A stretch of DNA of 64,000 bases, taken from the NCBI RefSeq assembly GCF_009796805.1, contig NZ_CP047029.1, forward strand, positions 2,118,501 to 2,182,500. The letters are read 5' to 3'. A program made the translations under genes and the position numbers. The notes beneath the pieces are model-generated. The model ran no database searches, was not told where the DNA came from, and saw nothing but the letters and a program-made list of their open reading frames with translations. Numbering within the stretch: position 1 is the stretch's first letter; the number at the start of each line of letters is the position of its first letter. The stretch comes from Algibacter sp. L1A34. Its GTDB lineage: Bacteria; Bacteroidota; Bacteroidia; Flavobacteriales; Flavobacteriaceae. Of the stretch, positions 1 to 64,000 are shown piece after piece.

Positions 1-248
1 AGTATTTCAGGTATTAATGCAACGATGAGTCGTCGGAAAGTATCTTTCTGTTTTGATTATAACCCTTTTGATTCTGAAACTAAACTTGAATTAGCTGAAA
101 GTAGAATTTTGAAATTAAGTAAAACAAAAAGCGGAAAAAATATTTTTGGACAGATAATTATGAGCTGTTTAAAAAAGATCATTTTAAGGGATCAATGATA
201 AACGATGAAATTTCAGAAAAAATTAAAATCAAATTTTATAAATTCTGA
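1..248 (+). pseudogene. C-terminal end of an unrecognised gene, possibly frameshifted
   Basis: The window opens inside a reading frame. Frame 1 is open from base 1 to a TGA at 196-198. Frame 3 is open from 123 to a TGA at 246-248 and encodes a lysine-rich, soluble-looking tail (YFWTDNYELFKKDHFKGS and onward) that reads more like a natural C-terminus than the end of frame 1. The two overlap at an A6 run near 135-140, so a one-base slip there would join them into a single protein. I do not recognise the family. It may equally be an intact gene ending at 198; the start lies outside the window. Confidence 0.35.
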
Positions 249-311
249 AAAGCCTCAATAGGGTTAGAGTTGTCTAAAGTTAATCCTAGTTCAAATTTCA
301 CCCAAACAAAA

Positions 312-971
312 ATGCATTTCTTAAAAACCCAACACAACCTCATAATTTTAGCTGTACTTGTTTTCAGTTGCTGTTCTCAACAAAAGCATCCGTTTTCAAA
401 AGAAGATTTGGCGGCTCAGCAAGCCTTTATTGGGCTTATTGATATTACGCTCAATAATGTGAACAAAATAGCTTTAATAGATTCCATAAAAACATTAAAA
501 CTTCCTACGAAAGAAGGCTCAGTTAAAGCCTATGAAAAAGGAGGCTATGTAGATAAACCTATAACGCGATCGGAAGAAGATCGGCATATGCAAATGTATC
601 GTGATGTTATGGCGTTTATAAATGTTGGGGTTGGAGATTGTTTTTTACCGTCATCGGATTATAAATTTAGAACAGAAGATTTTGTTTACAATGTAAAACC
701 GTGTTTGGGTGAGTTGTATCCGGAAATTCAGGATAAATTATTTACAGAATTTTCTAAAACAGCCACAATTGGTAAACACGTGTTTAAGGAAGTAAACAGT
801 TTACTTGCGCTACACGGCACAGAAATGGGTATGGTGCAACTTTATGACGATGGGTATTATTTTATTTTCTTCGAGAAAAGCAACAAAGCGAAAGTTTATT
901 CTATTTTTGAAGGTTTAAGTATGCAAATAGGCGACCATAATACGGTGTTTAAGGATTATAGGCGTAAATAA
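312..971 (+). CDS. Hypothetical lipoprotein
   Basis: A 219-residue protein of unknown function. The ATG at 312 is chosen over an upstream TTG at 270 because it places a classic lipoprotein signal at the N-terminus: a short charged segment, a hydrophobic stretch (LIILAVLVF) and a lipobox ending SCC, so the first mature residue is probably a lipid-modified Cys. The rest is soluble and alpha/beta-like with no motif I can name. The stop is 9 bases before the next lipoprotein gene, so the two are probably co-transcribed. Outer-membrane or periplasmic location is inferred from the signal only. Confidence 0.72.
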   Translation: MHFLKTQHNLIILAVLVFSCCSQQKHPFSKEDLAAQQAFIGLIDITLNNVNKIALIDSIKTLKLPTKEGSVKAYEKGGYVDKPITRSEEDRHMQMYRDVMAFINVGVGDCFLPSSDYKFRTEDFVYNVKPCLGELYPEIQDKLFTEFSKTATIGKHVFKEVNSLLALHGTEMGMVQLYDDGYYFIFFEKSNKAKVYSIFEGLSMQIGDHNTVFKDYRRK

Positions 972-980
972 TATATTAGA

Positions 981-1580
981 ATGAAAATAAAACAAATAAT
1001 CCTATTGGTTTTTAGTTCCTTTATAGCGTTGTCGTGTAGGGAATATGTTGATAAGGGTTTAACAAACTATCGGTATTTTGACAGGGCTTTGGCAGATACT
1101 ATTCCGAAGAAAAAACTGAAAGCGGTTACAAACGAGGCATATCTGCAATATGGAGTTAACGTTGCTTTTGTAAATGAAAGTAATGATACTGTAATTCCGT
1201 TTGGGAAATATGCATACTACGGCTCGGATACATTAGAATTCTATGCCAATGTTATGGAGCATCCCAATGATAGTACGTATGGACGCCAGATAGCCATAGA
1301 CAGAAACGAGCATATTCTATTCGATCTTGTTATGTTTGATAATGGACCGGAACCGATTAAAGGTGGGTTAACGCGAGTGCTTCGAAATGGTAAAATGGGA
1401 TATGCTAACGTATTTGGACAGGTTGTAATTGCCTGCAAATATGATTATGTGAAATGGTTTGAAAACGGAAAAGCGGAAGTAACTTACAATGCCAAAGAAT
1501 TTTTTGATTTAGATGAACACAGAGCTATTGAAAGTGAGGAATGGTTTTTGATTGATAAAAAAGGAAAGCGGGTAGAATAA
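981..1580 (+). CDS. WG-repeat-like lipoprotein
   Basis: A 199-residue protein starting at ATG with a lipoprotein signal ending in IALSC (Cys about residue 19). Residues about 120-165 contain one WG-repeat-like unit: a GKMGYANVFGQVVI core followed by CKYDYVKWFENGKAEV, matching the pattern of a Gly-Tyr strand, a K/G turn, a VI strand and a Tyr-Asp motif. A second partial unit (WFLIDKKGKRVE) ends the protein. WG repeats are beta-rich surface modules of unclear function, common in Bacteroidota. It lies directly downstream of another small lipoprotein and upstream of a small membrane protein, probably one operon. Confidence 0.75.
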   Translation: MKIKQIILLVFSSFIALSCREYVDKGLTNYRYFDRALADTIPKKKLKAVTNEAYLQYGVNVAFVNESNDTVIPFGKYAYYGSDTLEFYANVMEHPNDSTYGRQIAIDRNEHILFDLVMFDNGPEPIKGGLTRVLRNGKMGYANVFGQVVIACKYDYVKWFENGKAEVTYNAKEFFDLDEHRAIESEEWFLIDKKGKRVE

Positions 1581-1597
1581 AACCCTAATTGATAATT

Positions 1598-1969
1598 ATG
1601 AATGACACGACTATAATTGTTGCACTAGTTATTATCTTGATTTGCCATTTAGCAGTGATTTCGATTGGGTATAAAATAAAAAAGACCGTATTATCTATTT
1701 CTTATGTAAACGCGATTTTTGTGATCGCGTTGCTTGTTTTTTGGGGTGTCGATATCGTGAATATTAAAGAGCATCACTTCGAATTTAGAGAGTTAATTTT
1801 GCTAGGCTTGGAAGTCTGTATTTTAATATGCGCTATTTATTCGATTACAGGGTTCTATAATAAAACCTTTGTAAAAGTGATAAATTATATCGGGTTTTGG
1901 TTTCATGTATTGGCTTTAGTAGGAATGCTTATTTTTATGTGGACTTTTACGCTTAATGGATTTTATTAA
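1598..1969 (+). CDS. Small four-helix membrane protein, unknown function
   Basis: A 123-residue protein with four hydrophobic segments of roughly 20-25 residues each (about 6-28, 34-56, 68-90 and 96-121) and few charged residues. The ATG at 1598 is preferred to a TTG three codons upstream. The gene follows the WG-repeat lipoprotein by 17 bases on the same strand. No family motif is visible. An inner-membrane location follows from the hydrophobicity; nothing more can be said of its role. Confidence 0.65.
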   Translation: MNDTTIIVALVIILICHLAVISIGYKIKKTVLSISYVNAIFVIALLVFWGVDIVNIKEHHFEFRELILLGLEVCILICAIYSITGFYNKTFVKVINYIGFWFHVLALVGMLIFMWTFTLNGFY

Positions 1970-2071
1970 TATTGTGTAAACTGCAGTTACTGGGGCGTTT
2001 TGGTTTTTATTTCCTAAATTATTGATACAAACAACGACGTTAATTTTTAAAACATAAATACAGCACACGGA

Positions 2072-2695
2072 ATGAGCATAGAGCAAGCCTATAATATTTG
2101 GGCAAATCAATACGACACAAACGAAAACCGCACAAGAGATTTAGATAAAACGTGCACTATTGAGACTTTAAGTAAATATAAGTTTAGTAATGTACTAGAA
2201 TTATGTTGTGGCACAGGGAAAAATACGGAATGGTTATTAGCGCATGCACAGCAAATAATTGGTTTGGATTTTTCGGGAGAAATGCTTAATAAAGCAAAGG
2301 AAAAAATAGTAGACGATAAGGTTACTTTCAAAAAAGCAGACTTAACTCAAAACTGGGAAATCGACAATAATTTTGCCGACCTTATAACTTGTAGTTTAAC
2401 GCTAGAGCATATAGAAAACTTAGATCATATTTTTAATCAAGCATATTCAAAATTAAAAAAGAATGGCTTGTTTTTTATTAGTGAATTACATCCTTTTAAA
2501 CAATATTCGGGTAGTAAAGCTAGGTATGAAACGGAGCAAGGTACGAAGGAATTAGAAGTGTATATTCATCATGTTTCGGAATATATTGATGATGCCAAAA
2601 AGCATGGTTTGGAATTGGTTGAATTAAAAGAATGGTTTGATGAAGACGCAGAACATGGATTGCCTAGATTAATTTCTTTTGTGTTTAAAAAATAA
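2072..2695 (+). CDS. Class I SAM-dependent methyltransferase
   Basis: A 207-residue Rossmann-fold methyltransferase. Motif I is clear at about residues 42-50 (LELCCGTGKNT), followed by the acidic end of strand 2 (GLDFSGEML), an Asp before motif II (KKADL) and a post-motif CSLTLEHI strand. The C-terminal half contains SELHPF and a short beta-rich region, resembling ubiE/Methyltransf_11-type small-molecule methyltransferases. The substrate cannot be read from the sequence. The gene ends just inside the bidirectional terminator it shares with ssrA on the opposite strand. Confidence 0.85.
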   Translation: MSIEQAYNIWANQYDTNENRTRDLDKTCTIETLSKYKFSNVLELCCGTGKNTEWLLAHAQQIIGLDFSGEMLNKAKEKIVDDKVTFKKADLTQNWEIDNNFADLITCSLTLEHIENLDHIFNQAYSKLKKNGLFFISELHPFKQYSGSKARYETEQGTKELEVYIHHVSEYIDDAKKHGLELVELKEWFDEDAEHGLPRLISFVFKK

Positions 2696-2727
2696 AACCC
2701 TGATAATATATTTATTATCAGGGTTTT
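2694..2727. terminator. Bidirectional intrinsic terminator between methyltransferase gene and ssrA
   Basis: A perfect 14-bp inverted repeat (AAAACCCTGATAAT and its complement) with a 6-base loop. It has A-runs on one side and T-runs on the other, so it can terminate both the plus-strand methyltransferase gene and the minus-strand tmRNA. Confidence 0.85.
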
Positions 2728-2729
2728 AG

Positions 2730-3121
2730 TGGAGTCGGAGAGAATCGAACTCTCGTCCAAACAAGTAACCAAAGGGCCTTCTACACGTTTATTCTTTTCT
2801 TGGGTTTTCGATTATAAGCTGGTTAAAGACAACCCACTCATAACTTATCTTCTTTAGTTTCGTAAAAGCATCAAAGCACTGCTCAAACTATATTGACATT
2901 TACGATATCTCAAAATGGAACGCCGTCAATCAAGGCTTTCCGGAGACATAAAGCTTGTACACCTTGTGTACCTAGGCCAATCCTACTATAATTCGGATTA
3001 AGCAGCTAAAGCGTAGTTATTCTCGCCGTTTAAAAGTTGGTCTAGCCTTTTACGTGTTTCAATGCCATTACACGACGTGCTTACCGTTTCGTTAATCTCG
3101 CTGTCAAAACCAGTCGACCCC
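2730..3121 (-). ncRNA. ssrA: Transfer-messenger RNA (tmRNA)
   Basis: Rescues ribosomes stalled on truncated mRNAs and tags the nascent peptide for proteolysis. Read on the minus strand, the 5' end (GGGGTCGACTGG) pairs with the 3' end (CGACTCC plus an A discriminator) in a 7-bp acceptor stem. The T-arm GAGAGTTCGATTCTCTC is intact. The tag frame at 3027-2998 reads GENNYALAA followed by TAA, the tag known from Flavobacteriia. The 3' CCA is not genome-encoded: CTA follows the discriminator. The length of about 392 bases is normal. The transcript ends in the shared terminator at 2694-2727. Confidence 0.95.
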
Positions 3122-3149
3122 AGATTAAATAAAGTAGTAAAATATATTT

Positions 3150-3287
3150 TGGCGTTACCACAAGGGGCGGGCTTTACTCGTGCATTCTTGTTTTTAAATT
3201 AAAGAAGTCATGAATATAAATATTTCGGCAGTCGCCTTTTTTGAGAAAAACAAAAAATAGCTTCAACAATGCCTCAATCCCTAACGC
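3150..3287 (+). repeat. Dispersed intergenic repeat, copy 1
   Basis: Starts GGCGTTACCAC, followed by GGGGCGGGCTTTACTCG, and ends GCCTCAATCCCTAACGC. The same start and end words occur at 34829-34924, and related internal words occur at 11311-11475 and 42093-42227. It lies immediately upstream of the tmRNA promoter region and fills most of the 330-base gap before the next gene. No reading frame is convincing. Confidence 0.55.
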
Positions 3288-3454
3288 ATAGTTTGCAAAG
3301 TTAATTAAAACTTTCAAACTGAAAGGTAATTCGTTAACATATATCAAAAATTATACCATTTTCATTTGTCAGTTAATCGTAGTCAGTAAAAATAGTTGAG
3401 ACAATTGATAAAATATTTCAATAAATTCACGAAATTACACCTAAACAATAAGCC

Positions 3455-4657
3455 ATGAAATTCGCCGTTATAAAAGAACGTAAAAACCCGCCCGATCGCC
3501 GTGTGGTATTCTCTCCATCAAAATTAGCTGAAGCACAAAAACAATTTCCGCAGGCTACTTTTAAAGTAGAAAGCTCAGATATTCGTGTGTTTTCTGATAA
3601 AGAATACCAAAATTTAGGATTCGAGGTTTCAGAAAACGTGTCAGATTGCGATGTCATGCTTGGCGTAAAAGAAGTGCCCATCGATGCATTAATTCCGAAT
3701 AAAAAATACTTTTTCTTTTCACACACCATAAAAAAGCAACCCTATAACCGCAAACTATTAAAAGCCGTTTTAGATAAAAACATAGAACTTTACGATCACG
3801 AAACTATAGTAAATGAAAAAGGGTTTCGCTTAATAGGTTTCGGTCGTTACGCCGGCATCGTAGGAGCATACAATGGTTTTCGAGCATGGGGATTAAAATA
3901 TAATACTTGGCAATTACCCAAAGCTGGACCATTACCAAACCAGCAAGCCTTAATAAGCGAGCTCAATAAATTAGAACTGTCAAACATAAAAATATTACTA
4001 AGCGGTAGCGGTAAAGTAGCAAATGGCTCTCAAGAAATGCTTGATGCCATGAATATAAAAAGTGTATCTGTAACCGATTATTTAAACAGCGCTTTTAGCG
4101 AACCCGTATATTGTAAAATAGACGTACTAGATTATAACAAACGTAAAGATGGACAGGTAATCGATAATCAAGATTTTTTCGATAACCCACAAGATTATGA
4201 GTCGGATTTTATGCGTTTTGCAAAAGTAACCGATTATTATATTGCAGGTCATTTCCATGGAGATGGGGCACCATTTCTGTATACAAGAACAGATGTTAAA
4301 TCTCCCGACTTTAACATTAAAGTTGTTGCCGATATTAGTTGTGATGTCGATGGTCCAGTAGCTACAACATTAAGAGCATCAACCATTGCGGACCCTATTT
4401 ATGGTTACGATCCCAAAACAGAATCTGAAATCGATTATAAAAACGACAAAGCCATTGTGGTTATGGCAGTCGATAATTTACCATGCGAACTTCCACAAGA
4501 TGCTAGTGAAGGTTTTGGTGAGATGTTTTTAAAAGCTGTAATTCCAGCTTTTTTTAATAACGATGCCGATGGTGTTTTACAACGAGCAAAAATGACCGAA
4601 AACGGTAAACTAAGTGAAAATTTCTCCTATTTGCAGGGATATGTTGACGGAAACTAA
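3455..4657 (+). CDS. NAD(P)-dependent dehydrogenase of the saccharopine/alanine dehydrogenase family
   Basis: A 400-residue protein. The N-terminus (FAVIKERKNPPDRRVVFSP) has the AlaDh/PNT N-domain signature: a KE-R segment followed by R-V-x-x-SP. It continues with EDVDVMLGVKEVP-like residues at about 66-75 and the SHT-x-KKQ motif near 90. The central Rossmann segment ILLSGSGKVANGSQEM (about 180-195) resembles the GSGxxG nucleotide loop of yeast-type LYS1 saccharopine dehydrogenases, and the C-terminal part has the conserved VADISCDVDGP motif. Whether the substrate is saccharopine, alanine or another amino acid cannot be decided. An SDR gene follows 32 bases later, so the two may be co-transcribed. 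Confidence 0.82.
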   Translation: MKFAVIKERKNPPDRRVVFSPSKLAEAQKQFPQATFKVESSDIRVFSDKEYQNLGFEVSENVSDCDVMLGVKEVPIDALIPNKKYFFFSHTIKKQPYNRKLLKAVLDKNIELYDHETIVNEKGFRLIGFGRYAGIVGAYNGFRAWGLKYNTWQLPKAGPLPNQQALISELNKLELSNIKILLSGSGKVANGSQEMLDAMNIKSVSVTDYLNSAFSEPVYCKIDVLDYNKRKDGQVIDNQDFFDNPQDYESDFMRFAKVTDYYIAGHFHGDGAPFLYTRTDVKSPDFNIKVVADISCDVDGPVATTLRASTIADPIYGYDPKTESEIDYKNDKAIVVMAVDNLPCELPQDASEGFGEMFLKAVIPAFFNNDADGVLQRAKMTENGKLSENFSYLQGYVDGN

Positions 4658-4689
4658 TAAGTTTGCAATAATTACAAAATACCTACATT

Positions 4690-5469
4690 ATTAAAACAGC
4701 ATTAGTAACAGGAGCAGCCTCAGGACTGGGTTATGAATTAACTTTGTTATTAGCCAAAGACGCTTATAAATTAATATTAGTCGACATTGATTTCGTTAAA
4801 TTGACTGAGGTGAAAACCGAAGTAGAAACCGAGTTTGATGTTGAGGTAATAGCATTAACTAAAGACTTAAGTTTACCTAATGTTTCTCAAGATATTATTA
4901 ACGATATTGGAGATGCACCTATAGATGTGTTAATAAATAACGCGGGTTTTGGTTTGTTCGGCACTTTTGCCGAAACTAGTTGGGAACGCGAATTGGCCAT
5001 GTTAAACGTACACGTAATAACTACCACGCATTTAACCAAATTGGTTTTAGATGGTATGGTTAAACGTGGTTCTGGTAAAATATTGAATATGGCTTCTTTA
5101 GCAGCTTTTCAGCCAGGGCCTTTAATGTCTATTTATTATGCTTCAAAAAGTTATATGCTATCTTTTTCTGAAGCTATTGCCAACGAGTTAAAAGGTACAG
5201 GTGTAACAGTGACAGCACTTTGCCCTGGGCCCACAAAAACGGCGTTTCAAGAAACGGTTTCTGAAGATGCCAACGATAATAAAATTACATTCAATATGGC
5301 GTGTGCTAAAGAAGTTGCGCTTTATGGTTATAATGCCATGTTAAAGGGTAAAAGTTATGCTATTCCTGGGCGTTTCAATAAAATTTTAGCTGTTATTCCA
5401 AGGTTTATTACTCGTAATGCGGCAACATCTATTGTTAGAAAACTTCAAGCTAAAAATAGAGAAGATTAG
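4690..5469 (+). CDS. Short-chain dehydrogenase/reductase (SDR), apparent ATT start
   Basis: A 259-residue classical SDR. The cofactor loop TGAASGLG is at about residues 7-14 and the NNAG strand motif at about 82-85. The catalytic triad is present: Ser in LNMASL, and YYASK (Tyr and Lys at about 153/157). No ATG, GTG or TTG lies upstream of the cofactor loop in this frame after the TAA at 4669. The first standard start (TTG 4744) would delete the essential glycine motif. Family alignment (M-K-T-A-L-V-T-G expected) places the start at the ATT at 4690. Either a rare ATT start is used or an ATG was lost by mutation. Substrate unknown. Confidence 0.82.
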   Translation: MKTALVTGAASGLGYELTLLLAKDAYKLILVDIDFVKLTEVKTEVETEFDVEVIALTKDLSLPNVSQDIINDIGDAPIDVLINNAGFGLFGTFAETSWERELAMLNVHVITTTHLTKLVLDGMVKRGSGKILNMASLAAFQPGPLMSIYYASKSYMLSFSEAIANELKGTGVTVTALCPGPTKTAFQETVSEDANDNKITFNMACAKEVALYGYNAMLKGKSYAIPGRFNKILAVIPRFITRNAATSIVRKLQAKNRED

Positions 5470-5474
5470 GGTTT

Positions 5475-6143
5475 TTATTCTTGATGTGTGTCTTTATTTA
5501 TATTGGTAAATACCCAGTATCCTAGAATGAAAAAAGCACCAAATAATAAGGTAAAAAGCCAAACTTGCTTGTTTCCTAGTGGTTGCATGATCATGTTTAT
5601 TATATCAATAAATAAAACTTTTGGGTTAGTTAAAATTTCCCAAGAATTATAGCGTAAAAAGCGACCTAAATACACGCCAAATGCGGATATAAAAAACACA
5701 AATGTCAAAATAAATCGCGTCTTTGTTTTATTTAAGTATTTCAATAAAATGGTTTTCATGTCGGTAACAGAAAAATAGAAAAGCATCATGCCGTTTAGTG
5801 CAAAGGCGGAAATTAATAAAATATCTAGCCAAAATATATGTGGTTGGTTATATCTTAAATGCCACATATCAGTTAATATATAAGGCGCATTAGGAAGAAA
5901 AAACAACCATACAACAAATGCCAAAAGCAGCGTTATTTTTTTAAGCTTGGGAACACTAACTAAATAAATTGTAATGGCATATGGAATGGCTGCTAAGAAT
6001 AGATTCCAAACTAAAAAAAGATAGTTGTCGGAGTGCGCGAGTTTCATTCTAATCATAAGTAAAATTAGAGTAGAACTTATTGAAACGCTTAATAATGCGA
6101 GAGATTTATATCGGTAAGATATACGGTTGTTAATATAATTCAT
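5475..6143 (-). CDS. DUF1361 membrane protein
   Basis: A 222-residue integral membrane protein with about six hydrophobic segments. It carries the DUF1361 hallmark region near residues 80-115: WLFFLPNAPYILTDMWHL followed by a conserved W-x-D segment. A second conserved block is GVYLGRFLRYNSWEI near 155-168. Function unknown; it acts in the inner membrane. Its start overlaps the upstream DUF2809 gene by 14 bases, which implies translational coupling. It is the last gene of a six-gene minus-strand unit that starts at 9423 behind a palindromic operator candidate. Confidence 0.85.
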   Translation of the reverse strand: MNYINNRISYRYKSLALLSVSISSTLILLMIRMKLAHSDNYLFLVWNLFLAAIPYAITIYLVSVPKLKKITLLLAFVVWLFFLPNAPYILTDMWHLRYNQPHIFWLDILLISAFALNGMMLFYFSVTDMKTILLKYLNKTKTRFILTFVFFISAFGVYLGRFLRYNSWEILTNPKVLFIDIINMIMQPLGNKQVWLFTLLFGAFFILGYWVFTNINKDTHQE

Positions 6144-6516
6144 GAGGTTTAGAATTTAATTGTTCTATAATTAAAACGGTAATAATACCAAAGGTATAAG
6201 CAACTAAATCGCCTACTTGAAACGTGCTACCTAATATGATGGTTAGTAGTTTGTGATCTTCTAGATTTAATAATTTTAATAGATTGAAGTATTGTGCGAA
6301 TTCTATTAAAAAAGCAATAATTAATACTGTCGCACCTAATTTAAAATGATTTATTTTTAAGAAGCTTTTAAAAAAGCAGTAAAGTAAAATTACCGATAGA
6401 AAATCTCCGAAGGTGTAACGTATAAAACCTGTTTTTAGGTATATAGCAATTAGTGTTTCTATAACGAGTAATAATAATGCAAAAGTAAAATATGTTTTGT
6501 TAAATTTTAATATCAT
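6130..6516 (-). CDS. DUF2809 membrane protein
   Basis: A 128-residue protein with four hydrophobic segments. The pattern matches DUF2809: an early RYTFGDFLSVILLY segment, IEFAQYF in the middle, and LGSTFQVGDLVAYTFG near the end, where charged residues punctuate helices. The family has no established function. It overlaps its upstream neighbour (the SanA-like gene) by 4 bases and its downstream neighbour (DUF1361) by 14, so all three are very likely translated from one message. Confidence 0.84.
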   Translation of the reverse strand: MILKFNKTYFTFALLLLVIETLIAIYLKTGFIRYTFGDFLSVILLYCFFKSFLKINHFKLGATVLIIAFLIEFAQYFNLLKLLNLEDHKLLTIILGSTFQVGDLVAYTFGIITVLIIEQLNSKPHELY

Positions 6517-7142
6517 TTTATGTTTATTTTTTTACCTAAAAATTTAGGGCCTACATTAAATAGCAAATCTATAGAAGCTTTTGTTCTTGCTAAATATTCG
6601 CGAATTCTAGTTTTAAAACTATACCGATTGGGGACATCTTTCGCGTTAAAAGCAATAGCGTGTATATCATAACTTTTGGCCAGATAAATGGCTCTTTCGT
6701 TGTGGAATTTTTGAGAGATAATAGTGAACTCTGTTAATCCAAAAACTTCTTTAGCTCGTACCATGGAGTCTAATGTTCTAAAGCCTGCATAATCCAAGTG
6801 AATTTTGTTCTTTGGAACACCATTACTAATTAAATCATTTTTAAAATCGGTAGGTTCATCATAATTTTTCCGACTGTTATCACCGCTAATCAGTATGTGT
6901 TTAATTTTACCAGAGTTATATAGATCTATAGCGGCTTCTAAGCGGTGTTTATAATATAAATTAATGCTGCCATAACTATTATACTTACTTGCTCCCAAAA
7001 TGAGTCCAACTCGGTTTTTTGGGATTTCGGAAATAGAGTCGTAAAGTGTATTTTTTGCTTGATAATTCACCCAAATGTTTACACAAATGATGTAAATAAA
7101 AGCAATGCCACAGATTTTAATTAAGTGTTTTAAATACATCAT
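6513..7142 (-). CDS. SanA/YdcF family protein (DUF218)
   Basis: A 209-residue protein with one N-terminal transmembrane segment (about 8-24) and a single DUF218 domain: VGLILGASKYNS strand at about 47, YKHRLEAAIDLYNSGK, the conserved ISGDN at about 84-88, and IISQKFHNERAIYLA at about 140-155. In enterobacteria SanA affects envelope permeability at high temperature and ElyC affects cell-wall synthesis; the biochemical activity is not settled. The active domain should face the periplasm. The gene sits in the middle of a chain of overlapping membrane-protein genes, which suggests an envelope role for the whole unit (inference). Confidence 0.88.
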   Translation of the reverse strand: MMYLKHLIKICGIAFIYIICVNIWVNYQAKNTLYDSISEIPKNRVGLILGASKYNSYGSINLYYKHRLEAAIDLYNSGKIKHILISGDNSRKNYDEPTDFKNDLISNGVPKNKIHLDYAGFRTLDSMVRAKEVFGLTEFTIISQKFHNERAIYLAKSYDIHAIAFNAKDVPNRYSFKTRIREYLARTKASIDLLFNVGPKFLGKKINIK

Positions 7143-7528
7143 AATAGGTCTTGAATTTGGGGTTTAATATTTTCGATATCTTTTATTAGCCATACCCAAG
7201 ATTGTAGAGATGAAATGAAAGCGGCAACAAAAAAGCAAATTGCAAATTTGGATTGTATTAGTCCATAACTACATAGTGAGAATGATATAATAGCGTAATA
7301 AGGAAAATATTTTTGAAATACATCTCTAGCAGTGGTTTTATTATTTTTTGACAGAAAAAAAGGAGCGATTGTTAATGCAATTACAATGGTGTTACAGATA
7401 AAAATAGGTATGAATGATAATAATATAAAAGGAAACATATCTAGCTCAAAGTTTTGAGAAAAGATAATAGTCCAAAAAATAAAAGTAGACAAGCCAGTGG
7501 CTTTTAATATGGTATTTATCAGTTTCAT
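7139..7528 (-). CDS. Membrane protein of unknown function
   Basis: A 129-residue protein with four predicted helices (about 9-26, 30-58, 74-90 and 93-114). No motif is recognised. It overlaps the SanA-like gene by 4 bases (ATGA) and lies 6 bases after the large DUF4173-like gene, so it is part of the same operon. Local base composition matches its neighbours, with no sign of transfer. Confidence 0.65.
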   Translation of the reverse strand: MKLINTILKATGLSTFIFWTIIFSQNFELDMFPFILLSFIPIFICNTIVIALTIAPFFLSKNNKTTARDVFQKYFPYYAIISFSLCSYGLIQSKFAICFFVAAFISSLQSWVWLIKDIENIKPQIQDLL

Positions 7529-7534
7529 AATCTT

Positions 7535-8920
7535 TTATTTAGATTTAATTTTTAGATTATCAAAACTCCATTCTTGCCAGTTTCTTTCATTTAGAGACGA
7601 AGTGTACTCCTTAAGTTTTTTATCAGCTAAATATTTTGATTGTCCTTTTGAATAGATGCCATCACCGTAAGTTTTTAATATAAAAGAGTTATTGTTCGAT
7701 AGATTAACTAAGTAATCGAAATCTGCAGTAGCAGCGTAGTTTAAGTTGTATTTGGTAATTAAAGCATCCCAATTAAAGGCGCAAGAGATGATTAAAATAG
7801 CAAAAGCTATTTGAGAGTTAACACGGAATAAATACCAAAGATTTTTTACGTTGTAAACTTTTTTAGCGGTAGTTAAAAGTCCTACGAGTGTAAGTAATAA
7901 ATACACAAAAACACCAATACGCTTATAAGTAAAACCAAAAGAAGAAATGTATTGGTAGTTTTTCACAACTATGCTAAAAACTAGTATAAGGTTAAGAGTG
8001 ATCCAGACGTAGGTAAGATTTTTTAAAGTTTGATTACATTTGTAAAAGTTTAAGTCTCCTCTAAAGAAGTATAAAATTATTATAATAGCCATAATAATTG
8101 ATGCAATAAGTGCATATATGCCACTGTGAACTTGATTCGATAATTCGGCGGCATTCAAATCTTTTATTTCAACTAAGTAAACAATGTCTGTAATTAAGAA
8201 AAGAATGATTAGTGTATTGAGCATTACCATAAGAATAAGTGCCAATTGATTTTCTTTTTTTAGGTTTTCTTCCGAAATATTTTTTTTGTTTTTTAAAAAA
8301 TTTCCAATTTTTAAATCATTCTCTGTTGCCGGATTAACTTTTATAGGTGTTGAGATGTTGATAAGTAAAAAGTAACCTAATGCTGAAAATAGTATCCATT
8401 TTAAATTTATAAAATCGAAATTTATTTTTGAGATAAAATCATGAAACAATGGGTTTCCGTTACTGTAAAAACCTATAAAGACAAGCACAATCATTAAGGG
8501 AATACCTATAATTTTCACTAAGTGTAAATAATCTATATCTTTTTTATGTTGAGTGTTTTCCTCGGTTTTTGGTTTGTTTAGAATCTTGTGAAAATAACCA
8601 GCAATTGTGGTATAAATACCATTTAGCCAATTAACATAGATCGAAGAGCCGCGTTCTGAGACATGACCTATTAATGTTAAAAATGCTATGCAATTGGCAA
8701 TAATGGCTAAGCTAGATTGAAATAGAAAAATGGAAGTAGCTGTAATGAGGTAAATGAAAGTATATGCCAATACACTTTTTTGTTTGAAAGCTTTTCGATT
8801 ATAATTTGCTAGAACAAGAATGGTTAATAAGCTAAATAATGATAAGTTTAGGCCTATATTTTGGTCGTAAAATAAAGTGCTGAATAATAGTGAGCCAATA
8901 AGTAAAGGAAGGTTTTTCAT
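7535..8920 (-). CDS. DUF4153/DUF4173-like polytopic membrane protein
   Basis: A 461-residue protein with about eleven hydrophobic segments. The topology fits DUF4173/DUF4153: an N-terminal pair of helices with GLNLSLFS, a central charged loop, then helices ending in a soluble C-terminal tail with NYAATADFDYLVNLSNNNSF, resembling the NxxYLxxLS motif of that family. Function unknown. It follows the COQ4-like gene by 17 bases and is the second gene of the operon. Families of this type often sit beside small DNA-binding regulators in Bacteroidota, as here. Confidence 0.7.
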   Translation of the reverse strand: MKNLPLLIGSLLFSTLFYDQNIGLNLSLFSLLTILVLANYNRKAFKQKSVLAYTFIYLITATSIFLFQSSLAIIANCIAFLTLIGHVSERGSSIYVNWLNGIYTTIAGYFHKILNKPKTEENTQHKKDIDYLHLVKIIGIPLMIVLVFIGFYSNGNPLFHDFISKINFDFINLKWILFSALGYFLLINISTPIKVNPATENDLKIGNFLKNKKNISEENLKKENQLALILMVMLNTLIILFLITDIVYLVEIKDLNAAELSNQVHSGIYALIASIIMAIIIILYFFRGDLNFYKCNQTLKNLTYVWITLNLILVFSIVVKNYQYISSFGFTYKRIGVFVYLLLTLVGLLTTAKKVYNVKNLWYLFRVNSQIAFAILIISCAFNWDALITKYNLNYAATADFDYLVNLSNNNSFILKTYGDGIYSKGQSKYLADKKLKEYTSSLNERNWQEWSFDNLKIKSK

Positions 8921-8937
8921 TTTTAAATTGTTTTTTA

Positions 8938-9423
8938 TTAGGAGTTGATTGATTTTACTTGTTTTTTTGAAAAAATGGCTTCTCTAAAATCATTAATTGA
9001 AACCAACAATAAATTTTTGTAGTTCAAATGATGAAACGCGTTAGCTTGTTTACCAATACAAAAAGATTTATAATAATATCTGTAATACTCAGGAAGTATA
9101 ATACTACCAATTGTAGCAGCTCCAATAGCGTATAGACTTCTTTTTCCGTTACCAATACATAAGTATTGTAACGCTATTTCATCTTCCACATTGGTTTTGT
9201 AGCCTGTTAGTGTATGGTAGGCATCATGTCGTTCACCTTTAGGTATAAGTTCAAAATTATATTTGCTTAAAAAGAGACCGAGATGTTTTCCGAAAGAATC
9301 TTCGGGGTAATTTAAAAGTTGGTTTTTTTTAATACCCCATGGTTTACGGGTCAAAAAAAGATCTCCATAAAGTTTTTGGGCTTTTTTAAATAACCAGGTT
9401 AATAATTTTTTTCTATTTTTCAT
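8938..9423 (-). CDS. COQ4-like protein
   Basis: A 161-residue protein. The start is taken at ATG 9423. A longer frame back to 9468 would run through the palindromic operator at 9432-9450 and is rejected. Residues about 64-80 (RHDAYHTLTGYKTNVEDE) match the HDxxH-x11-E metal-binding motif of COQ4 exactly, and the region after it (ALQYLCIGNG) fits the helix of that fold. COQ4 binds prenylated lipids and takes part in ubiquinone assembly in mitochondria and some proteobacteria. Flavobacteriia are expected to use menaquinone, so the role here is open. First gene of a six-gene operon of membrane proteins. Confidence 0.75.
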   Translation of the reverse strand: MKNRKKLLTWLFKKAQKLYGDLFLTRKPWGIKKNQLLNYPEDSFGKHLGLFLSKYNFELIPKGERHDAYHTLTGYKTNVEDEIALQYLCIGNGKRSLYAIGAATIGSIILPEYYRYYYKSFCIGKQANAFHHLNYKNLLLVSINDFREAIFSKKQVKSINS

Positions 9424-9431
9424 ATGTAAAG

Positions 9432-9450
9432 TACTTTGAATTTCAAAGTA
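9432..9450. promoter_or_regulatory. 19-bp palindrome, candidate operator/promoter of the COQ4-like operon
   Basis: TACTTTGAATTTCAAAGTA has perfect 9-bp arms around one central base and lies 8 bases before the start codon at 9423. A near-identical palindrome precedes the start at 10732 with almost the same spacing. On the minus strand TTTACTTTG resembles the TAnnTTTG -7 box, so a bound regulator would block RNA polymerase. The HTH_34 protein encoded at 9494-9787 is the obvious candidate binder (inference). Confidence 0.65.
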
Positions 9451-9493
9451 AAAGGTTAAAAAAAACATTTTGTTGTTTTCTTGAGACTAAAGT

Positions 9494-9787
9494 CTAGCTT
9501 TTATTAATTAATTTTTCGAGTGCATTAATGTGTTTTTTAAACTCAGCACGACCTAAACCGGTAGTAGAGTAACGGGTGTTCGGTTTGCGGCCTATAAACT
9601 GTTTTTCAACTTTTATGTATTCCACTTTTTCTAGAGCTTTGGTATGGCTAGCAATGTTACCATCGGTGGCGCCTAAAAGTTCTTTTAGCATATTAAAATC
9701 GGCATACTCGTTCACCATTAAAATAGACATAATACCTAATCTAATTCTATGATCGAATGCTTTATTTATATTGGTTATTATGCTCAT
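9494..9787 (-). CDS. Winged-helix transcriptional regulator (HTH_34/MarR-like)
   Basis: A 97-residue protein made of one winged-helix domain. It has the HTH_34 pattern: FDHRIRLGIMSILMVNEYADFNMLKELLGATDGNIASHTKALEKVEYIKVEKQ with the recognition helix near residues 43-56, then a wing with GRKPNTRYSTTGLGRAEFKKH. Such single-domain regulators are often encoded with small membrane proteins in Bacteroidota. It is the third gene of a unit starting at 10732 and ends 70 bases before the COQ4-like gene. Both units carry the same palindrome, which suggests autoregulation plus control of the downstream operon. No sensor domain is visible. Confidence 0.88.
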   Translation of the reverse strand: MSIITNINKAFDHRIRLGIMSILMVNEYADFNMLKELLGATDGNIASHTKALEKVEYIKVEKQFIGRKPNTRYSTTGLGRAEFKKHINALEKLINKS

Positions 9788-9791
9788 AGAT

Positions 9792-10127
9792 CTAAATTCG
9801 TTTGCTTTTAGATTTTATTATTTCGTTATCATTAATCGTTTTAATTTTACCAAAAAGAAACGTTACTGCAAACGCAAAAGCACCAATAAATAAGGAAAAA
9901 GGAATTAATACTACCGCACCTTGCTTTATGGTTTTACGTTTTGCACCTTGGGCTGTAATATTTTGAGATTCTGAAGTGAGTTCTTCTTTATCTATAATAC
10001 CATTTTTATTTACGTCGTAAAGTGCAAATTCTTGCTCGTAACTTTCATTGGAATAATATAGGTATGCCAATCCGAGGCCGTAAATAATTACGGAAGTGAT
10101 TACTGCAATTATGATTGCTTTGTTCAT
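9792..10127 (-). CDS. Membrane protein with a single EF-hand
   Basis: A 111-residue protein with an N-terminal transmembrane helix (about 5-22) and another near 74-93. The loop between them holds one canonical calcium-binding EF-hand, DVNKNGIIDKEE at about residues 38-49, with Asp/Asn/Asn at ligand positions 1, 3 and 5 and Glu at 12. Two flanking helices and a basic C-terminus complete it. A single EF-hand suggests dimer pairing or a dockerin-like use. It lies 4 bases before the regulator gene and overlaps the upstream gene by 4 bases. Confidence 0.8.
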   Translation of the reverse strand: MNKAIIIAVITSVIIYGLGLAYLYYSNESYEQEFALYDVNKNGIIDKEELTSESQNITAQGAKRKTIKQGAVVLIPFSLFIGAFAFAVTFLFGKIKTINDNEIIKSKSKRI

Positions 10128-10732
10128 TTTGTATCGTATTTAAAGTGCATAATGCTACCGTATATTATGTGCATTATTCCAAAGCCTAATACCCATAGCC
10201 AAAAACCGTATCCAGGAAGTAGCGTGGCAATTAAACCTAAAACTATTTCTATATAACCTAAATAACGAATATCTCCAATGCTGTATTTTGATGCGTTTAC
10301 TAAAGCTAATCCATAGAATATAAGCATTAAGCCACCGGTTTGTCCGTATTTGCCATGGCTTAATATAATTAGGATATACAAACCGCCGGCAATTAACGGA
10401 ATTAAAAAATTAATAACTAATCGCTTTGATGTGACGTCCCACATTTTAGCACCTGTTTTTTTAGCTTTTTTTGCTGAAAGTATGTAGCCCGTTAAGGCGC
10501 TAAAACCAGCAACCAAAGCTAAAATAAACATAACGATTCTAAAAATTTTACCATCTAGAATTAACGTACCGTAACTGTATTGGTTAACAAGCCAATAAGC
10601 GGCGGCTGCACCAATAAGTGCATATGTTCCTGCTAAAATTCCAGATAAACCACTTAAGGAAATAAATCGGGTAGATTTATTCATTAAATCTTTAATGTCC
10701 GATATGTCTTTTAAATAATCTTTTGATTCCAT
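10124..10732 (-). CDS. Six-helix membrane protein of unknown function
   Basis: A 202-residue protein with a short soluble N-terminus (SKDYLKDISDIKDLMNKSTRF) and about six membrane helices. GLSGILAGTYALIGA near residues 28-42 is glycine-rich and typical of a Flavobacteriia family usually found with HTH_34 regulators; I cannot name a function. First gene of the three-gene unit ending with the regulator. A palindrome (10740-10758) sits 7 bases before its ATG, so the leader is very short. Confidence 0.72.
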   Translation of the reverse strand: MESKDYLKDISDIKDLMNKSTRFISLSGLSGILAGTYALIGAAAAYWLVNQYSYGTLILDGKIFRIVMFILALVAGFSALTGYILSAKKAKKTGAKMWDVTSKRLVINFLIPLIAGGLYILIILSHGKYGQTGGLMLIFYGLALVNASKYSIGDIRYLGYIEIVLGLIATLLPGYGFWLWVLGFGIMHIIYGSIMHFKYDTK

Positions 10733-10739
10733 ATAAAAG

Positions 10740-10758
10740 TACTTTGAAATGCAAAGTA
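10740..10758. promoter_or_regulatory. 19-bp palindrome, candidate operator/promoter of the regulator operon
   Basis: TACTTTGAAATGCAAAGTA has 7-bp perfect outer arms with one inner mismatch. It aligns with the palindrome at 9432-9450, and the similarity continues outside the arms (TTTACTTTG on the far side, ACTTT on the gene side, minus strand). The matching position before two start codons argues for a shared regulator. Confidence 0.65.
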
Positions 10759-10795
10759 AATAAATATTTCTGAATTTTCGACTACTTATTTTTAT

Positions 10796-10803
10796 TAAAT
10801 TTG
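10796..10803 (+). promoter_or_regulatory. Bacteroidota -7 promoter box of the DUF1801 gene
   Basis: TAAATTTG matches TAnnTTTG and lies 17 bases before the GTG start at 10821, giving a short leader. Confidence 0.5.
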
Positions 10804-10820
10804 AAAATAAACTACTTGAT

Positions 10821-11201
10821 GTGAATCCGATAGATAATTATTTTATAAGTCAGAAAGAACCTTACCAAGCGATTATGTTGTTTGTGCGAAGCGTTATTTT
10901 AAAGACTTTGCCAGAGGTAGAAGAGCGGTATAGTTATAAAATTCCGTTTTATAATTGCCATAAAAAGCCTATGATTTATATTAATATTTTGAAAGGGAAA
11001 AATTATGTTGATGTGGCTTTTGTGCAAGGGGTTTTGCTAGAAAAAGAGTTTTCTGTTTTGAAAAATGATAATAAACGAAAGCAAGTACGTTCTATTCAAT
11101 TAAAAACTTTGGGAGATTTAGATTATGATGTTTTTGTTGAATTACTACACGCCGCATCAAAATTGTTAAGCGAAAGCAAAAGGGCTTGGTTTATTGATTG
11201 A
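10821..11201 (+). CDS. DUF1801 family protein
   Basis: A 126-residue protein matching DUF1801 (YdhG-like): PYQAIMLFVRSVILKTLPEVEERYSYKIPFYNCHKKPMIYI near residues 14-54, with the conserved E-x-x-x-YxxPFY core, and a VDVAFVQGVLL strand at about 62-72. The family fold resembles lipid- or metal-binding beta proteins; the biochemical role is unknown. The start is GTG at 10821; ATG is not available because TGA follows out of frame. Single-gene unit with its own -7 box, divergent from the membrane-protein operon. Confidence 0.82.
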   Translation: MNPIDNYFISQKEPYQAIMLFVRSVILKTLPEVEERYSYKIPFYNCHKKPMIYINILKGKNYVDVAFVQGVLLEKEFSVLKNDNKRKQVRSIQLKTLGDLDYDVFVELLHAASKLLSESKRAWFID

Positions 11202-11310
11202 GACTTTTAATGTTATAAGATTTATTTAAATTTGAAATGACTTTTGATTAATATTAATTTTGCAAACAAGCTTTCGTATTCTGTTTGTGCTATACTTGGC
11301 TGGTAATTGC

Positions 11311-11475
11311 GGGAGCGATAGTAGCGGCATCCTTTTTGTAAAAATAAAATGCCATAAACCACAGTTTTACCTTTGGGTTTATGGCATATAAATAAGTTTA
11401 ATATATGGCTACTACTTTACAAAAAGATACAGCGGATAGCGCGGTTTTTATTTTTCTTAAAAACCCGCCCAACAC
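11311..11475 (-). repeat. Dispersed intergenic repeat, copy 2
   Basis: Read on the minus strand it starts TTGGGCGGG, contains CCGCGCTATCCGCTGTATC followed by TTTTTGTAAA, carries a hairpin at 11349-11387 (12-bp arms ATGCCATAAACC), and ends TACAAAAAGGATGCCGCTAC followed by TATCGC. The order and words match the copy at 42093-42227 on the plus strand. It fills the gap between the convergent DUF1801 and outer-membrane protein genes, and the hairpin may serve as their terminator. Confidence 0.65.
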
Positions 11476-11478
11476 GTT

Positions 11479-12333
11479 TTAAATATTGAAAATTCCTCCA
11501 AAGGCAACAACGCGTTGTAAATAAGTAAAATGTTGAGATGCACTATCGCTAGAGCTTGATGTGGTGCGAATATTTGGCATGTTTATATAACCACCTTTTA
11601 AATCGAGTTGCATAAAAAAGTGCTTGAAAAAAGTGAAATTAATTCCTGCTCGGGCTGATACTCCATAACCGGCTACATGAAATTCGTCGTTTCGTTCTTT
11701 TAATAACAATGTGCTGTTTGTTTTTGGGAATAATACGCCACCACCGATGCCTTCGGTTAAATTAATTTGAAATTTATCGATGTTTGGAAGATTGAAAAAG
11801 GATGAAATATCGTCGTGTCTAGCTATTTCTGTATGGATATAATTTAACCCATCTGTATGTTCGAAAGCTAAAAAATCTTCAGATAGGTAGGTGGCTTTGT
11901 TGTTGTAAATGCCATTAAATTGTGAGCCTTCTTCTGTGGTTGGAAGATCGATGTATCCGCTTAAATCTCTGGTTCTATCTTGTTCCATAACGTATTTCAT
12001 GTGGTCTAAACCTAAAGAAATGGAATACTTGTCTGAAATGAAATACCCGAGTTTGAAATTGGTTTGAGGGATAGTCATTCGAGTTGGATTGAAATAATCG
12101 ATGTGCCAACCTTTTGGTTTATCGTGTGCTGTAGCGTCTTTTATTGTAAAATTATAATCGTCGCCTTCAAAATGAATATCCGACTTGCTATAAGATTCTC
12201 TATTACCTCCCCAACTTACAAAGAATTTACCTTTGTTCGATGCGGTATATTTTACGGATTCTATGTCTTGGGCAAAGGCACTGAAATTAATAATACTTAT
12301 AATAAATATAAGGATGTGCAGGTTTGATTTCAT
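11479..12333 (-). CDS. Outer-membrane beta-barrel protein, unknown function
   Basis: A 284-residue protein with an N-terminal signal peptide (about 1-21, cleaved after FSAFA). The rest alternates polar and hydrophobic residues in a beta-barrel pattern, with several G-Y/G-F strands (NFKLGYFISDKYSISLGLDHMKYVM; VSARAGINFTFF; MQLDLKGGYINM) and a terminal aromatic/hydrophobic strand, suggesting an 8-10 stranded barrel in the outer membrane. No named family. It is 22 bases after kdsA on the same strand and may be co-transcribed with it. Confidence 0.72.
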   Translation of the reverse strand: MKSNLHILIFIISIINFSAFAQDIESVKYTASNKGKFFVSWGGNRESYSKSDIHFEGDDYNFTIKDATAHDKPKGWHIDYFNPTRMTIPQTNFKLGYFISDKYSISLGLDHMKYVMEQDRTRDLSGYIDLPTTEEGSQFNGIYNNKATYLSEDFLAFEHTDGLNYIHTEIARHDDISSFFNLPNIDKFQINLTEGIGGGVLFPKTNSTLLLKERNDEFHVAGYGVSARAGINFTFFKHFFMQLDLKGGYINMPNIRTTSSSSDSASQHFTYLQRVVAFGGIFNI

Positions 12334-12355
12334 TATTACTTTTTTTTGAAGCGTT

Positions 12356-13174
12356 TTATAAAGATTGTACTGTTTTTCTAATTTTAACGAGATTACTAAG
12401 AAGATTTTCTAAATTATCTAAGTGTAACATATTAGCGCCATCGCTTTTTGCATTAGCAGGGTCGAAATGCGTTTCAATAAATAGGCCATCAACATTATTA
12501 ACAATACCTGCGCGGGCAATGGTTTCAATCATATCTGGGCGTCCGCCAGTAACACCTGCAGTTTGGTTGGGTTGTTGCAGTGAGTGAGTAACATCGAGTA
12601 CAACGGGTGCGTATTGTTTCATGGTTGGAATACCACGGAAATCTACAATCATGTCTTGGTAGCCAAACATGGTACCGCGATCTGTAATCCAAGCTTTATC
12701 GCTTCCGGCATCTTTTACTTTTTGCACAGCATGTTTCATGGCCTCCGGACTCATAAATTGTCCTTTTTTAAGGTTTACTACTTTACCTGTTTTTGCTGCA
12801 GCTACAACTAAATCGGTTTGGCGTACTAAAAAGGCTGGTATTTGTAAAACATCTACATATTGTGCGGCTAGTGCAGCATCGGATATTTCATGAATATCGG
12901 TTACCGTTGGTACATCGAAAGCTTCTGATACTTTCGCTAATATTTCTAAAGCTTTTTCGTCGCCAATGCCTGTAAAACTATCAATTCTGCTACGGTTTGC
13001 TTTCTTAAAACTACCTTTAAATATATAAGGAATTTCTAATTTATTAGTAATAGTAATTACTTTTTCGGCAATACGCATAGCCATATCTTCGCCTTCTATA
13101 GCACAAGGGCCGCAAAGAAGAAAGAAATTATTTGAACTGACGTGCTTTATTTTTGGAATATCTTGAAGATTCAT
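12356..13174 (-). CDS. kdsA: 3-deoxy-8-phosphooctulonate synthase (KDO8P synthase)
   Basis: Condenses phosphoenolpyruvate with arabinose 5-phosphate to make KDO 8-phosphate for lipopolysaccharide inner core. The 272-residue TIM-barrel has the family motifs: LCGPCAIEGEDM near the start, FKGSFKKANRSRIDSF, the VNLKKGQFMSP loop, and the C-terminal DVTHSLQQPN and ETHFDP segments that carry metal ligands. The Cys in LCGPCA suggests a metal-dependent form (inference from the family). The ATG at 13174 is chosen over a TTG at 13195 because TATCTTTG, an excellent -7 box, overlaps that TTG. Confidence 0.97.
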   Translation of the reverse strand: MNLQDIPKIKHVSSNNFFLLCGPCAIEGEDMAMRIAEKVITITNKLEIPYIFKGSFKKANRSRIDSFTGIGDEKALEILAKVSEAFDVPTVTDIHEISDAALAAQYVDVLQIPAFLVRQTDLVVAAAKTGKVVNLKKGQFMSPEAMKHAVQKVKDAGSDKAWITDRGTMFGYQDMIVDFRGIPTMKQYAPVVLDVTHSLQQPNQTAGVTGGRPDMIETIARAGIVNNVDGLFIETHFDPANAKSDGANMLHLDNLENLLSNLVKIRKTVQSL

Positions 13175-13192
13175 CGACTTGAATTTAGGCGA

Positions 13193-13200
13193 CAAAGATA
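13193..13200 (-). promoter_or_regulatory. kdsA -7 promoter box
   Basis: On the minus strand TATCTTTG is a perfect TAnnTTTG box, 18 bases before the kdsA ATG. It also rules out the longer TTG-initiated reading of kdsA. Confidence 0.6.
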
Positions 13201-13206
13201 ATCAAA

Positions 13207-13566
13207 TTAAAAACTACTTCTAAGGCTGTTTTTTATAATCCACATAGCCATAATAAAGTTCGTTAGCACAAATAATCCGGCGCTTACCATAACACTGTTT
13301 GAATTGATGGTTAAGCTGCTGAAATCGATAATTTTAGATAGATATGCTATAATTAAATATGATGATAGGCAAACAAAGGTAATACCAAGTGTGAAATTTA
13401 ATTTTTTATTCGGTTTTATTATTTGCCATAAAAAAGGAATTGCAAATAATAAAATAGGATACGCTGTAAGACCTTCGGTACGGTTAATTGTAGTAAACCA
13501 ATAAGCTGCAATAGCGATAAAATATAGGTAAGGGATGCTTTTTGTAATTCTATTAATTAAATTCAT
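13207..13566 (-). CDS. Small four-helix membrane protein
   Basis: A 119-residue protein with four hydrophobic segments (about 11-26, 33-51, 57-78 and 92-113). No motif is recognised. It precedes kdsA on the same strand; the kdsA -7 box falls in the 32-base gap, so kdsA can also be transcribed alone. An inner-membrane location is inferred. Confidence 0.65.
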   Translation of the reverse strand: MNLINRITKSIPYLYFIAIAAYWFTTINRTEGLTAYPILLFAIPFLWQIIKPNKKLNFTLGITFVCLSSYLIIAYLSKIIDFSSLTINSNSVMVSAGLFVLTNFIMAMWIIKNSLRSSF

Positions 13567-13689
13567 AGCAATTTGTTTTTAATGAGTATTTTGTGAGAGA
13601 ATTTCTTATAAATATAACGAATAAGAGCCTTTAGAATTATCTTTAATTTTAATTATAACAAATTTTTAACTATATAAGAAAATAACATG

Positions 13690-13697
13690 TACCTTTG
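13690..13697 (+). promoter_or_regulatory. typA -7 promoter box
   Basis: TACCTTTG is a perfect TAnnTTTG box, 24 bases before the typA ATG. Confidence 0.55.
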
Positions 13698-13721
13698 CAG
13701 GCTTAAAATAAGGCACACATT

Positions 13722-15521
13722 ATGGCTAATATTAAAAATGTCGCAATTATTGCGCACGTAGATCACGGGAAAACAACATTGGTAGATAAGATTATGTACC
13801 ACTGTCACTTATTTCGTGAAAATGAAAATACTGGAGATTTAATTCTAGATAATAACGATTTAGAAAGAGAACGTGGTATTACCATTACTTCTAAAAACGT
13901 TTCTGTAGTATATAAAGATACAAAAATTAACATTATAGATACACCAGGTCACGCCGATTTTGGAGGTGAAGTAGAGCGTGTTTTAAACATGGCCGATGGT
14001 GTTGTTTTGTTAGTTGATGCTTTTGAAGGCCCAATGCCTCAAACTCGTTTTGTATTACAAAAAGCTATTGATTTAGGTTTAAAACCATGTGTGGTTATAA
14101 ATAAAGTTGATAAAGAAAACTGTACTCCAGATGAAGTACATGAAAAAGTTTTCGATTTAATGTTTGAACTTGGTGCAGAAGAGTGGCAATTGGATTTTCC
14201 AACGGTTTACGGTTCGGCTAAGAATAACTGGATGAGCGACGATTGGAAGAATGAAACTGATAATATTGAGCCATTATTAGATATGATTGTTGAGCATGTT
14301 CCAACTCCTGTTTTTCCAGAAGGAACTAGTCAAATGTTGATTACATCTTTAGATTTCTCTTCATTTACTGGTCGTATTGCAATTGGTAGAGTACAAAGAG
14401 GAAACATTGTAGAGGGGCAACAAATCGCTTTAGTAAAAAGAGATGGAACTGTTACTAAAAGTAGAATTAAAGAAGTTTTTATTTTTGAAGGTCTAGGACG
14501 TAAAAAAGTAGAAAGTGTTCAAACTGGTGATATTTGTGCGATTGTTGGTGTTGAAGGTTTTGAAATTGGAGATACTATTTCTGATATAGAAAATCCTGAA
14601 GGATTAAAATCTATCGCTATCGATGAGCCAACAATGAGTATGTTGTTTACAATTAACGATTCTCCTTTCTTCGGAAAAGACGGAAAGTATGTAACATCTC
14701 GTCATATTAAAGATCGTTTAGAAAAAGAATTAGAAAAAAACTTAGCACTTAAACTTGGTGAAACAGGTAGTGCAGATAAATTCATGGTTTTTGGTCGTGG
14801 TGTACTACACTTATCGGTTTTAATTGAAACTATGCGTCGTGAAGGTTATGAGCTTCAAATTGGACAACCACAAGTAATCATTAGAGAAATCGATGGTGTT
14901 AAATGTGAGCCAATTGAAGAGTTAACTATTGACCTTCCTGAAACTGTTTCTGGTAGAGCTGTAGAGTTTGTAACATTACGTAAAGGTGAAATGCTAAGCA
15001 TGGAAGCTAAAGGAGATCGTATGATTTGCGAATTCTTAATTCCTTCTCGTGGTATTATTGGTTTACGTAATCAATTATTAACAGCAACTGCAGGTGAGGC
15101 TATTATGGCACACCGTTTTAAAGAATACCAACCATTAAAAGGAGCAATTCCTGGTCGTGTTTCTGGATCTTTAGTATCTATGGAAAACGGAACAGCAATT
15201 CCTTATTCTATTGATAAATTACAAGATCGTGGTAAATTTTTCGTAGAGCCAGGTGAGAATATTTATGAAGGCCAAGTAATTGGTGAAAACTCTCGTCAGG
15301 ATGATATGAATATTAACATTACTAAAGCTAAAAAGCAAAGTAATGTACGTTCGTCTGGAGCAGATGATAAAGCGAAAATTGTACCAGCAATTAAATTTTC
15401 TTTAGAAGAAGCTTTAGAATATATTCAAAAAGATGAGTATGTTGAAGTTACACCACATCACTTACGTTTACGTAAAATTTGGTTAAATGAAGCAGATCGT
15501 AAAAGAAACAAAACTTTATAG
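13722..15521 (+). CDS. typA: Ribosome-associated translational GTPase TypA/BipA
   Basis: A ribosome-binding GTPase of the EF-G/LepA superfamily needed for ribosome assembly and growth under cold or stress. The 599 residues are full length. The G domain carries AHVDHGKTT (G1, about 11-19), RGITI (G2), DTPGHADFGGEVER (G3) and NKVD (G4), followed by the beta-barrel domain II and the BipA-specific C-terminal domain (SRGIIGLRNQ; ENSRQDDMNIN). The ATG follows a good -7 box. A strong hairpin terminates the transcript at 15620-15655, so this is a single-gene unit. Confidence 0.98.
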   Translation: MANIKNVAIIAHVDHGKTTLVDKIMYHCHLFRENENTGDLILDNNDLERERGITITSKNVSVVYKDTKINIIDTPGHADFGGEVERVLNMADGVVLLVDAFEGPMPQTRFVLQKAIDLGLKPCVVINKVDKENCTPDEVHEKVFDLMFELGAEEWQLDFPTVYGSAKNNWMSDDWKNETDNIEPLLDMIVEHVPTPVFPEGTSQMLITSLDFSSFTGRIAIGRVQRGNIVEGQQIALVKRDGTVTKSRIKEVFIFEGLGRKKVESVQTGDICAIVGVEGFEIGDTISDIENPEGLKSIAIDEPTMSMLFTINDSPFFGKDGKYVTSRHIKDRLEKELEKNLALKLGETGSADKFMVFGRGVLHLSVLIETMRREGYELQIGQPQVIIREIDGVKCEPIEELTIDLPETVSGRAVEFVTLRKGEMLSMEAKGDRMICEFLIPSRGIIGLRNQLLTATAGEAIMAHRFKEYQPLKGAIPGRVSGSLVSMENGTAIPYSIDKLQDRGKFFVEPGENIYEGQVIGENSRQDDMNINITKAKKQSNVRSSGADDKAKIVPAIKFSLEEALEYIQKDEYVEVTPHHLRLRKIWLNEADRKRNKTL

Positions 15522-15619
15522 TAATATAAATTATTAGGAATTTCAATTACAAATTGGGTTCGAGTATGTCGCTATGACTGTCGCGTAATACTTTTTTTAA
15601 TGGAATTTTTAAAAAAATA

Positions 15620-15655
15620 ACGAATAGTAAATACCGAAAGGTGTTTACTATTCGT
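15620..15655 (+). terminator. typA terminator
   Basis: A 16-bp stem (ACGAATAGTAAATACC pairing with its complement through one G-T wobble) closed by a GAAA loop and followed by GTTTTA. The rest of the 400-base gap to the flippase gene holds only a promoter near 15790-15818; I see no gene in it. Confidence 0.75.
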
Positions 15656-15789
15656 GTTTTATGGCATTAGCATTATGTTCTCTACGATGTTAAAGCCAAT
15701 ATTATATAAATGCGGCTAGTTTTTGTATTAATTCACTCTACTTATTAAAGGTTAGAAACAATATAGTTTATAGCACTTATTGAATTAAC

Positions 15790-15818
15790 TTGATGAATTA
15801 AATGATTTTGTATATTTG
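15790..15818 (+). promoter_or_regulatory. Promoter of the glycan locus
   Basis: TTG at 15790-15792 and TATATTTG at 15811-15818, separated by 18 bases, fit the Bacteroidota -33/-7 consensus. The leader to the TTG start at 15921 would be about 100 bases, longer than most in the window. Confidence 0.55.
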
Positions 15819-15920
15819 AAGTGTTTTGCAGTAATGTTTGAAATAAAAAAGGATAAATTAAGTTCTATATAATCTCAGCATTAATACTTCGAAATATAAA
15901 CACCACAAAACTCATATTAA

Positions 15921-17237
15921 TTGAAGAAATTAATAGATTATATTAATAAGCATGTTTTAGTAAAATTAACGTCGTTAAAAACGGTATTAGTGGTTGTTAA
16001 AATTCTTGCGGGTATTTTAACATCTAAGGCTATAGCTTTGGTTATTGGTCCTGTGGGCTTCGCTTTAATTGGTAATTTAGAGAATTTTGTTAGTGCATTT
16101 CATAATATAGCCTTATTAGGCTCTTATAAAACTGTTGTAAAATACGTGGGTCGTTTTAAAGACGATGCTAAATTATTAAGCAAAACACTTTCAACGGTAT
16201 TTTATGTAGGGTTTCTTACTACTATTTTAGTATCTATGCTTTGCTATTTAAATGCAGAAACTATAAATAGTTTTATTTTTCCTAAATACAATAATTACGC
16301 CTATGTTATTCAAATTTTCGCAATTGCATTGCCTTTTTATGCCGTAAACATGTATTCCTTCTCTATAATGAGTGGATTTGGAAAATATAAGAGTATGTGC
16401 CATATAAATATAATAGGCCAGCTTCTAAGTGTTTCTATTGCATTAGTTTTAATTTATCAAAGTAAAATTGATGGTGCATTAATATCGGTAGTTATTTCCG
16501 AGTCTTTAATATTTTTAATTACGCTTGTAGGTATTTTTAATAGAAGAAGTTTAGCTCCTTCTATTCAAGTTAAAAATATAAGTTATGATATTTTAAAAAA
16601 AATGTGGCCAATTTCTATTATGGCTTTGCTTTCTGCTGTTCTTTTACCCCTTATAGCTCTTTGTATCCGATCTTATATTATTGATAATTTAGGTTATAAA
16701 GAAGCTGGTTTATGGGAAGCCATGAATAGAATATCTAGATATTATTTAATGTTTGTAACCTCTATAGTTGGGATGTCTATTTTATCTCGATTATCTAAAA
16801 TTAATAATATAAATAAATTTAAAGAGGAAATTTTAATCTATTACAAAACATTAATTCCAATTTTGGTTGTTGGATTTATGGTTGTTTATTTTTTGAGGTC
16901 CTCCATTGTAAGTCTTGTTTTTACTACTGAGTTTAAACCTGTAGAAGGTTTGTTTATATGGCAATTACTTGGTGATTTTATTCGGATTCTTGCGGTAATG
17001 ATAGCCTATCACTTTTTAGCAAAAAAGATGTTTTGGCATTATATCTTAACCGAGTTATTTCTTGTTGTAATGTTATATATTACAAGTGTTTATTTTATAG
17101 ATATATTTGATGGTGTAAAAGGTGCGGTATTTGCACATTTTGTAAGTTATCTTATGTATTTTGGTATTATCTCTTTATTGTTATGGGGGCCTTTATTTAG
17201 GATTGATGCTAATGAAACCTCTTTAAAGAATGAGTAA
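15921..17237 (+). CDS. O-antigen/polysaccharide flippase (Wzx-like)
   Basis: A 438-residue member of the MOP flippase superfamily, expected to move lipid-linked sugar repeats across the inner membrane. It has about twelve hydrophobic segments. The N-terminal KILAGILTSKAIALVIGPVGFALIGNLENF is the diagnostic start of the WzxE-type translocases, and GLWEAMNRISRYYL (about 265-278) is the conserved mid-protein motif. The start codon is TTG at 15921. It heads an operon with a truncated paralogue, a second full paralogue and glycan enzymes. Confidence 0.9.
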   Translation: MKKLIDYINKHVLVKLTSLKTVLVVVKILAGILTSKAIALVIGPVGFALIGNLENFVSAFHNIALLGSYKTVVKYVGRFKDDAKLLSKTLSTVFYVGFLTTILVSMLCYLNAETINSFIFPKYNNYAYVIQIFAIALPFYAVNMYSFSIMSGFGKYKSMCHINIIGQLLSVSIALVLIYQSKIDGALISVVISESLIFLITLVGIFNRRSLAPSIQVKNISYDILKKMWPISIMALLSAVLLPLIALCIRSYIIDNLGYKEAGLWEAMNRISRYYLMFVTSIVGMSILSRLSKINNINKFKEEILIYYKTLIPILVVGFMVVYFLRSSIVSLVFTTEFKPVEGLFIWQLLGDFIRILAVMIAYHFLAKKMFWHYILTELFLVVMLYITSVYFIDIFDGVKGAVFAHFVSYLMYFGIISLLLWGPLFRIDANETSLKNE

Positions 17238-17248
17238 TTTTTATTTAG

Positions 17249-17500
17249 ATGCTAAAACAACTGTTTAATAATTTTAAAGAGAATAAACTAATAGCGGTTG
17301 CTTCAATAAACTCAATTAGTGTTTTAGTACGATTAATTTCTGGTTTTATAGTTTCAAAATTCATGGCTATTTTTATTGGTCCATCTGGAATGGCGATATC
17401 CGGGAACCTATCAAACTTTATGCAGTCTATGCAAAGTTTATCAGCATTAGGTGTTAAAAATGGGGTTATAAAATATGTTGCAGAAACTCATAGAGATTAA
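17249..17500 (+). pseudogene. Truncated flippase remnant
   Basis: Encodes 83 residues that match only the first quarter of its two full-length neighbours: VLVRLISGFIVSKFMAIFIGPSGMAISGNLSNF lines up with the N-terminal helix pair of both. It then stops at VAETHRD with TAA just after the second helix. No later fragments of the gene remain before the next start at 17531. This looks like a tandem paralogue reduced by deletion. It may still be translated, but half a bundle is unlikely to transport. Confidence 0.8.
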
Positions 17501-17530
17501 GAACAATTAACCTAAAACATTTTTAATACT

Positions 17531-18793
17531 ATGTTTCTAAAATATTTTTCATACAATGCTATTTTAGTTGTAGGGAAACTATTGTCTTCATTTATTATAT
17601 CAAAAGTTAGTGCGGTATACTTAGGTCCTTCTGGTTATGCAATTGTTGGTAACTTGAAAAATGTCATACAAGCTATTTTAGGTGTATCCGTAAGTGGTTT
17701 TGAAAGTGGAGTAATTAAGCATATAGCAGAAAATAAGAAGAATGATAAGTTATTAAATACCATAATTTCTTCAGTTGTTGTATTTAGTGTAGCAATAGCA
17801 ATTGTGATTGGTATTGTCTTGTTTTTTTTTGCTAATATTTTGAGTGAATATATATTAAAAGATACTTCTTTAGCATCAATTTTTAAGCTGTTTGGTTGTT
17901 TGTTACCTCTAACTTCGTTAAATTTTTTAGTTGTTTACATACTTAATGGAAAGCAAAAACTGAATTTATATGCAAAAATAATTTCTATAACCAATGTTTT
18001 AAATGCGTTTCTTACGTTTTTATTAATATATTATTTCGATTTGCATGGTGCTTTACTGGCAAGTGTTATAATTCCTGCAATAAGTTTTCTATTATCTTTT
18101 CTATTTAAAGAAATAAGAATTATTTTTTTTACTGTTTATAAAAACATAAAAAATGTTTCGATGACTTTTATAAAGTCTATTTCAATTTATATTTTAATGG
18201 CTTCTTATTCATCATTATTAATTAGTATTTCTTACCTTTTAATTAGAAATGAGATTATTGGAAAATTAGGAATAGATACTGCTGGTTTGTGGGAAGCCAT
18301 GAATAAAATATCTATGTTTTATATGGTTTTTTTTTCATCCCTATTTACATTATATCTTTTGCCTCAGTTAGCCATTAATAAAACAATTAGTGGGTATTAT
18401 TCCATAATGAAATCATATTTTAAGTATTTAATTCCCTTAACATGTGTTGGTTTTTTGTGTATACTACTTTCTAGATCTTTATTGATAAAAATTTTTTTAA
18501 CGGATGCTTTTCAATCGATTGAACAATTTTTTTATTTACAGTTAGTCGCGGATTTTACCAAAATTATTGCGTTTTCATTGGCTTATCAATTTCATGCTAA
18601 AAAGATGGTTAAGTTTTACTTTATAACAGATGCGATATTATATATATCTTTTTACCTTTTAAGTTTGTGTTTTATACGCTATTTTGATTTACAAGGTGTT
18701 TTTTATGCCTATGTTATTAGTACTATATGTTATTTGGTATCCGTATCGCTGTTCATCTTTTTTAACAACAAAAACTATTTAGAAACTCAATGA
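17531..18793 (+). CDS. O-antigen/polysaccharide flippase (Wzx-like), second copy
   Basis: A 420-residue MOP-superfamily flippase with about twelve membrane helices, paralogous to the gene at 15921: the same N-terminal VVGKLLSSFIISKVSAVYLGPSGYAIVGNLKN pattern and the same GLWEAMNKISMFYM motif near residue 255. Divergence between the two suggests different glycan substrates rather than a recent duplication. Its stop overlaps the ATG of the next gene by four bases (ATGA), which implies coupled translation. Confidence 0.88.
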   Translation: MFLKYFSYNAILVVGKLLSSFIISKVSAVYLGPSGYAIVGNLKNVIQAILGVSVSGFESGVIKHIAENKKNDKLLNTIISSVVVFSVAIAIVIGIVLFFFANILSEYILKDTSLASIFKLFGCLLPLTSLNFLVVYILNGKQKLNLYAKIISITNVLNAFLTFLLIYYFDLHGALLASVIIPAISFLLSFLFKEIRIIFFTVYKNIKNVSMTFIKSISIYILMASYSSLLISISYLLIRNEIIGKLGIDTAGLWEAMNKISMFYMVFFSSLFTLYLLPQLAINKTISGYYSIMKSYFKYLIPLTCVGFLCILLSRSLLIKIFLTDAFQSIEQFFYLQLVADFTKIIAFSLAYQFHAKKMVKFYFITDAILYISFYLLSLCFIRYFDLQGVFYAYVISTICYLVSVSLFIFFNNKNYLETQ

Positions 18794-20343
18794 AAAACAA
18801 CCTAAAACGTATTTTAATATTAAGCCTTCCACTATTGTGTAAGTACATGTTTTTATTATGCTTTATGGAATGGGATTTATTTAGTCATGAAGATATAATA
18901 GAAGATTTGTGTTTTTTCTTAGTAATAATATTGTTATTTAATAACAGGTTATTGAAACCACAATATTTAACAGATATTTTATGCTTTATATATGTCTTTT
19001 ATTTTGTTTTAGAGACCACATCTTATATGGCGGTTTCATCAAATTTTACGTCGTCATATATGTATCTTTTAATAGAATCTAACCCTTCGGAATTAAAGGA
19101 GTTCTCATCATCATACTTTAATATTCCTATTGTCATTTTTATTATTTCATTTATAGGTTTATTTTTTGTGATAAGAAAAATAGATTTTAAGAAAAAAAAC
19201 AGGTTTCATTCCGTTATAGGTGTATTTGGAGTTATAGTAATTATTGCTGTTTTGAAACTAACTGGTTTAATTGAGAGCAATGCTTATCACAATGTAGTAA
19301 GAGGCACATACGGTTATTTTGAACATCAAAATAGTATGAAGTTTGATTCTGTTGTTGATAAGGATCAAATTATGATTAATTCCAATAACGAAGTTTTAGT
19401 TATTGTGTTAGGTGAATCTACAGCTAGAGGTCATATGCAAATTTATGGATATGAAAGAGAAACAACACCACTTTTAAGTTCAATAAAAGATAGTTTATAT
19501 ATATATAACGATGTTATTTCCACAGATGTGATAACAACAAAAGCCTTACCGCTTGTTTTAACCTCAGCTTTTAATGGTGGAAAGGAAAAAAGTGTGATTA
19601 ATATAATAGACGTTTTTAATAAATCGGGATATAAAACCTATTGGTTATCAAATCAAAGACCAATAGGGTTTTATGATAATAAAGTTAGTGAGTTAGCCTC
19701 TTTCTCAAGTTATGTTAAGTTTTTAAATCATAGGGATGAAGTTAAAACCACAAGTTATGATGAAGTATTATTGCCAGAGTTAAAACGTACTTTAAACACC
19801 AAAGGAAAAAAAGTCGTTTTTATACATCTAATAGGAACACACTTCAACTATAAAAATAGATACCCAAAGGCATATAATAAATTTAATAGTGTTTCTGAGA
19901 CATCTGAAAAAATAAATGTGATTAACCAATATGATAATGCAGTATTTTATAATGACTATGTAGTATGGTCAATTTTAAGCGATTTGAAGAAAGTAAACGC
20001 TAAGTCTGCCTTTATTTATCTATCGGACCACGGAGAAAATGTATATGATAACGGAACAAATTTTTTAGGAAGAACTGAAACTAATTTAAAACCAGTAATG
20101 TTTGAAATTCCTTTTATTATTTGGACTTCAAAGGATTTCGAATTACCTATAGATTTTGAATATAAACCAGGCAGAAAATTTATGGCAGACCATACTTATG
20201 AGAGTATCGGACATTTATTTGGTATAAAACATATGGATATGGATTTTAGTAAAAGTATTTTCAGCACGTCTTTTAAAGAACGAAAAAGAAATGTTGTAAA
20301 TGGCATAAATTACGACACCTATTTTTTAGAAAATAATGAATAA
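18790..20343 (+). CDS. Phosphoethanolamine transferase-like membrane enzyme (EptA/CptA family)
   Basis: A 517-residue sulfatase-fold enzyme. An N-terminal block of four or five membrane helices (to about residue 160) is followed by a periplasmic catalytic domain. VLGESTARGHMQIYGY (about 205-220) contains the Thr nucleophile and the family motif, and LPLVLTSAF, HLIGTHFNY, YDNAVFYNDYVV and YLSDHGENVYDNG supply the other zinc/metal-binding and substrate motifs. The family transfers phosphoethanolamine (or related groups) to lipid A, core sugars or glycans. Its place between a flippase and glycosyltransferases points to decoration of a surface glycan (inference). Confidence 0.9.
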   Translation: MKNNLKRILILSLPLLCKYMFLLCFMEWDLFSHEDIIEDLCFFLVIILLFNNRLLKPQYLTDILCFIYVFYFVLETTSYMAVSSNFTSSYMYLLIESNPSELKEFSSSYFNIPIVIFIISFIGLFFVIRKIDFKKKNRFHSVIGVFGVIVIIAVLKLTGLIESNAYHNVVRGTYGYFEHQNSMKFDSVVDKDQIMINSNNEVLVIVLGESTARGHMQIYGYERETTPLLSSIKDSLYIYNDVISTDVITTKALPLVLTSAFNGGKEKSVINIIDVFNKSGYKTYWLSNQRPIGFYDNKVSELASFSSYVKFLNHRDEVKTTSYDEVLLPELKRTLNTKGKKVVFIHLIGTHFNYKNRYPKAYNKFNSVSETSEKINVINQYDNAVFYNDYVVWSILSDLKKVNAKSAFIYLSDHGENVYDNGTNFLGRTETNLKPVMFEIPFIIWTSKDFELPIDFEYKPGRKFMADHTYESIGHLFGIKHMDMDFSKSIFSTSFKERKRNVVNGINYDTYFLENNE

Positions 20344-21409
20344 AAAAATTTGTTTACTTACAGATAGCTTATCTTCAGGTGGTGCCGAAAAAATGGTAGC
20401 CAATATGTCCTTGTCTTTAAGTAAAGCGGGATATGATGTGCATATTTTGACTATGATTAATGATGTCAGTTATAATTTTGCAGGAAAACTGTATAACTTT
20501 GGCTTAGTTAAAGAAAAGGAAACTAAAGTAAAAGCATTTTTTAAGTTGAAAAGCTTTTTTAAACGTCATAGTTTTAATGTTATTATAGACCATAGAATGC
20601 GTGACAAATTTGTTAAAGAATTTTTGCTTTCAAGCTATGTGTTTAAAAACTTCAACATCGTTTATTGTATTCATAGTTATGAATTGGCTTATTATTTTTC
20701 TAAACATTTAGCGATTTCATTAATGAAATTTCAGCATGTAAAAAATAGAAAATTTGTAGCTGTAAGCCTTGAAATTAAAAACCAATTAAAAAACCAATTA
20801 AAAACAGAAAGTACTTTAATTTATAACTATACACTTGAAAGTCAAACTAAACTGCCAGAGTTAAAAGAAAACAAAATCTATGGTAATTATATTATTGGAG
20901 TAGGCAGGTTAGAAAAAATTAAACAATTTGATGTTTTAATTAATTGCTATAAAAATTCTAAGTTAAGTCAAAATAATATTAAACTTTTAATATTTGGTAA
21001 AGGTGCAGAAGATGATAATTTGAAACAACTAATTATTAATTTAAAGTTAGAAGGACAAGTTGTTATAATGGGTTTTGATAAAAATGTATTAAGTTTTATT
21101 GAAAAAGCTAAGGCATTGGTATTATCGAGTAAACATGAAGGTTTTGGGTTGGTGTTAATAGAAGCATTGGCTGTAGGCACTCCTGTCGTGTCCTTTGATT
21201 GTGAATGCGGCCCAAGAGAAATAATAAATCACGAAGTAAATGGTCTATTGGTTGAAGATCAAAATCAAAAAGAGTTATCTAATAGTATAAATAGACTGTT
21301 GGATGATGATTTGTATTCTAAATTAAAAGTAGGTGCTATTGGTTGGAAAAACCCTTTTTCTGAAGAAAAAATTATAAATCAATGGACTCAATTATTAGAA
21401 GGTTTTTAA
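20336..21409 (+). CDS. Glycosyltransferase family 4
   Basis: A 357-residue GT-B-fold retaining glycosyltransferase. The N-terminal loop LSSGGAEKMVANMSLSLSKAGYDVHIL (about 11-37) is typical of GT4. The C-terminal half has GVGRLEKIKQFDVLI (acceptor/donor site), LLIFGKGAEDDNLKQL, and EGFGLVLIEALAVGTPVVSFDCECGPREII (about 265-295) containing the EX7E nucleotide-sugar motif. It overlaps the transferase gene upstream by 8 bases. Its 3' end overlaps the convergent family-2 gene by 15 bases, so the locus is very compact. Sugar specificity unknown. Confidence 0.92.
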   Translation: MNKKICLLTDSLSSGGAEKMVANMSLSLSKAGYDVHILTMINDVSYNFAGKLYNFGLVKEKETKVKAFFKLKSFFKRHSFNVIIDHRMRDKFVKEFLLSSYVFKNFNIVYCIHSYELAYYFSKHLAISLMKFQHVKNRKFVAVSLEIKNQLKNQLKTESTLIYNYTLESQTKLPELKENKIYGNYIIGVGRLEKIKQFDVLINCYKNSKLSQNNIKLLIFGKGAEDDNLKQLIINLKLEGQVVIMGFDKNVLSFIEKAKALVLSSKHEGFGLVLIEALAVGTPVVSFDCECGPREIINHEVNGLLVEDQNQKELSNSINRLLDDDLYSKLKVGAIGWKNPFSEEKIINQWTQLLEGF

Positions 21410-22294
21410 ATAGATTTTTTTTAATAAATAAAATATAGGAATCGGTAAATGATATTTAATACTTTGAATATTAGATAAATTAGCAGGATCTATTTTTTCT
21501 TTATAAAGGGTTACAAGCTTATTGTTTTTTTCCATTTTGAATAAAACTACAAGCTTGAAATGAATAAAATCTAAATAGGGTTTTAAATCTTCACAATTTT
21601 CATTATTCAGATACTTGTTAAAATCTGGTATAACTTTTTTAAAATTTGCGTTTGGGCTTGTCATTTGGTTTTCAAAAAGTATTCTGTAATATATTTTGGG
21701 AGATTCATATATCACAAAATCATATTTTTTTAAAAGCCTAATGTAAAAATCTTCATCTTCACCATAATTAACGCTTTCATCGAAATATCCAATTTCTTTA
21801 AAAACTTTTTTGTTTACTACTAAAGAGCTAGGTGAGATATTTGAATTTAACATGTCTAAATAATTGCAGATATGTTTTATATGATTTAATGAAAATTTAG
21901 TAACACTCAAATCAGCAGTCGATTTTGGAGTTAGAGTTTTATAGCCCGTGGCAAAAGCACTAAAGTCTTTATAAGTTAAAATCAATTTATGAATTGTTTC
22001 TAGATAGTCTTCCCTCCATAAATCATCGGCATCAAGAAAGGCCATGAAATCGGATTTTGCTTTATGTATACCATAATTTCTTGTAGAAGGTAGCCCTATA
22101 TTTTCATTAGAGTATAATCTAATTCTTTTATCTTTAATCTGTTCAACTATATTTAAACTGTTATCGGTAGAGCCATCATTTATAATGATAATTTCAAAAT
22201 CGCTAAATGATTGGTCTAATACAGTTTTTAGTGTTGCATCAATAAACTTTTCTTTATTATATAGCGGAATTACAACGGAAAAGAATGGTATCAT
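21395..22294 (-). CDS. Glycosyltransferase family 2
   Basis: A 299-residue GT-A enzyme. SVVIPLYNKEKFIDATLKTVLDQSFSDFEIIIINDGSTDNSLNIV (about 6-50) is the classic GT2 nucleotide-binding block, FLDADDLW at about 90-97 holds the DxD metal site, and NYGEDEDFYIRLLKKY (about 178) is the ED catalytic region. It overlaps the upstream GT2 gene by 4 bases and converges with the GT4 gene, so both strands of the glycan locus meet here. Confidence 0.92.
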   Translation of the reverse strand: MIPFFSVVIPLYNKEKFIDATLKTVLDQSFSDFEIIIINDGSTDNSLNIVEQIKDKRIRLYSNENIGLPSTRNYGIHKAKSDFMAFLDADDLWREDYLETIHKLILTYKDFSAFATGYKTLTPKSTADLSVTKFSLNHIKHICNYLDMLNSNISPSSLVVNKKVFKEIGYFDESVNYGEDEDFYIRLLKKYDFVIYESPKIYYRILFENQMTSPNANFKKVIPDFNKYLNNENCEDLKPYLDFIHFKLVVLFKMEKNNKLVTLYKEKIDPANLSNIQSIKYHLPIPIFYLLKKIYLKTF

Positions 22295-23145
22295 TTATTC
22301 TGTTTTAAATAACAAAAATAACCAATTTTATAAAGGTCGAAAAGTAAAATAGACGCATAAGAAGAATTGAAGTTTTTTAAAAAAAGAGGTTTTAACAAGT
22401 TGTGCAATTTATTCGTAAAAGAAACCAATTTTAGTTTTTTTAATATACTGAAAACGCGATAAATTTTTTGATCGTTTTTATCAATTTTAGCATCATCTAG
22501 AAGATTGATTAAATTTTTAATAGCGAATTCTGTTTTTTTTATAAATGTATTAGCATCATCGTCTGCTCCATGAATAACAGGATTGTTGAAAAAAAAGGTG
22601 TCTATGTTTTTTTTGCTTAAGTTTTGAAAGAACAGGACATCTTCGTATCCATATTCTTTTAATGTTTCATCAAATGAATTTGATGAAAAAACAATTTTTT
22701 TTATCATGAAATTTGAAGAACACAGGACTTTATATTCGCGGGTTTTAGTAAATAACCATCTTAGTTTATATGGTTTATTTGGGGGTAATTTAAGGTGGGT
22801 CATACCTCCACTTAAAACAACCTTGTCGTTAATAGATAAATATTTTTTAATAAAATCAGAATGTTTTGGAAAGGTTCCAGCATCAATAAAAAGCAACGTA
22901 TTATATTTTGATTCGTTTGCTAATAGATTTCTTGTAGCACTCCGACCAATATTGATAGGCAATTCTTTAAATGTACAGTGATCAATGGCGTTTATATTTT
23001 GGTTTGTGGAATTTAATTTTGATTTAGAACCATCATCAAAAACTAATATTTCAAATTTAACATTACACATTATACATTGCTTGCTTAGTTCTTTAACTAA
23101 GGGAGTTATGTCGTAATTGTATGTAGGTATTAAAATTGAAAGCAT
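22291..23145 (-). CDS. Glycosyltransferase family 2
   Basis: A 284-residue GT2-type protein. SILIPTYNYDITPLVKELSKQC at the N-terminus, LVFDDGSKSKLN, GRSATRNLLANES (about 70-82) and FIDAGTFP in place of the usual DxD, then GYEDVLFFQNLSKKNI (about 166-181). The D-A-G version of the metal site differs from canonical DAD/DDD but occurs in flavobacterial members. First gene of a two-gene unit; a 9-bp inverted repeat lies in its leader. Confidence 0.85.
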   Translation of the reverse strand: MLSILIPTYNYDITPLVKELSKQCIMCNVKFEILVFDDGSKSKLNSTNQNINAIDHCTFKELPINIGRSATRNLLANESKYNTLLFIDAGTFPKHSDFIKKYLSINDKVVLSGGMTHLKLPPNKPYKLRWLFTKTREYKVLCSSNFMIKKIVFSSNSFDETLKEYGYEDVLFFQNLSKKNIDTFFFNNPVIHGADDDANTFIKKTEFAIKNLINLLDDAKIDKNDQKIYRVFSILKKLKLVSFTNKLHNLLKPLFLKNFNSSYASILLFDLYKIGYFCYLKQNK

Positions 23146-23163
23146 TATTTTTGAACAATTAGT

Positions 23164-23187
23164 ATGGTTCTAGCGATTTAGAACCAT
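23164..23187. repeat. Perfect 9-bp inverted repeat upstream of the GT2 pair
   Basis: ATGGTTCTA and TAGAACCAT flank a 6-base loop. It lies 18 bases upstream of the GT2 start at 23145 (minus strand). There is no adjacent T-run, so it is not an ordinary terminator; it could be an operator or a structured leader. Confidence 0.45.
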
Positions 23188-23299
23188 GATATAAGTAGTT
23201 GGAATTTTCTATCACTTTAAACCCCTATATAACTCATTCGTATAGAGGAATTGTTTTGGAATTATCGTTTTAAGGCTGTTTTTAATGGAATTATACATA

Positions 23300-23983
23300 C
23301 TATCCTTTCCTCTGCACCACCTCATAAACCGCATTCTCATCACATTTCAACGTCTTACTTGGGTATTTTAAAAGTAAAGCATAATCGTGCGTTGCCATTA
23401 AAATAGTGTTGCCGTTTTTATTAATGTCTTGAAGTACTTCCATAACTTCAACACTAGTTTGCGGATCTAAATTTCCTGTAGGTTCATCAGCAAGAATAAG
23501 CTCAGGATTATTAAGTAAAGCACGGGCAATAGCAACGCGCTGCTGTTCTCCTCCAGAGAGTTCGTGCGGATATTTAAACCCTTTAGTTTTCATATCAACT
23601 TTGTTTAAAACTTCATCAACGCGGGTATTCATTTCAACTTTAACTTTCCAACCTGTTGCTTTTAGAACAAATAATAGATTATCGTTTATTGTTCTATCTG
23701 GCAGTAATTTGAAATCCTGAAAAACTACACCTAATTTTCGACGTAAAAACGGAATTTCCTTTTCTTTTAAAGTTTTTAAATTGAAATCTACAATATGCCC
23801 TTCTCCTTTAGTTAAAGGTAAATCGCCGTAAAGCGTTTTCATAAAACTACTTTTTCCGGTACCTGTTTTACCAATTAAATACACGAATTCCCCTTTGTTT
23901 ATTTTAACATTAACATCAGAAAGCACTAAACTTTCACCTTGAAAAATAGAAGCGTTTTTTAATTCTAAAATGGCATTCGACAT
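23300..23983 (-). CDS. ftsE: Cell-division ABC transporter ATP-binding protein FtsE
   Basis: A 227-residue ATPase that pairs with the membrane protein FtsX to activate septal peptidoglycan hydrolases. Walker A is GKTGTGKSS (about 37-45), the Q-loop is [12 protein letters not shown], the signature is [15 protein letters not shown] (about 142-156), Walker B is [12 protein letters not shown] and the switch His is in MATHDY. The length and the phrase [12 protein letters not shown] are typical of FtsE rather than LolD. ftsX is not adjacent, as is usual in Bacteroidota. Confidence 0.9.
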
Positions 23984-24183
23984 AAAAACAGATTTTTAAA
24001 GTGCTGTAAATGTATTATTAAAAACTGAAAAGTTGAAAGTTAAGCAAGAAAATTTTGTGACACGTTTTATGGGTTCAACTTTAATTTTAATTTTGAGACA
24101 GATTGTACACAGATTTTTTAAATTTTTAACACCACTATTTATAATTATGGCACGATTATTTCGTTATAGATTTAATATTCAAT

Positions 24184-24191
24184 TATCTTTG
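24184..24191 (+). promoter_or_regulatory. Promoter -7 box of the TPR/outer-membrane pair
   Basis: TATCTTTG fits TAnnTTTG and lies 26 bases before the ATG at 24218. The gap upstream to ftsE also holds the divergent ftsE leader. Confidence 0.5.
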
Positions 24192-24217
24192 ATTTTAAAT
24201 TAAAAAAAGAATTGTTA

Positions 24218-27200
24218 ATGATTAAAAATAATATTTTTTCCCTGTTGGTTGCCATTGGTTTTAGTTGTCAAGTTATGGCACAAAAATCGGCTGTTTATAC
24301 CAGTAACTTGGTGGAGTATCAAAAAGCATTATCACTTTATAATAATCAGCAATATCTTGCGGCTAAATCATTATTTAGTAACGTCGAGAAAACGGCTAAA
24401 GAAGATGTCTTACAGTCCGATTGTGCCTATTATATCGCCAATTGTGCGGTAAGATTAAATCAGCAAAACGCCGATCAGCTTATCGAGAACTTTGTTGAAG
24501 ATTATCCAACAAGTACCAAAAGGAATACCGCTTTTGTAGATGTAGCCGATTATTATTTCGCTAATGGAAAATACTCTTATGCCCAAAAATGGTATCAAAA
24601 AGTAGATATTAATGCTTTAGGTAAACCTGAAAAAGAAAAATTTTATTTCAATAATGGTTATACTGCTTTTACTACTAAGCAATTTAAAGATGCAAAAAAG
24701 TATTTAACTAAAGTTGAAAACTCTAAAGAGTACGGATCACAAGCTAAATATTACATTGGTTTTATGGCTTATGAAGGCGATGATTATGATAAAGCAAACG
24801 AGTATTTCGAGCAAGTAAACGACCAAGAGCGTTACAAAGAAAAGCTTTCTTATTATCAGGCCGATTTGCATTTTAAATTAGGGAAATTTGAAGAAGCCAT
24901 CAAATTAGCCAAAACTCAATTGAGTAAAAGTGATACAGATGAAGTTTCCGAGCTTTCTAAAATTATAGGAGAAAGTTATTTCAACCTTGAAAAATATGCG
25001 GAAGCTATTCCTTACTTAAAGGAGTACAAAGGAAAGAAGGGAAAAAAAGATCGTGTAGGTAAATGGAGTAATACAGATTATTATCAGTTGGGTTATGCGT
25101 ATTACAAACAAGGCGATTTTGATAAAGCTGTTTCAGAATTTAATAAAATTATTGGCGGTAAAAATTCTATTGCTCAAAATGCTTATTATCATTTAGGAGA
25201 AAGTTATATTAGTTTAGATAAAAAGCAAGAAGCTTTAAATGCTTTTAAGAATGCTTCGGAAATGGATTTCGATTTAAAAATTCAGGAAGATGCTTGGTTA
25301 AATTACGCGAAAATTAGTTACGAAATTGGAAACTCATACCAGTCTGCTCCACAAGTATTATCTAGTTATTTAGAGAAATATCCAAATACAAGTTATAAAG
25401 AAGAAGTAGAAACGCTTTTAATTGATTCTTATATTACTTCAAAAAATTATAAAGAAGCACTTAAATTATTAGAAGGTAAGCGTAGTTTCGAAAATAAGGT
25501 AGCATATCAAAAAGTAGCTTTTTATAGAGGGTTAGAATTGTATAACGAAAATAAATTTAAAGAAGCAGCTGCTCTTTTCGATGGTTCGTTAAAAGAACAA
25601 CAAGATCAAAGATTTACAGCTAGAGCAACCTTTTGGAAAGCCGAAACCGATTATAATTTAACAAATTATGACGATGCTTTAATTGGCTTTAAACAATTTC
25701 AGCACCAAATAGAGGCTTCATCTACACCAGAATTTGAAAATCTAGATTATAATTTGGCTTATACTTATTTTAAGCTTAAAAATTATTCTCAAGCTACAAA
25801 TTACTTTAACCAATTCATTTCTAATAAAAAGGATGATAAAGTAAGGTTGAATGATGCTTATTTACGCTTGGGAGATGTTCATTTTGTATCTAGTGAGTAC
25901 AGCAGCGCTATAGATGCTTACGAAAATGCTATTAAATTAAATGAAATAGAATCCGATTACGCATTCTTTCAAAAAGCCATCAGTATAGGTTATGCGGGGA
26001 ATACTTCAAAAAAAATAAGTGAATTAGGAAGTTTTATTTCACAATATCCAAATTCTAAACTTCGCGATGATGCTATGTTCGAATTGGGGAATTCGTATGT
26101 AAAAGCGAATGAAACGGATAAAGCTATGCAAGTTTACGATCGTTTAGCAAGCGAGTATAGAATGAGTTCGTTTGTACCAAAAAGTTTGTTGCGTCAAGGT
26201 TTGGTGTATTATAATGCTAGCCAGAACGAGCAAGCATTGGTGAAATTTAAAAAAGTAGCAAAGGATTATGCTGGTTCGCCAGAAGCTGTTCAAGCAGTTG
26301 CAACGGCCAGATTAATTTATATTGATTTAGGTCGTGTAAACGAATATGCGGTTTGGGTTAAACAACTAGATTATGTTGAAGTTACCGATGCAGATTTAGA
26401 TAACGCGACTTACGAAGCTGCTGAAAAGCAATATTTAGATAATAATACAGATCGTGCAATTACGCAATTCAATAAATATTTAAATGAGTTTCCACGCGGA
26501 TTACATGCTTTGCAATCGCATTTCTATGTAGCGCAACTTTATGTTAAAAAAGATTTATTAGAGAATGCTGCACCACATTATAAATATGTTGTTGAGGCAT
26601 CGCGAAGTGAATATACAGAAGAAGCGTTATCAAGGTTATCTCAGTTTTATTTAAGCTCAAAAAACTGGAACCAAGCCATGCCGATTTTATCGAGATTAGA
26701 AAATGAAGCCAACTTTCCGCAAAACGTAATTTTTGCACAGTCTAATTTAATGAAAGCTAATTACGAATTAGATAATTATAATGAAGCGGTTGCTTATGCC
26801 GAAAAAGTGTTGAAAAACTCTAAAATTGATAATAAAATTAAAGCGGATGCTCAAGTTATAATCGCACGTTCAGCTATTAAAACAAACAATGAAGATTTAG
26901 CAAAAACAGCATATACACAAGTAGAAAAAGTTGCTACTGGAGAAACTGCTGCTGAAGCTTTGTATTATAATGCATACTTCAAAAATAAGGAAGGGAAGTA
27001 TGAAGCGTCAAATGTTTCTGTTCAAAAACTAGCTAAAGATTTTTCTGGGTATAAATATTATAGTGCGAAAGGTTTAGTGCTTATGGCTAAAAATTTCTAT
27101 GCTTTAAAGGATGCTTTTCAAGCTACATATATTTTAGAAAGTGTTATTAAAAACTTTAAGGAATTTGATGATGTTGTTGCAGAAGCTAAAACTGAATTAA

Positions 27201-27256
27201 GTAAAATTAGGAAAGAGGAAGCTAAAACAAACTCATCTATTTTACCTGAAGATTAA
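24218..27256 (+). CDS. Large tetratricopeptide-repeat protein
   Basis: A 1012-residue secreted protein. The signal peptide is about residues 1-22 (LLVAIGFSCQVMA then QKS). The rest is built of tandem TPR-type helical pairs, for example YYIANCAVRLNQQNADQLIENFVEDYPTS, YYQLGYAYYKQGDFDKAVSEFNKII and YNLAYTYFKLKNYSQATNYFNQFI, roughly twenty or more units from residue 25 to near the end, resembling TolA-binding/BamD-like solenoids. It probably works as a periplasmic scaffold. The ATG at 24218 is preferred to a TTG two codons earlier. The outer-membrane barrel gene follows 72 bases later, suggesting a partner. Confidence 0.88.
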   Translation: MIKNNIFSLLVAIGFSCQVMAQKSAVYTSNLVEYQKALSLYNNQQYLAAKSLFSNVEKTAKEDVLQSDCAYYIANCAVRLNQQNADQLIENFVEDYPTSTKRNTAFVDVADYYFANGKYSYAQKWYQKVDINALGKPEKEKFYFNNGYTAFTTKQFKDAKKYLTKVENSKEYGSQAKYYIGFMAYEGDDYDKANEYFEQVNDQERYKEKLSYYQADLHFKLGKFEEAIKLAKTQLSKSDTDEVSELSKIIGESYFNLEKYAEAIPYLKEYKGKKGKKDRVGKWSNTDYYQLGYAYYKQGDFDKAVSEFNKIIGGKNSIAQNAYYHLGESYISLDKKQEALNAFKNASEMDFDLKIQEDAWLNYAKISYEIGNSYQSAPQVLSSYLEKYPNTSYKEEVETLLIDSYITSKNYKEALKLLEGKRSFENKVAYQKVAFYRGLELYNENKFKEAAALFDGSLKEQQDQRFTARATFWKAETDYNLTNYDDALIGFKQFQHQIEASSTPEFENLDYNLAYTYFKLKNYSQATNYFNQFISNKKDDKVRLNDAYLRLGDVHFVSSEYSSAIDAYENAIKLNEIESDYAFFQKAISIGYAGNTSKKISELGSFISQYPNSKLRDDAMFELGNSYVKANETDKAMQVYDRLASEYRMSSFVPKSLLRQGLVYYNASQNEQALVKFKKVAKDYAGSPEAVQAVATARLIYIDLGRVNEYAVWVKQLDYVEVTDADLDNATYEAAEKQYLDNNTDRAITQFNKYLNEFPRGLHALQSHFYVAQLYVKKDLLENAAPHYKYVVEASRSEYTEEALSRLSQFYLSSKNWNQAMPILSRLENEANFPQNVIFAQSNLMKANYELDNYNEAVAYAEKVLKNSKIDNKIKADAQVIIARSAIKTNNEDLAKTAYTQVEKVATGETAAEALYYNAYFKNKEGKYEASNVSVQKLAKDFSGYKYYSAKGLVLMAKNFYALKDAFQATYILESVIKNFKEFDDVVAEAKTELSKIRKEEAKTNSSILPED

Positions 27257-27328
27257 TTTAATAAAAATTATTTTCAAAATATAAAAGTTGAAATTTTAGA
27301 ATTTAATTAAGAAATAAAAATTATATAT

Positions 27329-29065
27329 ATGCGCAAGCACATCAATAAACTATTAATTGTTGCAACTACATTAGTCGCAACATTTGGGTATGCACAAAGC
27401 AAACAGAATGATACTATAAATACTGGTGTTATCGATGTTGTTAAACCCTACGCGCCATCAATTTCCGATGCTTTTAAAGTAAAAGAAACACCAACTTTAG
27501 ATGATGCAACTACCGAAACTAAAAAAGATATTAAATACAATATATTTTCGTTTCCTGTAGCTTCGACTTTTACGCCATCTAAAGGAAAAGCGGCAGTTGT
27601 AGAAAAAGCAAAACCCGTAAAATTATTCGATAACTACGCTACGCTTGGTGTTGGTACCTATACCACTATTTTGGGCGAGGTATATTTAAATCATGCCATT
27701 AGCCGTAATGAAAGTGTTGGTGGTTATGTAAGTCATCATTCATCTGCTGGAGATATCGACGGCATTGAATTTGATAATGGGTTTTCAGACTCAAAAATAA
27801 ATGTCAATTATGCTAGTCGTATGCGAGATATGGCATGGAATGTAGATGGCGGTTTTCAATACCAAAAATATAATTGGTATGGTGTTCCAGATGGAGAAGT
27901 TCTAGCTGCACAAACCAATAATATAGACGTAGATCATACCTTTTACAGTGCTCATTTTGGAGGCGATATCAGTTTCGAAGATACCTATATAAATTCTGGA
28001 AGTGTATTTTTTAGACGTTTTGGAGATAACCAAGGTTCGGGTGAAAATAGATTCATTGCAAAAGCAAAAGTAGATGTGCCAGTTAATGGCGAAGAGATTT
28101 CAACCAGCGTGAAAATTGATTATTTAGGTGGTACATCCGATCAGGATTTTAATAATATAACGGATGTCGAATACGGTAATTTTCAAGTAGGTCTTATGCC
28201 GAGTTATCAATTAATTCGTGACGATTTAACTTTAAATTTAGGCGTTTCAGCTTACTACTTAAACGATAGTAATAGTGGTGAAAATAAATTTTATATCTAT
28301 CCAAATGTAACAGCAACCTACCGTTTGGTTAGTGATGTTGTTATTGCTTATGGAGGTTTACAAGGTGATTTAATTCAAAATTCTTATTACGATTTTGCAA
28401 CCGAAAATCCATTCGTGTCTCCAACATTATCTATTGCTCCAACCGACCAGCAATACAATGCTTACGTAGGTTTAAAAGGGAAGTTATCGAGTACTATGAG
28501 TTATAATGTTAGCGGAAGTTATGCTTCAGATCAAAACAAAGCCTTGTTCCGCACCAATGCTGTTAGAAATTATTCCGATCAACGTCAATACGACTACGGA
28601 AACTCATTCGGAATTGTTTACGATAATATAACCACTTTTGGAGTTTCTGGAGAAATAAATGTGGATATCAATCGTAATTTTAATTTAGGAGTAAAAGCTG
28701 AATATTTCAGTTACGATAGTGATAACGAAGCCGAAGCTTGGAATTTACCAGATGTAAAAGGCTCTCTGTTTTTAGATTATCAAATAAACGAAAACTGGTT
28801 TGCAGGTGCTAATTTATTTTACACTGGCGAACGTAAAGATCTTTTAGAACTAGAAGGGACTTTTATACCAACAACATCTACGCCGGTAACTTTAGATAGT
28901 TATTTCGATGCTAACGCACACGCCGGGTATCATATAAACGAACAGATTTCGGTGTTTGCAAAAGCTAATAATATTGCTAACAATAGTTATCAACGTTGGC
29001 AAAATACACCAGTACAAGGTATTCAGTTTTTAGTAGGAGCGACCTTTAAATTTGATTTTCAATAA
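27329..29065 (+). CDS. TonB-dependent-receptor-like outer-membrane barrel protein
   Basis: A 578-residue protein with a signal peptide (about 1-22, ending FGYA). A short N-terminal linker (TGVIDVVKPYAPSISDAFKVKETP) is followed by a long series of amphipathic beta strands from about residue 100 to the end. The C-terminus resembles a TonB-receptor barrel end: ISVFAKANNIANNSYQRWQNTPVQGIQFLVGATFKF, with a terminal Phe. No plug domain is evident, so it is receptor-like rather than a proven transporter. It probably shares a transcript with the upstream TPR protein; the pairing suggests that the solenoid docks on the barrel (inference). Confidence 0.82.
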   Translation: MRKHINKLLIVATTLVATFGYAQSKQNDTINTGVIDVVKPYAPSISDAFKVKETPTLDDATTETKKDIKYNIFSFPVASTFTPSKGKAAVVEKAKPVKLFDNYATLGVGTYTTILGEVYLNHAISRNESVGGYVSHHSSAGDIDGIEFDNGFSDSKINVNYASRMRDMAWNVDGGFQYQKYNWYGVPDGEVLAAQTNNIDVDHTFYSAHFGGDISFEDTYINSGSVFFRRFGDNQGSGENRFIAKAKVDVPVNGEEISTSVKIDYLGGTSDQDFNNITDVEYGNFQVGLMPSYQLIRDDLTLNLGVSAYYLNDSNSGENKFYIYPNVTATYRLVSDVVIAYGGLQGDLIQNSYYDFATENPFVSPTLSIAPTDQQYNAYVGLKGKLSSTMSYNVSGSYASDQNKALFRTNAVRNYSDQRQYDYGNSFGIVYDNITTFGVSGEINVDINRNFNLGVKAEYFSYDSDNEAEAWNLPDVKGSLFLDYQINENWFAGANLFYTGERKDLLELEGTFIPTTSTPVTLDSYFDANAHAGYHINEQISVFAKANNIANNSYQRWQNTPVQGIQFLVGATFKFDFQ

Positions 29066-29107
29066 ACACCTTTTTGCTTTCGAGCAAGGAAGGAAATTTT
29101 AATAACC

Positions 29108-29131
29108 ATCACCCTGAACTTGTTTTAGGGT
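29108..29131. repeat. Short hairpin repeat with ACCCTGAACTTG motif
   Basis: ACCCTGAACTTGTTTTAGGGT folds as an 8-bp stem. Similar CCTGAACTTGTTTCAGG words are common dispersed intergenic elements in Bacteroidota (general knowledge). It lies downstream of the barrel gene and could also terminate it. A possible degenerate copy of the larger dispersed repeat follows at about 29144-29216. Confidence 0.4.
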
Positions 29132-29291
29132 TTTGTGTTTTTGGGTGTTATCGGGAAAAGGGATGGGTTTTATTTGGTCATTTTTATTTCAAACATGCCG
29201 TTCAATTCCTAACATAGGCAAATCTGCTAAGGCTGTTAATTAATTAGGAGTGTTTACGTAGTTTTTTAGACCAGTAAGGTTTAAAATGAAA

Positions 29292-29993
29292 TTAAATAGA
29301 TGTCAATCGTGCTAAATAATCAAAATGCTCACCATCTAAAACCAAATCGCAGTTTAAGCCAACAGTTTCACAAGCTAGTTTTAAAGTATCAAAATCGAGA
29401 TATAACCATTTCATCGCCGTTTCTTTTTCACCTTTATAAGATAAAAAATAGTCTAGTTCACCATAATAATTAGAATTGGTATCCATCCAATAACCGCCAT
29501 CTTCATCTTTGTACATGTATTTAATATCCGAGGAATCGATTAAAATTTGTCCACTAGTATTCAATAAGGATTTTAAATGTGTTAAATATTTTGAAACCTG
29601 CGATAATTCCTGAAAAATCCCAGTACCATTCATTAAAAGTAAAACTGTATCAAAAGTTTTAGTTTCATCTAAAATATTTTTGGTTTCAGCATGTAAAACA
29701 CCGCGAAGCTTAGCAACTTCAATTGCTCCTTTAGATATATCAATAGCTTTAACTTTAATATCTTTTTCTTGCAAAAACAATGTGTGATTTCCTGTACCAC
29801 AACCCACATCCAAAACAGAACCTTGAGCTAATTTTAATGCCTTTTGTTCAAGTTTAGGCATCTCTTTAAATTCACGAAATAAATAGGGGAGAGGCAAAAC
29901 ATCATCATCAGAAATACTTGTAGATGTTATAATATCTTCGGTATAATGTCCGTTTTGGTAATCTAATAGGGCTTGTCCGAAAAGGTCTTTCAT
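29292..29993 (-). CDS. Class I SAM-dependent methyltransferase
   Basis: A 233-residue Rossmann methyltransferase. Motif I SVLDVGCGTGNHTLFL is at about residues 58-73, motif II VKAIDISKGAIEVA follows, and NILDETKTFDTVLLLMNGTGIF supplies motifs III/IV. The family-type N-terminus (DLFGQALLDYQNGHYTEDIITSTSISDDDVLPLPYLFRE) is often seen in flavobacterial proteins of unknown substrate. The gene is a single unit on the minus strand, divergent from the YkgJ gene. Confidence 0.88.
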   Translation of the reverse strand: MKDLFGQALLDYQNGHYTEDIITSTSISDDDVLPLPYLFREFKEMPKLEQKALKLAQGSVLDVGCGTGNHTLFLQEKDIKVKAIDISKGAIEVAKLRGVLHAETKNILDETKTFDTVLLLMNGTGIFQELSQVSKYLTHLKSLLNTSGQILIDSSDIKYMYKDEDGGYWMDTNSNYYGELDYFLSYKGEKETAMKWLYLDFDTLKLACETVGLNCDLVLDGEHFDYLARLTSI

Positions 29994-30046
29994 AAAAAAG
30001 CTGTTTTCATTTCCACGAAAGTGAAAAAGGCATCAATTAAAATTGT

Positions 30047-30054
30047 TATTTTTG
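30047..30054 (+). promoter_or_regulatory. -7 box directly before the YkgJ start codon
   Basis: TATTTTTG ends 4 bases before ATG 30059. The expected transcription start therefore falls at or next to the start codon, predicting a leaderless or nearly leaderless mRNA. Confidence 0.5.
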
Positions 30055-30058
30055 CGGT

Positions 30059-30553
30059 ATGCAAGACATTTTAAAACATCTTCCAAAACAGGCCAAAGAT
30101 AAGCATAACGAGAATAAAAAATTCTTCGCAAAGCTAAAAAAGAAGCCACCAAAAAATTTAGATTATGTTATGCAAGATTTGCATGAACAAGAGTTTAAAC
30201 GTACAGATTGTTTGGAGTGTGCTAATTGTTGTAAAACTACTGGGCCGTTATTTACAGATAAAGATGTAGATCGAATTGCAAAACATTTTCGGATGAAAAC
30301 GCAACAATTTATCTCGCAGTTTTTACGTGTTGATGATGAAAATGATTATGTTTTACAAAGCGTGCCATGTACCTTTTTGGGCGCCGATAATTATTGCTCT
30401 ATTTATGACGTTCGGCCAAAAGCCTGTCGGGAATTTCCACACACCGATAGAAATAAGTTTCAGCAAATATCGAATTTAACCATAAAAAATGTGGCTATTT
30501 GTCCAGCGGCATTTAATATAGTAGAAGAAATGAAAAAGCGGATTAAGGTTTAA
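30059..30553 (+). CDS. YkgJ-family cysteine-cluster protein
   Basis: A 164-residue protein with the CxxCxxxC-type zinc/iron-chelating domain: CLECANCCKTTGPLFTDKDVDRIAKHF at about residues 56-82, VPCTFLGADNYCSIYDVRPKACREFPH at about 101-127, and an ICPAAFNIVEEM tail. The Cys clusters (CxxCxxCC, C, C, C and a final C) define the family, thought to bind an Fe-S cluster or zinc; its substrate is unknown. Single-gene unit. Confidence 0.9.
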   Translation: MQDILKHLPKQAKDKHNENKKFFAKLKKKPPKNLDYVMQDLHEQEFKRTDCLECANCCKTTGPLFTDKDVDRIAKHFRMKTQQFISQFLRVDDENDYVLQSVPCTFLGADNYCSIYDVRPKACREFPHTDRNKFQQISNLTIKNVAICPAAFNIVEEMKKRIKV

Positions 30554-30643
30554 ATTTTACAGGTAAAGGTTATTCTATATTTTATGTAAATCTCAGAATA
30601 ATAACTTTTTTACTATCTTTAAAACAAAAAACCACTCCCTAAA

Positions 30644-31483
30644 TTGCAAACTTTACTAAACTATTTCGAAACCATACCATCATTACACCGCAGTATAATT
30701 TTAGTAGGAGGTTTAGCCTTTTTCTGGATTTTAGAAGGTGCAGTGCCTTTATTTAAATTCAATTATAAAAAATGGCAACATTCTGGACCTAATATATTTT
30801 TTACACTAACCACTGTAATTATTAATTTTGCACTAGCCTTTTTACTTCTAAATTCTGCCGATTGGGTTATGGTAAATAACTTCGGGATTTTAAATTGGTT
30901 ACCAGAAATGCCACTTTGGATGTATATTATTCTTGGTGTATTTTTAATGGACTTTTTTGGAGCGTATTTAGTGCATTTTGTAGAACATAAAGTACCAATG
31001 TTATGGATGGTGCATTTGGTTCATCATTCCGATCATAAAGTCGATACCACAACAGCAAACCGCCACCATCCTTTAGAAAGTGTAATTCGGTTTATATTCA
31101 CATTACTTGGCGTTTTTGTTATTGGTGCTCCTATTGGGATTGTTATGTTATATCAATCGATGTCCTTAGTTGCAACGCAATTTACACATGCCAATATTAA
31201 ACTTCCTAAAAGTGTAGATAAAATAATGAGTTATGTTTTAGTGTCTCCAGATATGCATAAAGTTCATCATCATTATATGTTGCCTTATACGGATTCAAAC
31301 TACGGAAATATTTTTTCGGTTTGGGATAGATTATTAGGGACTTATATGGATTTTGATCGCGAAAAATTAATTTATGGCGTTGATGTTTTTCCAGATGAAA
31401 AAGCTAACGGGAACATAAAAGAACTCTTAAAACAACCTTTTAAGAAATACGAGAGACCAACGATAATTTCCGACAAGGATTAA
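30644..31483 (+). CDS. Sterol desaturase/fatty-acid hydroxylase family protein
   Basis: A 279-residue membrane di-iron oxygenase with about five helices. The histidine motifs are intact: HFVEH (about 112-116), HLVHHSDHKVDTTTANRHHP (about 124-143) and HKVHHHY (about 205-211), giving the eight-His cluster of the superfamily. It hydroxylates or desaturates a lipid; the substrate is not determined. The start is TTG at 30644, 22 bases after a TATCTTTA box. The glycerophosphodiesterase gene follows 13 bases later, so the two probably form a lipid-related operon. Confidence 0.88.
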   Translation: MQTLLNYFETIPSLHRSIILVGGLAFFWILEGAVPLFKFNYKKWQHSGPNIFFTLTTVIINFALAFLLLNSADWVMVNNFGILNWLPEMPLWMYIILGVFLMDFFGAYLVHFVEHKVPMLWMVHLVHHSDHKVDTTTANRHHPLESVIRFIFTLLGVFVIGAPIGIVMLYQSMSLVATQFTHANIKLPKSVDKIMSYVLVSPDMHKVHHHYMLPYTDSNYGNIFSVWDRLLGTYMDFDREKLIYGVDVFPDEKANGNIKELLKQPFKKYERPTIISDKD

Positions 31484-31496
31484 TAATTTTCTTATT

Positions 31497-32315
31497 TTGA
31501 AACATTTAAAAATTGATATACAAGGGCATCGTGGTTGCCGCGGATTATTACCAGAAAATAGTTTGCAAGCCTTTGCAAAGGCTATTGATTTGGGCGTAGA
31601 CACATTAGAGTTAGATGTTGCAATTTCTAAAGATAAAGTTGTTGTGGTTACTCATGAACCTTATATGAACTCAGAAATTTGTCTAGATCCTAAAGGAAAC
31701 GATATCCCGAAAGAAGATGCTGAGAAGTATAATTTATATGGAATGACGTTCGAAGAGATTAAACAATTTGATTGTGGTACAAAACCATATCCTAGATTTC
31801 CAAAACAACAAAAAATTAAAACTTACAAACCATCTTTAGATGAAGTTATAAAGGAGGCCAAAAGATTAAATCCTGCAATAAAATTTAACATTGAAATCAA
31901 ATCGGAACCTGGATATTATGATGTTTTTACTCCAAAACCAAAAGAATTTGTAGCTTTAGTTTTAGAAGTAATAAGTGAAAACAACTCTTTTAATGAAACA
32001 AATTTGCAAAGCTTCGATTTACAAATTTTGGAAGAAATAAAAATCCAATCGCCTAAAATGATAGTTGCTCTTTTAGTTGAGGAAGATGAAATTATTTTGG
32101 AAAAACTTAATCAAATGAGTTATTTGCCAGAAATAATAAGTCCGTATTATAAATTACTAGATGAAGAAGTAGTAAGAAACCTGCATGCCGAAAACTATAA
32201 AGTTATTCCATGGACGTTAAATACCGTAGTGGATATGCGTAAAATGATAAGTTATAAAATAGATGGCATTATTACAGATTATCCTGATATACTCATCAAA
32301 ACTCTAAACGAATAG
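31497..32315 (+). CDS. Glycerophosphodiester phosphodiesterase
   Basis: A 272-residue TIM-barrel enzyme that cleaves glycerophosphodiesters to glycerol 3-phosphate and an alcohol. GHRGCRGLLPENSLQAF (about 10-26) holds the catalytic HRG and E-N, LELDVAISKDKVVVVTHEP (about 38-56) the metal ligands and the second His, and PWTLNTVVDM plus the GIITDYPD end fit the family. No signal peptide is visible, so it is probably cytoplasmic. The start is TTG. It follows the sterol-desaturase-like gene by 13 bases. Confidence 0.92.
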   Translation: MKHLKIDIQGHRGCRGLLPENSLQAFAKAIDLGVDTLELDVAISKDKVVVVTHEPYMNSEICLDPKGNDIPKEDAEKYNLYGMTFEEIKQFDCGTKPYPRFPKQQKIKTYKPSLDEVIKEAKRLNPAIKFNIEIKSEPGYYDVFTPKPKEFVALVLEVISENNSFNETNLQSFDLQILEEIKIQSPKMIVALLVEEDEIILEKLNQMSYLPEIISPYYKLLDEEVVRNLHAENYKVIPWTLNTVVDMRKMISYKIDGIITDYPDILIKTLNE

Positions 32316-32324
32316 TTTGTTCTC

Positions 32325-33572
32325 TTACTCGTAAATTAAATATTTAGCACGCGTTTTACCGAATGCTTCCAATCCATCAGCCCAAGTTGCTTTAATTTCA
32401 GAAGTATTCAAACCTGCTTCAATTTGCTGCTTTAATTTCACTGTTCCTGCTAGTTTTGTGAAAAATGAATTAAAGAAATTTGCTTTATTTTCAGTATTGT
32501 TATAAGCCTTTATCAACCAATTTAAGTTAAGAGCATTCAAGTTTTTAGTTTGCGTTAAATCTTCACCATTGCATAATTTATTTTCATATTTGGGATGTTT
32601 CGCTCCATGGTTAGGCTTTGGTTTAAATTGAAAAGTAAACGTTTCAGTATTTAAAAACGGGCTTCCAAAAATCTGAAATTGTGTTTCCGTTCCTCTCCCA
32701 GCGCTCACGTTTGTGCCTTCAAAGAAGCATAAACTTGGATAAAGGTTTATCGATTTATCGTTTGGTAAATTCGGACTCGGTTTTATAGGTAAACTATATT
32801 CTAAATTATGATGGTAGTTTTTTACAGGAATCACCTGTAATTCACATTGAATCCCGTTTTTTAACCACTTTTCACCATTAATCATTTTAGCATATTCACC
32901 AATCGTCATACCATGAACTGTTGGTATTGGGTGCATACCCACAAAGCTTTTATGCGCAGCTTCCAAAATAGGCCCATCAAAATAATGTCCGTTAGGGTTA
33001 GGTCTATCTAAAATTAAAACAGGAATATATTGTTCGGCGCAAGCTTCCATAACATAATGTAAACTCGAAATATAAGTGTAAAAACGAGCACCAACATCTT
33101 GAATATCGAAAACAACTAAATCTAAACCTTTCAATTGTTCTATAGATGGTTTTTTGTTTTTTCCGTAAAGGGAAACAATAGGTAAATTTGTTTTAATATC
33201 TAGGCCGTCTTTAATTACTTCTCCAGCATCTGCAGTGCCTCTAAAACCATGTTCGGGTGCAAAAACCGATTTAATATTAATGTTTAAAGCTAACAGAGAA
33301 TCCACTAAATGAGTGTTGGTATTCCCCTCTTTAGTCTTAAAAATCACACTTGTTTGGTTGGCAACAATACCAATACGTTTTCCTTTAAGTATTGGTAAAT
33401 AAAGTTCCGTTTGGTTGGCACCAACAACGATGCTTTTATCTTCCTTAACTTGTTTCTGAACATCATCATCTAAAACAGTTAAGTTTTCAGACTTAGATTT
33501 CGTGACATTCGCACAAGAAATCATTACTAAAACAAATAATAAAACAGTATTTTTGAAAACATTTAATCGCAT
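32325..33572 (-). CDS. namZ: Exo-beta-N-acetylmuramidase NamZ (DUF1343)
   Basis: A 415-residue lipoprotein (signal ending LVMISC at about residue 19) with the DUF1343 domain. KGKRIGIVANQTSVI, VFAPEHGFRGTADAGE (about 107-122), LVVFDIQDVGARFYTYISSLHYVMEAC (about 150-176) and DRPNPNGHYFDGPILE are the conserved blocks. The NamZ family removes terminal MurNAc from peptidoglycan fragments during wall recycling (established for B. subtilis). The mature enzyme is predicted to be anchored at the periplasmic or outer membrane. It is divergent from the LolC-like gene with only 8 bases between start codons. Confidence 0.9.
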   Translation of the reverse strand: MRLNVFKNTVLLFVLVMISCANVTKSKSENLTVLDDDVQKQVKEDKSIVVGANQTELYLPILKGKRIGIVANQTSVIFKTKEGNTNTHLVDSLLALNINIKSVFAPEHGFRGTADAGEVIKDGLDIKTNLPIVSLYGKNKKPSIEQLKGLDLVVFDIQDVGARFYTYISSLHYVMEACAEQYIPVLILDRPNPNGHYFDGPILEAAHKSFVGMHPIPTVHGMTIGEYAKMINGEKWLKNGIQCELQVIPVKNYHHNLEYSLPIKPSPNLPNDKSINLYPSLCFFEGTNVSAGRGTETQFQIFGSPFLNTETFTFQFKPKPNHGAKHPKYENKLCNGEDLTQTKNLNALNLNWLIKAYNNTENKANFFNSFFTKLAGTVKLKQQIEAGLNTSEIKATWADGLEAFGKTRAKYLIYE

Positions 33573-33580
33573 AATAAATT

Positions 33581-34816
33581 TTGAATTACGAGTTTTTTTT
33601 AGCCAAACGCATTATTGGCAGTAAAGCGTATAAAAGTAGTGTATCGGCACCAATAATAAAAATTGGTATTGCCGCTATTGCTATCGGTATTGTGGTCATG
33701 ATGATTGCCATTGCCACTGGTATTGGTTTGCAACAAAAAATTCGTGATAAAGTGGTGGCGTTCAATGGGCATGTTACTATTAGTAATTTCGATAGTAACA
33801 ACTCACAAGAAAGTATCGTGCCAATCTCTAAAAACCAGGAGTTTTATCCCGAATTTAAAGATGTCGATGGAATAAAACACATACAAGCTGTAGCTACAAA
33901 ATTCGGTATAATTAGAACCGAAACCGATTTTGAAGGTGCTGTTTTTAAAGGTGTGGGAGAGGATTTTGATTGGAGCTACTTTAAAGAATTTCTAGTAGAA
34001 GGCACGTTGCCGAGTTTTACAAAGAAATGGAGTGAAGAAGTTTTAATTTCACAGTATTTAGCCGATCGATTAGGGTTTAAAGTTGGCGAGAAATTCCAAA
34101 TGGTTTTTGCAAAAGATGATACGGAAAAAGCACCGAACATTATCACATTCAATATAGTAGGTATTTATAATTCAGGTTTTCAAGAATTAGATCAACAATA
34201 TTTAATAGGAAACATACGCCACATACAACGTATAAATAATTGGGAAGACGACCAAATAGGGAATTTCGAAGTTTTTATTTCCGATTATTCGGAACTTGAT
34301 GAAAAAGGAATAGAGATTTATCAAAATACACCATCAACACTTAATACTATTACGGTGAGCAATAAGTACAGCTCGATTTTCGAATGGATAAAAATATTCG
34401 ACAAAAATATTTACGGTATTATTGGTATTATGATTCTCGTTGCAGGTATCAACATGATAACCGCATTACTCGTTTTAATATTAGAACGCACACAAATGAT
34501 TGGGATTTTAAAAGCCCTCGGTAGCAACAATTGGAGCATACGTAAACTGTTTTTATACAACGCATCCTACCTTATTTTACTTGGTTTGTTTTGGGGGAAT
34601 TTACTTGGTTTAGGCTTGCTATTTGCACAGAAATATTTTAAACTATTCCCACTCGATCCCAGTGTGTATTACGTCTCCGAAGCTCCTGTTTACATAAGTT
34701 TAACCTATATTATAGCGCTCAATGTTGGTACGCTCGTGCTTTGTTTGCTCATGCTCTTAATACCATCATACATCATTACAAAAATATCACCAGTAAAAGC
34801 CATTCGGTTTCAGTAA
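33581..34816 (+). CDS. ABC transporter permease, LolC/LolE type
   Basis: A 411-residue FtsX/MacB-type permease. An N-terminal helix (about 23-47) is followed by a large periplasmic domain (about 50-270) and three C-terminal helices. YEFFLAKRIIGSKAYKSSVSAPIIKIGIAAIAIGIVVMMIAIATG and ERTQMIGILKALGSNNWSIRKLFLYNA are the signature segments of LolC/E lipoprotein-releasing permeases. The coupled ATPase is not adjacent. The TTG at 33581 is the start supported by the family N-terminus. A dispersed repeat copy lies just downstream. Confidence 0.85.
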   Translation: MNYEFFLAKRIIGSKAYKSSVSAPIIKIGIAAIAIGIVVMMIAIATGIGLQQKIRDKVVAFNGHVTISNFDSNNSQESIVPISKNQEFYPEFKDVDGIKHIQAVATKFGIIRTETDFEGAVFKGVGEDFDWSYFKEFLVEGTLPSFTKKWSEEVLISQYLADRLGFKVGEKFQMVFAKDDTEKAPNIITFNIVGIYNSGFQELDQQYLIGNIRHIQRINNWEDDQIGNFEVFISDYSELDEKGIEIYQNTPSTLNTITVSNKYSSIFEWIKIFDKNIYGIIGIMILVAGINMITALLVLILERTQMIGILKALGSNNWSIRKLFLYNASYLILLGLFWGNLLGLGLLFAQKYFKLFPLDPSVYYVSEAPVYISLTYIIALNVGTLVLCLLMLLIPSYIITKISPVKAIRFQ

Positions 34817-34828
34817 AATATAAAAATT

Positions 34829-34924
34829 TGGGCGTTACCCGTTGGGTCGTGCTTTTCGTTACAAGTCCTCGCAATCCCGATTCCATCGGTATTACTGTGG
34901 GCTTTTCACTGCAATCACTAACGC
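34829..34924 (+). repeat. Dispersed intergenic repeat, copy 3
   Basis: Starts GGGCGTTACCCG, continues GGGTCGTGCTTTTCGTTACAAG and ends CACTGCAATCACTAACGC. Both ends match copy 1 at 3150-3287. It sits in the gap between the convergent LolC-like and DUF2721 genes and has no credible reading frame. Confidence 0.65.
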
Positions 34925-34981
34925 ATATTCCGCCAAGGTTCTAGTAAATTAATAGTTTTGGACTATTTACGAACTTCAGTA

Positions 34982-35380
34982 TCATTCATTATTCTCAATA
35001 TCACTAATATGATGTTCCAATGCTTTTACCGAAATTTGAATTTCAATAATTAAAAGAGATAGCGAAGCCATTAAGAAAATAAGAGCCAAACCAAAAACCC
35101 AAACGGCAATAGCATTTTGTTGAATATAAATTAAAAACATAGTAACCACGCAAAGTAAAAGGCTAGAGATGCCAAAAATTTGCATGCTTCGGGTTAGATA
35201 TAAGCGTTTTTTAATATTTTCAATTTGAGCCATAAGTACACTATCTTTCTTTTTGCGATACTTATCATGTAGATCTCTAATAGTTGCCGCATAAGCTAAA
35301 AAGCGATTAGTATAGGCTAGCATAATTAATGAAATAGCCGAAAATAAAAGTGCCGGTGTAGTGAGCGTAAGTTGTTCCAT
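34982..35380 (-). CDS. DUF2721 membrane protein
   Basis: A 132-residue protein matching DUF2721: TPALLFSAISLIMLAYTNRFLAYAATIRDLHDKY (about 8-41), then a basic linker and IKKRLYLTRSMQIFGISSLLLCVVTMFLIYI. Three membrane helices, and a C-terminal segment VKALEHHISDIE of probable coiled-coil nature. Function unknown. Single-gene unit on the minus strand. Confidence 0.85.
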   Translation of the reverse strand: MEQLTLTTPALLFSAISLIMLAYTNRFLAYAATIRDLHDKYRKKKDSVLMAQIENIKKRLYLTRSMQIFGISSLLLCVVTMFLIYIQQNAIAVWVFGLALIFLMASLSLLIIEIQISVKALEHHISDIENNE

Positions 35381-35518
35381 AATTTGATTTTATATGAAGC
35401 TACAAAGTTATACCAATTAAATTAAAATTTAGAATTAATGGGGCTCTGTATTCATTATAAATTCAATCAATTTCGAATTTGATTTGGAAATTTTCAATCG
35501 GTATTCTATCTTTAAAAA

Positions 35519-36790
35519 ATGCAAGAAGATTTTCTACACTATATCTGGAAATTCAAAAAATTTCAAACTCAAAACTTAAAAACAGAAACAGGCGAGACGG
35601 TTACCGTTAGTTCTGTGGGGCAACATAATTTTAATTCGGGACCAGATTTTTTCAATGCAAAACTTACAATAGGTGAGCAACTTTGGGCAGGTAATGTAGA
35701 AATTCATATAAAATCATCCGATTGGTATTTGCATAATCATGAACAAGATCCGGCTTACGATGGTGTTATTCTGCATGTAGTTTGGGAGCACGATACTGAG
35801 ATTTTTAGAAAAGATAACACACCAATTCCAACACTTGTTTTACGAGATTATGTGGATTTTACACTTTTAAGTAATTACAAAAAGCTATTTGCCAATCAAA
35901 ATACATGGATAAACTGCGAAAATAATTTTGCAATCACCGATGAGTTTGTTCTAACCAATTGGCTAGAACGCCTATATTTTGAGCGCTTAGAACGTAAAGC
36001 AGAAACTATTGATGCACTTTTGCAAGAATCTAAAAACGATTGGGAAGCAGTACTTTTTAAAATGCTTGCTAAAAACTTCGGATTGAAAGTAAATGGCGAT
36101 GCGTTTTTGAGTTTGGCACAATCAATTGATTTTTCGGTAGTAAGAAAAACGCAATCTAATTTACAAAGTTTAGAAGCGTTGTTGTTCGGGCAAGCCAATT
36201 TATTGTCGGAATCTGTGGAAGACGCTTATTTTATTAGTCTATATAAAGAGCATGAGTTTCTAAAACAGAAGTTTCAACTAAAAGAAAATCAAGTATTGCC
36301 ATTACAGTTTTTTAGATTACGGCCACCAAATTTCCCAACTATTCGATTATCACAATTGGCAAACTTGTATTATGAGCATCAAAATTTATTTTCAAAAGTC
36401 ATTGAGTTAGATAAATTAGAGGATTTCTATAAACTATTCAATGTCTCAACTTCCGATTTTTGGAAAACACATTATACTTTTAAAAAAGTATCTAAAGCTT
36501 CAGTAAAAGTGATAACTAAATCATTCACAGATTTATTATTAATAAACACTATTCTTCCATTAAAATTCTGCTATGCCAAACAAAAAGGACAAGATGTTGA
36601 TGTTTCAATTTTAAAAATGGCTTCAAAAATTAATTCAGAAAAAAATAGTATTGTTGATGCTTTTAATCAGCTTAAAAAGGTATCGAAATCTGCATTTCAG
36701 TCGCAATCACTTATTCAGCTAAAAACAGAATATTGCGATAAAAATAAATGTTTGCAATGTGCGGTTGGAAATTCACTTTTAACTAAATAA
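35519..36790 (+). CDS. DUF2851 family protein
   Basis: A 423-residue soluble protein with the DUF2851 signature: MQEDFLHYIWKFKKF at the start, HNFNSGPDFFNAKLTIGEQLWAGNVEIHIKSSDWYLHNHEQDPAYDGVILHVVWEHD (about 36-92), and CDKNKCLQCAVGNSLL at the C-terminus with three Cys in a possible metal site. The N-terminal GPDFxxA and VEIH-x-SDW motifs resemble nuclease-like cores, but no activity is established. A TATCTTTA box ends 4 bases before the ATG, suggesting a near-leaderless message. Confidence 0.87.
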   Translation: MQEDFLHYIWKFKKFQTQNLKTETGETVTVSSVGQHNFNSGPDFFNAKLTIGEQLWAGNVEIHIKSSDWYLHNHEQDPAYDGVILHVVWEHDTEIFRKDNTPIPTLVLRDYVDFTLLSNYKKLFANQNTWINCENNFAITDEFVLTNWLERLYFERLERKAETIDALLQESKNDWEAVLFKMLAKNFGLKVNGDAFLSLAQSIDFSVVRKTQSNLQSLEALLFGQANLLSESVEDAYFISLYKEHEFLKQKFQLKENQVLPLQFFRLRPPNFPTIRLSQLANLYYEHQNLFSKVIELDKLEDFYKLFNVSTSDFWKTHYTFKKVSKASVKVITKSFTDLLLINTILPLKFCYAKQKGQDVDVSILKMASKINSEKNSIVDAFNQLKKVSKSAFQSQSLIQLKTEYCDKNKCLQCAVGNSLLTK

Positions 36791-36908
36791 TTGTTGTTTT
36801 TTTAAGGATTTTAATGTTTCAAAGGGCAATGTTATTAATATTAAGAAAGCGTTAAATATTTCAACCTATAAACTTTTAAACAAAAAAAGTAATCCTTAAA
36901 TTGCAGAC

Positions 36909-37136
36909 ATGAACAATATCTATAAACCCTTATTGTTTTTTCAGAAGCATGGTTACTACGTATGCCAACGTATTGCCGATCGTTTTGGTATTCGTGCTAA
37001 AGTAGTACGTACATCATTTATGTACCTCACCTTTGTAACGGTTGGTTTTGGTTTTGCTCTGTATTTGTTTCTTGCTTTTTGGATGCGTATAAAAGATTTA
37101 ATTTACACAAAACGCTCTTCGGTTTTCGACCTATAA
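36909..37136 (+). CDS. PspC-domain protein
   Basis: A 75-residue protein with a single PspC-like module: GYYVCQRIADRFGIRAKVVRTSFMYLTFVTVGFGFALYLFLAFWM at about residues 15-60, one or two hydrophobic helices. In other bacteria PspC senses envelope stress with PspB; here the protein is a stand-alone small membrane protein. The K+ channel gene starts 3 bases after its stop, so the two are co-transcribed. Confidence 0.85.
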   Translation: MNNIYKPLLFFQKHGYYVCQRIADRFGIRAKVVRTSFMYLTFVTVGFGFALYLFLAFWMRIKDLIYTKRSSVFDL

Positions 37137-37139
37137 TAT

Positions 37140-38162
37140 ATGAATCCATTAATAAGAATTTTTAGAACTAAAATTTATACTGCCGTATTTTTGCTTGTTC
37201 TTATTCTGCTAGTTGGCGTTTTTGGCTACATGATGATTTCGGATTATACCGCCATCGATGCCCTATATATGACTGTTATTACTATTACAACAGTTGGTTT
37301 TGGGGAAGTGGTACCGTTAGACAATAATTCCAAAATATTCACCATTTTTTTAATTTTAACTAGTATTGTAATCGTTGGTTACGCCTTATCTACTATAACG
37401 GAGTATATTTTAAGTAAAGACCATATTGAAGAATTAAAACAGAAAAAGATGCAGAAGAAAATTGATAGCTTTAGTAACCATATTATTATTTGTGGTTATG
37501 GTCGAAATGGGAAACAAGCGGCCGTAAAATTAGCAGCTCACAACCGTTCTTTTGTAATTATAGAAAAGAACAAAGAAATGATTGAGCGGCTAGAGTTGGA
37601 TAACGCACCTTATGTTATAGGGAATGCTAATGAAGATGAAACCCTTGTGTTGGCAGGTGTAGATCGAGCTAGTTGTTTTATATCGGCGTTACCTAATGAT
37701 GCAGATAATTTATTTGTGGTGCTTTCGGCTAGGCAAATTAATCCAAAGATTAATATTATAAGTCGTGCATCGCAAGAGTCATCTTATAATAAATTAAAAT
37801 TCGCAGGTGCTAATAATGTTATTTTACCAGATAAAATTGGTGGCGATCACATGGCCTCTTTGGTTGTTGTACCAGGTCTTATGGAGTTTATTGATAACCT
37901 ATCTATTGTTGGTAAATCGGATATCAATATAGAAGAAGTAGCTGTAGAAAAACTACATAGTAATAATAAGGTTAAAACTATTCGTGATTTAGATTTACGC
38001 CGAAAAACGGGATGTACCGTAATTGGTTATAAAGATGAGAACGGAGAATATATAGTAAATCCAGAAGCAGAGCTTGAGTTAGCCGAAAATTCGAAAATTA
38101 TAGTTTTAGGACGTCCAGAACAAATTGAAGCTTTAAATTCTGCGTATAATATAGAGCAGTAA
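37140..38162 (+). CDS. Two-helix potassium channel with RCK domains
   Basis: A 340-residue channel subunit. Two membrane helices flank a pore loop with the filter TTVGFGE (about residues 52-58). The cytoplasmic part has a TrkA-N/RCK domain, IIICGYGRNGKQAAVKLA (about 114-131), and a TrkA-C domain in the last 80 residues, which gate such channels through nucleotides or Ca2+. The architecture matches MthK/KtrA-linked prokaryotic channels. It is probably co-expressed with the upstream PspC-like protein. Confidence 0.92.
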   Translation: MNPLIRIFRTKIYTAVFLLVLILLVGVFGYMMISDYTAIDALYMTVITITTVGFGEVVPLDNNSKIFTIFLILTSIVIVGYALSTITEYILSKDHIEELKQKKMQKKIDSFSNHIIICGYGRNGKQAAVKLAAHNRSFVIIEKNKEMIERLELDNAPYVIGNANEDETLVLAGVDRASCFISALPNDADNLFVVLSARQINPKINIISRASQESSYNKLKFAGANNVILPDKIGGDHMASLVVVPGLMEFIDNLSIVGKSDINIEEVAVEKLHSNNKVKTIRDLDLRRKTGCTVIGYKDENGEYIVNPEAELELAENSKIIVLGRPEQIEALNSAYNIEQ

Positions 38163-38292
38163 CAATGCGATTTTAGTGGTGTTTTTTTTTAAAATGCCGT
38201 TTTTTTTTAGCATCTTGCTGCCTTTTAGTATCATTTTGTAATGAAATGATCTGTTTTTTTAGAAAAAAATTAATTAATCAATATAATATCTT

Positions 38293-39903
38293 ATGAAGAA
38301 ATACCTTCTTTCAATATTTACTTTAGTAGTCCCCTTTTTATCATTTGCACAAGAGATGTCAATGGATGAAGCTATAGAGGCTAAATTTAAACCTTTCGCT
38401 TCTGCAGTTAGTCACGTGGTTTTTTATCCTGTTACTATAGCTGGTAAAGACATGCCAATTGTAATTATTGTGCTTTTATTAGGGGCTTTATTTTTTACTT
38501 TATCTTTTAAGTTTGCTAATATAAGATTACTAGGAGTTGCTATTCGTGCTACCAACGGAAAATACGATCATATAGATCACCATAGTGTAGAAGAGGCCGC
38601 AGGAGATCCTACTCCAGGAGGAGATGTTTTTGAAAGCCCTCAGGCAGAAGGTGTGGTTGGAGAAGTAACCCATTTTCAAGCCTTAACCGCGGCATTATCT
38701 GCTACGGTAGGTTTAGGTAATATTGCTGGTGTTGCTGTAGCTATTGCTATCGGTGGACCTGGAGCAACTTTCTGGATGATTTTAGCTGGTTTCTTAGGAA
38801 TGTCTACAAAGTTAGTCGAGGCTACTTTAGGTGTGAAATACAGAGAAGTTGGTGAAGATGGAAAGATTTATGGAGGTCCAATGTATTATTTAAGAAAAGG
38901 ACTAAAAGAAAAAAACCTTGGAGGTTTAGGTAAAGTATTAGCCTTTATATTTGCTGTTTTTGTTGTAGGAGGCTCTTTTGGTGGTGGAAATATGTTTCAA
39001 GCCAATCAAGCTGCTGCACAATTTAAATTGTTGTTTGATTTAGATTCAGGTTTTGTTTTTGGTGTTATAATGGCTGTTTTAGTAGCTATTGTTATTATTG
39101 GAGGTATTAAAAGAATAGGGCAAGTTACAGAAAAGATAGTTCCATTTATGGGAATTATGTACGTTGGTGCTGCTCTAATAATTATAGTTATGAATATAAC
39201 GGCCGTACCAGAAGCTGTAAGTCAGGTTTGGGCAGGTGTATTTGAAAATAACTCACTGTTAGGTGGTTTTGTTGGTGTAATGATTGTTGGGTTTCAAAGA
39301 GCAGCTTTCTCAAACGAAGCTGGTGTTGGATCTGCTTCTATTGCCCATGCAGCTGTAAAAACTAGATTCCCTGCAAGTGAAGGTATTGTGGCGTCTATAG
39401 GGCCCTTTGTTGATACTGTAATAATTTGTACAATGACGGCTTTAGTTATTGTTATTACAAATATAAAAAGTAACTTGTTTGAATATGCGAATCTAGATGC
39501 GGGTAATAATGTTATTATGAATGGTACTGGAGAGCATTTAGGAGGTGTAGATTTAACATCTGTTGCTTTTGATTCGGCAATTCCTAATTTCTCTATATTA
39601 CTAACGGTAGCAGTTATATTATTTGCTTTTTCAACCATGTTGTCTTGGTCTTATTATGGAATACAAGGCTGGAAATATTTATTTGGAAAAGGTAGAGTTG
39701 CAGATATAACATATAAAATATTGTTTTTATTTTTTGTGGTAATAGGTGCTTCTTCAAGTCTTAATTCAGTTGTTGAATTTTCAGATGCCATGATTTTTGC
39801 AATGGTTTTCCCTAATATTATTGGGCTTCTTTTATTGATGCCTAAAGTTAGAGACGAACTAGATAGATATCTAGTAGCAATAGGTCATAAAAAGAAAAAA
39901 TAA
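38293..39903 (+). CDS. Alanine/glycine:cation symporter (AGCS family)
   Basis: A 536-residue sodium/amino-acid symporter with about eleven membrane helices. An N-terminal signal-like segment (to FAQEMS) is followed by VTHFQALTAALSATVGLGNIAGVAVAIAIGGPGATFWMILAGFLGMSTKLVEATLGVKYRE (about 126-186), the AGCS signature, and GFQRAAFSNEAGVGSASIAHAA (about 332-353) lining the substrate site. Its transcript terminator appears to be the hairpin embedded in the start of the next gene. Confidence 0.92.
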   Translation: MKKYLLSIFTLVVPFLSFAQEMSMDEAIEAKFKPFASAVSHVVFYPVTIAGKDMPIVIIVLLLGALFFTLSFKFANIRLLGVAIRATNGKYDHIDHHSVEEAAGDPTPGGDVFESPQAEGVVGEVTHFQALTAALSATVGLGNIAGVAVAIAIGGPGATFWMILAGFLGMSTKLVEATLGVKYREVGEDGKIYGGPMYYLRKGLKEKNLGGLGKVLAFIFAVFVVGGSFGGGNMFQANQAAAQFKLLFDLDSGFVFGVIMAVLVAIVIIGGIKRIGQVTEKIVPFMGIMYVGAALIIIVMNITAVPEAVSQVWAGVFENNSLLGGFVGVMIVGFQRAAFSNEAGVGSASIAHAAVKTRFPASEGIVASIGPFVDTVIICTMTALVIVITNIKSNLFEYANLDAGNNVIMNGTGEHLGGVDLTSVAFDSAIPNFSILLTVAVILFAFSTMLSWSYYGIQGWKYLFGKGRVADITYKILFLFFVVIGASSSLNSVVEFSDAMIFAMVFPNIIGLLLLMPKVRDELDRYLVAIGHKKKK

Positions 39904-39913
39904 ATAGTTATAA

Positions 39914-40819
39914 ATGAATTTATTTAAATCCCACGTCACGTTTTCTAAAGAGCAGCGACGTGGGATTTTTTTATTATTAACCATTATTATTCTACTGCAG
40001 TGTGTTTACTTTTTTGTATTGCCGAAAGTCTTAGAAAATTCATCAGAAGATGTTCAAATTAATAATGAAGCATTAACGAAGTTTACAAAAGAAATCGATT
40101 CGCTTAAATTAATAGAATTAAAAGCTCGGAAACCAAAAGTGTTCCCTTTCAATCCCAATTTTATTACGGATTACAAAGGTGCCTCATTAGGTATGAGTAA
40201 TGAAGAAATTGATAGACTTCTCAGTTTTAGAAAACAAGATCAATGGATAAATTCAATCAAACAATTTCAGGAAGTTACTAAAGTATCCGATTCATTGTTA
40301 AACAGTATTTCTCCATATTTTAAATTTCCAGAATGGGTTACAAACCCAAAAGCATCTAAAACATCCTTTAAGAATTCTTATAAAACAAAACCGAAAACTT
40401 TTGCGCAAAAGCAAGATTTAAACACGGCTACGGTTCAACAACTTCAAAAAGTAAATGGTATTGGCGAAGCATATTCAAACCGTATTATAAAACTCCGAAA
40501 CAAATTTAAAGGAGGTTTTATAGCAGATGTACAATTGCTAGATGTTTATGGTTTAACACCAGAAGTTATCGAGAAAATAAAACTCGATTTTACCGTAAAA
40601 ACACCTCGTAGCATTCAGAAAATAAATTTAAACACTGCAACCGTAGATCAATTGGTTACTATTCAGCATATCGATTACGATTTGGCACACCATATTGTTG
40701 AGCAACGCCAATTGCACGAGGGTTTTAAATCCTTTACCGAATTACTTAAAGTAAAAGACTTTCCGGTAAATAAAATCGAGATAATTGAATTATATTTGCG
40801 AATTGACAAATCAAACTAA
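39914..40819 (+). CDS. Helix-hairpin-helix protein (ComEA-like)
   Basis: A 301-residue protein with an N-terminal membrane anchor (about 16-36), a mostly helical middle and two or more HhH motifs: DLNTATVQQLQKVNGIGEAYSNRIIKLRNKFKGGF (about 170-205) and INLNTATVDQLVTIQHIDYDLAHHIVEQRQL (about 238-268). HhH pairs bind DNA without sequence specificity; ComEA-type proteins take up or hold DNA in the periplasm, but that role is not shown here. The first 20 codons contain an intrinsic terminator hairpin. The acyl-CoA dehydrogenase gene overlaps its stop by one base. Confidence 0.85.
   Translation: MNLFKSHVTFSKEQRRGIFLLLTIIILLQCVYFFVLPKVLENSSEDVQINNEALTKFTKEIDSLKLIELKARKPKVFPFNPNFITDYKGASLGMSNEEIDRLLSFRKQDQWINSIKQFQEVTKVSDSLLNSISPYFKFPEWVTNPKASKTSFKNSYKTKPKTFAQKQDLNTATVQQLQKVNGIGEAYSNRIIKLRNKFKGGFIADVQLLDVYGLTPEVIEKIKLDFTVKTPRSIQKINLNTATVDQLVTIQHIDYDLAHHIVEQRQLHEGFKSFTELLKVKDFPVNKIEIIELYLRIDKSN
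39926..39975 (+). terminator. Intrinsic terminator inside the 5' coding region of the HhH gene
   Basis: A 12-bp perfect stem (AAATCCCACGTC with its complement at 39957-39968) with a 19-base loop followed by T-rich sequence, a textbook terminator. It lies 12 bases into the HhH reading frame and just 22 bases after the AGCS stop, so it probably ends the AGCS transcript while being coding sequence for the next gene. Confidence 0.75.
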
Positions 40820-41985
40820 TGAATAGCATGTACTTCACAGAAGAACACCAACTTTTTAGAACAAGTCTTCAAGATTTTTTACAAAAAGAAGTTGTACCAC
40901 ATATTGAAAAATGGGAAAAAGCTGGTGAAATAGACCGTTTTATTTGGAGAAAATTTGGAGATATGGGATTCTTTGGAATTAAATATCCTGAAGCCTATGG
41001 CGGTCTCGATTTAGATTTATTCTATACTGTAATTCTGCTAGAAGAACTGCAAAAAATTAATTCTGGTGGTTTTGCAGCAGCTATTTGGGCGCACGCATAT
41101 TTAGCGATGACGCATTTAAATGCAGAAGGGGATGAGGCTATAAAACAAAAGTATTTAGTGCCAAGCATTGCAGGTGAAAAAGTGGGATGCCTTTGTATTA
41201 GTGAACCTTTCGGTGGAAGCGATGTGGCAGGTATGCGTACAACGGCCGTTAAAAAAGGAGATTCGTATATAATAAACGGTTCAAAAACCTTTATTACCAA
41301 TGGTGTTTATAGCGATTATTTAGTGGTAGCAGCAAAAACGAATCCCGAATTAGGAAATAAAGGAATAAGTATTTTTGTAATCGATCGAGAAACTGCTGGC
41401 GTATCGGCAACAAAACTCGATAAATTAGGATGGAAAGCCTCCGATACAGGGGAGATAGCCTTCGATAATGTAGAAATACCAGCAAGCCAACTCATGGGTA
41501 AGGAAAATAGTGGTTTTGCATACATTATGCAGCATTTTGCTTCAGAGCGTTTAATTATGGGGATAAATGCCCATGCGCGTGCAGAATTCGCTTTAGAATA
41601 TGCTTTAAAATACATGAGCGAGCGCCAAGCTTTCGGTAGAACTATCGATAAATTTCAAGCTTTACGACACAGTATAGCCGATTTATACACCGATATGGAA
41701 ATATGTAAAACCTTTAATTACGCCATAGCTTACCGATTAGATAAAGGTGAATATGTGGTAAAAGAAGCTACAATGTCTAAACTGAGGTCGACAAAAATGG
41801 CCGATGAGGTTATCTATCAATGTCTACAATTTCTTGGCGGCTACGGCTATATGGAAGATTACCCAATGGCAAGACTTATGCGAGACAGCCGACTAGGTAC
41901 AATTGGTGGAGGAACTTCCGAAATATTGCGAGAAATTCTAGCCAAAATAATAATTGATAAAAAAGAATACAAGCCAGCAACTTAA
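40819..41985 (+). CDS. Acyl-CoA dehydrogenase
   Basis: A 388-residue FAD flavoenzyme that makes trans-2-enoyl-CoA. CISEPFGGSDVAGMRTTA (about 130-147) is the flavin loop, GSKTFITNG follows, SERLIMGINAHARAEFALEYALKYMSERQAFGRTIDKFQALRHSIADL (about 237-284) is the C-terminal signature, and QFLGGYGYMEDYPMARLMRDSR carries a Glu in the catalytic-base region. The start may be the ATG at 40819, overlapping the HhH stop, or the next Met three codons later. Confidence 0.92.
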   Translation: MNSMYFTEEHQLFRTSLQDFLQKEVVPHIEKWEKAGEIDRFIWRKFGDMGFFGIKYPEAYGGLDLDLFYTVILLEELQKINSGGFAAAIWAHAYLAMTHLNAEGDEAIKQKYLVPSIAGEKVGCLCISEPFGGSDVAGMRTTAVKKGDSYIINGSKTFITNGVYSDYLVVAAKTNPELGNKGISIFVIDRETAGVSATKLDKLGWKASDTGEIAFDNVEIPASQLMGKENSGFAYIMQHFASERLIMGINAHARAEFALEYALKYMSERQAFGRTIDKFQALRHSIADLYTDMEICKTFNYAIAYRLDKGEYVVKEATMSKLRSTKMADEVIYQCLQFLGGYGYMEDYPMARLMRDSRLGTIGGGTSEILREILAKIIIDKKEYKPAT

Positions 41986-42092
41986 AACGCTATCTAGTAT
42001 TAGGGCAAATTGCGCTAATAAAAAGCAGTTCTTTATTTCATAAAAAGAAAGCTTAAAAGAAAGTTTGGTCTTTGTCTTTAAATAAGGAGATA

Positions 42093-42227
42093 GGCGCAAC
42101 CACGCTTTCCGCTATATCTTTTTTGTACAGAATTTGTTTAATATTTTATTAAAATAAGGCCTTTTCGAAAGGTCTATTATTTAAAATCAAGAGTTGGGAA
42201 GTACAAAAAAGGATGCCGCATCAATCG
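42093..42227 (+). repeat. Dispersed intergenic repeat, copy 4
   Basis: Starts GGCGCAACCACGCTTTCCGC, continues TATATCTTTTTTGTAC, has an internal hairpin (AAATAAGGCCTTT with its complement, 42152-42183), and ends GTACAAAAAAGGATGCCGCA followed by TCAATCG. This is the same order as copy 2. It occupies most of the 400-base gap between the acyl-CoA dehydrogenase gene and rpsU; apart from the rpsU promoter and leader nothing else is seen in the gap. Confidence 0.65.
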
Positions 42228-42339
42228 TTTTTGCTGTCAATCGTGCTAATTATAGTAATTAAAATAAGTCGCAGTTAATCCTTAAAAAACAATTCAAAAA
42301 AAAATATTTTAATTTTTAATTATTATTTAGAAATTATTA

Positions 42340-42347
42340 TATATTTG
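42340..42347 (+). promoter_or_regulatory. rpsU -7 promoter box
   Basis: TATATTTG fits TAnnTTTG and lies 38 bases before the rpsU ATG, leaving room for the Shine-Dalgarno element in the leader. Confidence 0.55.
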
Positions 42348-42367
42348 CACCCTGAAAATTCTAAAAG

Positions 42368-42376
42368 AGAGGAGGT
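42368..42376 (+). promoter_or_regulatory. Strong Shine-Dalgarno sequence of rpsU
   Basis: AGAGGAGGT lies 9 bases before the rpsU ATG. Bacteroidota ribosomes normally hide the anti-Shine-Dalgarno with bS21, bS18 and bS6, and a conserved SD on rpsU is known to link bS21 supply to its own translation (Flavobacterium johnsoniae work). No comparable SD precedes the other genes inspected in this window. Confidence 0.8.
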
Positions 42377-42385
42377 TAAGACACT

Positions 42386-42580
42386 ATGTTAATAATACCA
42401 ATTAAAGAAGGAGAAAATATAGATAGAGCGTTAAAGCGTTACAAACGTAAGTTTGTGAAAACAACGGTAAAAAACCAGTTGCAGTCACGCAAACAATTTA
42501 ACAAACCTTCTGTTGTACGTAGAACTCAGGTTCAAAAAGCACAATATATCCAAGGATTAAGAGATGCAGAGGAAGTATAA
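42386..42580 (+). CDS. rpsU: 30S ribosomal protein bS21
   Basis: A 64-residue basic protein that binds near the 3' end of 16S rRNA. It begins LIIPIKEGENIDRALKRYKRKFVKT and has the conserved basic helix with RKQFNKPSVVRRTQVQKAQYIQ. In Bacteroidota bS21 helps to sequester the anti-SD; the SD in its own leader therefore gives feedback control (established for related species). Monocistronic: a strong terminator follows at 42602-42632. Confidence 0.96.
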   Translation: MLIIPIKEGENIDRALKRYKRKFVKTTVKNQLQSRKQFNKPSVVRRTQVQKAQYIQGLRDAEEV

Positions 42581-42601
42581 TTTTTCTGTCGTTTATAAAA
42601 T

Positions 42602-42632
42602 AAAAGTTCCGCAATTCGCGGAACTTTTTTTG
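42602..42632 (+). terminator. rpsU terminator
   Basis: An 11-bp stem (AAAAGTTCCGC with its complement) with a 5-base loop and a long T-run. Confidence 0.9.
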
Positions 42633-42794
42633 TTTATAACCGTTTAAGTTTATCTGTTATAGGATAAAACTAATATTCAATAAATAAGTTATTGTATTTA
42701 ATACTTGAGCAAAAATCTGTGAGCTTTCTTCATACTTCTCAGGGAAACAATTAAAAAACATTGTATATTTAGAAATCAATTCAAATCCCCATAA

Positions 42795-43685
42795 ATGCCC
42801 TTTCAATCATTTATCGATTATCTGCTTCTCGAAAAAAACTATTCGGCACTAACCGTAAATGCTTATAATTCAGATTTAAAAGCCTTTTCAAAATTTATAA
42901 AAGTAGAGTTTGATGATGAATCTGTTAACAATGTAAACTATGCGCAAATTCGGAACTGGATTGTTTCGCTAGTAGAAAGCGGTATTTCAAATCGAAGCAT
43001 AAACCGTAAAATTTCATCATTAAATACTTATTATAAGTTTCTATTAAAAGTTGGTGATATTAAATTAAATCCGCTAGCAAAACATCGCGCTTTAAAAACA
43101 AGTAAAAAAATACAAGTCCCATTTTCGGAAACCGAAGTCGCAAATGTATTAAGCGATTTAAATTTTGGTGACGATTTTGAAAGCTTACGTAACAAGCTTA
43201 TTATAGAGTTGTTTTATTCCACAGGTATACGAAGAATAGAATTGGTAGAGTTAGAGTTATCTCGTTTTGATATTGGTAATAAATCATTAAAGGTCCTGGG
43301 TAAACGAAATAAGGAGCGTATAATCCCTTTATTGCCGTCCGTAATAGAAACCTGTAAAAGCTATTTAAAGGCGAGAAATAAATTGGAGTATATTGTAGAT
43401 TCCAACAAGTTGTTTTTAACCCAAAAAGGTGTTAAAATATATGAAACACTTGTTTACAGAATAATTAATGAGTATTTTAGTTTAGCATCTTCAAAGGTTA
43501 AAAAGAGCCCGCATATACTAAGGCATTCTTTTGCAACACATTTGTTAAACCAAGGTGCAGACTTAAATGCTGTTAAAGAGCTTCTTGGTCATTCAAGTTT
43601 AGCAGCAACACAGGTTTATACTCATAATAGTATAGCCGAGTTAAAAAAGGTGCATGTTAATGCGCACCCTAGAAGTAAAAAATAA
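42795..43685 (+). CDS. xerC: Tyrosine recombinase XerC
   Basis: A 296-residue site-specific recombinase that resolves chromosome dimers with XerD. The N-terminal SAM-like core-binding domain is residues about 1-90. The catalytic residues are complete: Arg146 (TGIRRIEL), Lys170, His240 and Arg243 (HILRHSF), His266 (LLGHSS) and Tyr275 (TQVYTH). It does not adjoin any mobile element, and its length and position next to hpf support a housekeeping role rather than an integrase. Confidence 0.93.
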   Translation: MPFQSFIDYLLLEKNYSALTVNAYNSDLKAFSKFIKVEFDDESVNNVNYAQIRNWIVSLVESGISNRSINRKISSLNTYYKFLLKVGDIKLNPLAKHRALKTSKKIQVPFSETEVANVLSDLNFGDDFESLRNKLIIELFYSTGIRRIELVELELSRFDIGNKSLKVLGKRNKERIIPLLPSVIETCKSYLKARNKLEYIVDSNKLFLTQKGVKIYETLVYRIINEYFSLASSKVKKSPHILRHSFATHLLNQGADLNAVKELLGHSSLAATQVYTHNSIAELKKVHVNAHPRSKK

Positions 43686-43747
43686 GATAGACTAAGCTGA
43701 AATTTTAATTTCAACTTAAGTAATTGTTTAACCAAAAAAACACAAGT

Positions 43748-44050
43748 ATGAAAGTAAACACCCAATCCGTAAATTTTAATGCAGATCAAAAGTTGATAGA
43801 CTTTATTCAAAAACGAATGGATAAGTTAGATTTGTTTTATGACAAGGTAATTAAATCGGATGTTTTTTTAAAGTTAGAAAACACCAGCGATAAAGAAAAT
43901 AAAGTATTTGAAGCACGAGTAAGTGTGCCAGGGGATAGTATTGTTGTAAAAAAGCAATGTAAAAGTTTTGAGGAAGGGGCAGATATGGCAATTTCATCTT
44001 TAGAACGCCAGTTAAAAAAGCGAAAAGAAAAATTAAGAGCACATTTATAA
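43748..44050 (+). CDS. hpf: Ribosome hibernation-promoting factor (HPF/RaiA)
   Basis: A 100-residue short-form protein that binds the 30S decoding region in stationary phase. It has the beta-alpha-beta-beta-beta-alpha pattern: VNTQSVNFNADQKLIDFIQKRMDKLDLFYDKVIKSDVFLKLE, then VFEARVSVPGDSIVVKKQCKSFEEGADMAISSLERQLKKRKEK. The ATG at 43748 is preferred to an upstream TTG because it gives the family N-terminus. The gene lies 62 bases after xerC and just upstream of the tRNA-tuf block. Confidence 0.92.
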   Translation: MKVNTQSVNFNADQKLIDFIQKRMDKLDLFYDKVIKSDVFLKLENTSDKENKVFEARVSVPGDSIVVKKQCKSFEEGADMAISSLERQLKKRKEKLRAHL

Positions 44051-44234
44051 TATTTAGTATATTTTTATATAATGAAGTTGATTTAGAGATTTTTTCATAA
44101 AAATGAATGGTTTACCTTGCTATCACTAGAGTAAGTAAGCCAAAGCAGAAGATGATATGTGCGAAACCAAGACGTTTTTTAGTGATATTTGAAAATAGTT
44201 TGAAATTCTATGTAAAATTTATTAAAAAAATGTT

Positions 44235-44263
44235 TTGAATATTTAAATAAATCTATACATTTG
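44235..44263 (+). promoter_or_regulatory. Promoter of the tRNA-tuf-sec-nusG-ribosomal operon
   Basis: TTG at 44235-44237 and TACATTTG at 44256-44263, spaced 18 bases, form the best match to the Bacteroidota consensus here. No other strong promoter precedes the four tRNA genes. The 200 bases between hpf and this box contain no recognisable gene. Confidence 0.65.
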
Positions 44264-44264
44264 C

Positions 44265-44292
44265 AGTCCGTTAGAAATAGCGGACTTTTTTT
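44265..44292 (+). terminator. Hairpin-plus-U-tract between promoter and first tRNA
   Basis: AGTCCGTTA pairs with TAGCGGACT (9 bp, one G-T pair) around a GAAA tetraloop and is followed by seven Ts. It starts 2 bases after the -7 box, near the expected transcription start. It could end hpf read-through or attenuate the tRNA-tuf operon. Confidence 0.7.
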
Positions 44293-44312
44293 ATGCTTAA
44301 AAAAAGAAAAAA

Positions 44313-44386
44313 GCCGATGTAGCTCAGCTGGCTAGAGCAGCTGATTTGTAATCAGCAGGTCGTGGGTTCGAGTCCCTCCATCGGCT
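44313..44386 (+). tRNA. tRNA-Thr (anticodon TGT), copy 1
   Basis: A 74-base cloverleaf: acceptor GCCGATG pairs with CATCGGC, D-arm AGCTCAGCTGGCTAGAGC, anticodon loop TTTGTAA with TGT, T-arm GGGTTCGAGTCCC, discriminator T. CCA is not encoded. A sequence-identical copy lies at 61988-62061. First of four tRNAs ahead of tuf. Confidence 0.97.
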
Positions 44387-44449
44387 CTTTTAAAATTTGA
44401 GTTCTAATTGTTTAGAAATAAGAGTTTTAAATTGAAATATTGAATTTTT

Positions 44450-44531
<82 letters not shown>

Positions 44532-44669
44532 CAATTTTATAGATTAAGCGATTAATCTAAGAAGTTTATTGAAATGTTGATAATACCTTTTAAAGATTTT
44601 TGAATCTAAGAAAAAGAGCTCTACTTTTGTAGAATTCTAAATTTTAAGATTTAAAGTTTTTAATTAAAT

Positions 44670-44742
44670 GCGAGAGTAGCTCAGTTGGTAGAGCGTCAGC
44701 CTTCCAAGCTGAATGTCGCCAGTTCGAACCTGGTCTCTCGCT
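44670..44742 (+). tRNA. tRNA-Gly (anticodon TCC)
   Basis: A 73-base cloverleaf: acceptor GCGAGAG pairs with CTCTCGC, anticodon loop CTTCCAA with TCC, T-arm CCAGTTCGAACCTGG, discriminator T. CCA is not encoded. Confidence 0.96.
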
Positions 44743-44811
44743 CAAAAATTTACGAGTTATAATTTATAGTTTTCGAATTGTAAATTTAAAATCGGCAATC
44801 GTAAATGAAAG

Positions 44812-44883
44812 GCCGGTGTAGCTCAGGGGTAGAGCGTTTCCTTGGTAAGGAAGAGGTCACGAGTTCAATTCTCGTCATTGGCT
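44812..44883 (+). tRNA. tRNA-Thr (anticodon GGT)
   Basis: A 72-base cloverleaf: acceptor GCCGGTG pairs with CATTGGC (one G-T), anticodon loop TTGGTAA with GGT, T-arm CGAGTTCAATTCTCG, discriminator T. It lies 63 bases before tuf. Confidence 0.95.
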
Positions 44884-44946
44884 CAAAGAAAGAATTAGAA
44901 TACATTAATATTATTATATAACAAAGATTTAAATCATTTTAAAAAC

Positions 44947-46134
44947 ATGGCAAAGGCAACTTTTGATCGTTCAAAACCACACTTAAACATTGGTACAATT
45001 GGACACGTAGATCACGGTAAAACAACTTTAACTGCTGCTATTACTAAAGTATTAGCTGATGCAGGTTTCTCAGAAGCAAGATCATTTGATCAAATTGATA
45101 ACGCTCCAGAAGAAAAAGAAAGAGGTATAACAATTAATACTTCTCACGTAGAATATGCAACAGCAAATCGTCATTACGCTCACGTTGACTGTCCAGGTCA
45201 CGCGGATTACGTAAAGAACATGGTAACTGGTGCAGCTCAAATGGATGGTGCTATTTTAGTAGTTGCGGCTACAGATGGTCCAATGCCACAAACTCGTGAG
45301 CATATCTTATTAGGACGTCAGGTAGGTATTCCTCGTATCGTTGTATTCATGAATAAAGTGGATATGGTTGATGATGAAGAATTAATCGAATTAGTAGACA
45401 TGGAAGTTAGAGATTTATTATCTTTCTATGAATACGATGGAGATAATGGACCTGTAATTGCTGGTTCTGCTTTAGGTGCACTTAACGGTGAGAAAAAGTG
45501 GGTTGATACAGTATTAGAATTAATGGAAGCTTGTGATTCTTGGATCGAAGAGCCATTACGTGAGGTTGATAAACCTTTCTTAATGCCTATCGAAGATGTA
45601 TTCTCTATTACTGGTCGTGGTACTGTTGCAACTGGTCGTATTGAAACTGGTATTGCAAACACTGGAGATCCTGTAGAAATTATTGGTATGGGTGCTGAGA
45701 AATTGACATCTACTATTACAGGTATCGAAATGTTCCGTCAAATATTAGATAGAGGTGAAGCTGGTGATAATGCTGGTATCTTATTAAGAGGTATTGAGAA
45801 ATCTCAAATCTCTAGAGGTATGGTTATTGTTAAGCCGGGTTCTGTAACTCCACATGCTAAATTTAAAGCTGAGGTTTACATCCTTAAGAAAGAAGAAGGT
45901 GGACGTCATACTCCATTCCACAACAATTACCGTCCACAGTTTTACGTACGTACAACTGATGTAACTGGAAACATTGCGCTTCCTGATGGTGTTGAAATGG
46001 TTATGCCAGGAGACAACTTAACTATTACTGTTGAATTAATTCAAACAATTGCAATGACTGTAGGTTTACGTTTCGCAATTCGTGAAGGTGGTAGAACAGT
46101 TGGTGCTGGTCAAGTAACTGAAATTTTAGACTAA
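44947..46134 (+). CDS. tuf: Elongation factor Tu
   Basis: Delivers aminoacyl-tRNA to the ribosomal A site. The 395 residues are full length. The G domain has [10 protein letters not shown] (about 19-28), [17 protein letters not shown] (about 81-92), NKVD and SAL; domains II and III follow, with [23 protein letters not shown] at the end. The ATG is clear. The gene sits between the tRNA-Thr/Tyr/Gly/Thr block and tRNA-Trp, an arrangement widespread in bacteria. Confidence 0.99.
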
Positions 46135-46160
46135 TATAGTCTTAAGCATATAAAGAAGTT

Positions 46161-46185
46161 AAGGTATTCCAAATTGGAATACCTT
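46161..46185 (+). terminator. Hairpin downstream of tuf
   Basis: AAGGTATTCC pairs with GGAATACCTT around a 5-base loop. No T-run follows, so it may be a processing or partial-termination site before tRNA-Trp rather than a full terminator. Confidence 0.5.
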
Positions 46186-46195
46186 GATTTCATTT

Positions 46196-46268
46196 ACGGG
46201 CGTAGCTCAGTTGGTAGAGCACTGGTCTCCAAAACCAGGTGTCGGGAGTTCGAGTCTCTCCGCCCGTG
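46196..46268 (+). tRNA. tRNA-Trp (anticodon CCA)
   Basis: A 73-base cloverleaf: acceptor ACGGGCG pairs with CGCCCGT, anticodon loop CTCCAAA with CCA, T-arm GGAGTTCGAGTCTCT, discriminator G. It lies between tuf and secE, as in many bacteria. Confidence 0.97.
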
Positions 46269-46346
46269 CAAAAAGAACAAGAGACTTTTAGTCTCAATTA
46301 AATTTACACAAAGCATCGTTTATCGATGTTGTAAAAAAAAGTAAAA

Positions 46347-46541
46347 ATGGCTGGATTTGTAAATTATATAAAAGAATCATTTGGGGAACTTAAAAACAAT
46401 GTAAGTTGGCCAACATGGGCAGAAGCTCAAAGTTTAACCATTTTGGTTGCTGTGTTTTCAATTATATTCTCTCTAGTAATTTGGGGAGTAGATACAGTAT
46501 TTAGTAATGTTATTTCATTTTACTTTGATCTAATTAAATAA
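46347..46541 (+). CDS. secE: Preprotein translocase subunit SecE
   Basis: A 64-residue single-helix SecE that clamps the SecY channel. It has the SecE core: FVNYIKESFGELKNNVSWPTWAEAQS (amphipathic helix), then one transmembrane helix (about 31-54). The NVSWPT motif is the family signature. It is 9 bases before nusG. Confidence 0.96.
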   Translation: MAGFVNYIKESFGELKNNVSWPTWAEAQSLTILVAVFSIIFSLVIWGVDTVFSNVISFYFDLIK

Positions 46542-46550
46542 AAAAGAATT

Positions 46551-47105
46551 ATGTCTGAAGTAAGTGAAAAAAAATGGTATGTTGTTCGTGCTGTAAGTGG
46601 TCAAGAAAACAAAATTAAGACATATATCGAGAATGAAATTGCTCGTTTAGGTCTTACTGATTATGTTGATCAAGTATTAGTTCCTACAGAACGCGTTATT
46701 CAAATCCGTAACGGAAAAAAAGTCCATAAAGAAAAAGTATTCTTCCCAGGATATATTATGGTACAAGCAAATTTAACAGGTGAAGTTCCTCATATTATAC
46801 GTTCAGTGACTAATGTTATTGGGTTTTTAGGTGAAACTAAAGGAGGCGATCCTGTACCTTTAAGACAATCTGAAGTAAATAGAATGTTAGGTAAGGTGGA
46901 TGAGTTGGCTGTTGAAGAAAGTGCTATGGTAGCAATTCCATATACAAGAGGTGAAACTGTTAAAGTAATTGACGGACCTTTTAATGGATTTGATGGTACA
47001 ATCGAAAACATAAATGAAGAAAAGCGTAAGCTAGAAGTAATGGTGAAAATTTTTGGAAGAAAAACACCATTAGAATTAAGCTATATGCAAGTAGAAAAAG
47101 TATAA
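46551..47105 (+). CDS. nusG: Transcription termination/antitermination factor NusG
   Basis: A 184-residue factor that binds RNA polymerase and links it to Rho or the ribosome. The NGN domain contains KWYVVRAVSGQENKIKTYIENEI (about 7-29) and VFFPGYIMV; the C-terminal KOW domain (about 130-184) contains TRGETVKVIDGPFNGFDGTIENINEEKRKLEVMVKIFGRKTPLEL. Standard place between secE and rplK. Confidence 0.98.
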   Translation: MSEVSEKKWYVVRAVSGQENKIKTYIENEIARLGLTDYVDQVLVPTERVIQIRNGKKVHKEKVFFPGYIMVQANLTGEVPHIIRSVTNVIGFLGETKGGDPVPLRQSEVNRMLGKVDELAVEESAMVAIPYTRGETVKVIDGPFNGFDGTIENINEEKRKLEVMVKIFGRKTPLELSYMQVEKV

Positions 47106-47176
47106 TAGTGTTACATTAAGATAGATATAATTTTTCGCTTCCAAATGAGAAATTACATCGAATTAAATTATTAAAA

Positions 47177-47614
47177 ATGGCAAAAGAATTAAGTAAAGTA
47201 GTTAAGTTACAAGTTCGGGGAGGTGCTGCGAATCCGTCGCCACCGGTTGGACCCGCTTTAGGAGCCGCTGGTGTTAACATCATGGAGTTCTGTAAGCAAT
47301 TCAATGCTAGAACCCAAGATAAAGCTGGTAAAGTATTACCAGTTGTTATATCTGTTTTTAAAGACAAGTCGTTTGACTTTGTTATTAAAACTCCTCCAGC
47401 AGCAGTCCAGTTAATGGAAGCAGCAAAAGTGAAGAAGGGTTCTGGAGAGCCAAACCGTAAAAAAGTAGCTAAAGTATCTTGGGATCAGGTTAAAACTATC
47501 GCAGAAGATAAAATGGTAGATTTAAATGCATTTACTATCGAATCTGCAATGAAAATGATAGCTGGAACTGCAAGATCAATGGGAATAACTGTAACAGGGC
47601 AATTCCCTAATTAA
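47177..47614 (+). CDS. rplK: 50S ribosomal protein uL11
   Basis: A 145-residue protein of the GTPase-associated centre. The N-terminal proline-rich lobe is [33 protein letters not shown]; the C-terminal RNA-binding lobe ends with [13 protein letters not shown]. It is 20 bases before rplA and in the usual rplK-A-J-L order. Confidence 0.98.
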
Positions 47615-47634
47615 TCTATTAAAGACATTAGAAA

Positions 47635-48324
47635 ATGGCAAGATTAACAAAAAAGCAAAAAGACGCTTTAGCGAAAATTGAAAAAGGGAAAGTATATTCT
47701 CTTACTGAAGCATCAGCATTAGTAAAAGATATTTCTAACATGAAATTTGATGCGTCAATTGACTTAGCTGTACGTTTGGGAGTAGATCCACGTAAAGCTA
47801 ACCAGATGGTGAGAGGTGTTGTTTCACTTCCGCATGGTACTGGTAAAGATGTAAAAGTATTAGCATTAGTAACACCAGATAAAGAAGCCGAAGCTAAAGC
47901 AGCTGGAGCAGATTACGTAGGTTTAGATGAGTATCTTGATAAAATCAAGAGCGGTTGGACCGATGTTGATGTTATTATTACTATGCCAAGTGTTATGGGT
48001 AAGTTAGGTCCTTTAGGACGTGTATTAGGCCCACGTGGTTTAATGCCTAACCCAAAAACAGGTACAGTAACTATGGATGTAGCAAAAGCTGTAACAGAAG
48101 TAAAAGCTGGTAAAATTGACTTTAAAGTTGATAAAACTGGTATTGTACACGCTGCTATTGGAAAAGCATCTTTTAGTGCAGATAAAATTGCAGGTAATGC
48201 AAATGAATTATTAACAACTTTAATGAAACTAAAACCAACGGCTTCAAAAGGGATTTATGTAAAAAGCATCTTTATGTCTTCTACAATGAGCCCGAGTATT
48301 GCTGTTGATCCTAAAATTGGTTAA
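47635..48324 (+). CDS. rplA: 50S ribosomal protein uL1
   Basis: A 229-residue L1-stalk protein, also a translational repressor of the rplKA message in other bacteria. Motifs: [35 protein letters not shown] (about 38-72) and [25 protein letters not shown] (about 122-146). It is 20 bases after rplK and 19 bases before rplJ. Confidence 0.98.
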
Positions 48325-48343
48325 TTAAGTTAAAACTTTTATT

Positions 48344-48865
48344 ATGACAAGAGAAGAAAAATCACAAGTAATTGAGGAGTTAACTGCAGAATTAGCTAAT
48401 AATGCAAATATCTATTTAGCTGATATTTCAGGATTAAATGCAGATACTACTTCAAATTTACGTCGTGCTTGTTTTAAAGCAAACGTAAAATTAGCAGTTG
48501 TAAAGAATACATTACTTGAAAAAGCAATGGAAGCATCAGAAAGAGATTTCGGAAACCTTCCATCTGTATTAAAAGGAAATACATCTGTGATGTATTCTGA
48601 AACAGGTAACGTACCAGCGAAACTTATTAAAACTTTCCGTAAAAAAGCTGAAAAACCTTTATTAAAAGGAGCTTTCATTGAGGAATCTGTTTATATCGGT
48701 GACGATCAATTAGATATGTTAGTTGATATTAAGTCTAAAGAAGAGTTATTAGGAGAGATTATAGGATTATTACAATCGCCTGCTAAGAACGTTATTTCAG
48801 CACTTAAATCAGGTGGCGGAACTATAGCTGGACTTATCAAAACACTTTCTGAGAGACCAGAATAG
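48344..48865 (+). CDS. rplJ: 50S ribosomal protein uL10
   Basis: A 173-residue stalk base protein that binds L7/L12 dimers. N-terminal RNA-binding domain with IEELTAELANNANIYLADISGLNADTTSNLRRACFKANVKLAVVKNTLLEKAM (about 9-62); C-terminal helix binds L12 (last about 30 residues). Precedes rplL by 60 bases; the complex autoregulates in other bacteria. Confidence 0.98.
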   Translation: MTREEKSQVIEELTAELANNANIYLADISGLNADTTSNLRRACFKANVKLAVVKNTLLEKAMEASERDFGNLPSVLKGNTSVMYSETGNVPAKLIKTFRKKAEKPLLKGAFIEESVYIGDDQLDMLVDIKSKEELLGEIIGLLQSPAKNVISALKSGGGTIAGLIKTLSERPE

Positions 48866-48925
48866 TATTAAATAGTACGCACTTTATTACATTATATTAT
48901 TAAAATTTATTAAAACGATAGAAAA

Positions 48926-49300
48926 ATGGCAGATTTAAAAGATTTCGCAGAACAATTAGTTAACCTTACTGTAAAAGAAGTAAATGAGTTAGCAACTATA
49001 TTAAAAGATGAGTACGGTATCGAGCCTGCTGCTGCTGCTGCAGTTGCTGTTGCTGGTCCTGCTGCTGGTGGAGACGCTGAAGAAGCTCAAACTGAATTTG
49101 ATGTTATTTTAAAAGCTGCAGGTAGCTCTAAGTTAGCTGTTGTGAAATTAGTTAAAGAATTAACTGGTTTAGGTTTAAAAGAAGCTAAAGGTTTAGTTGA
49201 TGATGCACCAAGTGCAATCAAAGAAGCTGTAACTAAAGACGAAGCTGAAGCTTTAAAAGCTCAGTTAGAAGAAGCTGGAGCAGAGGTTGAGTTAAAATAA
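48926..49300 (+). CDS. rplL: 50S ribosomal protein bL12 (L7/L12)
   Basis: A 124-residue stalk protein that recruits translational GTPases. N-terminal dimer helix, an Ala-rich hinge ([22 protein letters not shown], about 33-55), then the globular domain [40 protein letters not shown]. High expression is expected. Followed by a hairpin at 49323-49359 before rpoB. Confidence 0.98.
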
Positions 49301-49322
49301 GCTTAACATCTCAAAAACATAA

Positions 49323-49359
49323 GGTTTAGGTCTGGAGCACGCGCTACCAGACCTAGACC
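49323..49359 (+). terminator. Hairpin between rplL and rpoB
   Basis: GGTTTAGGTCTGG pairs with CCAGACCTAGACC (13-bp stem, 11-base loop) and no strong T-run follows. In E. coli an attenuator/processing hairpin sits in the same place to lower rpoBC relative to ribosomal proteins; the same role is inferred here. Confidence 0.6.
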
Positions 49360-49488
49360 ATTTTGTGTATAAGAGTATTTATACCGAAAGTAATACAAAA
49401 CAACTCAAATTTCTTGACTTGTTTTTTGCAGTTTAATTAGTGTTTTAAAGCACTATCACTATTTTTTTAATCATAATTCCGTCTATTG

Positions 49489-52400
49489 ATGTTGTCAACA
49501 CAAGCTGAAAGATTAAATTTCTCGTCTATTGTAAATAAGACAGATTACCCCGACTTTTTGGATATTCAGATAAAATCTTTTCAAGATTTTTTCCAATTAG
49601 AAACTAAATCTGAAGAAAGAGGTGATGAAGGTTTATATAATACCTTCATGGAAAATTTTCCAATTACCGATTCTCGTAATCAATTCGTATTAGAATTTTT
49701 AGATTACTTCGTCGATCCACCAAGATATGCTATTGAAGAGTGTATTGAGCGTGGCTTAACATATAGCGTTCCGCTTAAAGCAAGGTTAAAGTTATATTGT
49801 ACCGATCCTGAACATGAAGATTTCGAAACCATTGTTCAAGATGTGTACTTAGGTACTATTCCTTACATGACACCTTCTGGTACATTTTGTATCAACGGTG
49901 CTGAGCGTGTTGTTGTATCACAATTACACCGTTCACCTGGTGTATTCTTCGGTCAATCTTTCCATGCGAATGGAACAAAATTATATTCAGCAAGGGTTAT
50001 ACCATTTAAAGGATCTTGGATTGAGTTTGCTACAGACATCAATCAAGTGATGTATGCATACATTGATAGAAAGAAAAAATTACCTGTTACAACGCTTTTC
50101 CGTGCAATCGGTTTTGAGCGTGATAAAGATATTTTAGAGATTTTCGATTTAGCTGAAGAAGTTAAAGTATCGAAATCTGGTTTAAAAAAGTACTTAGGAA
50201 GAAAATTAGCAGCCCGTGTATTAAATACCTGGCATGAGGATTTTGTAGATGAAGATACTGGAGAAGTAGTTTCAATTGAGCGTAATGAAATTGTGCTTGA
50301 TCGTGATACTATTTTAGATAAAGACAACATAGAAGAAATTCTTGAAGTTGATGTTAAAACTGTTCTTTTGCATAAAGAAAGTAATGAACAAGGCGATTAC
50401 GCTATTATTCATAACACACTTCAAAAAGATCCAACAAACTCTGAAAAAGAGGCTGTTGAACATATATATAGACAATTACGTAATGCTGAGCCGCCAGATG
50501 AGGAAACAGCGCGTGGAATAATTGATAAATTATTCTTCTCAGACCAACGTTACTCTTTAGGAGAAGTTGGGCGTTACAGAATGAACAAAAAATTACAGTT
50601 GGATATTGGTATGGATAAGCAAGTGCTTACCAAAGAAGATATCATAACTATTATAAAATACTTAATCGAGCTTATTAACTCAAAAGCTGAGATTGATGAT
50701 ATTGATCACTTATCTAACCGTCGTGTTCGTACAGTTGGTGAGCAATTATCTTCTCAATTTGGTGTTGGTTTAGCACGTATGGCTCGTACTATTCGTGAAC
50801 GTATGAACGTTCGTGATAACGAGGTATTTACTCCTATTGATTTAATTAATGCTAAGACTTTATCGTCTGTTATTAATTCTTTCTTTGGAACAAACCAGTT
50901 ATCTCAATTTATGGATCAAACCAATCCATTAGCTGAGATTACGCATAAGCGTCGTTTATCGGCTCTTGGACCAGGTGGTCTTTCGAGAGAGAGAGCAGGG
51001 TTCGAGGTTCGTGATGTTCACTATACACACTACGGTCGTTTATGTCCAATTGAAACTCCTGAGGGACCAAATATTGGTCTTATTTCTTCACTTTCAGTAT
51101 TTGCTAAAGTGAACTCAATGGGATTCATTGAAACACCATATAGAAAAGTAACTGATGGTGTTGTTGATATTGTTAACGAACCAACTTATTTAAGTGCAGA
51201 AGAAGAAGAAGAAAAATTAATCGCTCAAGCAACTGTTAAGGTTGATGAAAACGGTAAAATTTTACATGATAAGGTAATTGCACGTATGGAAGGTGACTTC
51301 CCAGTAATCGAGCCTACAAAGTTAGATTATACGGATGTTGCACCAAATCAAATTTCGTCTATCTCGGCGTCGTTAATTCCGTTCTTAGAACATGATGATG
51401 CGAATAGAGCCTTGATGGGATCTAACATGATGCGTCAAGCAGTGCCTTTATTAAGAGTAGATGCACCAATTGTTGGAACAGGATTAGAGCGTCAAGTAGC
51501 TTCAGATTCTCGTGTTTTAATTAACGCAGAAGGAAGAGGTGAGGTACTTTATGTTGATGCAAACGAAATTAAAATTAGATACGATCGTACTGAAGATGAA
51601 GCTAAAGTAAGTTTTGATAGCGATATTAAAACTTATAAATTAGTTAAATTCCGTAAAACAAATCAAGGAACTTCTATCAACCTTACACCAATTGTTGTAA
51701 AAGGTGATATAGTTTCTAAAGGTCAGGTTCTATGTGAAGGTTATGCAACTCAAAAAGGTGAATTAGCACTTGGTAGAAATATGAAAGTAGCCTTTATGCC
51801 TTGGAAAGGATATAACTTTGAGGATGCAATTGTAATTTCAGAAAAAGTAGTTCGTGAAGATATTTTCACATCTATACATATCGATGAGTATTCTTTAGAT
51901 GTTAGAGATACAAAATTAGGTAACGAAGAGTTAACTAATGATATACCTAATGTTTCTGAAGAAGCTACTAAGGATTTAGATGAAAATGGAATGATCCGTA
52001 TTGGTGCAGAGGTTAAGCCTGGCGATATCTTAATTGGTAAAATTACACCAAAAGGAGAATCAGATCCAACACCGGAAGAAAAATTATTACGTGCTATCTT
52101 TGGTGATAAAGCAGGTGATGTAAAAGATGCGTCGTTAAAAGCGTCTCCTTCATTGCATGGTGTTGTTATTGAGAAGAAGTTGTTCGCAAGAGCAGTAAAA
52201 GATAAGCGTAAAAGAGCTCAAGATAAAGATGATATCTTAGCTTTAGAAGCGCAATATGATAGAAAGTTTGATGATTTAAAAGATGTTTTAATCGAAAAGC
52301 TTTTTAATATCGTAAATGGAAAAACTGCACAAGGTATTTTTAATGATTTAGGTGAAGAAGTATTACCAAAAGGTAAAAAATTCACACTTAAAATGTTAAA

Positions 52401-53301
52401 TGCTGTTGATGATTATGCGCATTTAGTGTCTGGAAAATGGACTACAGATGAGCACACAAATACTTTAGTTGCCGATTTAATTCACAACTATAAAATTAAA
52501 GAAAACGATTTACAAGGATCGTTACGTCGTGAGAAGTTTACTATTTCTGTAGGTGATGAGTTACCAGCAGGTATTATAAAACTAGCTAAAGTTTACATCG
52601 CTAAAAAACGTAAACTTAAAGTAGGTGATAAAATGGCAGGACGTCACGGTAATAAAGGTATTGTAGCGCGTATCGTTCGTCAAGAAGATATGCCATTCTT
52701 AGAAGATGGAACGCCTGTTGATATTGTATTAAATCCACTTGGTGTACCGTCTCGTATGAATATTGGTCAAATTTATGAAACAGTTCTTGGATGGGCTGGT
52801 CAAAAATTAGGTCGTACTTATGCAACGCCAATCTTTGATGGTGCTACTATAGAACAAATTAACGGATTTACAGATGAAGCTGGAATTCCAAGATACGGAC
52901 ATACTTATTTATACGATGGTGGAACAGGTAAGCGTTTCGATCAACCAGCAACTGTTGGTGTGATTTACATGCTTAAACTTGGACACATGGTTGATGATAA
53001 GATGCACGCACGTTCTATTGGACCTTACTCATTAATTACACAACAACCATTAGGTGGTAAAGCACAATTTGGTGGTCAACGTTTTGGTGAGATGGAAGTT
53101 TGGGCACTTGAGGCTTATGGAGCATCAAGTACTTTACGAGAAATTTTAACTGTAAAATCTGATGATGTAATTGGTAGAGCCAAAACTTACGAAGCTATCG
53201 TAAAAGGTGAGCCAATGCCAGATCCAGGATTACCAGAATCATTCAATGTACTTATGCATGAATTGAAAGGTTTAGCATTGGATATCAGATTAGAAGAGTA
53301 A
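49489..53301 (+). CDS. rpoB: RNA polymerase subunit beta
   Basis: A 1270-residue catalytic subunit. The rifampicin region reads [58 protein letters not shown] (about 480-535) and shows no known resistance substitution. The C-terminal switch motif is [18 protein letters not shown] (about 1195-1212). The ATG at 49489 is used; a TTG one codon earlier is ignored. The gap to rpoC holds an unusual phased palindrome. Confidence 0.99.
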
Positions 53302-53311
53302 AAAAATAGTT

Positions 53312-53381
53312 GGCAGTAAGCAGTCAACATTAAACAGTCTATTTTATTAGACTGAATATTGTTGACTGAGAACTGAAACTG
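53312..53381. repeat. Seven-base-phased CAGT/ACTG palindromic element between rpoB and rpoC
   Basis: CAGT words start at 53314, 53321, 53328 (as CATT) and 53335; after a short AT-rich loop, ACTG words start at 53351, 53358 (as ATTG), 53365, 53372 and 53378. All but the last step are exactly 7 bases, and the two halves are inverted complements, so the element can fold as a long hairpin in the rpoB-rpoC mRNA. Similar CAGT-rich spacers occur in other Flavobacteriaceae (general knowledge). Confidence 0.6.
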
Positions 53382-53395
53382 AAGACTTAAAAAAC

Positions 53396-56300
53396 ATGGC
53401 AAGAAAACAAGATAAGAATACAGTAAAGAGGTTTAATAAAATCTCAATTGGTTTAGCATCACCAGAATCTATTCTAGCAGAATCGAGAGGTGAAGTTTTA
53501 AAACCAGAAACTATCAATTATCGTACGCACAAACCAGAAAGAGATGGTTTGTTCTGTGAGCGTATCTTCGGTCCTGTAAAGGATTATGAGTGTGCTTGTG
53601 GTAAATATAAAAGAATACGTTACAAAGGAATCGTTTGTGATCGTTGTGGTGTAGAAGTAACAGAAAAGAAAGTACGTCGTGATAGAGTAGGGCACATCAA
53701 CTTAGTTGTTCCTGTAGCTCATATCTGGTATTTCCGTTCTTTACCAAACAAAATAGGTTATTTATTAGGCTTACCATCTAAGAAATTAGATATGATTATT
53801 TACTACGAACGTTATGTAGTAATACAGCCAGGTAACGCTAAGAATGAAGAAGGTGAACCATTACAAAAAATGGATTTCCTTACGGAAGAAGAATACTTAA
53901 ATATTCTTGAAGCCCTTCCACAAGATAATCAGTACTTGGATGATGAAGACCCTAACAAGTTTTTAGCTAAAATGGGTGCTGAGTGTTTAATAGATTTATT
54001 AGCACGTATCGATTTAAAAGAATTATCTTATGAATTACGTCATAAAGCAAATACTGAAACGTCTAAACAACGTAAAACAGAAGCTTTAAAACGTTTGCAA
54101 GTTGTAGGTGCTTTACGTGATTCTAATGAAAATAGAGAAAACCGTCCAGAATGGATGATCTTGAAAGTTGTGCCAATTATTCCGCCAGAATTAAGACCAT
54201 TAGTGCCTTTAGATGGTGGCCGTTTTGCAACTTCAGATTTAAATGATTTATACCGTCGTGTTATTATTAGAAACAACCGTCTTAAAAGATTAGTTGAAAT
54301 AAAAGCACCAGAAGTTATTTTACGTAATGAAAAACGTATGCTACAAGAATCTGTAGATTCATTGTTAGATAACACACGTAAATCGTCTGCTGTAAAAACA
54401 GATTCTAATCGTCCATTAAAATCATTATCCGATTCATTAAAAGGTAAGCAAGGACGTTTCCGTCAAAACTTACTTGGTAAACGTGTTGATTATTCTGCAC
54501 GTTCGGTAATTGTTGTTGGACCAGAATTAAAATTACATCAATGTGGATTGCCAAAAAATATGGCAGCAGAACTTTATAAACCTTTTGTAATTAGAAAACT
54601 AATTGAAAGAGGAATTGTAAAAACTGTAAAATCTGCAAAGAAAATTATAGATAAAAGAGAGCCAGTGGTTTGGGATATTTTGGAAAATGTTCTTAAAGGG
54701 CATCCAGTATTACTTAACCGTGCGCCTACATTACACCGTTTGGGGATTCAAGCGTTTCAACCTACGTTAATCGAAGGTAAAGCAATTCAATTACACCCAT
54801 TAGCATGTGCAGCATTTAATGCCGATTTTGATGGAGATCAAATGGCGGTGCATTTACCACTTGGGCCAGAAGCTATTTTGGAATGTCAGTTATTAATGTT
54901 GGCATCACACAATATCTTAAACCCAGCGAATGGTGCTCCAGTAACAGTACCTTCTCAGGATATGGTACTTGGTCTTTATTATATGACCAAGCTACGTACT
55001 TCTACTCCAGAAGTTAAAATTCAAGGTGAAGGGTTAACATTTTATTCTCCAGAAGAAGTAGAAATTGCTTTCAATGAAGGTAAAGTAGACTTAAATGCTG
55101 GTATCAAGGTTAGAACTATCGACATTAATGAAGATGGTAAACTTGATAAAATGATTATTGAAACTACTGTAGGTCGTGTATTATTTAATCAACACGTACC
55201 GCAAGCAGCAGGATATATTAATCAAGTATTAACCAAAAAGTCTCTTAGAGATATTATTGGTGATATTTTAAAAGCAACTTCAGTTCCTGAATGTGCTGAT
55301 TTCTTAGATAGTATTAGAACGTTAGGATTTAAGTTTGCATTCCAAGGTGGATTATCATTTAGTTTAGGTGATATTATTATTCCACCAGAGAAACAAGGAA
55401 TGATTGATAAGGCTAATGGTTTAGTTGAAGGTATTACAGGTAACTATAATATGGGGCTTATTACCAACAACGAACGTTATAACCAAGTTATTGATATTTG
55501 GACTTCAACGAATGCTGAATTGACTGAATTGTCAATGAAACGTATTAGAGAAGATCAACAAGGATTTAACTCGGTGTTTATGATGCTTGATTCTGGTGCA
55601 AGGGGTTCTAAAGAACAAATTCGTCAGCTTACAGGTATGCGTGGATTAATGGCAAAACCAAAAAAATCTAACGCAGGTGGTGGTGAAATTATTGAAAATC
55701 CAATTCTTTCTAACTTTAAAGAAGGACTATCAATTTTAGAATACTTTATCTCTACTCACGGTGCTCGTAAAGGTCTTGCGGATACTGCCCTTAAAACGGC
55801 AGATGCAGGTTACTTAACACGTCGTTTAGTAGATGTATCACAAGATGTTATTGTTAACACAGAAGATTGTGGAACATTACGTGGTGTTGAAGTTGAAGCA
55901 TTGAAGAAAAATGATGAAGTTGTTGAAACTTTAGAAGAGAGAATCGTTGGTCGTGTATCATTAAATGATGTATATAACCCATTAAATGATGAGTTGTTAG
56001 TTTCAGCTGGTGAGTTAATAGGAGATGATATAGCAAAATCCATTCAAAGATCTCCAATTGAATCTGTGGAAGTTCGTTCTGCATTAAGTTGTGAGGCTTT
56101 AAAAGGTATATGTGCTAAATGTTACGGTCGTAATTTAGCTACCGGTAAAATGGTACAACGAGGTGAAGCTGTTGGTGTAGTTGCTGCCCAATCTATTGGT
56201 GAACCAGGAACACAGTTAACGCTTCGTACATTCCACGTGGGTGGTATTGCTGGTAATATTTCAGAAGAAAACAAATTAGTTGTTAAGTTTGATGGTATTG

Positions 56301-57697
56301 CTGAAATTGAAGATTTAAAAACAGTTAAAGGTAAGGATAACGAAGGTAAAGATATCGATATTGTAATCTCTCGTACATCTGAACTTAAACTTATTGATAA
56401 GAAAACGGGTATTGTATTAAGTACAAACAACATTCCTTACGGTTCTACTATTTTGGTTAAAAATGGTGATAAATTAGTTAAGGGAGATGAAGTTTGTTCT
56501 TGGGATCCATATAACGGTGTTATTGTTTCAGAATTTGCTGGTAAAGTGAAATATGAAAACATCGAACAAGGTATTACTTACCAAGTAGAGATAGATGAGC
56601 AAACAGGTTTCCAAGAGAAAGTAATTTCTGAATCTAGAAACAAAAAGCTTATTCCAACGCTTCATATTGAAGATTCAAATGGTGAAACAATGCGTTCTTA
56701 CAACTTACCAGTTGGCGCTCACCTTATGATTGACGATGGAGAGAAAATTATTGTTGGTAAAGTCTTAGTGAAAATACCTCGTAAATCTGCGAAAGCGGGT
56801 GATATTACAGGAGGTTTACCTCGTGTAACTGAGTTGTTCGAAGCTCGTAACCCATCTAACCCAGCAGTTGTTAGTGCAATTGATGGTGTGGTTTCTTTCG
56901 GAAAAATCAAACGTGGTAACCGTGAGATTATTATAGAGTCTAAAACTGGTGATATTAGAAAGTACTTAGTTAAATTATCTAATCAAATTCTTGTACAAGA
57001 GAATGATTATGTAAAAGCAGGTATGCCTTTATCAGATGGTTCTATTACACCAAACGATATTTTGAATATCAAAGGCCCATCGGCAGTTCAACAATACTTA
57101 GTGAACGAAGTACAGGAAGTATATCGTTTACAAGGTGTGAAAATTAACGATAAGCACTTTGAGGTTGTTGTACGTCAAATGATGCGTAAAGTTAGAATTA
57201 TCGATTCTGGTGATACTGTTTTCTTAGAAGATCAATTAGCTCATAAATCTGATTTCATCTTAGAAAATGATAATATTTTCGGAATGAAAGTAGTTGAAGA
57301 CGCTGGAGATTCTGTAAACTTGAAAGCAGGTCAGACTGTTTCACCTCGTGAATTAAGAGATGAGAATTCTATATTACGTCGTGAAGATAAAGTGCTTGTT
57401 TCTGCAAGGGATGCACAGCCAGCAACAGCTACACCAATACTACAAGGTATTACAAGAGCATCACTTCAGACTAAATCGTTTATCTCTGCAGCTTCTTTCC
57501 AAGAAACAACTAAAGTACTTAACGAAGCAGCAGTAGCTGGTAAGATAGATTCTTTAGAAGGCTTGAAAGAAAATGTAATTGTTGGTCATAGAATTCCAGC
57601 AGGTACAGGTCTGAGAAGTTACACGGACATTATCGTTGGCTCTAAAGAAGAGTTTGATGAAATGATGCAAGTAAAACAAGAATTAAATTATAATTAA
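53396..57697 (+). CDS. rpoC: RNA polymerase subunit beta-prime
   Basis: A 1433-residue catalytic subunit. N-terminal zinc site [23 protein letters not shown] (about 66-88), active-site NADFDGDQM (about 476-484) with the three Mg-binding Asp, and the second zinc site with [19 protein letters not shown] (about 900-918). Length is in the expected range. Followed by three hairpins, of which the one at 57806-57838 is a clear terminator of the long operon. Confidence 0.99.
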
Positions 57698-57805
57698 ATA
57701 AGACTCGGGCTTTACCAACATTAGTGAAGTAAAGCCTGATAGTCGTATTTATCTTGATACTGTTTCAAGAACCCAACGCAGGTTGGGCTTTATTAAAAAC
57801 AATAG

Positions 57806-57838
57806 AAAGTCCTGCTAAATTTTAGTAGGACTTTTTTT
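57806..57838 (+). terminator. Terminator of the rpoBC operon
   Basis: AAAGTCCTGCTAAA pairs with TTTTAGTAGGACTTT and is followed by a T-run. Two weaker hairpins lie upstream at 57703-57745 and 57772-57787. Confidence 0.88.
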
Positions 57839-57901
57839 ATTTGAATAACGATTTATTAATATAGGTTTCCTATTTTGTGGAAGTAAAAAATAAAATTTGT
57901 A

Positions 57902-58219
57902 ATGGCAAACGAAAAAGAAAATCCTAAACAAGGACAAATAAATATAGAGTTAGATGAAAAAGTAGCAGAAGGGACTTATTCTAATCTAGCAATTATAAAT
58001 CATTCGGTTTCCGAATTTGTAGTAGATTTTGTGAATATCATGCCTGGTGTTCCTAAAAGTAAAGTAAAATCTCGTATTATTTTAACACCCCAGCATGCCA
58101 AACGTTTGTTAAAAGCGTTAAGTGAAAATGTAACACGTTTTGAGAGTGCACACGGTGAAATTAAAGATTACGAGCAACCACCAATACCGTTAAATTTTGG
58201 TCCAACTGGACAAGCTTAA
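57902..58219 (+). CDS. DUF3467 protein
   Basis: A 105-residue soluble protein with the DUF3467 pattern: INIELDEKVAEGTYSNLAIINHSVSEFVVDFVNIMPGVPKSKVKSRIILTPQHAKRLLKALSENVTRFE. The family is found mainly in Bacteroidota and relatives, function unknown; the conserved NLA-x-I-x-HS and P-x-HAKR-LL segments suggest a small nucleic-acid- or protein-binding module. Monocistronic with its own terminator. Confidence 0.88.
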   Translation: MANEKENPKQGQINIELDEKVAEGTYSNLAIINHSVSEFVVDFVNIMPGVPKSKVKSRIILTPQHAKRLLKALSENVTRFESAHGEIKDYEQPPIPLNFGPTGQA

Positions 58220-58226
58220 AACAATA

Positions 58227-58262
58227 AAAATCCCTTTAATAATTTATTAAAGGGATTTTTTT
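58227..58262 (+). terminator. DUF3467 gene terminator
   Basis: AAAATCCCTTTAATAA pairs with its complement and is followed by a T-run. Confidence 0.88.
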
Positions 58263-58294
58263 ACTTATATGTTTTATTTATTAAATGGATAAAA

Positions 58295-58528
58295 TTAACT
58301 CGCCTTCTTTTTAACTCTGTAACTATATTGCAAAGCTCCAGAAGGACATTTTTTTATTTGATTAATAACATGAGTTGGCTCTGCGTTTTCTATATTAATC
58401 CACGGAATAACTTTGTTACTAAAAATTTCAGGAAGTGCTTTTACACATGTTCCAGATAAGGAACACACAAAAGGATCGTAGGTTATAGTAATATCGTTAT
58501 TACTAAATTCTCTGGCTTTAATCTTCAT
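58295..58528 (-). CDS. Small 4Fe-4S-binding protein (Fer4_19 type)
   Basis: A 77-residue protein with the divergent ferredoxin motif: TYDPFVCSLSGTCVKALPEIF (Cys at about 22 and 28) and IKKCPSGALQYSYR (Cys at about 60). These are the positions of the single cluster of the Fer4_19 family, three Cys being visible and a fourth ligand not evident. Probably a small electron carrier; partners unknown. It ends the minus-strand unit that follows prfC by about 50 bases but may have its own start. Confidence 0.78.
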   Translation of the reverse strand: MKIKAREFSNNDITITYDPFVCSLSGTCVKALPEIFSNKVIPWINIENAEPTHVINQIKKCPSGALQYSYRVKKKAS

Positions 58529-58578
58529 AATAAATTATACGAACTTATTTTAATTTTGGTTTGGTTGAAATTATTTGA

Positions 58579-60168
58579 TTATTTATACTCTGAAACAAAG
58601 TGAAATTTAATACTTGGATACTTCTGTTGTGTCATTTGTAACGAAAAGGAAGAATCGGCTAAAAACACTAATTGATTTTGCTTATCCTTTGCAAGAAAAC
58701 GTTGTTTTACTCTCACAAACTCTTTGTATTCTTCATTTTTAGGATCTTCTGGCTCTATCCAACAAGCTTTAAAAACATTTAAGTTTTCATAAGTACATTT
58801 TGCACCATATTCATGCTCTAATCTGTATTGGATAACTTCATATTGAAGCGCACCAACAGTTCCAATTACTTTTCTACCATTAAGCTCTAAAGTGAATAAT
58901 TGCGCAACACCTTCGTCCATTAATTGATCGATACCTTTAAAAAGTTGTTTCGATTTCAAAGGGTCGGCATTATTAATATACCTAAAATGTTCTGGAGAAA
59001 AACTTGGAACACCTTTATAGTTTAAAATTTCCCCTTCTGTTAAAGTATCTCCAATTTTAAAAGTCCCCGTATCTTGTAGGCCTACAATATCACCAGGATA
59101 GGAGATGTCGACAATTTCTTTCTTTTCAGCAAAAAAAGCATTAGGACTAGAAAATTTTACTTTTTTATTATGTCTTACATGTAAATAAGGTGCATTACGT
59201 TTAAACTCGCCCGAAACAATTTTAACAAATGCTAAACGGTTTCGGTGATTAGGATCCATATTGGCGTGGATTTTAAACACAAACCCAGTAAATTTAGTTT
59301 CGTCTGGTTGCACTAAACGCTCTTCACTTTGTTTTGGTCTAGGTTTTGGAGCTATTTCTACAAAACAGTCCAATAATTCACGAACCCCAAAATTATTTAA
59401 AGCCGAACCAAAGAATACTGGTTGTTGTTGGCCATTTAAATAGGTTTGTTTATCAAATTTAGGATAGATACCTTCTACCAATTCAATTTCTTCACGTAAT
59501 GTATTTGCAGCTTTTTCGCCTATTAACTTATCTAATTCTGGTGATGATAAATCCGAGATTTCAATAGTTTCTTCGATATCTCTTCTACTATCTCCACTAA
59601 ATAAATTAACATTTTTCTCCCAAAGATTATAGATACCTTTAAAATCGTAACCCATACCAATTGGAAAACTCAAAGGAGCCACTTTCAACCCTAGTTTTTG
59701 TTCAACTTCATCTAATAAATCGAAAGCATCTTTACCTTCTCTATCCATTTTATTAATGAAAACAATCATAGGTATGTTTCGCATGCGGCAAACTTCAACC
59801 AATTTTTCGGTTTGTTCCTCAACACCTTTTGCTACATCAATAACAACAATAACACTATCTACTGCTGTTAAAGTTCTAAAAGTATCTTCTGCAAAATCTT
59901 TATGTCCAGGTGTATCAAGAATATTTATTTTAATACCGTTATATTCAAAAGCAAGTACAGATGTTGCTACCGAAATTCCACGCTGGCGTTCAATTTCCAT
60001 AAAGTCACTCGTAGCACCTTTCTTTATTTTATTACTTTTTACAGCTCCAGCTTCTTGTATAGCTCCACCAAATAAAAGTAATTTTTCTGTTAAGGTTGTT
60101 TTACCGGCATCGGGATGCGAGATAATACCAAAAGTTCGTCTGCGTTGTATTTCTTTTAAAAAAGACAT
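58579..60168 (-). CDS. prfC: Peptide chain release factor 3 (RF3)
   Basis: A 529-residue class II release-factor GTPase that recycles RF1/RF2. G1 [20 protein letters not shown] (about 16-35), [17 protein letters not shown]3 [16 protein letters not shown] (about 85-100), NKMD (G4), and the RF3-specific C-terminal domain. Full length. A -7 box lies at 60185-60192. Confidence 0.97.
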
Positions 60169-60184
60169 AAAAATATAATTTTGG

Positions 60185-60192
60185 CAAATATA
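60185..60192 (-). promoter_or_regulatory. prfC -7 promoter box
   Basis: Read on the minus strand, TATATTTG fits TAnnTTTG, 16 bases before the prfC ATG at 60168. No -33 TTG is clear. Confidence 0.5.
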
Positions 60193-60536
60193 AATGTTAT
60201 TACATATTTAATACTATTTATAAATAGCCCATTTTGCTTTTGTTTGAATTAAAAAGGACATTTTTTACAATTTAAGCTTATTAAAAATTGATATTTTTTG
60301 ATAAAATAAGAATTGCAGTTTTACAATTTAGCGAAGAAAATTAATGTTTTAGTTAACGATTCAAATTTAATTTGGATTAATTTTTCAATCTTAGAATAGT
60401 TGATTATTTTTATTACAGTAAAAATGAAACAATAAGCCCAAAGTACGAAATGGTCTAGAAATTAAAAATAGCATTTATTAAGAAGCACTTTTTCTGTTTA
60501 AAGAAGTATTATTCTTTTTTTTAAGAATTAGTTGGT
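60193..60536. other. AT-rich divergent intergenic region without recognised features
   Basis: About 340 bases between the prfC and idi promoters. I see no hairpin with a T-run, no reading frame of note and no repeat copy here. It may hold regulatory sites not visible by eye. Confidence 0.5.
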
Positions 60537-60544
60537 ATTTTTGT
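60537..60544 (+). promoter_or_regulatory. -7 box directly before the idi start codon
   Basis: TATTTTTG ends 5 bases before ATG 60550, predicting a nearly leaderless message like the one at 30059. Confidence 0.5.
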
Positions 60545-60549
60545 AAACT

Positions 60550-61071
60550 ATGATTGAAGAAAAAGTTGTTTTAGTAAACGAAAAAGATGAGCAAATAGGT
60601 TTAATGCCTAAGTTAGAAGCTCATGAAAAAGCCGTTTTACACCGCGCATTTTCAGTATTTGTTTTTAATGATAAAAATGAATTAATGATGCATCAACGTG
60701 CATTAAATAAATACCATTCTCCGGGACTTTGGACTAACACTTGTTGTAGCCATCAACGAGATGGAGAAAGTAACCTTCAGGCAGGAAAAAGACGTTTGCA
60801 AGAAGAAATGGGTTTTGTGGTAGAATTAAAGGAAACGATATCTTTTATATATAAAGCGCCGTTTGATAATGGATTAACCGAGCATGAATTTGATCATATA
60901 ATGGTTGGTAACTACAATGGAGAACCTATTATAAATCCAGATGAAGTAGCTAGTTGGAAATGGATGACTTTAGATGCCGTAGAAGTTGATATGGCACAAC
61001 ACCCCAAACAATATACGGAGTGGTTTAAAATAATATTCGAAAAATTCTACGAGCATATAAACATAGCTTAA
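60550..61071 (+). CDS. idi: Isopentenyl-diphosphate delta-isomerase, type I
   Basis: Interconverts IPP and DMAPP for isoprenoid synthesis. A 173-residue Nudix-fold enzyme with LHRAFSVFVFND (about 30-41), WTNTCCSHQRDGE (about 61-73) containing the catalytic Cys, and the Nudix-type RRLQEEMGF (about 81-89). EHEFDHIMVG and PDEVASWKWM complete the family pattern. The queD-like gene starts 1 base after its stop, so the two are co-transcribed. Confidence 0.95.
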   Translation: MIEEKVVLVNEKDEQIGLMPKLEAHEKAVLHRAFSVFVFNDKNELMMHQRALNKYHSPGLWTNTCCSHQRDGESNLQAGKRRLQEEMGFVVELKETISFIYKAPFDNGLTEHEFDHIMVGNYNGEPIINPDEVASWKWMTLDAVEVDMAQHPKQYTEWFKIIFEKFYEHINIA

Positions 61072-61072
61072 T

Positions 61073-61483
61073 ATGGAAGTAACAGTTAACAGAAAAGCGC
61101 ATTTTAACTCAGCGCATCGATTGTACCGAAAAGACTGGAGTTTTGAAAAAAATGATGCTATTTTCGGAAAATGTAACAACCCAAACTTTCATGGGCACAA
61201 TTACGAACTCATTGTTAGTGTTACAGGAGAAATAGATAAAGAAACGGGTTTTGTAGTTGATATGAAAGTTTTAAAAGAACTTATTAAAATTGAAATTGAA
61301 GACCGGTTAGATCATAAAAATTTAAATTTAGAAGTTCCTGAATTTAAAGATCTAAACCCAACAGCCGAAAATATAGCTGTTGTTATTTACAATAAAATAA
61401 AACCAAAATTAAATGCAAGACTTGCATTAGAAATAACCCTTTTTGAAACGCCAAGGAATTTTGTGAGATATTCTGGGAAGTAA
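61073..61483 (+). CDS. queD: 6-pyruvoyl-tetrahydropterin synthase/QueD family protein
   Basis: A 136-residue enzyme acting on 7,8-dihydroneopterin triphosphate. Zinc ligands His15 (FNSAHRL), His40 and His42 (NFHGHNY), catalytic Cys34 (KCNNPN), and a C-terminal ALEITLFETPRNFVRY with Glu. The CNNPN-x-HGHNY form occurs in both PTPS and QueD proteins; 6-carboxytetrahydropterin synthase of queuosine synthesis is the likelier role in a bacterium. Co-transcribed with idi. Confidence 0.85.
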   Translation: MEVTVNRKAHFNSAHRLYRKDWSFEKNDAIFGKCNNPNFHGHNYELIVSVTGEIDKETGFVVDMKVLKELIKIEIEDRLDHKNLNLEVPEFKDLNPTAENIAVVIYNKIKPKLNARLALEITLFETPRNFVRYSGK

Positions 61484-61659
61484 ATGTTATTAATTTTTTT
61501 AGACAAAAACATATTAAGAAAGTATCAGTTTTTCGAATCTAAAAGTATTTAAAATAAGGTTTATTAGAGATGAAATGAGCGTTCGATTAAAATAGTCTTA
61601 AAAATGTTAAAGGTTTAGAAGTTTATGTTTAATTTTGTAAAAATTTAAAAGCGATAAAA

Positions 61660-61926
61660 ATGGCAAATGTTAAAAACCTAAAAAAAGATATTAATTATGT
61701 TTTAGGTGATATTATAGAAGCAGTATATGTTTGGGAATATGCAAACACAGATAAAGATACTAAAGAAAGCGAAGCAATTATTGATGAAGCAATTGCTACT
61801 TTTGATGAGTTAATAGTTAAAGTAAATACTAAAAGTGATAATGCAAAAGCACACTTTAAAGCAATTAATGCTGAGTTAGAATCAAAAGGATTGGCTTTAA
61901 TCGAAAAAATCAATAATTTAGGATAA
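61660..61926 (+). CDS. Small hypothetical protein, coiled-coil-like
   Basis: An 88-residue acidic, mostly helical protein (NVKNLKKDINYVLGDIIEAVYVWEYANTD, then DEAIATFDELIVKVNTKSDNAKAHFKAINAELESKGLALIEKIN). The heptad-like pattern suggests a coiled coil or helical bundle. No family that I can name. It has its own -7 box (TAATTTTG at 61630-61637) and lies just before tRNA-Thr. Confidence 0.7.
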   Translation: MANVKNLKKDINYVLGDIIEAVYVWEYANTDKDTKESEAIIDEAIATFDELIVKVNTKSDNAKAHFKAINAELESKGLALIEKINNLG

Positions 61927-61943
61927 ATTTTTTAACTTAAATG

Positions 61944-61973
61944 TTGCACATGTAATTTAAGATATTATATTTG
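61944..61973 (+). promoter_or_regulatory. Promoter of the second tRNA-Thr gene
   Basis: TTG at 61944-61946 and TATATTTG at 61966-61973, spacing 19 bases, 14 bases before the tRNA 5' end. Confidence 0.65.
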
Positions 61974-61987
61974 CACTCGTTAAAAAA

Positions 61988-62061
61988 GCCGATGTAGCTC
62001 AGCTGGCTAGAGCAGCTGATTTGTAATCAGCAGGTCGTGGGTTCGAGTCCCTCCATCGGCT
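61988..62061 (+). tRNA. tRNA-Thr (anticodon TGT), copy 2
   Basis: A 74-base cloverleaf identical in sequence to the tRNA at 44313-44386. CCA is not encoded. It has its own promoter and terminator, unlike the operon copy. Confidence 0.97.
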
Positions 62062-62071
62062 CTTAAAAAAC

Positions 62072-62106
62072 AAAAAAGACCTTTCAAATTTGAAAGGTCT
62101 TTTTTT
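62072..62106 (+). terminator. tRNA-Thr terminator, also usable from the opposite strand
   Basis: AAAAAAGACCTTTCAAA pairs with its complement with T-runs at both ends when read on either strand. It ends the tRNA transcript and probably also the convergent DUF4369 gene. Confidence 0.88.
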
Positions 62107-62127
62107 ATGTGTAAAAAGTAAGGTTTA

Positions 62128-62829
62128 TTATTCTTTTTCAGAAGCTTTAATTTCATCAATAAACGCTTGCAATTCCTTTCCATATTTAGATGCTTTAACT
62201 TTTTCTGTTAGAGATACATTAATGGTATCCAATAAGCTTATTTTAGCGTTGTATATTTCGGTTAAAGCTAAATAAGGTGCAACTTCACTATCTTTATTAT
62301 TAAGAGCGAAATTCACAGTATACAAGTATCTTCTTTTTAAGATACTTTCAGTTTGCTTTTGGATTACTTTTAGTTTAGAAGTATCTCCAGCCATTTGTGC
62401 TTCAAACTTATCTTTTATTAAATCTAAATTTCTTCCGTTAAATTTACCAATCATGGTTTGGTAATTTTCTAATACCTTTTGCTGTTCCGATCCAATAATT
62501 TTTGCATCATAAGCAAAATTTTTAAGGGTTGCGTTTATTTCCGTAATACCTTTATCTGCAAAAAATGAAATGCCATCTTCTCGTTTACTGTTTTTGTCTA
62601 AAAACAGAAAGAAAACCTCAGGGGTTTCTAAGTTGCTATGTAATTCGAAATTTGGATTTCCACTTATAACTAAAGAGTCTACATTAACAAGAGCAGAGTC
62701 TTTTACTTTTTTAAGATAAACGGTTCCTTTTTTTAAACCTTTAATATGGCCTTTAACGGTTAAGTCGTGTTGTTCTTTTCCGCAAGAAACCATCAAACAA
62801 ACTAATAATATTACAAGTACTCTATTCAT
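62128..62829 (-). CDS. DUF4369 lipoprotein
   Basis: A 233-residue lipoprotein with a signal ending VSCG (Cys about residue 16). The N-terminal DUF4369 domain, LTVKGHIKGLKKGTVYLKKVKDSALVNVDSLVISGNPNFELHSNLETPEVFFLFLD (about 23-80), is the part usually found in front of thioredoxin-like domains of Bacteroidota; here no CxxC thioredoxin domain follows. The C-terminal half is helical. Role unknown. Confidence 0.88.
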   Translation of the reverse strand: MNRVLVILLVCLMVSCGKEQHDLTVKGHIKGLKKGTVYLKKVKDSALVNVDSLVISGNPNFELHSNLETPEVFFLFLDKNSKREDGISFFADKGITEINATLKNFAYDAKIIGSEQQKVLENYQTMIGKFNGRNLDLIKDKFEAQMAGDTSKLKVIQKQTESILKRRYLYTVNFALNNKDSEVAPYLALTEIYNAKISLLDTINVSLTEKVKASKYGKELQAFIDEIKASEKE

Positions 62830-62947
62830 AGAAAATTATGCTTTTTTTTAAGTGTTACAAATATCTCACTTTTATATTTTAAATACTAATACCCATAATT
62901 GAATTATTTACGTTAAAAAGAACTTAAAATTATCAAGCACTTAAAGT

Positions 62948-62964
62948 TTGGCACGCCGTTTGCT
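62948..62964 (+). promoter_or_regulatory. Sigma-54 promoter (-24/-12)
   Basis: TTGGCACGCCGTTTGCT matches YTGGCACG-N4-TTGCW at every position, with GG and GC exactly 10 bases apart. It is the only such site I noticed. The predicted start is near 62975. Activator sites upstream are unknown. Confidence 0.85.
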
Positions 62965-62974
62965 TTTAGAGTAA

Positions 62975-63088
62975 TAGTTATATTCTATATAAATAGTTTA
63001 TTGAGTGGTTACTTTAAACTTTAGAATTGTAACTCATATTTTGATTGGTTAGTTAGAAAAAAAGCATCCGTTTACGGGTGCTTTTTTT
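62975..63088 (+). ncRNA. Predicted sigma-54-dependent small RNA
   Basis: About 114 bases from the sigma-54 start to a strong terminator. There is no ATG-initiated frame. An internal pair (GGTTAC with GTAAC, 63007-63032) and the terminator hairpin would fold it. The boundary at the 5' end is an estimate from the promoter. Confidence 0.6.
63058..63088 (+). terminator. Terminator of the predicted sigma-54 RNA
   Basis: GCATCCG pairs with CGGGTGC (one G-T) around a TTTA loop, with a run of As before and seven Ts after. Confidence 0.85.
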
Positions 63089-63137
63089 GTTTAATACATG
63101 TAGGTGATTTTAATAGTAAGTAATAAAAAACCATGCG

Positions 63138-63207
63138 TTTCATCGATTTTATCGATTATTTAATCTTTAAGTGTTAAAATTAAGTGTATTTCATCGATTT
63201 TAAGTGT
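63138..63207. repeat. Cluster of short direct repeats upstream of the second RNA unit
   Basis: TTTCATCGATTTTA occurs at 63138-63151 and 63189-63202. TTAAGTGT occurs at 63167-63174, 63180-63187 and 63200-63207, and its inverse CACTTAA at 62938-62944 next to the sigma-54 site. These look like regulator binding sites rather than coding sequence. Confidence 0.5.
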
Positions 63208-63237
63208 GTTTAATCGTTTCGTTAAGTTTCTAAATTA

Positions 63238-63245
63238 TATATTTG
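63238..63245 (+). promoter_or_regulatory. -7 box of the second RNA unit
   Basis: TATATTTG fits TAnnTTTG; a -33 TTG is not clear (TTTC at the expected position). Transcription would start near 63251. Confidence 0.45.
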
Positions 63246-63250
63246 GAGTG

Positions 63251-63390
63251 TTCTAAATAACACACCTTTTAGTTCAATGGATTAATTAATTAGTATTTGC
63301 ATTATGTTGTTGAAATGGAATCCCAAATCTAACCTCATAATAATAACGCAAATGATAGAAAACCGAGTTTGAGGGAACTCGGTTTTTTTT
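63251..63390 (+). ncRNA. Predicted second small RNA or leader
   Basis: About 140 bases from a TATATTTG box to a strong terminator at 63359-63390. It contains a 22-codon frame (63304-63372, starting MLLKWNPKSN with three ATA Ile codons) whose stop falls in the terminator loop, so an alternative reading is a leader-peptide attenuator for the downstream dipeptidase. That gene, however, has its own promoter. Confidence 0.4.
63359..63390 (+). terminator. Terminator before the dipeptidase gene
   Basis: AAAACCGAGTT pairs with AACTCGGTTTT around a 6-base loop and is followed by a T-run. Confidence 0.85.
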
Positions 63391-63403
63391 ATGTCTAATT
63401 ATT

Positions 63404-63431
63404 TTGGGTTTCATTATTTTAGCTAACTTTG
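63404..63431 (+). promoter_or_regulatory. Promoter of the dipeptidase gene
   Basis: TTG at 63404-63406 and TAACTTTG at 63424-63431, spacing 17 bases. The box ends 5 bases before ATG 63437, so the mRNA is nearly leaderless. Confidence 0.6.
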
Positions 63432-63436
63432 CTATT

Positions 63437-64000
63437 ATGAAGTCGAAATTTCTCTATTTAGCTCTACTATTCTCTGTCTTTTCATTTGCACAATTACCTA
63501 AGGGTTTTGTTTATGTTAAAGATATAATTCCAGATTTAAATGTTGAGTTGCGCTATAATACCACCTATAATTTTGTTGGCAAGCGAGTAGATGGTTATAA
63601 ATCTAACCGTTTAATTTTAACAAAACAGGCTGCTGAAGCTCTACGTTTGGTACAAGCTGAATTAGAAGATGAAAATTTATGCCTTAAAGTATACGATGGT
63701 TATAGACCTCAACAAGGCGTAAATCACTTTATACGTTGGGCTAGGGATTTGAGCGATACTATCAATAAATCTATTTTTTATCCTAAAATTAATAAGCGAA
63801 TATTGTTTAAATCAGGCTATATTGCTACAAGATCTGGCCATAGTAGAGGAAGTACCATCGATTTAACTATTGTAGATGGTAATACTGGAGACATTTTAGA
63901 CATGGGAAGTCCGTTCGATTTTTTCGGAGAAGCATCATGGGTTAATTATCCTAATATTTCAGAAAAGCAAAAAGAAAATCGACAAATACTTCAATCGGTA
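63437..64000 (+). CDS. D-alanyl-D-alanine dipeptidase (VanX/DdpX type, M15D), 3' end outside window
   Basis: The first 188 residues of a zinc dipeptidase that hydrolyses D-Ala-D-Ala. The signal peptide is about 1-18 (FSVFSFAQ). VKDIIPDLNVELRYNTTYNFVGKRVDGY and KVYDGYRPQQGVNHF (about 95-109) match the family, and SGHSRGSTIDLTI (about 137-149) carries the zinc-binding His and Asp of the SxHxxGxxxD motif. The periplasmic form in flavobacteria is thought to serve peptidoglycan recycling rather than vancomycin resistance. The second zinc His and the catalytic Glu lie beyond the window. Confidence 0.92.
   Translation, partial: MKSKFLYLALLFSVFSFAQLPKGFVYVKDIIPDLNVELRYNTTYNFVGKRVDGYKSNRLILTKQAAEALRLVQAELEDENLCLKVYDGYRPQQGVNHFIRWARDLSDTINKSIFYPKINKRILFKSGYIATRSGHSRGSTIDLTIVDGNTGDILDMGSPFDFFGEASWVNYPNISEKQKENRQILQSV

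Follow-up and report, generated by a model that had tools for sequence, protein, structure and literature searches.

A predicted sigma-54-driven small RNA family of Flavobacteriaceae with a 3' tag that recurs at the ends of other sigma-54 genes

To our knowledge, little has been learned about small RNAs of Flavobacteriaceae or about their partners. The Qrr RNAs of Vibrio resemble the RNA described here in being driven by sigma-54 and in often being present several times per genome, but they act in quorum sensing through LuxO and Hfq and their copies are not known to lie in tandem. CpxQ is likewise an Hfq-dependent RNA. In E. coli, the cpxP mRNA is an envelope-stress transcript that encodes a periplasmic protein and yields the small RNA CpxQ from its 3' UTR (PMC4817254). 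The likeness proposed is with the tagged mRNAs described below and is one of logic: the Cpx response operates there and sigma-54 here, and stand-alone RNAs with the same tag are found here. In Bacteroidota, FopS and GibS of Bacteroides are paralogous multicopy RNAs that likewise combine a terminator with a conserved stretch left unpaired (PMC11697453). FopS is transcribed from housekeeping promoters, bears this stretch at its 5' end and has the RRM protein RbpB as its partner (PMC11697453), whereas the RNA described here has a sigma-54 promoter and a 3' tag, and RRM_1 was not found in 100 genomes. Within the same bacterial family, Table 2A of a study of F. psychrophilum includes Rfp36, a putative RNA with a sigma-54 (SM4) promoter ahead of it and a place in a co-expression cluster with genes for gliding, for a lipoprotein and for proteins without known function (PMC9723704); the likeness is one of family and promoter, drawn from the description rather than from a comparison of sequences. 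The statement of a sequence-only reading of this DNA that no member had been described in Flavobacteriaceae fails as worded, given this table entry. The name Rfp36 otherwise appeared in the searched literature only in killifish, Arabidopsis and Drosophila contexts, and a description of the present RNA was not found in a search of a collection with few subscription journals. The terms small RNA, sRNA and non-coding are absent from the main text of a 2025 survey of the sigma-54 regulon (PMC12316311). When 13 loci were compared with Rfam 15, only tRNA passed the gathering score, a further difference from FopS and Qrr; matches at permissive E-values lay far below the gathering scores and were taken for chance. 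What appears to be new, on the comparisons given below, is the recurrence of a tag with which other sigma-54 transcripts, some of them protein-coding, also end, a feature that the sequence-only reading had not noticed.

The window, meaning the whole 64,000-nucleotide stretch of DNA that was analysed, contains the RNA locus in a gap from 62830 to 63436, in line with the 600 bases assigned to it at the outset. The gap is bordered on the left by a minus-strand gene (62128-62829) and on the right by a plus-strand gene resembling a dipeptidase (named by eye) with its ATG at 63437. The sequence-only reading had pointed to a consensus sigma-54 promoter with a 10-base spacing, and this was confirmed: TTGGCACGCCGTTTGCT at 62948-62964 on the plus strand matches the -24/-12 consensus exactly, with GG at 62950-62951, GC at 62962-62963 and 10 bases between them. 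Its rarity in this DNA was borne out as well, as TGGCACGN4TTGCW was seen once against 0.005 expected per 64 kb in first-order shuffles of the window. The shorter form TGGCACN5TTGC is expected 0.075 times per 64 kb by the same procedure, and its single mismatch-free occurrence in the window is the promoter site itself. Matches with up to two mismatches show no excess over expectation (36 seen, 31 expected), and this chance level of loose matches speaks for a reading in which the promoter match arose by accident and the block consists of nothing more than a terminator between conserved flanks. Between the RNA and the dipeptidase-like gene, TTTCATCGATTTTA occurs twice in the window (63138-63202), and similar words lie 3' of the RNA in two other loci (L058 and L063).

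The predicted small RNA of about 114 nt would occupy 62975-63088 on the plus strand, if transcription starts 12 nt past the -12 element. Two helices are indicated by covariation, P1 (62976-62985 paired with 63024-63034) and P2 (AGTTTA at 62995-63000 paired with TAAACT at 63015-63020), and the alignment places the conserved loop GAGTGGTTAC at 63003-63012. The tag TTTTGATTGGTTAGTTAG at 63039-63056 is unpaired in the consensus and has TTTTGGTTGGTTAGTTAG as its commonest form in the family. It is followed by an intrinsic terminator, a hairpin with a U tract at 63057-63088, in which 99.3% of cells are paired in an alignment of 70 sequences. The terminator had also been proposed from the letters alone and was recovered by folding; a simple terminator scanner did not list it because its T run pairs inside the stem. 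The absence of a start codon between promoter and terminator held up too, as no ATG was seen by eye on the plus strand of this interval and the RNA region contains no plus-strand ORF of at least 20 aa. The fold is more stable than that of shuffled sequences (z -4.3). Judged by its alignments, the block 62976-63088 is a conserved RNA in which two helices are followed by the unpaired tag and the terminator, and its covarying helices, lack of an ORF and own terminator are those of a structured non-coding RNA. Two further candidates were rejected, namely a 7-codon TTG frame noticed by eye within the RNA, which is broken in another genome of the genus (G003), and a pseudoknot between loop GAGTGGTTAC and GTAACTC, the second side of which, judged by eye, follows the changes of helix P1 instead of those of the loop.

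The RNA block was detected in all five genomes of the genus, own genome included, the other four showing 80-87% identity. A DNA search gave matches at E <=0.001 in 111 of 299 family genomes, many of them to the terminator only. In an alignment of 33 loci that ran from the predicted start to the terminator and left the promoter out, 95.3% of cells were paired and 13 of 28 pairs had changed on both sides among 32 distinct sequences; neither value was reached in any of 500 shuffles, and the number of pair types was as high in 4 of 500. The covariance model R1, built from this alignment and free of any promoter sequence, scored at least 50 bits in 74 of the 299 family genomes (one of these matches, in G086, is doubtful because it follows the end of a 603-aa frame), and reached 191 of the 299 with a weak tail at E 0.001. 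Among the matches listed outside the family, in 296 genomes of the order, R1 did not exceed 41.4 bits; these were treated as chance, and the seven that were checked (L120, L123, L125, L128, L129, L131 and L133) had no sigma-54 site. Applied to 80 loci with promoter plus tag, R1 gave 70 matches at E 1e-6, and in the resulting alignment 92.3% of cells were paired and all 28 pairs had changed on both sides, a number reached in 0 of 500 shuffles. This alignment was fitted to R1 and favours structure; slid controls drop to 41-58% paired. A pattern scan for promoter plus tag across 84,980 species returned at least 118 stretches, and the 80 stretches listed (the lineages of two were looked up) carry names of Flavobacteriaceae genera or of bins called Flavobacteriaceae or Bacteroidia, with the exception of L250 from a horse faeces MAG, which its neighbour genes suggest to be a chance match.

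The promoter accompanies the RNA in these relatives. A TGGCA[CT]N5TTG site lies at -60 to +22 of the match start in 54 of the 58 R1 matches with at least 50 bits (50 loci), compared with 109 of 20,000 random windows of the same loci (0.5%). The four matches without it comprise a one-letter variant (L181), two members of tandem arrays (L144, L145) and one doubtful case (L169). The site becomes rarer with falling R1 score, being present in 7 of 13 matches at 45-50 bits, 2 of 8 at 40-45 bits and none of 9 below 40 bits; locus examination covered the best 88 of 110 matches, and the remaining 22 score at most 36.8 bits. Since R1 holds no promoter sequence, the conservation of the promoter may be regarded as an independent test of the RNA model. 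In six tandem arrays (L141-L146), 13 of 15 copies have a sigma-54 site of their own. A fortuitous promoter match accounts neither for a site near the start of nearly all strong matches nor for covarying helices upstream of the terminator, and provided that the alignments are correct the comparative evidence is taken to refute this reading, which leaves it very improbable. Promoter and terminator proved to be kept together across many genera in the covariance-model search of relatives that the sequence-only reading had suggested, and the refuting outcome that it had named, a lack of this joint conservation, did not occur. Its central prediction, a small RNA gene driven by RpoN, stays a prediction that is strongly supported by the jointly conserved structure, terminator and promoter and by the presence of rpoN.

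Tandem matches in the pattern scan for promoter plus tag number four in Lacinutrix algicola, four in Kordia algicida and three in Olleya sediminilitoris, and some species have two to four tandem RNA copies. At 135 RNA loci, the left neighbours are mostly minus-strand genes of about 233, 286, 421-436 or 569 aa, which by eye resemble DUF4369, SPFH and DUF819 proteins, and the right neighbours are often of 221 or about 308 aa. Neighbours vary between groups, and a constant regulatory-gene neighbour was not seen among the RNA loci. The presence of rpoN does not explain the distribution of the RNA, as 297 of the 299 family genomes have this gene.

The tag is found well beyond the RNA loci. Its exact 15-mer TTTTGGTTGGTTAGT occurs 115 times in 59 of 100 family genomes, compared with 8 occurrences of the reversed control. 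Examination covered 95 of the 115 places, the other 20 comprising 16 in RNA loci already found and 4 that were left out. A tie to a sigma-54 site was established for 64 of the 95, for 46 of them through a gene. A script assigned 32 to the 3' end of a sigma-54 gene and 20 to positions within 160 nt behind a sigma-54 site (three of the 20 also end a sigma-54 gene). It counted 10 at 3' ends with no such site in view, 9 in other places with a terminator, 2 in coding sequence and 22 in no class; these counts are rough because the terminator finder overlooked several hairpins that look real and accepted a few doubtful ones. Within the unclassed group, a sigma-54 gene precedes 10 more places and a sigma-54 site 1 more, at which the hairpins had not passed the terminator rule; together with L365, added by the gene-linkage rule, the resulting 63 places become the 64 given above. 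Unlinked frames in tag loci have a sigma-54 site in 10 of 107 cases, a background that is high because tag loci are rich in sigma-54 genes.

The genes linked to the tag belong to few families. The largest has 41 members that appear by eye to be exported proteins, and 40 of these have a sigma-54 site, which starts 25-86 nt before the start codon. A lipoprotein family (assigned by eye) has 8 members, 6 of them with a sigma-54 site, and single cases include a ClpB-like gene (by eye) with no sigma-54 site in view. In the genome studied here, the next-best tag match is no target, as it lies in the same orientation 3 nt past the stop of the L016 gene (G000:C1:4548353) and is followed by a terminator; no Pfam match was obtained for this genome's member of the exported-protein family. 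At L372 and L383, two adjacent look-alike sigma-54 genes for exported proteins are present, each with its own promoter and tag plus terminator. Short sigma-54 RNAs with the tag are also situated 3' of a UvrA-like gene (by eye) at L348 and L368. At L358 (tag at 75, minus strand), 23 nt separate the start of the sigma-54 site from the tag, and the predicted RNA would contain little beyond tag plus terminator. Because this combination ends sigma-54 mRNAs and would nearly make up the predicted L358 RNA, tag plus terminator is likely to be the functional unit.

The association with sigma-54 has limits in both directions. A sigma-54 site is not in view at 31 of the 95 tag places, 9 of which lie at gene 3' ends with a terminator, and R1 matches in one large genus (g128: L116, L124, L126 and L127) follow genes without a sigma-54 site. 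Conversely, the LysM-like gene behind an exact-consensus sigma-54 site (L015) does not have the tag, which shows that the tag is not regulon-wide. As far as these sequences indicate, the tag is a mark of a subset of the sigma-54 regulon, neither regulon-wide nor exclusive to it. A distinct class of conserved RNAs (L176, L178, L180, L117, L119, L122, L130 and L132) carries the near-identical tag TTTGGTTGGTTATTTAG without a sigma-54 site. These RNAs are located mostly before a DUF3108-like gene, and between HPPD-like and DUF3108-like genes where both are visible (by eye); their different genomic place and missing sigma-54 site led us to reject them as promoter-switched relatives. Members of this class (e.g. 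L176:2308-2431) contain a GGGTGGTTCC hairpin and a ACTTTAAGTATTGGTTTTTCATAATTTAAAGT hairpin and have GTTAAA-type words upstream. That tag and terminator are mostly found side by side, even on this distinct RNA and on mRNAs for which no sigma-54 site is in view, is what would be expected if the tag were an aid to processing or termination in cis, a 3' cassette that has spread and sets RNA 3' ends or stability with no role in trans. Such a cassette would leave the stand-alone RNAs with their conserved 5' structure, the tandem copies and the sigma-54 link unexplained, and we consider it improbable.

The genome contains one rpoN and three clear sigma-54 activators, genes whose presence the sequence-only reading had asked about. 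The activators (L073, L074 and L075) match PF00158 at E below 1e-60; the other eight of the 11 listed matches, at 20-38 bits, are probably other AAA+ proteins. Activator L073 consists of a receiver plus AAA+ domain in 387 aa, seemingly without a C-terminal DNA-binding domain (by eye), and for want of an evident domain of this kind it may be able to activate without an upstream site. Genome-wide on both strands, 154 sites with at most one mismatch were counted against 93 for the reversed pattern. Four sites are exact: the RNA promoter, L013 inside a coding frame, L015 before the LysM-like gene (named by eye) and L016, which lies 50 nt before an exported-protein gene (by eye). Of 41 tagged genes, 9 have TGAWWATCA at a distance of 23-58 nt upstream of their sigma-54 site, where 0.06 would be expected, and the word is absent from the upstream regions of 135 RNA copies. 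This speaks against one common activator and slightly lowers confidence in the main reading given below; RNA loci and tagged genes may thus be under different activators. Examples of this candidate activator site are found at L367, L379, L392, L400 and L427. Upstream of the 135 RNA copies, the leading words were TGATATCA repeats and stretches of coding sequence from one divergently oriented neighbour gene. The palindromic TGATATCA repeats, seen in 47 of the 135 upstream regions (0.5 expected from shuffles), lie in the divergent promoter beside the RNA, upstream of 286-aa SPFH-like genes (for example at L147, L148 and L167), and are probably the operator of the SPFH-like gene.

Complements of the tag were searched before start codons, and no clear enrichment was detected in 1277 upstream regions. 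Ten-letter complements were seen 9 times, a number reached by 17 of 390 shuffles, and three of the nine regions had been included for matching the tag. For the tag form found in this genome, the complement occurred twice in the 1277 regions, below the shuffle mean of 3.9, and in this genome as a whole the complement showed no excess (19 versus 16, the RNA itself counted). Perfect complements 7-11 nt before a start codon were found three times (L374, L381 and L423, the last of which requires a TTG start), which is too few for a target claim, and the target test as a whole is negative or underpowered. The lack of clear target enrichment fits a different role for the tag, as a docking site shared by RNAs and mRNA 3' ends for an RNA-binding protein (a chaperone, a stability factor or a titrated regulator). 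Such a site would also agree with a tag that is long, strongly conserved, built in 4-base steps (UUGG UUGG UUAG UUAG) and adjoining the terminator, where chaperone sites are found in other bacteria. The RRM protein of Bacteroides has no relative in view for this role, as none of 100 family genomes, this one among them, gave an RRM_1 match and the control Bacteroides did. A docking site is judged unlikely, albeit a rival to be taken seriously.

Tag plus terminator as a common unit fits a docking site and an antisense seed alike, and most pairing seeds are shorter and less invariant than this tag, which counts against a seed. The antisense seed is nevertheless favoured because the minimal RNA and the mRNA 3' ends resemble the CpxQ arrangement. 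On the sequence evidence it is somewhat probable that the RNA belongs to a flavobacterial sigma-54 stress RNA family acting in trans through its tag, with a logic like that of CpxQ. The locus would on this reading be a small RNA gene within the flavobacterial RpoN (sigma-54) regulon, at which an enhancer-binding protein would read a signal, most likely envelope or protein-folding stress. This signal is suggested by the F. psychrophilum sigma-54 regulon, in which chaperones, envelope stress functions, gliding and exported proteins are represented (PMC9723704). Sigma-54 polymerase would then produce the RNA of about 114 nt, in which two stacked helices of the 5' half precede a 3' half with the unpaired tag (common form UUUUGGUUGGUUAGUUAG) directly before the terminator. 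The same tag plus terminator stands at the ends of sigma-54 mRNAs for exported proteins, and stand-alone RNAs as well as mRNA 3' ends released by processing would pair their tag with target mRNAs in trans. Promoter, structure, tag, terminator, tandem copies and the joint occurrence with sigma-54 sites are read directly from the sequences; transcription, signal, processing, pairing and targets are steps proposed on that basis. One response would in this way deliver exported proteins and, alongside them, a post-transcriptional effect to match, in the manner of CpxP and CpxQ in E. coli.

The shared tag suggests an RNA network. We entertain, with a confidence just short of even, a branch of the regulon in which a common tag plus terminator on RNAs and on mRNAs for exported proteins supplies one RNA effector in many copies with no RRM-type chaperone. 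The sigma-54 RNA family extends over dozens of genera, and its 16-base tag offers a direct experimental handle. If the proposed role is true, stress transcription in these bacteria would be coupled to post-transcriptional control without the known RRM chaperone, and stand-alone RNAs and mRNA 3' ends would be linked as sources of one effector.
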